Below are positions 1 to 35,985 of a DNA stretch of 35,985 nucleotides, in pieces. A model generated the notes under the pieces. That model was not told the origin of the DNA and ran no database searches. It was given only the letters and a program-made list of their open reading frames with translations. Location: positions 1 to 35,985 of the forward strand of contig NZ_NCII01000097.1 of NCBI RefSeq assembly GCF_002256775.1, in the 5' to 3' direction. Each line of letters opens with the position of its first letter. Within the stretch, counting starts at the first letter, position 1. The DNA is from Novosphingobium sp. 17-62-19 (GTDB lineage Bacteria > Pseudomonadota > Alphaproteobacteria > Sphingomonadales > Sphingomonadaceae). The position numbers were made by a program, and so were the translations under genes.

Positions 1-1
1 C

Positions 2-496
2 ATCAAGAACGAAATGGTCCCCGGCACCGAAGGCGGCTTCTCGCGCTATGGCGCCGAGGCTGGCTCGGTTTACGACGTGGCGATGAAGCACAAGGCCGAC
101 GGCACGCCGACGGTGGTGATCGCAGGCAAGGAATACGGCACCGGCTCCAGCCGTGACTGGGCCGCCAAGGGCACCAACCTGCTGGGCGTGCGCGCGGTCA
201 TCGTCGAAAGCTTCGAGCGCATCCACCGTTCGAACCTGGTCGGCATGGGCGTGCTGCCGCTGCAGTTCAAGGAAGGCCAGAACCGCACCTCGCTGGGCCT
301 GACCGGTGACGACACCTTCACGATCAAGGGCGTGGCAGGCCTCCAGCCACGTCAGGACGTGGAAGTGGAAGTGACGCGCCCCGATGGCACCAAGCTGACC
401 TTCACCGCGCTGTGCCGCATCGATACCGCCAACGAAGTCGAATACTTCATGAACGGTGGCATCCTGCACTATGTGCTGCGCAAGCTCGCTTCGTAA
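2..496 (+). CDS. acnA: Aconitate hydratase A, C-terminal part (5' end outside window)
   Basis: The gene is cut by the window edge; about 165 C-terminal residues remain. Aconitase interconverts citrate and isocitrate in the TCA cycle using a [4Fe-4S] cluster. What is visible is the C-terminal swivel domain, with the conserved stretch [14 protein letters not shown] and the following [19 protein letters not shown], both typical of AcnA/IRP1-type aconitases. The cluster cysteines lie upstream, outside the window. The frame is open from base 2 to the TAA at 494-496 with no disruption. A strong rho-independent terminator follows at once, so this is the last gene of its transcript. AcnA is much more likely than 2-methylisocitrate dehydratase, but the missing part prevents a full check. 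Confidence 0.95.
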
Positions 497-518
497 GGAG
501 CAGCTTCAGAGCCAAACA

Positions 519-557
519 GAAAAGGGCGCGGGGACTTCGGTCCTCGCGCCTTTTTCT
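519..557 (+). terminator. Rho-independent terminator of acnA
   Basis: A GC-rich hairpin with arms AAAAGGGCGCGGGGA and TCCTCGCGCCTTTTT around a CTTCGG tetraloop region ends in a run of five T. It lies 23 bases after the acnA stop. Confidence 0.85.
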
Positions 558-585
558 TTGGTGATTCTGTCGTTTGCAAACACAT

Positions 586-675
586 ATCGTCATTGCGAGG
601 AGGCACAGCCGACGAAGCAATCCAGAGCGTGATGCACGACGCTCTGAATTGCTTCGCTGCGCTCGCAATGACGAT
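586..675. repeat. 90-bp palindromic dispersed-type repeat (REP/MITE-like)
   Basis: An imperfect palindrome whose outer arms are ATCGTCATTGCGAGG (586-600) and GCTCGCAATGACGAT (661-675). The inner arms carry GAAGCAATCCAGAGCGT and ACGCTCTGAATTGCTTCG around a short loop near 632-637. The core CGTCATTGCGAG...GAAGCAATCCAG is, from memory, a repeat scattered through intergenic DNA of many proteobacteria. Only one copy was found in this window. It sits between two convergent genes, where such elements often fold into RNA hairpins. Confidence 0.75.
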
Positions 676-723
676 GTAAAAGGGTGGGGGTCTGTTCGTC
701 CCCAATAGACCGCCAACACCGAT

Positions 724-1491
724 TCAGACGACTGAACTACACCCGCTGCACTCAGGGTCACGCGCTATGCGCATCGTGCGCAGCGAGGGCTTGAGGCCGT
801 CCAGCACGTGCAACTGGCCCCATTGTGGATCGCCCAGCGTCGAGACACCTTCCAGCAGCACCCGCATCGCTGCCATTGCACCGAACGCTCCGACCATGCC
901 GACCATCGCGCCCAGCACGCCCAAATCGGCGCAGCTGTCACAATCCTCGGCATCGAAAGCATCGCCCACAAAGCAACGATAGCAGGCGTGGCCTTCACGA
1001 TGCCCGGCGAAGTTCGCCACCTGCCCCTGAAAGCGCCCCAGCGCCGCGCTGGTGAGCGGCACACCCGCCTTCACGCAAGCGTCCGAGACAGCAAGGCGCG
1101 TGGCGAAGTTGTCGCAGCCATCCAGTACCACATCGGCCCCGGCAATCAGTTCTGACGCGTTCTTGCGCGTGATCCGGGTGACATAAGCGGTGACGGCCAA
1201 AGCAGGATCAAACGCCGCCAGCCAAGCTGCGGCAGCCTCGGCCTTGGGCTTGCCAATATCGGCCTCGGAATAGATCGTCTGGCGTTGCAGGTTGCTCGCC
1301 TCGACCACATCGTCGTCTATCAGTGTGAGCCGCCCTACGCCTGCACCTGCGAGGTATTGCAAGGCAGGGCTGCCGATGCCGCCCATGCCCACCAATGCGA
1401 CGTGTGAAGCCGCAAGCCTTGCCTGTCCCATTGCCCCCACTTCGGGAAGGACGATGTGGCGTGCGAAGCGATCTAGGCGGTCAGGCGTCAT
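724..1491 (-). CDS. HesA/MoeB/ThiF-family adenylyltransferase (E1-like)
   Basis: A 255-residue ATP-dependent adenylyltransferase. Enzymes of this family activate the C-terminal glycine of small ubiquitin-like sulfur carriers (MoaD or ThiS) for molybdopterin or thiamine synthesis. The nucleotide-binding GMGGIG is at residues 35-40, followed by LIDDDVVEASNLQRQ around 57-71. The structural zinc site is C170/C173 (CYRC) with C248/C251 (CSGC), and a further CDSC lies at 184-187. There is no C-terminal rhodanese domain, so it resembles the short MoeB/ThiF form. No MoaD or ThiS gene is adjacent, so the partner is undecided. The ATG at 1491 has no clear Shine-Dalgarno sequence. Confidence 0.9.
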   Translation of the reverse strand: MTPDRLDRFARHIVLPEVGAMGQARLAASHVALVGMGGIGSPALQYLAGAGVGRLTLIDDDVVEASNLQRQTIYSEADIGKPKAEAAAAWLAAFDPALAVTAYVTRITRKNASELIAGADVVLDGCDNFATRLAVSDACVKAGVPLTSAALGRFQGQVANFAGHREGHACYRCFVGDAFDAEDCDSCADLGVLGAMVGMVGAFGAMAAMRVLLEGVSTLGDPQWGQLHVLDGLKPSLRTMRIARDPECSGCSSVV

Positions 1492-1525
1492 GTGACGCAG
1501 TTAGGGCGTCAGACAGGAAAGAGAA

Positions 1526-1687
1526 AGAGGTTCGCGCGGAGGCGCAGAGGAGAAGGAGGCCGCAGAGGCGTAATTGGCTTCGGTCACTGAAGCCCATTGG
1601 CGACAGGAGAGCATTTGCCAGCGGGTGCGCCGCAAGCTTTAACTCTTTGCGATCTCTGCTTCCTCTGCGTCTCTGCGCGAAACCTCG
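1526..1687. repeat. Inverted repeat pair abutting the dnaA stop (CGCAGAGGCGCAGAG type)
   Basis: Two imperfect inverted arms flank about 70 bases. The left arm (about 1526-1570) contains GAGGTTCGCGCGGAGGCGCA and then GAGGAGAAGGAGGCCGCAGA. The right arm (about 1640-1687) contains CTCTGCGTCTCTGCGCGAAA followed by CCTC. The purine-rich AGGCGCAGAGG pattern is a common intergenic repeat type in bacteria (from memory). The right arm runs to the base before the dnaA stop codon, so it may form the 3' hairpin of the dnaA transcript. No other gene is visible in this gap. Confidence 0.65.
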
Positions 1688-3097
1688 TCAGTCTTCCAGC
1701 TGCCGCAGCAGCGTGCGCACATCGCCGTCCATATCGGCATCACGCGTGCGCAGTTCCTCGATCAGGCGCACGGCATGGATCACGGTCGAGTGATCGCGTC
1801 CGCCGAACTTGCGGCCAATTTCGGGGTAGGAACGCGGGGTCAGCACCTTGGCGAGGTACATGGCAACCTGACGCGGGCGCACGACCGCGCGGGCCCGGCG
1901 CTTGGAGCCCATCTCGGTGCGGTCTACCCGGTAAAACTGGCAGACCGTGCGCTGGATTTCATCGATGGTGATGCGGCGACGGTTGGCCGAGAGGATGTCG
2001 GTCAGCTGTTCTTCGGCCAGTTGCAGCGAGACCGGCTGGCCGGTGAGCTGGGCATAGGCGATCAGCTTGTTGAGGCCGCCGACCAGTTCGCGCACGTTGC
2101 GGTTGATCGTGCGGGCAAGGAACTCGATCACGTCTGCGGGCACTTGCGTGCTGTTGAAACGGGCAAGGCGATGTTCGAGGATCTTGCGGCGCAGTTCGAT
2201 GTCCGCGGGCTGGATGTCCGCCACAAGGCCCATCGACAGGCGCGAAAGCAGACGCTGTTCCACGCCATCCAAGGCCTGCGGCGCACGGTCAGCGGCGACG
2301 ATCAGGCGCTTGCCCGCGCTCATCAGCGCATCGATGGTGTGGAGGAATTCCTCCTGCGTCGAGGCCTTGCCGATAATGAACTGGATGTCATCGACCAGCA
2401 GCATGTCAAAGCCGCGCAGACGGGCCTTGAACTCGATCATTTCGTTCGAGCGCATGGCCTGCACGAATTCGATCATGAAGCGTTCGGCCGAGCAGTAGAA
2501 GATGCGCGCGCCCGGTTTGTTGGCGGCAAAGGCGTGGCCGATGGCGTGGAGCAGATGGGTCTTGCCCTGCCCGGTCGAGCCTTTGAGGTAGAGTGGCGAG
2601 AACTGCGGCGTTTCAATAGCGGCCATGCGCTGTGCGGCGTTTACAGCCAGGACGTTGGCAGAACCGGGCACGAATTCGGCAAAGGTCAGCGATGGATCGA
2701 GCCCGGACATCGCCGTGTCCATCATGGCCGGGCCGGAATTGTGATGCCCCGCATGGCTATGTGAAGTCATGCGCACCGGAACCGAGGATTCAGCCCCAAC
2801 GCGCAATTCTGGCATCGAGCGGCGGCGCGGGTGGACGGTGATGCGCACCTGACGCACCTCCGAACGGGCGATTTTCCAAGCAAGGCTGAGGCGATCGGCA
2901 AAGCGATCCGCGACCCAGTTCGCAGAGAACTCGGTCGGCAGAAACAGATCGAGCGTGCCGGTTTCCTTGCAGAACGCGCCTAGCTGGATCGGCTTGATCC
3001 ATTGGGCGTGCAACTGCGAGCCGAGATCCTTTTTCAGACCCTGGCTGATGTCAGACCAGTCTGCTGCCAGATCCAGCGCTTCCTGGTCCTCGATCAT
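1688..3097 (-). CDS. dnaA: Chromosomal replication initiator protein DnaA
   Basis: A 469-residue AAA+ initiator that binds DnaA boxes and opens oriC. Domain I (residues about 10-90) carries the WIKPIQL region. A His/Gly/Met-rich linker follows (about 95-130). The AAA+ module has Walker A GSTGQGKT at 173-180 and Walker B LLVDDIQF at 233-240. Domain IV has the DNA-binding signature around PRSYPEIGRKFGGRDHSTVI (421-440). The frame stays open upstream to 3295, but that extension has no DnaA similarity. The ATG at 3097, preceded by AGGAAAGG and lying just before domain I, is preferred. Length fits the family. It is followed on the same strand by an inverted repeat and preceded by rpsT, as in related alphaproteobacteria. 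Confidence 0.95.
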   Translation of the reverse strand: MIEDQEALDLAADWSDISQGLKKDLGSQLHAQWIKPIQLGAFCKETGTLDLFLPTEFSANWVADRFADRLSLAWKIARSEVRQVRITVHPRRRSMPELRVGAESSVPVRMTSHSHAGHHNSGPAMMDTAMSGLDPSLTFAEFVPGSANVLAVNAAQRMAAIETPQFSPLYLKGSTGQGKTHLLHAIGHAFAANKPGARIFYCSAERFMIEFVQAMRSNEMIEFKARLRGFDMLLVDDIQFIIGKASTQEEFLHTIDALMSAGKRLIVAADRAPQALDGVEQRLLSRLSMGLVADIQPADIELRRKILEHRLARFNSTQVPADVIEFLARTINRNVRELVGGLNKLIAYAQLTGQPVSLQLAEEQLTDILSANRRRITIDEIQRTVCQFYRVDRTEMGSKRRARAVVRPRQVAMYLAKVLTPRSYPEIGRKFGGRDHSTVIHAVRLIEELRTRDADMDGDVRTLLRQLED

Positions 3098-3592
3098 CGT
3101 ATTGTCTTTGCCTTTCCTGCCAGCAGAAGTGCTGGTTGCAGTATTGCGGTCGATCCCGACCTGAAGAGCGCTTGCCGAATTGCCTGCGGCTCCCACTGCG
3201 TATTCGTCTATTTTCACCCGCCGCTGCCCCGACTGCCTTAGCCTGCACGCCCCAATGGCTTGCAGGCACGAATTGTCCCGCCCTGCCGCGCTCATTGGTG
3301 CAGCAGGCCCTGTTCGAAAAATTTCAGTGACGCCGACTAACAGTGATTCCCGCTGCCGGTCCGCTCTGTCTATTGGCGGATGGGGTATTCGCGCAAGCGG
3401 GGGAGGCGCAAAAAAACTGAAATAAATGCCCTTGACTCGATAGAACCCGCAGAGATGCGTTAAGGCACTGTAATTTAAGTATTTTTACTTATGCGTAGCA
3501 CTTAAGCAATGCGAATCGCGTAGTTTCCGTGACTTGCTGCGGCTGCACACTGTAACAATGCAGAGCAGTGACATAAATCCGCAGCACAAATG
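3098..3592. other. Long dnaA upstream region without a recognisable gene
   Basis: About 500 bases between the dnaA start and the rpsT terminator hold no convincing gene. The part near 3410-3510 is clearly AT-rich for this genome and contains a short perfect inverted repeat (TAAGTA, four T, TACTTA at 3476-3491). No TTATCCACA-type DnaA boxes were seen on either strand, so there is no positive evidence for oriC here. The dnaA promoter should lie in this stretch, but no convincing -35/-10 pair for the minus strand could be named. Confidence 0.5.
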
Positions 3593-3620
3593 AAAAGGGC
3601 CGGCGAAGCAATCGCCGGCC
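3593..3620 (-). terminator. Rho-independent terminator of rpsT
   Basis: A perfect nine-base stem GGCCGGCGA (3598-3606) / TCGCCGGCC (3612-3620) has a five-base loop. Read on the minus strand it ends in CCCTTTTCATTT. It lies about 85 bases downstream of the rpsT stop. Confidence 0.8.
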
Positions 3621-3704
3621 ACGTTCCATGTTTGTGCCGTTCCAACCTTCAGATCACCACCATTCCGGTGTGTGAGTCATCCAGATAGGTCCGAAAAGGG
3701 CGAA

Positions 3705-3965
3705 TCAGAGAGCGGCGACGCGCTTCGTCAGGCGCGACATCTTGCGCGCGACGGTGTTCTTGTGAAGCACGCCACGAGCAACGCCACGAGCCAGTTCAGG
3801 CTGTGCAGCCTTGAGCGCTTCCGCAGCAGCCGACTTGTCACCACCTTCGAGTGCGGATTCGACCTTCTTGACGAAAGTGCGGATGCGCGAAAGGCGGTTG
3901 CCGTTGATTTCGGCGCGGCGGTCATTGCGACGGATACGCTTACGGGCTTGCGGCGTGTTGGCCAT
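3705..3965 (-). CDS. rpsT: 30S ribosomal protein S20
   Basis: An 86-residue basic protein that binds 16S rRNA in the small subunit. It begins [19 protein letters not shown] and contains the S20 features of repeated Arg/Lys clusters and the C-terminal [19 protein letters not shown]. The ATG at 3965 is preceded by AGGAAAACC, a good ribosome-binding site. The open frame extends further upstream, but that extension is not S20-like. It has its own terminator before dnaA. The rpsT-dnaA neighbourhood is conserved in alphaproteobacteria. Confidence 0.96.
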
Positions 3966-4054
3966 GGTTTTCCTGTTTCTCGTGCCTTGGCGGGCGCACA
4001 GGGCGGCCGCGTGAATTCTCATGGGTTGGCGGGATGTCCCACCGGAAAGCGCGG

Positions 4055-4084
4055 CCCTTAACGTTGACTGTGCGAATCGTCAAC
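4055..4084 (-). promoter_or_regulatory. Putative rpsT promoter with overlapping inverted repeat
   Basis: Read on the minus strand, TTGACG (4078-4083) is followed after 17 bases by TAAGGG (4055-4060). The -35 is good and the -10 is weak, a common balance in alphaproteobacteria. The -35 lies in a perfect inverted repeat, GTTGAC (4063-4068) and GTCAAC (4079-4084). The leader to the rpsT ATG would be roughly 80 bases. Confidence 0.4.
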
Positions 4085-4096
4085 AGATTCGGCGCG

Positions 4097-5491
4097 TCAC
4101 CGGACAGGATGCAGTTCAACGCGCAGGCCATCGCGCGGCTTGGGGATCGGCCAAGCCTGCCATTGCGGCTCTGCGCCGGGCTGCATCGTGATTTCAAAGC
4201 GGGTGAGGATGTGATTGGCCAGCAATTTCACCTGCATATAGGCAAAGTGCAGGCCCAGACACATATGCGCGCCGCCGCCGAAGGGTGCCCAGGCATATTT
4301 GTGCCGCGCGGCGACCTTATCGGGCGTGAAGCGCATCGGATCGAAACGCTCTGGCGCGTCCCAGTGTGCCGGATCGGCATGAACGGCGGCGGGGCTGATG
4401 CCGATGGGCGTGCCTGCCGGGATATCATAGCCGCCAAAGCGGAAATCACGCAGCGCGCGGCGCGGCATGTTGGGCACCGGCGGCATGAAGCGCAGCGCTT
4501 CCTTGAAGGCCATTTCGGTCAGGTCCATCCGGCCGAGGTCCTCATAGGCCAGCGGAAGAGCATCCCCGCCGGTCACCGCGCGGGCCTCGGCGCGCAGCTT
4601 TTCCTGCCATGCGGGGTTCTTTGCCAGTTGCCAGAACAGCACCGTGGCCGAAGACGTGATTGTATCGTGCGCGGCCATCATCAGGAAGATCATGTGATCG
4701 ACCACGACGTCTTCGGGCAGAAGCGAGCCATCGTCTCGCGTGGCCAGTGCGAACTGGCTGAACATGTCCTGTCCCGGGCTGGCGCGGCGTTCACGCACCA
4801 GACGCCCGAAGTATTCGACCATCAGCCGCCGCCCGGCCACGCCCCGGCCCATCTTGGTAAAGGGCAGCGGCTTGCGCACCACGCCGACCGAGGCCTGCAC
4901 CATGTCGACGAAGGCCTTGTTCAGCCGGTCAGCCTCTGGCCCCAACGGCAGACCGAGGAAACTGGAGGCGGCGGTATCGAGCGTCAGCGCCTTGATGGCA
5001 TCGTAGAAGCGCATCTCGCCGCCCCACGTGGCCATGGCCGAGGCAATGCCGGTGTTGAGCACCGAGCAATAGGCGCGCATTGGTTCGGGCTTGAACGCGA
5101 TCGACAGCGCGCGGCGGTCAACGCGGTGCGCATCGAAGTCCATCAGCATCAGCCCGCGCGGGAACAGCAGGTTGAGCACCGGTCCCCAGCCCTGTTCGTT
5201 CGAGAACAGCTTGTCGCGATCGAACAGCACAAGTTCGTTGGCATCCGCACCGATCAGGTTGACCCCGCGCCGCCCGAAGCTGCGCGTGCGGAACACCGGG
5301 CCGTAAGTATCGACCATGCGCTTCTGGAAGCCCAGCGGGTCGGCCAGTTGCATCATGGTGGTGCCAAGGACGGGCCAGCCGTCCTCACCGGGGATATGGT
5401 CGAGCTTGCTGTCGTCGCCCAGACGCACCCAGTGCGGGTTGGCGCGTTCTGTGTGCAGGTTCGTGCCGATTTCCGGTGCAAGGCTGGCCAT
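4097..5491 (-). CDS. Cytochrome P450
   Basis: A 464-residue heme-thiolate monooxygenase. The heme-ligand motif is FGGGAHMCLG with the proximal Cys at residue 411. The K-helix ExxR is in KEALRF, and the I-helix oxygen-activation segment reads AAHDTITSS, keeping the Asp-Thr pair. There is no signal peptide or membrane anchor, so it is a soluble class that needs external redox partners; no ferredoxin or reductase gene is adjacent. The open frame extends to 5575 and would overlap hemH. The ATG at 5491 with GGGAGA upstream avoids the overlap and gives a normal P450 length. The substrate cannot be read from the sequence. The adjacent ferrochelatase on the same strand makes its heme cofactor. Confidence 0.93.
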   Translation of the reverse strand: MASLAPEIGTNLHTERANPHWVRLGDDSKLDHIPGEDGWPVLGTTMMQLADPLGFQKRMVDTYGPVFRTRSFGRRGVNLIGADANELVLFDRDKLFSNEQGWGPVLNLLFPRGLMLMDFDAHRVDRRALSIAFKPEPMRAYCSVLNTGIASAMATWGGEMRFYDAIKALTLDTAASSFLGLPLGPEADRLNKAFVDMVQASVGVVRKPLPFTKMGRGVAGRRLMVEYFGRLVRERRASPGQDMFSQFALATRDDGSLLPEDVVVDHMIFLMMAAHDTITSSATVLFWQLAKNPAWQEKLRAEARAVTGGDALPLAYEDLGRMDLTEMAFKEALRFMPPVPNMPRRALRDFRFGGYDIPAGTPIGISPAAVHADPAHWDAPERFDPMRFTPDKVAARHKYAWAPFGGGAHMCLGLHFAYMQVKLLANHILTRFEITMQPGAEPQWQAWPIPKPRDGLRVELHPVR

Positions 5492-5558
5492 GGTATCTCC
5501 CGGTTTGCGATTTAACCGGTCAATTAACACGCCTGTCAGCAGCGGCCAAGCCCGTTGT

Positions 5559-6572
5559 TCAGATCCAGCCTGCAAGCTCGCGCCGGGTCAGCGATTCAAG
5601 CATGTCCATGCCCTCTGGCCCAGCGTTGAGGCAGGTGAGCGTGGCGAAGTGGGTGCCGCCAGCCTGCTCGAAGTCTTCCTTGCCCCGGATTGCCAGCTCT
5701 TCCAGCGTTTCAAGGCAATCTGCCGAGAATGCGGGCGCGGCGATGGCGATGCTGCGGGTGCCCTTGGCCGCTTCTTCCAACAGCACGGTGTCGGTCGCAG
5801 GTTCGAGCCACTTGGCACGGCCAAAGCGTGACTGGAAGGTGGTTTCGATCCGCAGGCCGGGGTGGCTCTGGGCAAAGCGCTCTGCCAGCAGGCGCGAGGT
5901 CTTGCGGCAATGGCAGTGGTAGGGATCGCCGAGGTAGAGCGTGCGTTCGGGCATCCCGTGGTAGCTCAGCAGCAGCAGTTCGGGCGTGAAGGCCAGCGCC
6001 GCCATTTCACGCGCCATCTGTGTGTGCAGCGCGCCGATGAAGGCCGGATTATCGAAATAGGGCGGCAACGTGCGCAGCGCAGGCAGGCGGCGGCGGGCCT
6101 TGATCCAGTCCGCCACGGCATCAAGCGCCGAAGCTGTGGTCGCGCCGGAATAGTGCGGATAGAGCGGGGCGACCAGAATACGCTCACACCCGGCGGCCAG
6201 CAGCGCGTCAAGCTCCTGCGCCATTGCGGGCGATTGATAGCGCATGGCATGGCGCACGATCACCGCATCGCCCAGCCGCTCCTGTAACGCGCGCGCCTGT
6301 GCCTTGGTGATCGCGGCCAGAGGCGAGCCGTCCTCGCTCCATACCTGCGAATAGGCGTGGGCAGACTTCTTGGGGCGGGTGTTGAGGATGATGCCGCGCA
6401 GGATCGGCTGCCAGATCAGCTTGGGAATCTCGACCACGCGAGAATCTGACAGGAACTCCTTGAGGTAACGCTTCACCGCCGGAACATCGGGCGAGTCGGG
6501 TGTGCCGAGGTTGACGACGAGAACGCCGACCTTGCCGGTAAGCACATTCGGGTGATCGGCAGGGCGCTGCAT
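5559..6572 (-). CDS. hemH: Ferrochelatase
   Basis: A 337-residue enzyme that inserts Fe2+ into protoporphyrin IX, the last step of protoheme synthesis. The catalytic His is H205 in LSYHGMPER and the conserved acidic residue is E288 in SADCLETLEEL. The N-terminal VGVLVVNLGTPDSP is typical of the family. Cysteines at 129, 220, 222, 286 and 314 include a CHC pair after GDPYH. Some alphaproteobacterial ferrochelatases carry a [2Fe-2S] cluster, but ligation cannot be decided by eye. The ATG at 6572 has AAGGATT upstream. The downstream P450 on the same strand is a heme consumer and may be co-transcribed across a 67-base gap. Confidence 0.96.
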   Translation of the reverse strand: MQRPADHPNVLTGKVGVLVVNLGTPDSPDVPAVKRYLKEFLSDSRVVEIPKLIWQPILRGIILNTRPKKSAHAYSQVWSEDGSPLAAITKAQARALQERLGDAVIVRHAMRYQSPAMAQELDALLAAGCERILVAPLYPHYSGATTASALDAVADWIKARRRLPALRTLPPYFDNPAFIGALHTQMAREMAALAFTPELLLLSYHGMPERTLYLGDPYHCHCRKTSRLLAERFAQSHPGLRIETTFQSRFGRAKWLEPATDTVLLEEAAKGTRSIAIAAPAFSADCLETLEELAIRGKEDFEQAGGTHFATLTCLNAGPEGMDMLESLTRRELAGWI

Positions 6573-6593
6573 CGGAATCCTTAGTGGAGAGGC

Positions 6594-8894
6594 TCAGAGG
6601 CCTTCGGAAATCAGTGGCAATCGTCGGAAACGCACGCCTGTGGCGGAGAACAGGGCATTGGCGATGGCAGGGGCCACCGCGACCATGCCCAGCTCACCGG
6701 GGTCGAACGGGTCTTCGTTGCTGTCGGCAAAGGCAATATCAACCTTGGGGCAATCGGCAAGCAGGGGTAGCCCCAATTGCGCAAGCCTGCCCGCGATGGG
6801 CCGGCCTTTGGCATAGCCGCTGGCCCCGCCGACCGCATGGGCAAGGCCGAACATCAGCCCGCCTTCGATCTGCTGACGGGCAAGGCTCATGTTCACGATG
6901 CGGCCAATGTCGACATAGGCGCTGAGCCGCTCAACCCGCACCACGCCCGCTTCCTGCCGTGCGGTGGCAACGACCGCGATCAGGCCCTTGCGGACTGCGC
7001 CACTGCCGGTGGGCAGTTCCATCTGGTGGCAGGCGATGCCCTGCCCGGAAGCCTCGATTCCGCCGCCCCACTGCGCCAGTCGCCCAGCCCCTTGCAGGCA
7101 GGCAACGAGGCGCGGCTCGCCCTCAAGCATGGCGACGCGGAACGACAGCGGTTCCTTGCCCGCTACGTCGGCCAGTTCATCGATGAAGCTTTCGGTGAAA
7201 AAGGCAGTGTAGCCATGCGCCTGCCCCCGGAACCGCGCGGTGGGCTGGCGTAGAGTGAGCGGCACTTGGTCCACCGCCTTTTCGGGGATATGGTAGAGCG
7301 GCATTGCGCCTTCGCAGGCCATTGGGTCGGATTGGTCTTGCAGATCGAGTGCCTGCTGCACACCCCAGCCATCGAGCAGGCGCCCCCCCGATTCGATGGT
7401 AGTGGCCGGAACCGCCAGCCGCGCCCGCCAGCCCAGTATGCGCGTCTTGTCGAGGCTCAGCGCACCATCCAGTTGCGCCGAAAGCGGGGTGCGGGGAATG
7501 CCTGCCAAGGCTTCCTGCCAGCGCGAATAGGTAAGTTGCACAGGCTTGCCGACGATCTTGCAGATCGTGGCCACTTCGGCAGCGATGCGCGTATCGAGCC
7601 GCGCATCGAAACTGCCGCCTGCTTGCATCGGGTAGACGACCACGTCGGCCCGATCGACATGCGCCGCCCTTGCCGCTGCGCGCCGCGCGCGTTCCGGGGC
7701 TTGTGTCGCGATCCACAGTTCCAGCTTGCCATGCCGCATCCGCGCGGTGGCGCTGGCGGTTTCGAGCGGGGCGTGGAACGCTGCTTCGACATCGTAGCGC
7801 GCCGTCAGCGAGGGCTTGGCCAGCAGCGCATCGGGATCACCTTCGCTGAACAGGCGTGTCGGATGACCCTTGGTCAGCGCCTTATCGAGCGCGACGAGCA
7901 CCTTTTCGCTATCGGCAATCGGGCCGTCCGCCTTGAAGCGCGGCTCCATTGCGCGCACCGCCTTGTCCGCCGCGTGCCAGCCGGTGGCAACGGCAGCCAG
8001 CCAGCGCTTGGCTTTGACCACGGTAACAAGGCCGCGCACCCCGGCTGCGGCCTGCTTGTCATAGCTGGACAGCACGCTCGCACCCTGCGGCCCGTGGGCG
8101 ATGGCGGCGAAGACCATGCCGGGCAGGCGCACATCACCCGCGAAGGTAAAGCTGCCATCGACCTTGGCGGGCAGATCGAGCCGGGGATGGCGCGGCGGAG
8201 CGCCTTCGGGGAACTGGCCGGGAGCCTCACGCGGCGGTTCTGCGCGCAGGACGGGGACCGAGGGCGGATCGTAGTCCACCGCCGTATCGAGCAGTTCGGC
8301 AAAGGACAGGCGCTTCTTCCCATGCGTCACGAAGCTGTCCTTCGTGTCGCACTCTTCCCAACCGACGCCCCATTTGTCCGCCGCCGCCTGCGCCATCATC
8401 GCGCGCAGGGCCGCGCCAGCCTCGCGCAAGGGAGCCTCGAACGCGGCAAGCGCGGTGCCATCGGCGGTGACCATCAGTGGGCCGCGTTCGGCTTGGAGCC
8501 GGGCCAGCGTGCCATCCGCGTCCGCGCCCAGCGAAGCGAAAGCGGGCATCCACAACGGTGCCCATTTGGCCGACAGCACCGGATCGGCATAGGCCGGGCT
8601 GATCGGCGCGGCTTCCACCGCAACCTTGCGCCAATCGGCGCCCGCCTCATCCGCGACGATCTGCGCGACGAGCGTGGTGATCCCCTGCCCCATCTCGCAC
8701 AAGGGCACAGCGACAGTCAGGATGCAGTCTTTCCCACCCTTGATGCGTCCCACTTTCAGAAACGCATCAACGACATGCTCGCCCTTGCCCGCCACCAGCG
8801 GCACGCGATAGCGCCGCGGCAGCAGTGGGAAGGCGATGAGCAATGCGCCCCCCACCCCTGCGCCCACCAGAAGCCCTCGCCGCGTCAGGCGCAT
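6594..8894 (-). CDS. Xanthine dehydrogenase-family molybdopterin-binding subunit (IorB-like)
   Basis: A 766-residue large subunit resembling the beta subunit of isoquinoline 1-oxidoreductase and membrane-associated aldehyde dehydrogenases. The N-terminus has a twin-arginine signal: RR at residues 5-6, then GLLVGAGVGGALLIAFPLL, predicting export of the folded protein. VPLCEMGQGITTLVAQIVADE and the C-terminal GELGMVAVAPAIANALFSATG match the molybdenum hydroxylase fold, with the catalytic Glu in the last motif. The small [2Fe-2S] subunit normally encoded next to it is absent: the neighbours are apbC five bases upstream and hemH downstream. The ATG at 8894 has GAGG upstream. The substrate is unknown. 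Confidence 0.88.
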   Translation of the reverse strand: MRLTRRGLLVGAGVGGALLIAFPLLPRRYRVPLVAGKGEHVVDAFLKVGRIKGGKDCILTVAVPLCEMGQGITTLVAQIVADEAGADWRKVAVEAAPISPAYADPVLSAKWAPLWMPAFASLGADADGTLARLQAERGPLMVTADGTALAAFEAPLREAGAALRAMMAQAAADKWGVGWEECDTKDSFVTHGKKRLSFAELLDTAVDYDPPSVPVLRAEPPREAPGQFPEGAPPRHPRLDLPAKVDGSFTFAGDVRLPGMVFAAIAHGPQGASVLSSYDKQAAAGVRGLVTVVKAKRWLAAVATGWHAADKAVRAMEPRFKADGPIADSEKVLVALDKALTKGHPTRLFSEGDPDALLAKPSLTARYDVEAAFHAPLETASATARMRHGKLELWIATQAPERARRAAARAAHVDRADVVVYPMQAGGSFDARLDTRIAAEVATICKIVGKPVQLTYSRWQEALAGIPRTPLSAQLDGALSLDKTRILGWRARLAVPATTIESGGRLLDGWGVQQALDLQDQSDPMACEGAMPLYHIPEKAVDQVPLTLRQPTARFRGQAHGYTAFFTESFIDELADVAGKEPLSFRVAMLEGEPRLVACLQGAGRLAQWGGGIEASGQGIACHQMELPTGSGAVRKGLIAVVATARQEAGVVRVERLSAYVDIGRIVNMSLARQQIEGGLMFGLAHAVGGASGYAKGRPIAGRLAQLGLPLLADCPKVDIAFADSNEDPFDPGELGMVAVAPAIANALFSATGVRFRRLPLISEGL

Positions 8895-8899
8895 GGGCC

Positions 8900-9865
8900 T
8901 CAGCGCTTCCCGTCAAGCCATGTGAGCACCCCACGCGCGATGCTCAGGAAAGCCTCGGCCTGCGGGCTGTCTCCGGCGGCAGGAGGGTTGCCCGCGTCGC
9001 TTTCGCGCCGGATCGCCATGTCCAGTGGCACGCGGCCGAGGAAGGGCAGCTTCATCACTTTGGCCGCGGCTTCCGCACCGCCCACGCCGAAGGGATCGCT
9101 CTCCTCGCCGCAGTGCGGGCAGATGTAACCGGCCATGTTCTCGACCATGCCGATCAGCGGGACCTGCCCCTGTTCGAACAGGCCGATGGCGCGCGTGGCG
9201 TCCATCAGCGCCAGATCCTGCGGGGTGGAAACGATCACCGCGCCTGCCGGCTTGTGCTTGGCCAGCATGGTCAGTTGCACGTCGCCCGTGCCCGGCGGCA
9301 GGTCCACCACCAGAATCTCGACCTCGCCCCAGTGCGCATCGATCAGCTGGTTCAGCGCATTGCCCGCCATTGGCCCGCGCCAGGCAATCGCCTGCCCCGG
9401 CTGCACGAGATGCCCCATCGACAGCATCGGCACGCCATAGGGCGAGGCAATCGGAATCATCTTGTTGCCCTCGGCCTCGGGCTTGCGGCCTTCGGTCGAA
9501 AGCAGGCGCGGCTGCGAGGGGCCGTATATGTCGGCATCGACCAGCCCCACCTTGCGCCCCAGCCGGGCCATTGCCACCGCCAGATTGGCCGAGAGCGTGG
9601 ATTTGCCAACGCCGCCCTTGCCCGATCCCACAGCGATGATGACGCGCGCCTTGCGCTCTGCCGTCATGCCCAGCCGAAGGTCGACCACGCCCGCTTTGCG
9701 CGCCGCATCGCGCACGGCCATTTCCAGTTTGTCTCGGTCCAGCCGTTCCAGCCCGCCCACTTCGAGCATGACCGTGGCCTGATCGCCCGCCAGCTTTAGC
9801 GATTGCAGCCGGTCTCCGGCCGCTTGTTCAAGCGCTTCACGCAGCGCCGTTTCCTCAATGCTCAC
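8900..9865 (-). CDS. apbC: Mrp/ApbC-family iron-sulfur cluster carrier ATPase
   Basis: A 321-residue cytosolic P-loop NTPase that carries Fe-S clusters to target apoproteins. A DUF59-like N-terminal part (about 1-68) precedes the deviant Walker A GSGKGGVGKST at 80-90. Later come VDADIYGPSQPRLL, VVDLPPGTGDVQLT and the cluster-binding CPHC in MAGYICPHCGEES. Translation starts at a GTG (9865) with AGGGA upstream; the nearby ATG at 9870 runs straight into a stop. The downstream molybdenum hydroxylase gene begins five bases after the stop, so the two are surely co-transcribed. A link to maturation of its Fe-S partner is an inference. Confidence 0.93.
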   Translation of the reverse strand: MSIEETALREALEQAAGDRLQSLKLAGDQATVMLEVGGLERLDRDKLEMAVRDAARKAGVVDLRLGMTAERKARVIIAVGSGKGGVGKSTLSANLAVAMARLGRKVGLVDADIYGPSQPRLLSTEGRKPEAEGNKMIPIASPYGVPMLSMGHLVQPGQAIAWRGPMAGNALNQLIDAHWGEVEILVVDLPPGTGDVQLTMLAKHKPAGAVIVSTPQDLALMDATRAIGLFEQGQVPLIGMVENMAGYICPHCGEESDPFGVGGAEAAAKVMKLPFLGRVPLDMAIRRESDAGNPPAAGDSPQAEAFLSIARGVLTWLDGKR

Positions 9866-9881
9866 GCCATTTCCCTGCTTT

Positions 9882-9896
9882 GCTCGGCAACCGAGC
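9882..9896. promoter_or_regulatory. Short perfect inverted repeat between divergent apbC and hflK
   Basis: GCTCGG and CCGAGC flank a three-base centre (CAA). It lies 17 bases upstream of the apbC GTG, inside the divergent spacer with hflK. It could be an operator or an mRNA hairpin in the apbC leader; nothing in the sequence decides. Confidence 0.3.
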
Positions 9897-10026
9897 GGTT
9901 TCCCTGCCCCTAGCAGATGAATTTTCGGGAATGGACACTGTTTTTCGCCGCAAGGGTTCCTATAACGAAGACATGACAGATTTGGGTGGACTAATCGCGC
10001 GTATTGGCCGGGAGAAGGGCCTTTTC

Positions 10027-11166
10027 ATGACCGGCAAGAAAAGCCCTTGGGGTTCAGGTGGTGGCAACGATGCCGCGCCTCCGGGCGATGGCAGCTCTGG
10101 AGAGGTGCCCGGCGCACCTCCGCCTTCCGGCAATCCTCCATCCGGCGACGGTCCTCGCAACCCGTGGCTGCCGCCACAATCGGGCACGCCTGGCAAGGAT
10201 GCACCAGGCGCAGGCCAGCGACGCGGCCCCAACATCGAAGACATCTTCCGCAACCGCAAGGGTGGCGGCGGAGGAGGTGGCGGCCGTGGCCCGACCATGC
10301 CACGCCTGCCGCAGCGCCCCGATGGCAAATCGTGGCTGCCCGTCGGCATAGCCGTGGTCGCCGCTCTGTGGCTCAGCACTTCGATGGTCCATCTGATCGC
10401 CCCGCAGGAAAAGGGCGTGGTCACCACCTTCGGCGCCTATAGCCGCACGCTCGATTCGGGCACGGCGTTCACGTTGCCTTGGCCGATCCAGTCCGTTGCC
10501 GTGGAGGACGTTACCTCGGTGCGCAGCGAATCCATCCCCGAAGGCGATGGCGAAAAACTGATGCTGACGGGTGATCAGAACCTGGTCGACCTGACCTACC
10601 TTGTGCGCTGGAACATCAAGGATCTGAAGCAATACATGTTCCAGCTGGCCGAGCCGCAGCAGACCGTGCGCGAACTGGCCGAAGCCGCGATGCGCCAGTC
10701 GATTGCCGAAGTGACGCTGAACGATGCGATGGGTTCGGGCCGCCAGCAGATCGAACAGAGCGTGCGCGATCGGATGCAGAACGTGCTCGATGCCTATCGT
10801 TCGGGCGTGGTGATTCAGGGTGTGGACATCAAGAAGACCGATCCGCCGACCAAGGTCGTCGATGCCTTCAAGGAAGTGCTGGCAGCCCAGCAGGACGCGC
10901 AGAGCGAAGTGAACCGGGCGCAAGCCTGGGCACAGCAGCTGACCGCGCGCGCCGGTGGTGAGGCGACAGCGTTCGACAAGGTTTATGAGCAGTACCGGCT
11001 TTCGCCGGAAGTGACCCGCCGCCGTATGTATTATGAAACCATGGAGCGCGTGCTCAGCCAGACCGACAAGGTCGTGCTTGAGGCACCGGGTGTGCAGACA
11101 TATCTGCCGCTGCCCGCATTGAAGCGCACCGAACCGGCACCGGTTGCTGCTGCGGGAGGCCAGTAA
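10027..11166 (+). CDS. hflK: FtsH protease modulator HflK (SPFH family)
   Basis: A 379-residue inner-membrane SPFH/prohibitin protein that forms a cage with HflC around the FtsH protease and tunes membrane-protein degradation. After a long Gly/Pro-rich N-terminus (about residues 1-95) a single transmembrane segment, VGIAVVAALWLSTSMVHLI, is followed by the SPFH domain beginning IAPQEKGVVTTFGAYSRTL. The open frame extends upstream to 9880. The ATG at 10027, with GGAGAAGG about ten bases upstream, gives the expected MTGKKSPWGSGGGN start. hflC begins two bases after the stop, so the pair is one operon. Confidence 0.93.
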   Translation: MTGKKSPWGSGGGNDAAPPGDGSSGEVPGAPPPSGNPPSGDGPRNPWLPPQSGTPGKDAPGAGQRRGPNIEDIFRNRKGGGGGGGGRGPTMPRLPQRPDGKSWLPVGIAVVAALWLSTSMVHLIAPQEKGVVTTFGAYSRTLDSGTAFTLPWPIQSVAVEDVTSVRSESIPEGDGEKLMLTGDQNLVDLTYLVRWNIKDLKQYMFQLAEPQQTVRELAEAAMRQSIAEVTLNDAMGSGRQQIEQSVRDRMQNVLDAYRSGVVIQGVDIKKTDPPTKVVDAFKEVLAAQQDAQSEVNRAQAWAQQLTARAGGEATAFDKVYEQYRLSPEVTRRRMYYETMERVLSQTDKVVLEAPGVQTYLPLPALKRTEPAPVAAAGGQ

Positions 11167-11167
11167 G

Positions 11168-12019
11168 ATGAACACTTTGCAAACCCTGTGGCAGGAACAG
11201 AAAGTCGCCATCATCGCGGTGATGATCGCGCTGCTGGCCGCAGCCAGCTGCCTTAAGGTCGTCGACGAATCGACGCAGGCGGTGATCGTGCGGCTGGGTC
11301 AGCCTGATCGTGTGGTCAACCGGTTCAAGCCTGACGCCGATTTCGGCCAGACCGGGGCCGGCGTGATCTGGCGCATCCCGTTCATGGAACAGGTGGTCGA
11401 AGTCGACCGGCGCATCCTCGATCTCGACATGGAGCGCCAGCAGGTGCTTTCTGCCGATCAGCGCCGCCTTGAAGTGGACGCCTTTGCCCGCTTCCGCATC
11501 ATCGATCCGGTGCAGATGGTGCAGACCGCCGGTACGACTGAACGTCTGGCCGTGCAGCTTCAGCCGATCCTGAACTCGGCGCTACGTCAGGAACTCGGCA
11601 AGCGCACGTTCGAATCGCTGCTGACCGCAGACCGTGGCCGCGCGATGGAGCAGATTCGCCAGGGGCTGGATCGCGAAGCGCGAGAATATGGCGCGCAGAT
11701 CATCGATGTGCGTATCAAGCGCGCCGATCTTCCCGAAGGCACCCCGCTCGAATCCGCGTTCACCCGCATGGCCACCGCGCGCCAGCAGGAAGCCGCCACG
11801 ATTCGCGCACAAGGCCAGAAGCAGGCACAGATCATCCGCGCCACAGCCGAGGCGACTGCGGCAAAGACTTACGCAGATGCCTTCAACAAGGACCCGGCAT
11901 TCTACGATTTCTACCGCGCGATGCAGAGCTATGACACGACCTTTGCGCAGAAGGGTTCAAGCACATCGATCGTGCTTTCGCCCGACAACGAATACCTGAA
12001 GCAGTTCAAGGGCAAGTAG
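11168..12019 (+). CDS. hflC: FtsH protease modulator HflC (SPFH family)
   Basis: A 283-residue partner of HflK, anchored by an N-terminal membrane segment (KVAIIAVMIALLAAASCLKV) with the SPFH domain in the periplasm. STQAVIVRLGQPDRVVNRF and the central EVDRRILDLDMERQQVLSAD segment are typical, as is the Ala/Gln-rich helix with AEATAAKTYADAFNKDPAFY. Earlier frame positions exist, but the ATG at 11168 is placed just after the hflK stop, with GGGAGG upstream. The Do/DegP protease gene follows from its own promoter, so the region is a membrane and periplasm protein quality-control cluster. Confidence 0.94.
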   Translation: MNTLQTLWQEQKVAIIAVMIALLAAASCLKVVDESTQAVIVRLGQPDRVVNRFKPDADFGQTGAGVIWRIPFMEQVVEVDRRILDLDMERQQVLSADQRRLEVDAFARFRIIDPVQMVQTAGTTERLAVQLQPILNSALRQELGKRTFESLLTADRGRAMEQIRQGLDREAREYGAQIIDVRIKRADLPEGTPLESAFTRMATARQQEAATIRAQGQKQAQIIRATAEATAAKTYADAFNKDPAFYDFYRAMQSYDTTFAQKGSSTSIVLSPDNEYLKQFKGK

Positions 12020-12050
12020 GGGCCAACCCACCCCTTTTGCTGAACAAATT

Positions 12051-12075
12051 GGAACAGCGTCATTCAAAGTCCGTT
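12051..12075 (+). promoter_or_regulatory. Perfect EcfG-type (general stress) promoter upstream of the Do/DegP gene
   Basis: GGAAC (12051-12055), sixteen bases, then CGTT (12072-12075) matches the alphaproteobacterial EcfG consensus GGAAC-N16/17-CGTT exactly. It lies 32 bases after the hflC stop and about 84 bases ahead of the GTG start at 12159, a normal leader length. Confidence 0.65.
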
Positions 12076-12158
12076 CATCGCAAGGCGGCTGAATCGGAAC
12101 CGAGTGACACAAGCCGCGCCGCCCCCGGCGCACATTGATACAAAGAGGACCAGGCCAC

Positions 12159-13615
12159 GTGCGATACGCTTATGGTGTGACTTCGGCGCTGCTGCTTGCA
12201 GGCAGCGCACTGACCCTGGTGACAGGCCTTCCCGCTGGCTGACGCAGCAATTGCAGCCTGCGGTGGTGAACATCTCAACCCGCCAGCGCGTGAAGGTGCA
12301 GAACAACAACCCGTTCGCCGGAACGCCCTTTGGCGATCTGTTCGGTGGCGGACAGGGCGGCGGACCGCAGACGCGTGAAGCGCAATCGCTGGGTTCGGGC
12401 TTCATCATCTCTGCCGATGGTTATGTGGTGACCAACAACCACGTAATCACCGCTGACGGGCAGGGCGAGGTCGAATCGATCACCGTCACCACGCCCGATG
12501 GCACCGAATATCCGGCCAAGCTGATCGGCAAGGACGCCGCATCGGATCTGGCCGTGCTGAAGATCAGCGCGCCCAAGGCTTTCCCGTTCGTGAAGTTCGG
12601 CGATTCGCGTCAGGCCCGCGTGGGTGACTGGGTCATCGCTATCGGCAACCCGTTCGGGCTCGGCGGCACGGTGACGCAGGGCATTGTCTCGGCAGTCTAT
12701 CGCAACACAGGTTCGGGCTCGGCCTATGACCGTTATCTCCAGACCGACGCATCGATCAACCGGGGCAACTCGGGCGGGCCGATGTTCGACATGGCGGGCA
12801 ACGTGATCGGCATCAACAATGCCATCTTCTCGCCCACCGGCGGCTCGGTCGGCATCGGCTTTGCCATTCCGGCAGAGATTGCAGCGCCCATCGTGGACAA
12901 GCTGCGTGCTGGCCAAGCGATTGAGCGCGGCTACCTTGGCGTCCGCATTCAGGCGCTGTCCGATGATCTTGCCGCATCGCTGGGCCTGCCCAAGAAACGT
13001 GGTGAATTCATTCAGGCAGTTGAGCCAAACCAGGCCGCAGCCAAGGCGGGCATCCAGCCGGGCGACGTTGTGGTCAAGGTCGATGGCAAGGACGTGACGC
13101 CGGATCAGACGCTGTCGTTCATCGTCGCCAACTCCACCCCCGGAAAGCGCATTCCGGTGGAACTGCTCCGCAATGGCCAGCGCCTGACGGTGCAGGCTGT
13201 GGTGGGCAAGCGTCCGACGGAAGAGGAAATCGCCGAGCAGAGCTTCGATCCCGACGCCGCGCAGGATGAAGACAGCTTTGCCGATAACAAGCAGCAGCAG
13301 CAAGGCCCCGGCGTTCTCCAGACCAACCTTGGAATCGCTGCGATCCCGCTGAACGCGCAGATCGCCCGCCAGCTTGGCGTTGGCGAAGACACCAAGGGCG
13401 TCGTGATCTCGGCCGTCAGCGCATCGTCCGACGCGGCGGCAAAGGGCCTGCAGCGCGGCGATATCGTGCTTTCGGCCAACTACATCGCGGTGGCGAGCGT
13501 GGCCGATTTCGAAAAGATCGTCCGCACCGCCAAGACTGAAGGCCGCGAAGCCGTGTTGCTGCGCATCCAGCGCCGTGGCCAGCCGCCGATCTACACGCCT
13601 GTGCGCATCCGCTGA
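12159..13615 (+). CDS. Do/DegP-family periplasmic serine protease, signal peptide out of frame
   Basis: A trypsin-like protease with two PDZ domains that degrades or refolds damaged envelope proteins. The protease body is intact in one frame: His (codon 12440-12442, VVTNNHVI), Asp (12545-12547, AASDLAVLK) and Ser (12770-12772, RGNSGGPMF). PDZ1 follows near 12930-13200 and PDZ2 near 13330-13610. That frame has no signal peptide; its open part reaches back to a GTG at 12104 without a ribosome-binding site. A second frame has GTG 12159 behind AGAGGA and encodes a good signal peptide (MRYAYGVTSALLLAGSALTL, then VTGLPAG), but stops at 12240-12242. Joining them needs a shift near 12218-12242. Most likely a few codons linking signal peptide and mature protein were deleted out of frame, or the assembly is wrong. 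Confidence 0.85.
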
Positions 13616-13636
13616 TCAGACACCTCAGGGCAAACG

Positions 13637-13669
13637 AAAAGGGCCGCTCCTTCCGGGGCGGCCCTTTTT
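13637..13669 (+). terminator. Rho-independent terminator of the Do/DegP gene
   Basis: The stem GGGCCGCTCC / GGGGCGGCCC with a short TTCC loop is followed by five T. The T-run ends one base before the left end of the ISL3 element, so the element abuts this terminator. Confidence 0.85.
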
Positions 13670-13670
13670 C

Positions 13671-15263
13671 GGCTCTGACTCACTTTTGCTGCTGGAGGTG
13701 CTCAGTTTGCGCCGACGAGGCGAGCTTCAAGCAGATCGAGCTTTGCGCGGCCATACATTTGACGTTTGATGCATTTCGGACCGCTGCCAAGTCTCGTTCA
13801 ACGCCGTTGACAAAAGAGCTCACGAGGCCGCCTCTTGCGCTGTCGAGCCAGTCACTGAGCTTAGCCGCTGATTTTGAACGGATCATCGATTGGAACTCGC
13901 TGATCGCTTGACGCGCTGCGACCAGATCAGGGACATGATCTTCGATCACGGCCACAAGGATCGCTTCGGATCTGGCAAGTCCGTCGCGCGCAGATGTCAT
14001 CAGCCGCGCAAGCACCCGTGCCGATGGTGTGCGAGCGAGGCCGCTTTGATTGGCCTTCTCGGCAAGGCGCCGACGTTGCGCCCATTGCGATACGATACCA
14101 CGTTGCCCGACAAAGCCTTCGTTGCGCATTTCACGCCAGAGCGCCGAGGCATTGCGAGCACCAGCCTCCCACCTATCATTCATCCATGGCAGCCAGGCAT
14201 CAAGGGAGCTAGGCCGAGTGCGGAATACATCCAGACGCTGACCGCGCAGCACGTCGCGTACGAGCTTGCGGCTGTACCCCGTTTGTCGAACGATTTGCCG
14301 GATGGAGGTCCCATTCTGTGAGAGTTGTTGGATTGCTTCATTCGTCTCCTGCCGGCGCAGGTAGCCTTCATACTGCAGCTTCTCGGCACAGGTGAGAAGC
14401 TTGGGATCCACGACATTGTTGCCGACCGCATGCCTAATCTGACGCATGGATTTGTTCACGGCATCAAGGAATGCCCGGCTCGAGTTCTCCATAAGATGCC
14501 ATCTGTCCGCGACCTGTTCAGCATCAGGTAGACCTTTGGCGATGGCTTCACCGTAGCCGCCACCGCGATCACGGGCGACAACCGATATCGAGGGATGCCT
14601 TGCAAGCCAGGCGCGGGACGTTTCCAAGGCGCGATCTGGCAGCAAGGTAACAGGTTTGCGCCGTTCCAAATCGCAAACAATCGTGCCGTAAGTTTGACCA
14701 CGCCGAAAGGCGAAGTCGTCAATGCCAATGACATTGAGCTCATCGCACCGTGCACCGACACGTCGCCGTACGACCCGCAACAGAGTGTCTTTGCTCACAG
14801 GCATCATCAGCCGTTGGGCAAAAGCTGCTCCAGGCCTGCCACCAAGCGCCAGTCCAAGCTGATGAACGATCGTTTCGAGCCGCTGAGTTCGCCGAGCGTA
14901 CCGGGTAAGAACGCTTTTATTGAATTGCTCGCAAAAGATGCGTCGGCCACAAACTACCACGTCACACCAGAAACGACGTGCCTCGATCAAGAGAATAACC
15001 CGCCGACCGCTAAGCGGAAGGTCCGATGGTCTGCGCACATATCGACTTTGTACGCGCCGACTTGGTCGGCCACAGTCGGGACATGTCCCTACAGAGCAAC
15101 GCGACCGTAACAGAATATGGAAATTCTCACCGACGCTATCAACCGAAACGACCACGAAACCTTCGGGGACCAAGTTCGCGCGCTGAAATCGACCGGGCAT
15201 GGCAGATCCTCTCAATGGAACAGCCAAAGCCTATCATACCAGCAGCAAAAGTGAGTCAGAGCC
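13671..15263 (-). mobile_element. Complete ISL3-family insertion sequence, 1593 bp
   Basis: The element is bounded by perfect 25-bp inverted repeats: 13671-13695 (starting GGCTCTGACTCACTTTTGCT) and 15239-15263 (ending in the reverse complement). It carries one transposase gene that fills almost all of it. ISL3 elements normally make 8-bp target duplications. Here the flanks are CCTTTTTC on the left and GTCAACCT on the right, so no duplication is present. Base use is visibly less GC-rich than in the flanking genes. The right end interrupts a small membrane-protein gene and the left end touches the Do/DegP terminator. Confidence 0.92.
13680..15200 (-). CDS. ISL3-family transposase
   Basis: A 506-residue DDE-type transposase. 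An N-terminal zinc-ribbon region (CPDCGRPSRRVQSRY, later RRFWCDVVVCGRRIFCEQF) precedes a helix-turn-helix part. The catalytic core contains VIGIDDFAFRRGQTYGTIVC and VARDRGGGYGEAIAKGLPDA followed by QVADRWHLMEN, all typical of ISL3. The ATG at 15200 is preceded by AGAGGATC; a TTG at 15227 in the same frame is a weaker alternative. The stop codon lies inside the left inverted repeat. The frame is uninterrupted and the key segments are present, so the enzyme may be active. Confidence 0.94.
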   Translation of the reverse strand: MPGRFQRANLVPEGFVVVSVDSVGENFHILLRSRCSVGTCPDCGRPSRRVQSRYVRRPSDLPLSGRRVILLIEARRFWCDVVVCGRRIFCEQFNKSVLTRYARRTQRLETIVHQLGLALGGRPGAAFAQRLMMPVSKDTLLRVVRRRVGARCDELNVIGIDDFAFRRGQTYGTIVCDLERRKPVTLLPDRALETSRAWLARHPSISVVARDRGGGYGEAIAKGLPDAEQVADRWHLMENSSRAFLDAVNKSMRQIRHAVGNNVVDPKLLTCAEKLQYEGYLRRQETNEAIQQLSQNGTSIRQIVRQTGYSRKLVRDVLRGQRLDVFRTRPSSLDAWLPWMNDRWEAGARNASALWREMRNEGFVGQRGIVSQWAQRRRLAEKANQSGLARTPSARVLARLMTSARDGLARSEAILVAVIEDHVPDLVAARQAISEFQSMIRSKSAAKLSDWLDSARGGLVSSFVNGVERDLAAVRNASNVKCMAAQSSICLKLASSAQTEHLQQQK

Positions 15264-15455
15264 GTCAACCTTGTCCCAGCGCTTCGGGTTTGATCGCATT
15301 CCATCCACCCCAGCGGAGCGGACTTGCGAGAAATTCCCGCCCGATTTTTCGCCCTCGGCAAAGGCAGCGGGAGAACCTTCCTCCTGCTGCTTGCGCACCG
15401 CACGCCAGATTCCATATCCCGCCACACCTGCGACGGCCCATTGCAACAAGCCCAT
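15234..15455 (-). pseudogene. Small membrane-protein gene truncated by the ISL3 element
   Basis: The surviving frame encodes about 73 residues: a membrane segment (LLQWAVAGVAGYGIWRAV), a charged linker, and SAGVDGMRSNPKRWDKVD. The last residues, GSDSLLLLV, and the stop are contributed by the insertion sequence. Similar small sphingomonad proteins, as I recall them, continue after RWDKVD with an acidic tail ending around DESFPASDPP. Here that tail is missing on the other side of the element too. The ATG at 15455 is chosen because GAGGAGA lies just upstream; an open frame reaches 15518. Function is unknown. Confidence 0.6.
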
Positions 15456-15558
15456 TGCTCGTCTCCTCTCGTCGAAGGCCTCGCCGTCATTGGCGATGCC
15501 TTCATCATCAGAGGACACAACGAACGAGTGCCTGAAAAGGTTCAGATATTTAACAGGT

Positions 15559-17709
15559 TCAAGGATTGGTATTTGCAGGCGGACGTTGCGGCTGAACCGG
15601 GCGCACGCGCGGGACGTTCACCGATGGCGCAGCCTCATTATCCCGCCGCCCGGTGGCGCGGCTCAGGAAATCATCGTTGGCGGCCTGGGGCACGTCCGGC
15701 GGCGGATCTTCGGGCAGTGCATCGGGATTGAAGACGCTGTCATCCTCTTCACGGCCCCGCCGCCGCGATGGATCGACCAGATTGCCCTGCTCGTCGACGT
15801 AGAAATAATCGTCAGGATTGACCAGCATCGCTTCGTCGTCCGGCTCAAGCTGCCATTCCGGCAGTTTCAGCTCGGTATCGAACTTTTCAACCGGACGCTT
15901 GGCCGTCGCCACTTTCATGAACGCTGCAAATGCCCGCGCCGGAGCCGCACCGCCCTGCAAGCCGGGCACCGCTTTGGCGTCGTCACGCCCCATCCACACA
16001 CCTGTGGTGATCCCGCTCGAAAAGCCGAGGAACCAGCCGTCCTTGTTGGACGATGTCGTGCCGGTCTTGCCTGCCACAGGCCGTCCGATCTGGGCCGCGC
16101 GTCCGGTGCCGATGTTCACCGCTGTCTGCATCAGATCGGTCATGCCTGCTGCAACATAGGGGGGCACCAGTTGCTGCGCGGATTCCGGGCGATACTGATA
16201 GAGCAGCTCGCCCTCGGTCGTCGTCACCTTGCGGATGCCATAGGGCATGACCGACATGCCCTTGGCCTGCACCGAAGCGAACGCCCGCACCATATCGATC
16301 ACCCGCGCTTCAGACGATCCCAAGACCATGGAAGGCAGCGTGTTGATCGGCGTGGTAATGCCAAAGCGGCGCGCCATGTTGGCAATCTGCCCAAAGCCCA
16401 CTTCGTTGCCAAGCTGCGCCGCCACGGTGTTCTTGGAGTAGGCAAAGGCAGTACGCAGATCGATCTCACCGGCATAGCGCCCGCCATCGTTGCGCGGGGT
16501 CCAGCCTTCGATCGTCACCGGCTCATCCACCACGCGGTCATCGGGGGTGTACCCGGCTTCGAGTGCGGTGAGATAGACGAACAGCTTCCACGCCGACCCC
16601 GGCTGGCGCACGGCGTTCACCGCGCGGTTATAGTTCGACGAGACGTAATCGGTGCCGCCAACCATCGCCAGAACTGCGCCATCGCGATCGAGCGACACAA
16701 GCGCACCTTGCGCGCCCTTCGGCGCAAACCCGGCAATCGCACTGGTCGCCGCCTTCTGCATCACCGGATCAAGCGTGGTCCACACTTCGATCGGCTGGTC
16801 ATTCTCTGGCAGGATTATATCAAGCTGCGGCAAGGCCCAGTCGGTGAAATAGCGCGCGGAGTTCTGTCCGGCGCGGTCTTCGACCATCTTGACCTTCTTG
16901 AGGTCCACCGCCTGCGCTTCCTGCACGGTGAGGTATCCGTTCGATTCCATCGTCTGCAGCACCACGCCCGCGCGGCCCACGGCAGCCTTGGCATCGGCCG
17001 TTGGGGAATAGCGCGAGGGTGCCTTGACCAGACCGGCGATGATCGCGGCTTCGGGAAGGGTAATCTCCTCGCCCGAATGGCCGAAGAACTTGCGCGCCGC
17101 GCTGTCGATGCCATAGGCACCGCCGCCGAAATAGACCTTGTTGAGGTAAAGTTCGAGGATCTGGTCCTTCGAAAATTTCTGCTCCAACGCCAGCGCCAGA
17201 ATCCATTCGCGCGCCTTGCGGGCAAAAGTCTTGGTGTTGTTCAGGAAGATGTTGCGCGCCAGCTGCTGCGTGATCGTCGATCCGCCCTGCTTCCAGCTTC
17301 CGCTTTCCACGCGCACCATCAGCGAACGGATGATACCGATAGGGTCGACGCCCCAGTGGCTGCGATAGCGCCGATCTTCGACCGACACCATCGCATCGCG
17401 CATCGGCTGCGGAATGCGCTCATAGGGCACCCACTTGCCATAGCTGGGGCCGAGCGTGACGAGTTCCGTGCCATCGGCAGCACGCACCACGATCATCTGC
17501 CCGGTCTGGGTAGACTTCAGCTCCTGATAGCCCGGCAATGACCGCATGGTGACCGCCACGGCCACTACCAGCGTGATAGCGCCCAGCAGCGCAAAGCCCG
17601 CGCCCCACACCATCGTGCGGCGGAACAGGCGTCCAAGTTTCGAACCTCTTGCAGGTTGCGGATCGGACCTGCCGCCGGTCGAGCGGCGGGGAGTATCCCG
17701 TCTGGCCAT
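15559..17709 (-). CDS. Bifunctional penicillin-binding protein 1A-type (transglycosylase/transpeptidase)
   Basis: A 716-residue class A PBP that polymerises and crosslinks peptidoglycan at the inner membrane. An Arg-rich cytoplasmic N-terminus precedes a membrane anchor (about 33-54). The GT51 glycosyltransferase has EDRRYRSHWG at 111-120 with the catalytic Glu, and QGGSTITQQL at 141-150. The transpeptidase has SAWK (372-375), SKN (425-427) and KTGT (548-551). The C-terminus is an acidic, Pro/Arg-rich tail of about 120 residues (YFYVDEQGNLVDPSRRRGRE onward). The ATG at 17709 has AAGGAAG upstream. All catalytic motifs are intact. It stands alone, with msrB upstream and the truncated small gene downstream on the same strand. 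Confidence 0.94.
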   Translation of the reverse strand: MARRDTPRRSTGGRSDPQPARGSKLGRLFRRTMVWGAGFALLGAITLVVAVAVTMRSLPGYQELKSTQTGQMIVVRAADGTELVTLGPSYGKWVPYERIPQPMRDAMVSVEDRRYRSHWGVDPIGIIRSLMVRVESGSWKQGGSTITQQLARNIFLNNTKTFARKAREWILALALEQKFSKDQILELYLNKVYFGGGAYGIDSAARKFFGHSGEEITLPEAAIIAGLVKAPSRYSPTADAKAAVGRAGVVLQTMESNGYLTVQEAQAVDLKKVKMVEDRAGQNSARYFTDWALPQLDIILPENDQPIEVWTTLDPVMQKAATSAIAGFAPKGAQGALVSLDRDGAVLAMVGGTDYVSSNYNRAVNAVRQPGSAWKLFVYLTALEAGYTPDDRVVDEPVTIEGWTPRNDGGRYAGEIDLRTAFAYSKNTVAAQLGNEVGFGQIANMARRFGITTPINTLPSMVLGSSEARVIDMVRAFASVQAKGMSVMPYGIRKVTTTEGELLYQYRPESAQQLVPPYVAAGMTDLMQTAVNIGTGRAAQIGRPVAGKTGTTSSNKDGWFLGFSSGITTGVWMGRDDAKAVPGLQGGAAPARAFAAFMKVATAKRPVEKFDTELKLPEWQLEPDDEAMLVNPDDYFYVDEQGNLVDPSRRRGREEDDSVFNPDALPEDPPPDVPQAANDDFLSRATGRRDNEAAPSVNVPRVRPVQPQRPPANTNP

Positions 17710-17824
17710 CAGTCTTGCACCGCTTCCTTCATTCCGGCCGGGGCGCCCCCCGGCACAAATCTGCGGCTCTTTGCATAGGCCAAACGTAACACAGGGTTAA
17801 CCGCTAATCGCCCAACCGCGTTCC

Positions 17825-18223
17825 TCAGTCTTTCGGCGTGAAGTCCAGTGACGCGCTATTCATGCAATAACGCAGCCCGGTGGGGGCCGGACCATCGGGG
17901 AAAACGTGTCCCAAGTGGCCGTCACACCGCGCGCATCGCACTTCGGTGCGAACCATGCCGTGCGTCACGTCGGTGTGCTCGTCCACCATTTCGGGATCGA
18001 CCGGGGCATAGAAGCTGGGCCAGCCCGATCCGCTGTCATACTTGGCATCGGACGTGAACAGCGGCGCACCGCACCCGGCACAATGATACTCGCCCTCGGC
18101 CTTGTTCTTCTCATAGGCTCCGGTGAATGCACGCTCGGTCCCGCCCTGGCGCAGCACATGGTACTGCTCGGGCGAAAGCCGCTCGCGCCATTCGGCCTCG
18201 GTCAGGTTCAGCTTGTCGGGCAT
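17825..18223 (-). CDS. msrB: Peptide-methionine (R)-S-oxide reductase MsrB
   Basis: A 132-residue repair enzyme that reduces methionine-R-sulfoxide in proteins using thioredoxin. The structural zinc cysteines are C48/C51 (CAGC) and C97/C100 (CARC). The catalytic Cys is C120 in [23 protein letters not shown] and [13 protein letters not shown] are family signatures. No signal peptide is seen with the ATG at 18223, which has AAGGAGA upstream; the frame is open to 18274, but that would overlap the upstream gene. It lies 47 bases after that gene, so the two probably share a transcript. Confidence 0.95.
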
Positions 18224-18270
18224 GGGGAAATCTCCTTTGCCGCCCAATATGGGTGGCCAACCGGCACTGC

Positions 18271-18927
18271 TCAATAGTGCGTTTTTTCGTCGGGCTTGGC
18301 CAGTTCATAGCAGCGCGCGATGTCGAACTGGTCGATTGCGCCGTCAGCCTCCATTGCCGCGCGCGCTTCGGCAATCGCGCGGTCGGCCGCTACAGTACTG
18401 CCGCCCTTGCCGGTCACGTCTTTGCGCGCCCGGTCCGCCAGCACCATCGCCAGAGTCTTCATGTCACGCGCCGCCGCGCTCATCCCCTCGCGCGCATGGA
18501 TTTCCTCATAAGCGAGGTCGAGTATCGCCGCGCACTGCGCCAAACTTGGCACCTTCAGCGGCGGCACAGTTGCATCAAGCCTTGCCACACACGGCCCAGC
18601 CAGCGCGGCCAGCGCCGCGTCAGGATCCGGGGCGGCCTGCAACGCCTGTACTTGGCCTGCGATCTGCGTGCGTACCGCCTCACGCGTCAGCCCTGCTTCG
18701 CGCATCACACGTTCGCCCGTATCGGCAAAGAAGGTTTTCCCACGTAGCGCCAGCGGAGGCCAGCCGGGCAGTGCATTACCGCCCGCCTGCTCCATGGCGA
18801 CGATCGCGAACGCGGCAGAACAGCGCAGGTCGGCGTGTTGCGCCTCGCTCAAAGCCGGAGCAGGCGATTGAGCCAGAACCGGCGAAGCTGCTAGGAACAG
18901 GGCAGGCAAAAGGGCAAAAATTCGCAT
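18271..18927 (-). CDS. Exported protein of unknown function
   Basis: A 218-residue protein with a clear Sec signal peptide ([20 protein letters not shown], cleavage after AQ or ALA-type site). The mature part is Ala-rich and helical, with four cysteines that could form two disulfides (in [28 protein letters not shown]). No domain was recognised. The ATG at 18927 has CAGGGC upstream. It lies just after the terminator of the upstream gene, so it needs its own promoter or read-through. msrB follows on the same strand. Confidence 0.75.
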
Positions 18928-18944
18928 TGCCCTGCCATAGCCGC

Positions 18945-18983
18945 AAAAAAGGGGCCGCGAACAGGGCTTCCCGTTCGCGGCCC
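18945..18983 (-). terminator. Rho-independent terminator of the 19057-19407 gene
   Basis: The perfect eleven-base stem GGGCCGCGAAC (18952-18962) / GTTCGCGGCCC (18973-18983) is followed on the minus strand by six T. Confidence 0.85.
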
Positions 18984-19056
18984 GTGACCTTGGCGGTCAG
19001 TTTTGGCGTGTCCCACAGGATAAGAGGCAAGACACGCGCTGGAGATACGTGGAAGG

Positions 19057-19407
19057 TCAGCCCGCAGCCGCCTCGTTGCAGCGGGCAAGGTCTTCGGCGG
19101 CCAGCTCACCCTGCGGCGTGGCAAAGCGCGCCACGGGGCCGACCTTCTGGGCCAGGCGGGCGCAGACGATCACCGGGCGCGAGGTATCGCGGCCTGCCGA
19201 ACATTGCGCGCCTTCGCACTTCCACAGCAGGCCCTTCTGGACCAGCTTCTGCTGGCCCTCCATCGGACGGGTCAGCGTGGCGGAATAGAACGGACCGCTG
19301 GCAGCGCGCACAGGCGCGGCGGTCAGGGCAAAGCTGGCAGCCGTGCCGACAAGTGCGAGGGCAGCCGGAAGGATTTGGCGAAATGCGCCATTGCGGTTTG
19401 CGAACAT
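19057..19407 (-). CDS. Small exported protein, CC_3452-like family
   Basis: A 116-residue protein with a signal peptide (hydrophobic ILPAALALVGTAASFALTA, cleavage near VRA-A). The mature part reads FYSATLTRPMEGQQKLVQKG, then WKCEGAQCSAGRDTSRPVIV and CARLAQKVGP. This W-x-C-E-G-x-x-C pattern followed by SRPxIVCARL matches, from memory, a small alphaproteobacterial family named after Caulobacter CC_3452, of unknown function. Four cysteines suggest disulfides. The ATG at 19407 has AGGGGAAA upstream. It is divergent from the HxlR regulator and has a strong terminator. Confidence 0.78.
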   Translation of the reverse strand: MFANRNGAFRQILPAALALVGTAASFALTAAPVRAASGPFYSATLTRPMEGQQKLVQKGLLWKCEGAQCSAGRDTSRPVIVCARLAQKVGPVARFATPQGELAAEDLARCNEAAAG

Positions 19408-19504
19408 CGTGTTTCCCCTAGATCATATGTGTTTGGGGCCACGGAAATGTGCGTTTTGGAGAGGATACTATTTCCGTTGCGAATCACTACTTATCGCGGT
19501 AGGT

Positions 19505-19529
19505 TTTAAGTTGCAACTGGAAACTTAAA
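19505..19529. promoter_or_regulatory. Candidate operator upstream of the HxlR-type regulator
   Basis: A perfect inverted repeat, TTTAAGTT (19505-19512) and AACTTAAA (19522-19529), with a nine-base spacer. It ends 12 bases before the first possible regulator start, inside the divergent promoter region with the 19057-19407 gene. Position and symmetry suit binding by a dimeric winged-helix protein. Confidence 0.45.
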
Positions 19530-19541
19530 TAGGTCTCGCAA

Positions 19542-20072
19542 ATGGGCTATGCTCAAGACGATATGGAAAAAGCCAACGCCTCCCACATGCGTGAACCCTT
19601 ATGCGACATCGCCCAGTGCGGACTCCCCCTCGCGCTTGAGGCGATGGGTGAACGCTGGTCGTTCATGATCCTGCGCGCGGCGTTCAACGGCGTCCGCCAC
19701 TTCGAGGATTTCCTCGAAGCGCTTGGCATCGCCCGGAACATCCTTTCCAACCGCCTGTCAAGACTGGTCGAAGCTGGCATTCTCAAGCGCGAACATTGCG
19801 CCAATGATCGCCGCCGCATCGAGTACCGCCTGACGCCCAAAGGGCTGGACCTGCTACCTGCCATGCTCGCGCTGCGCCAATGGGGCGAAAAGTGGGAGCT
19901 TGGCGTGCCTGCCAATCCAGTGATGTGCGATAGCCGAGACGGCCAGCCGATTGCGACGATCAGCATCGTCGCGCATGATGGCCGTGTCCTCACTCCTGCC
20001 GATCTTACCTGGCGCGAATTGAGCGAACTTCAGGCCGATCCGGCGCCCGCGGCGCTGCGCAAAGTTCTGTAA
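19542..20072 (+). CDS. HxlR-family winged-helix transcriptional regulator
   Basis: A protein of up to 176 residues. The HxlR domain spans about 25-125: LEAMGERWSFMILRAAFNGV, FLEALGIARNILSNRLSRLV and a wing ending RRIEYRLTPKGLDLLPAM. Cysteines at about 21 and 26, just before the domain (LCDIAQCG), are where redox- or ligand-sensing members often have a reactive Cys. ATG codons at 19542, 19563 and 19587 are all possible starts and none has a strong Shine-Dalgarno sequence. It is divergent from the small exported-protein gene, a likely target along with itself through the inverted repeat upstream. It ends at a strong terminator. Confidence 0.88.
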   Translation: MGYAQDDMEKANASHMREPLCDIAQCGLPLALEAMGERWSFMILRAAFNGVRHFEDFLEALGIARNILSNRLSRLVEAGILKREHCANDRRRIEYRLTPKGLDLLPAMLALRQWGEKWELGVPANPVMCDSRDGQPIATISIVAHDGRVLTPADLTWRELSELQADPAPAALRKVL

Positions 20073-20091
20073 GCCTGTTTCTGCGATGAAG

Positions 20092-20124
20092 AAGGGGCCA
20101 CCGGTTGCAGCGGTGGCCCCTTTA
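20092..20124 (+). terminator. Rho-independent terminator of the HxlR regulator gene
   Basis: The perfect stem AAGGGGCCACCG / CGGTGGCCCCTT with a seven-base loop is followed by TTTAGTTT. Confidence 0.85.
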
Positions 20125-20216
20125 GTTTGGCCCGGGGGGGGACTGATTTCCTCCGGGCGGGTTGGGCTGGCGCTATATTGCTCCAGCTCAAACCGGGTAC
20201 GGCCGCACCGCAGACC

Positions 20217-20516
20217 TTATTTCCGTGCCATCGCAGTGCGCGGGCGCAGATCGTCCTTGGCGCGACGCGCATCGGCCAGCGACTTGAAGTAGCACTGGCG
20301 AGCGGATTCGAATTCCACCTGCGGCAGATCCTTGCGATCGAATTCGCAAGCCTGCTTGGCAGCAGTGCGCAGGCGGTTGTCCAGTTTGACCTGGCCTTCC
20401 TTGGTCGACAGGTCAAGATCGGCATAGCCGACGACGCGGGTCCCAGCAAAAGCAGGCTGGCTGGCAGAAACGGCAAGGCCGAGGAGGCCGACGGCGAACA
20501 GAGTCTTGTTAAGCAT
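20217..20516 (-). CDS. UrcA-family exported protein
   Basis: A 99-residue protein with a Sec signal peptide (LFAVGLLGLAVSASQPAFA). The UrcA pattern follows: VGYADLDLSTKEGQVKLDNR, then LRTAAKQACEF and CYFKSLADARR. UrcA proteins are small exported alphaproteobacterial proteins of unknown function, often present in several copies in sphingomonads. Two Cys in the mature part may form a disulfide, as in relatives. The ATG at 20516 is preceded by AAGGAT. No adjacent gene suggests a role. Confidence 0.85.
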   Translation of the reverse strand: MLNKTLFAVGLLGLAVSASQPAFAGTRVVGYADLDLSTKEGQVKLDNRLRTAAKQACEFDRKDLPQVEFESARQCYFKSLADARRAKDDLRPRTAMARK

Positions 20517-20799
20517 GGCGATATCCTTCGGTCACATGGGTGCCGGAAGATGTCCGGCCGGTGTTTGTTGCTGCGGTGACCTCAAGGCATCTCGCCGGGG
20601 GTTCGGGGTCTGGCCAGAGGGCCTTGCCAGTCACCGCATACATTCTCCCTAGGCATGTCCCCGATCCAAAGCGCGCCTCCCTCGACCAAAATTCCGCTAC
20701 GTCCGACAAAGGCTTAGCGGCTCCGACGAACGACAGTTGTGGGTCCATGAACTGCAGGTGTGACAATCGTGCGGCGTTTCCATAAGCTGCGCGCGACGC
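20517..20799. other. Intergenic region without a recognised gene
   Basis: About 280 bases between the divergent urcA-like gene and the small membrane-protein gene. A minus-strand open frame crosses it, but it overlaps the urcA-like start and shows no protein-like composition. Promoters for both flanking genes should lie here; none could be named with confidence. Confidence 0.4.
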
Positions 20800-21066
20800 A
20801 TGGCGATTCTGATCACCTTCCTCCTTGGCGTGGGCAACTTTGCGCTGCACCACGCGGTCATGGCCAGCGGGCACCCGATGCTGGGGCGCGTGCCATGGCT
20901 CACCCATTCGCTCGGCGGGCGCGTCACGCTGGTGGTAGAGTTCCTGCTGTTGTTTGCTGCGCTGATGTTCGCATCAGAAGGCAATGCCGGTGGCCCGATT
21001 GCCTATGTGATCTATTCGGTGCTCAACAGCTTTTCGGCTTGGCTGATCCTGACGGATAGAGTGTGA
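20800..21066 (+). CDS. Small membrane protein of unknown function
   Basis: An 88-residue protein with three probable membrane segments: ILITFLLGVGNFALHHAVM, LVVEFLLLFAALMFA and AYVIYSVLNSFSAWLILTD. Between the first two is a polar stretch with GHPMLGRVPWLTHSLGGR. Such short hydrophobic proteins are known as conserved hypotheticals in sphingomonads (memory, not checked). The ATG at 20800 lacks a strong ribosome-binding site. The lipid-kinase-like gene follows after 48 bases on the same strand and may be co-transcribed. Confidence 0.65.
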   Translation: MAILITFLLGVGNFALHHAVMASGHPMLGRVPWLTHSLGGRVTLVVEFLLLFAALMFASEGNAGGPIAYVIYSVLNSFSAWLILTDRV

Positions 21067-21114
21067 GAGAACGGATATGAGGAACCGCTGGGCCTTCTGC
21101 CGGTTTGGCGAGGC

Positions 21115-21945
21115 ATGACCACTTCTCCCCTCTGGCTAGTGACCAACCCTGCCAGCGGCAGCAACACTCCCGAAGCCGTCGACGCCCTGTGCGCCACGCT
21201 TTCGCCTGCTCGGACGATTGCGTTTCCGGCCGAACAATTGCCCACCCGCGCCGATCTTGAAGGTGCAGGCGTTCGCACGCTCGCGGTGTTCACCGGCGAT
21301 GGCACGATCAATTCCGCCGCAGCCGCACTGGAAGGCTGGAGCGGCGCGCTGCTCGTCCTGCCCGGCGGCACACAGAACCTGCTGTCCAAGGCGCTCCACG
21401 GGGACCGCTCACTCGATGCGATCCTGGCAGACCTGCCCAATGCCCGCCGCACCCGCCGCCGTGGTATCCGCACGTCACAGGGCATGTCGCTGATCGAAGT
21501 GCTGGCTGGCCCCGGCGCGATGTGGGCTGATGTGCGCGAAAGCGTGCGTGACCTCGATCTTGGCGCGATGGCAGAGACTTTTGGCAATGCCCTGCGCGAA
21601 ACCCGCGAAGGCCCCGCCGTTCACCTTGCCGATCCGGCAAAGGGCAAACCCGAAGGCTACCGCGCCGTCCTCCTTGCCCCAGAAGCGGACAAGGTGCTGG
21701 TCGAAGGCTATGATTTTGCCGACCTTGGCGAATTCGCCGCGCAAGGCTTTGCCATGCTGGTAAAACGCAATTTCCGCGAAGGCCCGCACGACGATATTGG
21801 CGTTTTCCCCACAGTCACCGTGCGGAGCAATGCCGCCATCGCCCTGATGATCGACGGCGAACGCCGCGACGGTAGCACGCAGGAAACATTCACCTGCGAA
21901 GAAATGGCGCTCGATTTCCTGTCCACCAACGCACCCGAACCTTGA
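21115..21945 (+). CDS. Diacylglycerol kinase catalytic-domain protein (lipid kinase-like)
   Basis: A 276-residue protein of the DAGK/NAD-kinase fold. LWLVTNPASGS starts the domain, the nucleotide-binding GDGTIN is at 61-66 and PGGTQN at 83-88, the two hallmarks of the YegS/BmrU lipid-kinase group. The C-terminal part is shorter and more divergent than in typical lipid kinases, so the substrate (diacylglycerol, sphingoid base or other lipid) cannot be stated. No membrane segment is evident. The ATG at 21115 has GGCGAGG upstream. A metallophosphoesterase gene follows after 34 bases, and a kinase paired with a phosphatase suggests a shared phospholipid substrate. Confidence 0.82.
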   Translation: MTTSPLWLVTNPASGSNTPEAVDALCATLSPARTIAFPAEQLPTRADLEGAGVRTLAVFTGDGTINSAAAALEGWSGALLVLPGGTQNLLSKALHGDRSLDAILADLPNARRTRRRGIRTSQGMSLIEVLAGPGAMWADVRESVRDLDLGAMAETFGNALRETREGPAVHLADPAKGKPEGYRAVLLAPEADKVLVEGYDFADLGEFAAQGFAMLVKRNFREGPHDDIGVFPTVTVRSNAAIALMIDGERRDGSTQETFTCEEMALDFLSTNAPEP

Positions 21946-21979
21946 CCATCAGGACCGCAGCGTCGATCACCACCAGCCC

Positions 21980-22828
21980 ATGACCCGTCTGTTCCACATC
22001 AGCGACATCCACTTCGGCCTTGAAGACCGCCGCGCGCTCGATTGGGTGGCGCAATGCATCGCGCGTGAAAAGCCTGATGCCGTGGCGATCACCGGCGATC
22101 TGACGATGCGCGCACGCCACCGCGAATTCAACGCCGCCTGCCACTGGATCATGGCGCTGGACGTGCCGGTCACGGTCGAGGTCGGCAATCACGACCTGCC
22201 CTATTTCAACCTGATTGAACGTTTCACCGATCCCTATCGCCGCTTCCGCGCGATAGCGACTGTATTGGAACGCGAGATTGACCTGCCCGGCATCGCTATC
22301 GTCCCGCTGAAAACCACGGCCCGTGCCCAGTTGCGGCTCAACTGGTCAAAGGGCAATGTCAGCGCCTCCGCCCTGCGCCACACCCTCGCCGCGATAGACA
22401 CCCTGCCCCCCGGCACCCGCGCCGTCGTCACCTGTCACCACCCGCTGGTCGAAGCCGGAACGCGCGGAAAGGCCCTGACGCGCGGCGGCAACAAGGCACT
22501 GGCCGAACTGGCAAAGCGCAACGTGCTGGCCGTCCTGTCCGGCCACGTCCACGATGCGTTCGACCTGATCCACCCCACGAAGCACGGCCCGGTCCGCATG
22601 ATCGGCGCAGGCACACTCAGCCAGCGGGTCCGCTCCACTCCGCCCAGCTTCAACGAACTGACGCTGCACGAAGGCCAGATCACCGTCCGCGTCCGCAATC
22701 TCGAACACGTGCCCAGCCGCGATATGATGATCGACGATGTGCCTGAAAATGCCCTGCCGCCACGTGCTGAAGGCGAGCCAGTGGCGCCAATAGGTGCCGT
22801 GCCTCAGATTGATCCGCCGGTGCATTGA
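21980..22828 (+). CDS. Calcineurin-like metallophosphoesterase
   Basis: A 282-residue phosphoesterase. The metal-binding motifs are in order: D9/H11 in HISDIHFG, D40 in AITGDLT, N70-H71 in VGNHDLP, a His pair in [12 protein letters not shown], and the final GHVH in [11 protein letters not shown]. This is the class III cyclic phosphodiesterase-like arrangement, active on phosphodiesters or phosphomonoesters; the substrate is not readable. No signal peptide is seen. The ATG at 21980 has only a weak ribosome-binding site, so translation may depend on the upstream lipid-kinase-like gene. A small hairpin follows the stop. Confidence 0.9.
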
Positions 22829-22832
22829 ATGG

Positions 22833-22864
22833 CAAACCTGTCCATTGCAGACAGGCTTGTTTGG
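22833..22864 (+). terminator. Probable terminator of the metallophosphoesterase gene
   Basis: The stem CAAACCTGTC / GACAGGCTTG has one mismatch and a seven-base loop, followed by TTTGG. The T-run is short, so efficiency is uncertain. Confidence 0.5.
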
Positions 22865-22902
22865 TTAACTATCATGGCACCACGGCTAAGGATTGCACCG
22901 CA

Positions 22903-22922
22903 CGAACGCTGATGCACGTTCG
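22903..22922. repeat. Short inverted repeat upstream of the chemoreceptor gene
   Basis: CGAACG and CGTTCG flank an eight-base centre, about 90 bases before the chemoreceptor start. It could be an operator or a leader hairpin. Confidence 0.3.
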
Positions 22923-23013
22923 CAAGTGTCGGTCACTAAATTCCCGGTTGCAAGATTGGCGCGCCATCAATTCGATCCATAACCCTCGCGTCGGCCACAA
23001 ACGGGATTGCATC

Positions 23014-24411
23014 ATGCTTGACTGGTTCGAAAAGGAAGCGCCGATCCGGCAAAAATTCAGCGTGTTGCTGGCCATCTACAGCGGGCTTGCATTGCTGGGC
23101 TTGGCGGGTACAATGCTTGCCGCCTTTGATCTGGCACCGATTGCAGTTTCGCTTGGTGTCTCGCTGATTGCTGTTTCCGCCATTGTTGGGACGTCGCTGA
23201 TCGCCAAGGATCGCGTGTGCCGACCTTACGTCAACACCGTGGTCCGCATGGAAGCCTTGGCAGCCGGCGATACCGACAGCCACATCCTTTACACCGACTA
23301 TCAGGATTGCGTCGGACGCATGACCAAAGCGATGGCTGCGTTCAGGGACAACGCGGTGGAAGTGCGCCGGGCCAAGGAAGCTCAGGAAAGCGTCGTCGGC
23401 GCATTGAAATCGTCGCTCAGCGATCTGGCTGACAACAAACTCGATTGCATGATTCATCAAAACTTCCCGGGCGGCTACGAGGAATTGCGCCTCGATTTCA
23501 ATCGCGCTGTGGAATCGCTGGCGGGCGCTATCACAAGCGTGAGCCAGACAGCACAAACCGTTCTTGTCGGGGCCGAGGAGATCAACAAGGCGTCGGATGA
23601 TCTGGCCCGGCGCAATGAACAGCAGGCCGCAAGCGTCGAGGAAACCTCCGTAGCACTCAATCAGGTAACTCAAGGCGTCAACACGATGGCCCGCTCGGCA
23701 ACCGAGGCGCAAAGCTCCATCGCCCAGACGCACGAAGAAGCCAGCAATGGTGGCGCGGTTGTCGAAAAAGCTGTCGATGCAATGGCTGCCATCGCCAAGT
23801 CAGCAGACGAGATCGGCCAGATCATCGGCTTGATCGATGGCATTGCCTTTCAGACCAACCTTCTGGCGCTCAATGCCGGTGTCGAAGCGGCGCGCGCTGG
23901 CGATGCGGGTAAGGGGTTCGCCGTCGTCGCCACCGAAGTGCGCGCACTGGCACAGCGATCGGCTGACGCCGCCCGCGATATTCGCGCATTGATTTCCACA
24001 TCCAGCGTGCAGGTTGCATCCGGCGTGGACCTCGTGGGGCAGGCCGGGACAGTCTTGTCCGGGATTGTCAGCCGGGTCGGGGAAATCAACGGCTTGGTTG
24101 CGGCAATTGCCGCCAATGCGCATGGTCAGGCAGATAGTCTTCAGCAAGTGAATGCGGCTGTGGGAGATGTTGATCGCGTAACGCAACAGAATGCCGCGAT
24201 GGTGGAGGAGTCCACGGCGGCCGCGCGGTCCCTTTCGCAGGAAGCCACCGAGCTTGCCGAAGTGGTGCAACGGTTCGATACAGGCAGGCGTGCCCAGACT
24301 GTAAAGTCCTTGTCCACCCGCAAACCCGCTGCTGCTCCTGCACCGCGCTATCCGACGGCTGGGAACGCCGCTCTAAAGATAAACAACGACGTCGATTGGT
24401 CGGAGTTCTGA
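23014..24411 (+). CDS. Methyl-accepting chemotaxis protein without periplasmic sensor domain
   Basis: A 465-residue chemoreceptor. Two adjacent membrane segments (about 15-37 and 41-64) form a hairpin with almost no periplasmic loop, so the usual ligand-binding domain is absent. A HAMP-like linker (about 65-115) and coiled coils lead to the signalling tip [20 protein letters not shown], followed by [20 protein letters not shown], which contacts CheA and CheW. The last residues, DVDWSEF, resemble the xWxxF tail that docks CheR/CheB. The frame is open to 22825, but the ATG at 23014 starts just before the first membrane segment. No other che gene is nearby. Confidence 0.92.
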
Positions 24412-24419
24412 ATGCCAGA

Positions 24420-24773
24420 CTACTGCTGAAACGCCACGACCTTGACCGTGAGCGACACCTTGTTCGCCTGCACTTCAAACAACAGGTCGATATTGGGATG
24501 CGCGCCGGGCCGCACCTTGGCATCCGCTGTATGCTCGCCAAATACCGCAAGCCCATGTTCGGCGGCTTCCGGCGTCAACGCACCAAAGTTTTGGCCAAGA
24601 TACTGGTAGACTGAAAGCGAGCCTTGCTTGCCCGGTTCGTTGGGGATGCTTGCCACCACTTCACCGCTGGCGTCGATCAGGTCTATCCGGGCGATACCTT
24701 CGATGGAGGGAAGTTGCGCAAGGTTGTCCTTGAACGATGCGCCCGCCTGAATCCTCGACTGCATATTGTCCAT
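24420..24773 (-). CDS. Small protein of unknown function downstream of panC (DUF2322-like?)
   Basis: A 117-residue soluble protein. It begins with a short helical stretch (SFKDNLAQLPSIEGIARIDL), then IDASGEVVASIPNEPGKQGS and a conserved-looking GLAVFGEHTADAKVRPGAHP with NIDLL. From memory this resembles DUF2322, but that assignment is tentative. It starts four bases after the panC stop, with any ribosome-binding site inside the end of panC, so it is the second gene of a panC operon. It is convergent with the chemoreceptor gene (eight bases between stops). Nothing in it points to a role in pantothenate synthesis. Confidence 0.7.
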   Translation of the reverse strand: MDNMQSRIQAGASFKDNLAQLPSIEGIARIDLIDASGEVVASIPNEPGKQGSLSVYQYLGQNFGALTPEAAEHGLAVFGEHTADAKVRPGAHPNIDLLFEVQANKVSLTVKVVAFQQ

Positions 24774-24777
24774 AAAA

Positions 24778-25632
24778 TCAGCCTACACCCATGTTGTCTA
24801 TCAGCCGCGCCGCGCCGATGCGGGCAGCCACGAGAAGCCGGGCCTTGCGCCCGCCCCATGCGAACAGGTTTTCCAGCGTCGCTGCATCGCGCAGATCTCC
24901 GTAGTCGACCGAATTGAACCCGGCGGCAAGGATTTCGGCCTTCATCGTATCGAGACTTTCGGTCACGTCTGCCCCGCCTTCGATCGCGGCAATGGCGCGC
25001 CGCATGGCGGCCGAAAGCTGCGCAGCCTGTTCGCGCTCGGCATCGGTCAGGTACTGGTTGCGGCTGCTCAGCGCGAGGCCGCTGGCTTCGCGCACCGTTT
25101 CCACGCCGATGATGTTGTCCACATGCGGCAGCGTCAGGTCCAGATCGCTGGCCATGCGGCGGATTACCGCCAGTTGCTGCCAGTCCTTTTCGCCAAACAG
25201 CGCAAAATCGGGCCGGACCTGATTGAACAGCTTGCACACCACCGTGGCCACGCCATCAAAATGGCCGGGCCGTGCGGCACCGCAAGCCACCTCGCTCACG
25301 CCCGAAACGCTGATATTCGTCGCGTAACCTTCGGGGTACATCTGGTCCACCGTGGGCGCCCAGAGAATGGCCACGCCCTCTGCCTCCAGCAGCGCGGCAT
25401 CGGCCGCCATACGGCGCGGATAGGCGTCCAGATCCTCGGTCGGGCCGAATTGACGTGGATTGACGAAGATCGAGGCGATGACGTGGTCAGCGCGGGCGCG
25501 TGCCTCGCGCACAAGCGTCAGGTGCCCTTCATGCAGCGCGCCCATTGTGGGCACGAAGGCGGTGGTTTTTCCCCCGATTTTAAGCGCGTCGACGGCCTTG
25601 CGCAGGTCTTCCAGCCGGTTGATCGTTTGCAC
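24778..25632 (-). CDS. panC: Pantothenate synthetase
   Basis: A 284-residue enzyme that condenses pantoate and beta-alanine with ATP, the last step to pantothenate and hence CoA. The nucleotidyltransferase motif is FVPTMGALHEGHLTLV near the N-terminus, followed by SIFVNPRQFGPTEDLDAYPR, FDGVATVVCKLFNQVRPD and GEKDWQQLAVIRRM, and SSRNQYL near the KMSKS-equivalent loop. The start is a GTG at 25632 (VQTINRLEDLRKAV), with GGAG about twelve bases upstream. The same frame is open much further upstream, but only as antisense of mipZ. It is divergent from mipZ and followed at once by a small gene. Confidence 0.94.
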   Translation of the reverse strand: MQTINRLEDLRKAVDALKIGGKTTAFVPTMGALHEGHLTLVREARARADHVIASIFVNPRQFGPTEDLDAYPRRMAADAALLEAEGVAILWAPTVDQMYPEGYATNISVSGVSEVACGAARPGHFDGVATVVCKLFNQVRPDFALFGEKDWQQLAVIRRMASDLDLTLPHVDNIIGVETVREASGLALSSRNQYLTDAEREQAAQLSAAMRRAIAAIEGGADVTESLDTMKAEILAAGFNSVDYGDLRDAATLENLFAWGGRKARLLVAARIGAARLIDNMGVG

Positions 25633-25731
25633 CTTGGCACCCACTCCACTAAGTCGGAACAGATGGGCGATAGGGGGGCCGGCGGCCTCTCGCAAGCCCG
25701 CCCGACGCATCTGATCAAGAGAGAAAAGACC

Positions 25732-26385
25732 TTGTCCACTGGCCCGCATCGCATCGTCTTCGCCAACGAAAAGGGCGGAACCGGCAAATCCACCACAGCG
25801 GTCCACGTCGCCATTGCGCTGGCCTGCCAAGGTGCGCGGGTGGCGACGATCGATCTCGATTCCCGCCAGCGAACGATGCACCGCTATTTTGAAAACCGCG
25901 CCGAAACCATGCGCCGCCGCGACATTTCGCTGCCCTCCGCCACGTTCGAGGTCTATTCGGGCGACAGTATCGAAGAACTGGACGCGATGACCGCGCGGCT
26001 GGCCGAAGCCCACGATTTCCTGATTTTCGACACGCCGGGCCGCGATGATCCCCTCGCCCGCCATGTCGCTACCCGCGCCGATACGCTGGTGACCCCGCTG
26101 AATGACAGCTTTGTGGACTTCGACCTGATCGGACAGGTGGACGCCGAAACATTCAAGGTCCGCCGCCTTTCGTTCTACGCCGAACTCATCTGGGAGGCGC
26201 GCAAGAAGCGGGCGATGGCAACGATCAAGGATGCGCGCCGGGAAATGGATTGGGTGGTCGTGCGCAACCGCACCGGCTTTACCGAAGCGCGCAACCAGAA
26301 GCGCATCGACACCGCGCTGACCGAGCTTTCCAAGCGTGTAGGTCACATTGGTCGGCGGATTGAACCTGCCGAAGCTGAATCCTGA
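25732..26385 (+). CDS. mipZ: MipZ-type division-plane ATPase, C-terminus lost by out-of-frame deletion
   Basis: A ParA/MinD-superfamily ATPase. MipZ forms gradients from ParB at the poles and inhibits FtsZ, placing division at mid-cell. The Walker A is NEKGGTGKST around residues 12-21, and DLDSRQRT at 41-48 and LVTPLNDSFVDFDL are MipZ signatures. EARNQKRIDTALTELSKRVG also matches the family. After RVG the frame ends in 13 unrelated residues at 26385. The +1 frame encodes LVGGLNLPKLNPELPLDAPK and ends at TGA 26438-26440, resembling a MipZ C-terminus that lacks about 45 residues. The start is a TTG at 25732 with AGAGAGAA upstream, before MSTGPHRIVFANEKGG. The next gene starts at 26440, overlapping that older stop. 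Confidence 0.85.
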   Translation: MSTGPHRIVFANEKGGTGKSTTAVHVAIALACQGARVATIDLDSRQRTMHRYFENRAETMRRRDISLPSATFEVYSGDSIEELDAMTARLAEAHDFLIFDTPGRDDPLARHVATRADTLVTPLNDSFVDFDLIGQVDAETFKVRRLSFYAELIWEARKKRAMATIKDARREMDWVVVRNRTGFTEARNQKRIDTALTELSKRVGHIGRRIEPAEAES

Positions 26386-26440
26386 ACTGCCTCTAGATGC
26401 ACCTAAAAGCACCAAGACTGCACTTGAGAGCGCTGCCTGA
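26386..26440 (+). pseudogene. mipZ: Remnant of the mipZ C-terminal coding frame
   Basis: Downstream of the premature stop, the +1 frame (from about 26348) stays open and reads like the end of a ParA-type protein, LNPELPLDAPKSTKTALESA. Its TGA overlaps the ATG of the J-domain gene in a TGATG arrangement. It would be translated only if the frame were restored. Confidence 0.55.
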
Positions 26441-26730
26441 TGGTCAAACTGCTCACGATCGTCGCCTTGGCGTGCGTTGCTTGCAAGCTGCTCGCCGGGC
26501 GATGGCCGTGGGAACTTCTGGCAGGCGATCCGCGCGACCGGAACGAGAAGAAAGCGCGCAATCTGCTCGGCCTGTCACGCGATGCCGCCTATGATGACGT
26601 GATCGAAGCGCATCGCCGCCTGATCCAGAAAGTCCACCCCGACCGCGGCGGCACCAACGAAGCCGTCCACGAAGCCAACGCCGCGCGCGACCTTCTCCTT
26701 GCCCGCCTGTCCGACCAGCGCGATTCCTGA
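26440..26730 (+). CDS. Membrane-anchored J-domain protein (Pam18/TIM14-like layout)
   Basis: A 96-residue protein with one N-terminal membrane segment (LLTIVALACVACKLLAG) and a C-terminal J-domain with the HPD motif at residues 66-68 (KVHPDRGGT). J-domains stimulate Hsp70 ATPase; the membrane-plus-J layout is like mitochondrial Pam18 and its alphaproteobacterial relatives. The ATG overlaps the original mipZ stop (TGATG), so its translation was probably coupled to mipZ. The phosphoglucomutase gene starts six bases after its stop. The partner Hsp70 could be DnaK or the HscC-type protein 2.5 kb downstream. Confidence 0.85.
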   Translation: MVKLLTIVALACVACKLLAGRWPWELLAGDPRDRNEKKARNLLGLSRDAAYDDVIEAHRRLIQKVHPDRGGTNEAVHEANAARDLLLARLSDQRDS

Positions 26731-26736
26731 TCGCGC

Positions 26737-28158
26737 ATGACGGGGCATAAATTTCACCCCTCGATCCTGCGCGAATACGACATTCGCGGCGTTTTCGGCG
26801 AGACGCTGTCAGTGGAAGATGCACATGCCGTGGGGCGCAGTTTTGGCACTGTGGTGCGGCAGCGCGGCGGTACGCGGGTCGCGGTGGGCTATGACGGGCG
26901 GCTCAGTTCGCCGGTGCTGGAACACGCGCTGGTTGAAGGGTTGCGTGCCAGTGGCGTGGATGTGGTGCGGATCGGGCTTGGCCCAAGTCCGATGCTGTAT
27001 TTTGCGGCTACGCCTGCCGCAAAAGCCCTATTTCCAGAGGTACAGGGCGGCGTTCACGTAACCGGTAGCCACAATCCCGCCAATCACAATGGCTTCAAGA
27101 TGGTACTTGAAGGGGCTGCGTTCTTTGGGGCCGACATAGTCGATCTCGGGCGCATCACCGATGAAGCCGCGTGGGTGAGCGGCAACGGGGGCGTCCATCA
27201 CGCCGACGTTGCCGAAGCCTATGTCGACTGCCTGCTGGGTGCTCTCGATGGCGTCGCCACCGACGCTCTCAGCGCCATGCGCATCGGCTGGGATGCCGGG
27301 AACGGCGCGGCTGGTCCCATCGTCAACGCGCTGACTGCGCGCCTTCCCGGATACCATGTCCTTCTTCATACGAGCGTGGACGGCCATTTTCCCAACCATC
27401 ATCCTGATCCGACTGTGGAATCCAATCTCACCGATCTTCGCGCCGCTGTCGCGGAACAATGCCTCGACTTTGGAGTGGCATTCGACGGGGATGGCGACCG
27501 GATCGGTGCAGTGGACGCAAAAGGCCGGGTGATCTGGGGGGATCAGTTGCTGGGCATCTATGCGCAGGATCTGCTTCGCGAGCAGCCTGGATCAATGGTT
27601 ATCGGCGATGTGAAGGCCAGTTCCACGCTGTTTGAGCGCATTGCCGAGCTGGGCGGACAGCCGCTGATGTGGAAAACCGGGCACTCCCCACTAAAGTCCA
27701 AAATGAAGGAGACTGGTGCGCCGCTGGCCGGTGAGATGAGCGGGCACATGTTCTTTGCCGACAGATATTTCGGTTTTGACGACGCACTTTACGCCGCCGT
27801 GCGCCTGATAGCCGCGACGATCCGAATCGGAACCGCCCTGACTGCCCTGCGCGATGCGATGCCGGAACGTGTGGCCACGCCGGAATTGCGCTTTCAGGTG
27901 GACGAGGTGCGCAAGTTTGCAGCAGTGGACGAAGTGCTGGGCCACCTGTTGGCCGATGGCGTGCCGGTAAATCAGATTGACGGCGTGCGCGTGGAAACGC
28001 CCGATGGCTGGTGGTTGCTGCGCGCATCGAACACGCAGGATGTGTTGGTCGTGCGCGCCGAAAGCAAAAGCGACGAGGGCCTTGCCAGCCTCCTTGTGGA
28101 AGTGGACAGGCGCCTCGCCGCTGTAGGGCTGATGCGCGGCCCACAGGCCACGCACTGA
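26737..28158 (+). CDS. Phosphoglucomutase/phosphomannomutase
   Basis: A 473-residue alpha-D-phosphohexomutase that interconverts 1- and 6-phosphates of glucose or mannose, feeding nucleotide-sugar and exopolysaccharide synthesis. The phosphoserine loop is VTGSHNPANHNGFK (Ser111), the Mg2+ loop FDGDGDR is at 249-255, the sugar-binding GEMSGH at 332-337, and the phosphate-binding loop near RASNTQDVLVVRAES. This is the bifunctional PMM/PGM (AlgC/ManB/PgmG) layout, and substrate preference cannot be told by eye. It follows the J-domain gene by six bases with no clear ribosome-binding site, implying coupling. It converges on the BON gene without a visible terminator. Confidence 0.92.
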   Translation: MTGHKFHPSILREYDIRGVFGETLSVEDAHAVGRSFGTVVRQRGGTRVAVGYDGRLSSPVLEHALVEGLRASGVDVVRIGLGPSPMLYFAATPAAKALFPEVQGGVHVTGSHNPANHNGFKMVLEGAAFFGADIVDLGRITDEAAWVSGNGGVHHADVAEAYVDCLLGALDGVATDALSAMRIGWDAGNGAAGPIVNALTARLPGYHVLLHTSVDGHFPNHHPDPTVESNLTDLRAAVAEQCLDFGVAFDGDGDRIGAVDAKGRVIWGDQLLGIYAQDLLREQPGSMVIGDVKASSTLFERIAELGGQPLMWKTGHSPLKSKMKETGAPLAGEMSGHMFFADRYFGFDDALYAAVRLIAATIRIGTALTALRDAMPERVATPELRFQVDEVRKFAAVDEVLGHLLADGVPVNQIDGVRVETPDGWWLLRASNTQDVLVVRAESKSDEGLASLLVEVDRRLAAVGLMRGPQATH

Positions 28159-28165
28159 TCAACAA

Positions 28166-29017
28166 TCAGGCGGCGGTCGATTTGCTTCCGCCACCCCAGC
28201 CGATGGTTCCGCCTTCACGCACAGCCTCGCGGTTGTCCGCCGATCCGGTGGTGGTGACGCGGAGATTATTCTGCACATGCTTCACGCCGCTGATGTCATC
28301 GACACAGTCTTCGGCCCGACGCTTTTCCATGCGTGTGCTGACGGTTCCCGTCAGGGTTACTTCACCCTCATCCACCGCAACCGAAATTTGCCGAGCATCG
28401 ACCAGCGGATGATCGGTCAGCCGATCATTGGCATCCTCACGAATGCGCTCGTCCGAACGCGTGTAGTCGCCCGGCCCGCGACCGCGATGGTCCTGTTCGC
28501 GGCGGCGTTCGGCATCGTCATCGCCGAACCAGCTGCGCACTTCATCGACCGCGCGATCCATGAAGCCGCGCGGGTCATCCTCGCGATAGGCACCGCCGCC
28601 GCTGTAGCCCGCGCCACCGCCGGGATACCCTGCACGACCGCCCCAGGCGCCGATGCCCTGGCCATAGTCGGATGACGTGAACCAGCCGGCACCGTTGGTG
28701 CTACGGTTGCCATGGGCGTCCTGCCAGCGTGAACGGCCAGTGCTCCCGGACTGACCATATGCGTTCTGCCCGCTGTAGTGACGGTCGCCGACCTCCCAAT
28801 CGCGTGTGCGCTGATCACCGCGCATGTCATCGCGTCCATAAGAGCCGCGCCCGTAGGAATCCGTGGGCGTTGCAGCCCCGGTCGTGCCGGAACGCTCCCA
28901 GCGGTCGCGTCCATACTCACCGGAATAGTCGCTGCGGGAATGATCATCGCCTGCCATGCGGTTGCGGCGCTCTTCGTCCCAGCGGTCTCGCGATTCCCAG
29001 TCGAAGCGGTTTGCCAT
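28166..29017 (-). CDS. BON-domain protein with long Gly/Tyr/Arg-rich disordered N-terminus
   Basis: A 283-residue protein without signal peptide. Residues 1-150 are low-complexity, full of Arg, Gly, Tyr, Ser and Asp (for example GRGSYGRDDMRGDQRTRDWE, and later YPGGGAGYSGGGAYRED). A short helical part follows (FMDRAVDEVRSWFGDDDAER). A BON domain lies at about 195-260 (DANDRLTDHPLVDARQISVA, VDEGEVTLTGTVSTRMEKRR, VKHVQNNLRV). BON domains bind phospholipid or peptidoglycan in exported proteins such as OsmY; here the protein looks cytoplasmic. The ATG at 29017 has GAAGGAGAG upstream. An EcfG-like promoter about 70 bases upstream suggests general stress control. Confidence 0.85.
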   Translation of the reverse strand: MANRFDWESRDRWDEERRNRMAGDDHSRSDYSGEYGRDRWERSGTTGAATPTDSYGRGSYGRDDMRGDQRTRDWEVGDRHYSGQNAYGQSGSTGRSRWQDAHGNRSTNGAGWFTSSDYGQGIGAWGGRAGYPGGGAGYSGGGAYREDDPRGFMDRAVDEVRSWFGDDDAERRREQDHRGRGPGDYTRSDERIREDANDRLTDHPLVDARQISVAVDEGEVTLTGTVSTRMEKRRAEDCVDDISGVKHVQNNLRVTTTGSADNREAVREGGTIGWGGGSKSTAA

Positions 29018-29088
29018 TGTTGCTCTCCTTCAGTCTGGCATTCTGTCTGACCATCAAAAAGTGGCCTAAGACACTGTCCTGTAAAGAG

Positions 29089-29113
29089 AACGTATGCGGG
29101 CAAAGATGGTCCC
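29089..29113 (-). promoter_or_regulatory. EcfG-like promoter of the BON-domain gene (one mismatch)
   Basis: On the minus strand GGGAC (29109-29113), sixteen bases, then CGTT (29089-29092). It differs from GGAAC-N16-CGTT at one base and lies 72 bases upstream of the BON start. Confidence 0.5.
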
Positions 29114-29220
29114 CGGCGATCATCGCACGCATCAGGCACCTCGTCGCGCCATCGCTTTGCGCTTGCCAAATCCGCCGCCCCTGACGCATCACGCTTCGCC
29201 TTGAACGCGCAGGAAAACGA

Positions 29221-30939
29221 ATGCTCATCGGGATCGATCTGGGAACCACCAACAGCGCGGTGGCCCTTTGGCAGAACAACGAAAGCGGCGGTGAAGCCGT
29301 GCTCGTGCCCAATGCTTTGGGCGCGCTGCTGACGCCGTCCGCGGTTTCGGTTCTGCCTGATGGCAATACGCTGGTCGGCGCAGCCGCACTGGAGCGCATG
29401 GGCCTGAAGGACGGGGCGACCGCGACCAGTTTCAAGCGGCTGATGGGCACCGACCGCAAGCAGAAGCTGGGCAAGAAGGAGTTCTCTGCCGAGGAATTGT
29501 CGGCACTCGTCCTGATGTCCCTGCGCGATGATGTGACCGCACACACTGGCACGCGGCCGACCGAGGCGGTGATCACCGTGCCCGCCTATTTCAACGACCG
29601 CCAGCGTAAGGCCACGCGCCGTGCGGGCGAGCTGGCGGGCCTTACCGTGCGCCGCCTGATCAACGAACCCACCGCCGCCGCGCTGGCCTTTGGCCTGCAG
29701 GACAAGGAAGAGCGCGAGCCGTTTCTGGTGTTCGATCTGGGCGGGGGCACGTTTGACGTTTCGATTGTCGAGATGTTCGAGGGCATTGTAGAGGTGCGCG
29801 CCTCTGCCGGAGACAACCGGCTGGGCGGCGATGATTTCAACAGTGCGATTGCCACGGCGGTGCGTGGCAGGCTCGACCCCGATGGCCTGCTGGGAAAGAT
29901 TGACGAGCGCCGCGCCGAGGCGCTGCTTTTGCAAGCAGCCGAGCGCACCAAACGGGGGTTGAGCGAGGGGCAAGAGGCGGAATTTGCGCTGACCATCGGG
30001 GGCACGCGCCTATCCACCGCCGTTACTGCAAGCGAGTTCGAGGCACAGGCCGAAGGGCTGATCCGGCGCCTGCGCGATCCGGTGGTGCGCGCGCTGCGCG
30101 ACAGCCAGATCGATGCCGCATCCTTGAGCGAAGTGGTGCTGGTGGGTGGTGCAACCCGGATGCCGCTGGTGCGCAAGGCGATCACGCGGCTGTTCGGGCG
30201 GTTTCCCAATTCGTCAGTCCACCCCGATCATGCTGTGGCGCTGGGCGCGGCAATTCAGGGCGGGTTGATTGCGCGCGATGGCGGCCTTGAGGAAATCCGC
30301 ATTACCGATGTGTGCCCCTTCACGCTGGGGATCGAGACAGCGGAACATTCGGCACGCGGCACGGTGCAGCAGGGGCTGTTCTCCCCGATCATCGAGCGCA
30401 ACACCCCGGTGCCGGTCAGCCGTTCAGGCGTGTTCAGCACGATGGGCGATGGGCAGAAGCAGATCGAGGTGAAGATCTATCAAGGCGAGGCGCGCGAGGT
30501 TTCGGGCAATGTCCATCTGGGCCAGCTGAAGGTGCCGGTGCCGCCGCGCCCTGCGGGGGAGGTGGCCATCGATGTGCGCTTTTCCTATGACAGTTCGGGG
30601 CTGCTGGAGGTGGACGTGGAAGTGCCGCTGACTGGCGCGAAGCACAATCTGGTGATCATCGACGAAGAAGACCGCAAGGCCTCCAATGACCTTGATGCGC
30701 GGCGCAAGGCGCTGGCCGCGCTAAAGCAGCACCCGCGCGAGGAAGCGACCAACCAGATGCTGCTGGCACGGGCCGAGCGGTGTTATGAAGAGTTTCTGGG
30801 CGACGTGCGCGCGGTGGTGGGGGACCGCACGCGCATGTTCGTGACCGCGCTCGACAGCCAGGACCCGCGCCGCATTGCCGATGCGGCAGCCGACCTTTCC
30901 GGGCTGCTCGACATGCTTGAAGCGAACCCGCCGCTTTGA
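29221..30939 (+). CDS. hscC: HscC-type Hsp70 chaperone
   Basis: A 572-residue Hsp70. MLIGIDLGTTNSAVALW opens the ATPase domain, with AVITVPAYFNDRQRKATRRA, LVFDLGGGTFDVSIVEMF and EVVLVGGATRMPLVRKAI following. The substrate domain has VCPFTLGIET and VPVSRSGVFSTMGDGQKQIE. The lid is short and there is no EEVD-like tail. Size and companion gene fit HscC (Hsc62), a specialised Hsp70, rather than DnaK or HscA. The ATG at 29221 has AGGAAAA upstream. The next gene, encoding a J-like membrane protein, starts at a TTG overlapping the hscC stop, as expected for a chaperone and its dedicated co-chaperone. Confidence 0.92.
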   Translation: MLIGIDLGTTNSAVALWQNNESGGEAVLVPNALGALLTPSAVSVLPDGNTLVGAAALERMGLKDGATATSFKRLMGTDRKQKLGKKEFSAEELSALVLMSLRDDVTAHTGTRPTEAVITVPAYFNDRQRKATRRAGELAGLTVRRLINEPTAAALAFGLQDKEEREPFLVFDLGGGTFDVSIVEMFEGIVEVRASAGDNRLGGDDFNSAIATAVRGRLDPDGLLGKIDERRAEALLLQAAERTKRGLSEGQEAEFALTIGGTRLSTAVTASEFEAQAEGLIRRLRDPVVRALRDSQIDAASLSEVVLVGGATRMPLVRKAITRLFGRFPNSSVHPDHAVALGAAIQGGLIARDGGLEEIRITDVCPFTLGIETAEHSARGTVQQGLFSPIIERNTPVPVSRSGVFSTMGDGQKQIEVKIYQGEAREVSGNVHLGQLKVPVPPRPAGEVAIDVRFSYDSSGLLEVDVEVPLTGAKHNLVIIDEEDRKASNDLDARRKALAALKQHPREEATNQMLLARAERCYEEFLGDVRAVVGDRTRMFVTALDSQDPRRIADAAADLSGLLDMLEANPPL

Positions 30940-32729
30940 CGCCCACGCAAGCCTGGCGCATCCTTGGAATTGCGAAGACGCCCGAGTTGGGTGCGATCCG
31001 TCGCGCCTATGCCGAGCGGCTGAAGGCAATGGACATCGACAAGGATGTCGATGGCTATGCCCGCCTGCGCGAGGCGCGCGATGCGGCGCTGCGCTGGGCC
31101 AGAATGCAGGCGAAACCGGCAATGAAAGATGCGCCTGACGCTCTTGCCGGAGTGGCGGATCTGGACGAGGCCGAGCCAGACAGGGCTTTGGAATCGTTGC
31201 CTGAATCTGAAACCTCAAGTTGGCTTTATGCTGCACCTGCGGCGCGGGGTGAGGCTGATCCAAGCCTGACCACGCGGCTGGGTGATACGGCACCCAAGCT
31301 GGATGTGACGACGGGCTTTTCTGCGGCGCAGGCCCCGGCTGAGCAGGCAATCGGGGTGGGGCGCGATCCTTTTGCGCGGCCTGTGCTGCTGGGACTTGAG
31401 GCGACGTCCGATGCGGTGATGCCTGCGTGGGCACACGAGCAGGCGCTGCACCGGTTGCTCTATGTGGAAGAGCCGCAGGACGACGAAGACGCCACCCCGC
31501 CCCCGCTGGAAGGCTGGCAAGAGGCGATGGCGCTGGGCCATTTGAAAGCCGTGCTGCGCCATGCCGAAACGGTGAGCGTGACCGCCTTTGACGAGATCGA
31601 CAACTGGCTTGCGCGCGTGCTGGCAGGGGCGTGGCCGCGTTCTGCGCCACTGCTGGAGCCTGCGGCGGCGGTGTTCGGCTGGGAAAGCGAGCGGGGGCAG
31701 GTTTCGGAGCGGCCATCGGTGGCGTTCCTGAATGCGCGGCTGCGGGGATTGCGGTTCCGCGAAAAAGTGCTGGAACCCAAGCATCCGTTGCACAAGGCTT
31801 GGGTGGAATTGACCACACCGGCGCAGCAAGGGAGCCGCAAGGGCTGGTTCGTGAAGCGCGCCGATGTGGAGCAATTGCTGGCGGGCGTGCGAAAGAACTT
31901 TCCAGAAATCGAGCATCATTTTGATCCGTGGCGCGTGGCGCTGTGGGACAAGCCTGAGGGTGCGGGCACAGGTGAGGGTTGGTTCAGCAAGACGCGGCTG
32001 TGGATTTTCGCGGCCATTCTGGTGTTTCAGATCCTGCGCTATGCGCTGGCAGACTGGACGCCAGAGGCATCGAACCCGCCTCCACCGGTCGCCCTTTCTT
32101 CAAGCGAGATCGCTGAGGATGGCAAGGCGATCCAAGGCGCGCTGGACCGGATTTTCGGGCCGGAGATCACGCTGGAGGGGCTGAAGTCGCTCCAACCAGA
32201 CCTTGCCGCGCTGTTCAGTGCTAACCGCACCATAGCGCGTAGCGATGGCAGTGACGCGGCGGGCTATGCGGCGAAGGTCCACGATCTGGTGCGCGAGCGA
32301 ATGTATGCCACGGCGCTGGTGGAGAAAGGGCCGCTGCTGGCCGATGTGCAGCGGGTGCGCGCTGATCTGCTGCGGGCTGCGCGCAAAGTGGGCGGGGCGC
32401 AGTGCATGGCACTGATCCGCACGCGCAGGCTTGATCCGCAAGTGGTGGTGCCCGAAGCTGTGCTGTCCGCCGAGCGCAAACTGGCAGTGCGAATGCTTGA
32501 CGCCAGCCAACTTGGCCCGCCAGCGCGGATCGCGCCCGGCACTGTCAGTGTGCCAGGCGCGCTGGTGGACAAGGTTATGACGCTGTCCGGCGTTCCTGAA
32601 GACCGCGTGCGCAAGGCGATGGACGGCAAGGGTTCTGACGCCGATCAGTGCGCTGTCACCATCGCGCTGATCGACGCGGCGCTGGCGTGGAAAGGCAAGG
32701 AGCGCGAGGCTGTCCTTTTGGTTCTTTGA
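30936..32729 (+). CDS. J-like membrane protein coupled to hscC, HPD motif missing
   Basis: A 597-residue protein. Residues 1-55 resemble a J-domain (TPTQAWRILGIAKTPELGAI, RRAYAERLKAMDIDKD, DGYARLREARDAAL), but the loop that should carry HPD reads AMDIDKD, so His and Pro are absent. A long acidic region follows, then one membrane segment near residues 355-370 (LWIFAAILVFQILRYAL) and a C-terminal region of about 220 residues. It resembles the E. coli DjlB/DjlC-type partners of HscC in gene order and layout. Translation starts at TTG 30936, overlapping the hscC TGA (TTGA). Its own stop overlaps the helicase ATG. The C-terminal part has no recognised domain. Confidence 0.8.
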   Translation: MTPTQAWRILGIAKTPELGAIRRAYAERLKAMDIDKDVDGYARLREARDAALRWARMQAKPAMKDAPDALAGVADLDEAEPDRALESLPESETSSWLYAAPAARGEADPSLTTRLGDTAPKLDVTTGFSAAQAPAEQAIGVGRDPFARPVLLGLEATSDAVMPAWAHEQALHRLLYVEEPQDDEDATPPPLEGWQEAMALGHLKAVLRHAETVSVTAFDEIDNWLARVLAGAWPRSAPLLEPAAAVFGWESERGQVSERPSVAFLNARLRGLRFREKVLEPKHPLHKAWVELTTPAQQGSRKGWFVKRADVEQLLAGVRKNFPEIEHHFDPWRVALWDKPEGAGTGEGWFSKTRLWIFAAILVFQILRYALADWTPEASNPPPPVALSSSEIAEDGKAIQGALDRIFGPEITLEGLKSLQPDLAALFSANRTIARSDGSDAAGYAAKVHDLVRERMYATALVEKGPLLADVQRVRADLLRAARKVGGAQCMALIRTRRLDPQVVVPEAVLSAERKLAVRMLDASQLGPPARIAPGTVSVPGALVDKVMTLSGVPEDRVRKAMDGKGSDADQCAVTIALIDAALAWKGKEREAVLLVL

Positions 32730-35167
32730 TGGCGCGCCTATCTAATGGTGCAATGACGCTTCCCGCATCGATCACCGACTGGTTCACCGTCCGGGGCTGG
32801 CGCGTGCGGCGGCATCAGAGCGAGATGCTGGAAGCGGCGCGCAGCGGGCAACATGCGCTGCTGGTGGCCGATACCGGGGCGGGCAAGACGCTGGCTGGGT
32901 TCCTGCCGACGCTGGCGGCCTTTGCAGGTGATGATCCGCCGGGGGACGGGTTGCACACGCTCTATGTCTCGCCGCTGAAAGCGCTGGCGCATGACGTGCA
33001 GCGCAATCTGCTGACGCCGGTGGACGAGATCGGACTGAAGGTCCGCATCGAGACGCGCAGCGGCGATACGCCGTCTGACCGCAAGGCGCGGCAGCGGGCG
33101 AAGCCGCCGCATGTGCTGCTGACCACGCCGGAATCGCTCTCGCTGCTGTTGAGTTACCCGGAAGCGGCGACGATGTTTGCGGGGCTGCGGCGGGTGATCG
33201 TGGACGAGGTTCATGCCTTTGCTACGGGCAAGCGGGGGGACTTGCTGGCGCTGTCGCTCGCGCGGTTGCAGGCAATTGCACCCGATATGCGGCGGGTGGC
33301 GCTTTCCGCCACGGTGGCCGATCCGCAGGACTTCTGCGCGTGGCTCGCGCCCGATGGCAATGCGGCTTCGGTGCGGCTGGTGGAAGGGGAGGAGGGCGCG
33401 AAGCCGGAGCTTTCGATCCTGCACCCCGAAGACCAGCGCGTGCCGTGGGGTGGACATGCGGCGGCGTGGGCCGTGCCGCAGTTGTATGACGAGATCAGGC
33501 GCAACAACACCACGCTGATCTTCACCAACACGCGGTTTCTGGCCGAATACATCTTCCAGCTGCTGTGGGATGTGAACGACGACAAGCTGCCCATCGGCAT
33601 TCACCACGGTTCGCTGTCCAAGGAAGCACGGCGCAAGGTGGAAGGGGCGATGGCGCGGGGCGAATTGCGCGCGCTGGTTTGCACTGCCAGCCTCGATCTG
33701 GGGGTGGACTGGGGCGATGTCGATCTGGTGGTGCAGATGGGCGCACCCAAGGGATCGTCGCGGCTTTTGCAGCGGATAGGGCGGGCCAATCACCGGCTCG
33801 ATTGCCCCAGTCGCGCCCTGCTGGCTCCCGGCAATCGCTTCGAGTTTCTGGAGGCCTTTGCGGCACAGGAAGCGGTTCATGAAGGCAAGCGCGACGGGGA
33901 GGAGTTCCGCGCGGGTGGGCTGGATGTGCTGGCGCAGCATGTGATGGCCTGCGCCTGTGCGGGGCCGTTTGACGAGGCGGCGCTGTTTGCCGAGGTGCGT
34001 TCGGCCCATCCCTATCGCTGGATCGACGAGCCGCAATGGCAGCGGGTGCTGGCCTTCGTGGCGACAGGGGGATATGCCCTGCGGGCCTACGATCGGTTCA
34101 AGCGGATCGTGCGGGACAAGCAGGGCACATGGCGGCTGACGCATCCTGAACACGCAGCGCGGCACCGGCTGAACGCTGGGATCATCGTCGATTCCGAGAT
34201 GCTGGAAGTGCGGTTCCGCAACGGGCGCTCGCTGGGCAAGGTCGAGGAAGGCTTCGGCGCGACGCTATCACCGGGGGATACGATCCGATTTGCGGGGATG
34301 GACCTTGAGGTCGAGGGCGTGCGCGATCTGGAATTGATCGTGCGGGCGGCCAAGAAGCCGGGGCAAATTCCCAGCTACATGGGCGCAAGGCTGCCGCTGA
34401 CGACGCACTTATCAGACCGGGTGCGAGGACTGATGGTGGACCGGGCGGGATGGTCGCGGTTCCCTGATGACGTGCGCGAATGGCTGGAAATGCAGGACTG
34501 GCGCAGCAGGTTGCCGGGGCCAGGGATGCTGCTGGCGGAGAGCTTTCCGCATCAGAACAAGCACTACACAGTGTACTACACCTTTGAGGGGTGGAACGCG
34601 AACCAATCGCTGGGGATGCTGATCACCCGGCGGATGAACGAGCTAGGCCAAGTGCCGCTGGGATTCGTGGCCAATGACTATTCGCTGGCAGTGTGGGGGG
34701 CGCGGCCAGTGGACGATCCCGCACCGCTGCTGTCCCCCGACATTCTGGCGCATGAATTTGTGGAATGGGTGCAAGAATCGCACCTGTTGCGCCGCGCCTT
34801 CCGCGAGGTGGCAGTGATTTCAGGGCTGGTGGAACGGCAGCATCCGGGCAAGCGCAAATCGGGCAAACAGGTGACCTTTTCGACCGACCTGATCTATGAC
34901 GTGCTCCGCAAATACGAGCCGGACCACTTGCTGATCGAGGCGGCCTGGGCCGATGCGCGCGCGCGGATGACCGATGTGGGGCGGCTGGGCGATCTGCTGG
35001 ACCGCGCGGCAGGGCAACTGGTGCATGTCGAGCTTGACCGCGTCAGCCCGTTGGCGGTGCCAGTGCTGGTGATGATCGGGCGCGAGACAACGCCTGCCGG
35101 GGCGGCAGACGATGAATTGCTGATGGAGGCAGAGTCTTTGGCCGCAGCGGCGATGCGTGCGAATTGA
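32729..35167 (+). CDS. Ligase-associated DEXH-box DNA helicase (Lhr-like)
   Basis: An 812-residue superfamily 2 helicase. Walker A ADTGAGKT is at 47-54, then VSPLKALAHDVQRNLL, the DEVH box at 159-162 (VIVDEVHAF), SATV, LIFTNTRFLAEYIFQLL, and motif VI QRIGRANHR. The long C-terminal part is of the Lhr type. The family's usual neighbours, an ATP-dependent DNA ligase, a metallo-beta-lactamase-fold exonuclease and the PdeM endonuclease, are not in this window. Instead the ATG at 32729 overlaps the stop of the J-like gene (TGATG). The frame opens at 32648; an ATG at 32753 is another possible start. It converges on the NnrU gene with nine bases between stops. Confidence 0.9.
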   Translation: MARLSNGAMTLPASITDWFTVRGWRVRRHQSEMLEAARSGQHALLVADTGAGKTLAGFLPTLAAFAGDDPPGDGLHTLYVSPLKALAHDVQRNLLTPVDEIGLKVRIETRSGDTPSDRKARQRAKPPHVLLTTPESLSLLLSYPEAATMFAGLRRVIVDEVHAFATGKRGDLLALSLARLQAIAPDMRRVALSATVADPQDFCAWLAPDGNAASVRLVEGEEGAKPELSILHPEDQRVPWGGHAAAWAVPQLYDEIRRNNTTLIFTNTRFLAEYIFQLLWDVNDDKLPIGIHHGSLSKEARRKVEGAMARGELRALVCTASLDLGVDWGDVDLVVQMGAPKGSSRLLQRIGRANHRLDCPSRALLAPGNRFEFLEAFAAQEAVHEGKRDGEEFRAGGLDVLAQHVMACACAGPFDEAALFAEVRSAHPYRWIDEPQWQRVLAFVATGGYALRAYDRFKRIVRDKQGTWRLTHPEHAARHRLNAGIIVDSEMLEVRFRNGRSLGKVEEGFGATLSPGDTIRFAGMDLEVEGVRDLELIVRAAKKPGQIPSYMGARLPLTTHLSDRVRGLMVDRAGWSRFPDDVREWLEMQDWRSRLPGPGMLLAESFPHQNKHYTVYYTFEGWNANQSLGMLITRRMNELGQVPLGFVANDYSLAVWGARPVDDPAPLLSPDILAHEFVEWVQESHLLRRAFREVAVISGLVERQHPGKRKSGKQVTFSTDLIYDVLRKYEPDHLLIEAAWADARARMTDVGRLGDLLDRAAGQLVHVELDRVSPLAVPVLVMIGRETTPAGAADDELLMEAESLAAAAMRAN

Positions 35168-35176
35168 CGGGCCTTA

Positions 35177-35857
35177 TCAACCGATCCACAGCCACAGGCC
35201 AGCAGGCAAGCTAAAGAAGTGGTAGTGGGCCCATGTGATCAGGAACCACACCAGGAATGCGATGATCCAAATGACGCCGATCTCGCCAGAATGTTCAAAG
35301 CGGGGCCAGAATGATGTCCGGCGCAGCCATGGACCATATTCGCGCTTGTTCCATTCGCCCTTGCGCTTGTCCTGAAAGTGCGAGCCGAGCAGCGCAAGCA
35401 CGATCAACCCTGCCATCAGTATGATCGAGCGGCCTGTGGGTGCCGCGATGATGTGCCCCAGCGCCCAAAGCGCGATAGCCCACATCATCGGGTGCCGCGT
35501 GATCTTGAACACGCCCGAGGGGATCACGGTGCCAAGGCCTGCTGCGTTGTTCCCGGGCAGTGCCGGGTTGCGCGAGAACGATGGCAAAAGGAAAGCCGTG
35601 GCGACGATCGTCAGCATACTGGCCAGCGCCCAAGAAAGCGGATGCATCCCGTCCCACAGCGCGGAACCTGCATCTGTACGATCAAACACCACGATGGCCC
35701 AAGCCAGCGTGCCGATGGATACGAACGAATAGAGCAAGAGAAAGGCTTGTGTGCCGAGTTTTGCCATCAGAGCGCCACGCAGCGGTCCTGACATCACAAA
35801 GTGGGACACCACAAAAGCAAGTGTTGCCACCACAAGGTGGACCAACGAAGCATCCAT
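35177..35857 (-). CDS. NnrU-family membrane protein
   Basis: A 226-residue integral membrane protein with about six membrane segments, starting ASLVHLVVATLAFVVSHFVM. The central FKITRHPMMWAIALWALGHI is the hallmark of the NnrU/isoprenylcysteine-methyltransferase-like fold. NnrU was named from denitrification gene clusters, but homologues occur widely, and no denitrification gene is nearby, so the role is unknown. The frame is open to 35938. The ATG at 35857 with GGGGG upstream starts right before the first membrane segment and is preferred. It converges on the helicase gene. Confidence 0.87.
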   Translation of the reverse strand: MDASLVHLVVATLAFVVSHFVMSGPLRGALMAKLGTQAFLLLYSFVSIGTLAWAIVVFDRTDAGSALWDGMHPLSWALASMLTIVATAFLLPSFSRNPALPGNNAAGLGTVIPSGVFKITRHPMMWAIALWALGHIIAAPTGRSIILMAGLIVLALLGSHFQDKRKGEWNKREYGPWLRRTSFWPRFEHSGEIGVIWIIAFLVWFLITWAHYHFFSLPAGLWLWIG

Positions 35858-35945
35858 TATCAGCCCCCATTTGCGTTGGCTCGATGCGGTCGTGTCCCAC
35901 TGGGTGGTGTAAGAAGGTTTCCCTGACAGGGTAGCCACCGTCGAT

Positions 35946-35985
35946 CTTCTGTTAGGGTTCGGATGCGAACTCGAACCTGGAGAAG
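35946..35985. repeat. Imperfect inverted repeat at the window edge
   Basis: Outer arms CTTCT and AGAAG and inner arms GGTTCG and CGAACC form an interrupted palindrome about 90 bases upstream of the NnrU start. It may extend beyond the window. Role unknown. Confidence 0.35.

Follow-up and report, generated by a model that had tools for sequence, protein, structure and literature searches.

The mipZ gene of Novosphingobium sp. 17-62-19 is assembled with a gap of 131 nt relative to its closest relatives, and this gap is very probably a local assembly or scaffolding error with no real gene loss behind it, the organism itself most likely having a normal full-length MipZ. The DNA analyzed here (hereafter the window; 35,985 nt) is the entire contig C145 of a 3.8-Mb genome in 149 contigs, rated 94.91% complete, and the break lies in mid-contig, with 26 kb on its left side and 9.6 kb on its right. 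In Caulobacter, mipZ is essential. The relevant features of the locus are as follows:

25732..26385, + strand: mipZ open frame as assembled, with a TTG start and 217 aa; true MipZ sequence to VG at about 26342, then unrelated residues
26342..26344, + strand: mipZ breakpoint, where 131 nt of the relatives are missing; no microhomology against the relatives read
26345..26440, + strand: surviving mipZ 3' end in the next frame (31 codons, 81% identical to genome G114), closing with the original TGA on the J-domain ATG
26440..26730, + strand: J-domain-like small protein gene, its start overlapping the original mipZ stop

Translation of frame 1 followed MipZ through ...ELSKRVG and then ran on as HIGRRIEPAEAES to the stop at 26385, which confirmed the preliminary description of a MipZ frame that continues into unrelated residues after SKRVG. 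From about position 26345, frame 2 yielded TLVGGLNLPKLNPELPLDAPKSTKTALESAA (TLVGGLNLP...TALESAA), whose stop, the TGA at 26438-26440, overlaps the following ATG. The gene beginning there scored 26.9 bits against the Pfam DnaJ model, slightly under the cut-off of 27.8. With regard to family membership, the window protein matched the Pfam MipZ profile (PF09140) with an E value of 6.5e-90 at positions 1-207 of 262 and nothing beyond; the N-terminal P-loop ATPase core is present, and the complete C-terminal part (profile 208-262, equivalent to Caulobacter residues 212-258) is absent. Over 203 residues, the protein was 94% identical to its counterpart in G114 and 96% identical to that in G044, the closest genomes found. 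It also aligned with Caulobacter crescentus MipZ (PDB 2XJ4, 2XIT, 2XJ9) from residue 7 to the VG at 210-211 (E 2.8e-50), but the stretch 212-258, in which R219, R221, L237, R242 and L248 are located, has no counterpart in it.

The MipZ proteins of G044 and G114 resemble that of the window in the gene itself, in the stop/start overlap and in the C-terminal tail, but differ in that they retain the 131 nt. Their sequences end ...DAPSSTKTALESAA in G044 and ...EAPTSTKTPLESAA in G114, both on TGATG and with the tail as in the window, so that the original stop at 26438-26440 on the J-domain ATG has indeed survived, as the preliminary description had proposed. DNA alignment gave the same net loss of 131 nt against either genome, i.e., 44 codons less one base, and an out-of-frame mipZ deletion relative to an intact ancestor, also claimed there, is therefore borne out for the assembled sequence and is specific to the window genome among the genomes searched. 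Except for that one base, the absent stretch corresponds to the segment FRVASGLSERVIYRELFPSGLTLLDKGxLGELGTSHLVARQELR; the earlier estimate of about 45 missing residues with an ERVIYRE/FPxGLTLLD region was thus close to the 44 found in relatives. The segment aligns with Caulobacter MipZ residues 212-258. Our homolog set comprised the best 80 of 587 GTDB homologs found, one of which, L056, is truncated by the end of its contig and was not considered for the segment; in all 79 readable homologs of this set the segment was present and always 44 residues long.

This comparison bears on two readings in which the assembled sequence would be correct and the gene functional. A short MipZ of 217 aa that the cell tolerates or has adapted, a minimal P-loop ATPase lacking the C-terminal segment, would agree with the complete and conserved ATPase part (profile 1-207), but the short form occurs in none of the 79 readable homologs, all of which carry the segment, and any change in the window gene would have to be very recent because it retains its original tail, stop and overlap; we regard this reading as very improbable. 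Programmed frameshifting or recoding that restores a full MipZ is the least credible of all: even though the next frame is open over the C-terminal end, a frameshift cannot supply 44 residues whose DNA is absent from the assembly, and it was rejected on these grounds.

In order to define how far the loss is specific to this genome, 119 genomes of the genus, drawn evenly, were surveyed with cut-offs of E ≤1e-25 for the N-terminal part and E ≤1e-5 for the segment. The N-terminal part was detected in 115 of them and the segment in 114, the sole genome with the former and without the latter being that of the window; the four genomes that lack both parts (G018, G057, G078 and G102) have a completeness of 52-88%. 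When the survey was restricted to genomes with ≥90% completeness and ≤5% contamination, the N-terminal part was found in 91 of 91 and the segment in 90 of 91. Within the window genome's own assembly, neither the missing segment elsewhere (best match E 0.61, none at 1e-5) nor the left-out piece as a separate piece was found, the latter being a point against an assembly error; the search for a second intact mipZ, which the preliminary description had suggested, was likewise negative, as no other match passes profile position 142, and a second intact copy was rejected. A second MipZ-like protein of 36-43% identity was observed in 11 of the 119 genus genomes (G023, G050, G056, G071, G072, G076, G084, G090, G093, G117 and G130), and G075 carries a second MipZ copy at 71%. 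Elsewhere in the same order, G025, G032 and G036 (99, 95 and 97% complete, respectively) gave weak ParA-like matches only (best E 8.8e-6 to 5.5e-4); these genomes may lack MipZ or carry one that is too diverged.

A real, very recent deletion of 131 nt, by which the lineage would make a truncated MipZ, is the leading alternative, and we consider it unlikely. It is in keeping with a loss that is specific, situated in mid-contig and not accompanied by a second intact mipZ in the assembly. Against it, all 90 other high-quality genomes of the survey carry both the N-terminal part and the segment. Such a protein would probably be unable to bind DNA or to regulate FtsZ, with misplaced septa or the use of another division system as the outcome. 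In a study on Caulobacter MipZ, nine residues are reported as important for DNA binding, R219, R221, L237, R242 and L248 among them (PMC7229837); these five of the nine fall into the stretch 212-258, so the organism would be expected to pay a cost if the segment were truly lost. Nevertheless, R221 alone of the five is identical in the intact relative L038, and the L248A variant still bound DNA with high affinity in vitro in the same study (PMC7229837), and therefore the cost argument rests mainly on the conservation of the segment.

Similar clean losses were found in other conserved genes of the same assembly; it is for this reason that an assembly error is favored for mipZ. The three further broken genes are the following:

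12117..13615, + strand: HtrA/DegP-type protease gene, with a blunt, out-of-frame loss of 79 nt at 12239; continuous in G114 and G128
G000:C34 (L136), near 292-310: recQ, with an out-of-frame loss of 115 nt by DNA and 121 nt by protein alignment
G000:C87 (L134), near 13964: M23 peptidase gene, with a blunt, out-of-frame loss of 130 nt

In the HtrA-type gene, the loss separates the signal-peptide part from the protease domain, which are now out of frame with each other; the segment is present in G114 and G128, and the remaining control pieces gave no match to that part. The recQ break lies between the RQC and HRDC domains or at their edge, and RecQ is continuous in all five relatives searched, being split in the window genome only. 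The segment missing from the M23 peptidase gene is present in G044 and G121. Altogether, the own genome showed four such losses in 133,035 nt, roughly one per 33 kb, all of them blunt, gene-internal, out of frame and 79-131 nt long.

Two further observations concern the surroundings of the HtrA-type gene. The DNA at about 12140-12235, over the gene start, is nearly identical in the window genome, G114 and G128, with a dS (own genome vs. G114) of 0.07 over 41 codons compared to 0.67 for the remainder, a degree of sequence conservation that may point to a hidden RNA or regulatory element; a comparison of the window with Rfam at gathering scores gave no match. Directly after this gene, an ISL3-type transposase gene (13680-15227, - strand) is located in a stretch of about 1.5 kb that has no counterpart in G114.

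The count of four losses refers to a comparison with six G114 regions totaling 140 kb (the 40-kb counterpart of the window plus five 20-kb stretches), set against the 133,035 nt of the own genome, window included; seven G114 stretches were fetched, and L129 and L133 were left out of the comparison. A loss was counted when it was blunt, out of frame, at least 50 nt long and broke a gene with both sides left in place. No such loss was seen in 156,830 nt of the control genomes G044, G121 and G128 against G114. These controls span two of the six regions, namely the window counterpart and, for G044 and G121, one more, whereas G128 covers one only; over the same two regions, the own genome (55,187 nt) has three of its four losses. 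The extra 40.4 kb of own sequence that was sampled contained no additional gene-internal loss of this kind. With samples of similar size, the contrast of four losses to zero is suggestive but falls short of being overwhelming; blunt joins recur in this assembly and were absent from the control sequence of the relatives.

The gene-by-gene comparison returned 13 candidate rows for the own genome (131 of 135 frames), and 2 in 39 frames for G044, 8 in 40 for G121 and 2 in 27 for G128. Candidates in the controls amounted to 1-17 nt, save for one net insertion of 106 nt in a 57% identical 5' stretch of G044. Ten of the own candidates, with net changes of 1-16 nt, were not counted as lesions, most of them presumably lying in 5' extensions of stop-to-stop frames. 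Both mipZ and recQ were counted from direct alignments; the gene-by-gene set contained no mipZ, which was presumably dropped through its overlap with other frames, and held a frame opposite recQ. At the DNA level, three losses longer than 50 nt (no more than 25 unmatched nt being allowed on the short side) were found in the controls:

G044, 956 nt: covering an entire gene
G128, 858 nt: covering almost all of a gene
G128, 131 nt: intergenic

Three other differences of the own genome were not counted as lesions, i.e., a 133-nt blunt difference at 15311 of L134 (C87), which is a strongly folding element also missing in G044 and with repeat hits in G121, a repeat-like difference between frames at 13040 of C70, and a difference at 4912 of C119.

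The main parts of mipZ, the HtrA-type gene, recQ and the M23 peptidase gene gave omega values of 0.094, 0.048, 0.064 and 0.091, respectively, against G114, and no stops were present in the aligned pieces of any of them; for the short pieces, omega was noisy (0.27, 0.87, 0.10 and 0.38 on 31, 41, 85 and 33 codons). For mipZ, comparison of the window with six relatives resulted in values of 0.10-0.13, and pairs of intact genes in 0.05-0.15. Normal purifying selection thus acts on the larger pieces of all four genes. This disfavors old decay of such breadth, since stops and relaxed sites would be expected and none were seen. Neither further lesions nor relaxed selection, as looked for in a test for pseudogenes, were observed, although a very recent pseudogene would look identical; a normal omega is also expected if a real deletion is very recent. 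However, a real deletion would then require at least four independent out-of-frame events of equal recency and similar size, all in conserved genes that show no relaxed selection. The scenario of a Novosphingobium lineage that very recently lost the conserved C-terminal region of its sole MipZ and survives with a truncated or dead division-site regulator, alongside a broken HtrA-type protease, RecQ and M23 peptidase, appears improbable. Taken together, these data do not support a genuine truncation of an essential gene, and an assembly error, the alternative already named in the preliminary description, fits better.

The assembly also bears marks that a de Bruijn assembly would be expected to leave, namely exact end overlaps of length k and an N gap. 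Among 26 contig ends, three exact end-to-end overlaps were found in the range of 26-300 nt, each of precisely 99 nt; C1 and C110 share end sequence without such an overlap and fall outside this count. The exact 99-nt overlaps are a mark of de Bruijn assembly. In C87, a run of 84 Ns, the only N run in 310,765 nt of own sequence, takes the place of 243 nt that separate closely matching flanks in G114; if it is a scaffold gap, it falls 159 nt short of G114, and it could alternatively be a withheld stretch rather than a scaffold gap. From these marks, we infer a short-read de Bruijn assembly in which contigs would have been joined across gaps judged too small or zero. Underestimates of the same sign as that of the N run, amounting to 79-131 nt on gaps judged zero, would leave blunt joins. 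In mipZ, two correctly assembled pieces of an intact gene would thereby have been joined bluntly, with about 131 nt left out, and for that reason the assembled gene would look frameshifted and short.

This reconstruction is in line with errors described for short-read metagenome assemblies. As stated in a review of metagenome assembly, gaps and local assembly errors that are left uncorrected bring incomplete or wrong protein-coding genes into databases, local assembly errors are suspected to be prominent in IDBA-UD assemblies, and the ends of metagenome scaffolds often overlap by about the largest k (PMC7111523). The likeness lies in the incomplete genes at faulty joins, the end overlaps of about the largest k and the N runs, whereas the published errors were diagnosed from reads (PMC7111523) and the present case from assembled sequence.

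At the two breaks that were worked out, shared bases against relatives numbered none at mipZ and one at the HtrA-type gene. A repeat scan of the window is uninformative on deletion between direct repeats because only one copy would remain. Strong hairpins were rejected as a common cause, given that the missing segments, taken from G114, were not uniformly more structured than random stretches (the fraction of background with lower folding energy was 0.67 for mipZ, 0.06 for the HtrA-type gene, 0.10 for the M23 peptidase gene and 0.87 for recQ).

As an artefact, which is how we interpret the mipZ gap, the finding cautions against a biological reading of broken essential genes in this assembly: within the 3.5% of the genome that was compared to a relative, the breaks in four conserved genes are false or doubtful, and an analysis of gene loss would miscount them. 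If the MipZ truncation and the three other broken genes were true, the MipZ system would be dispensable outside Caulobacter, and the need for MipZ in sphingomonads would become directly testable.
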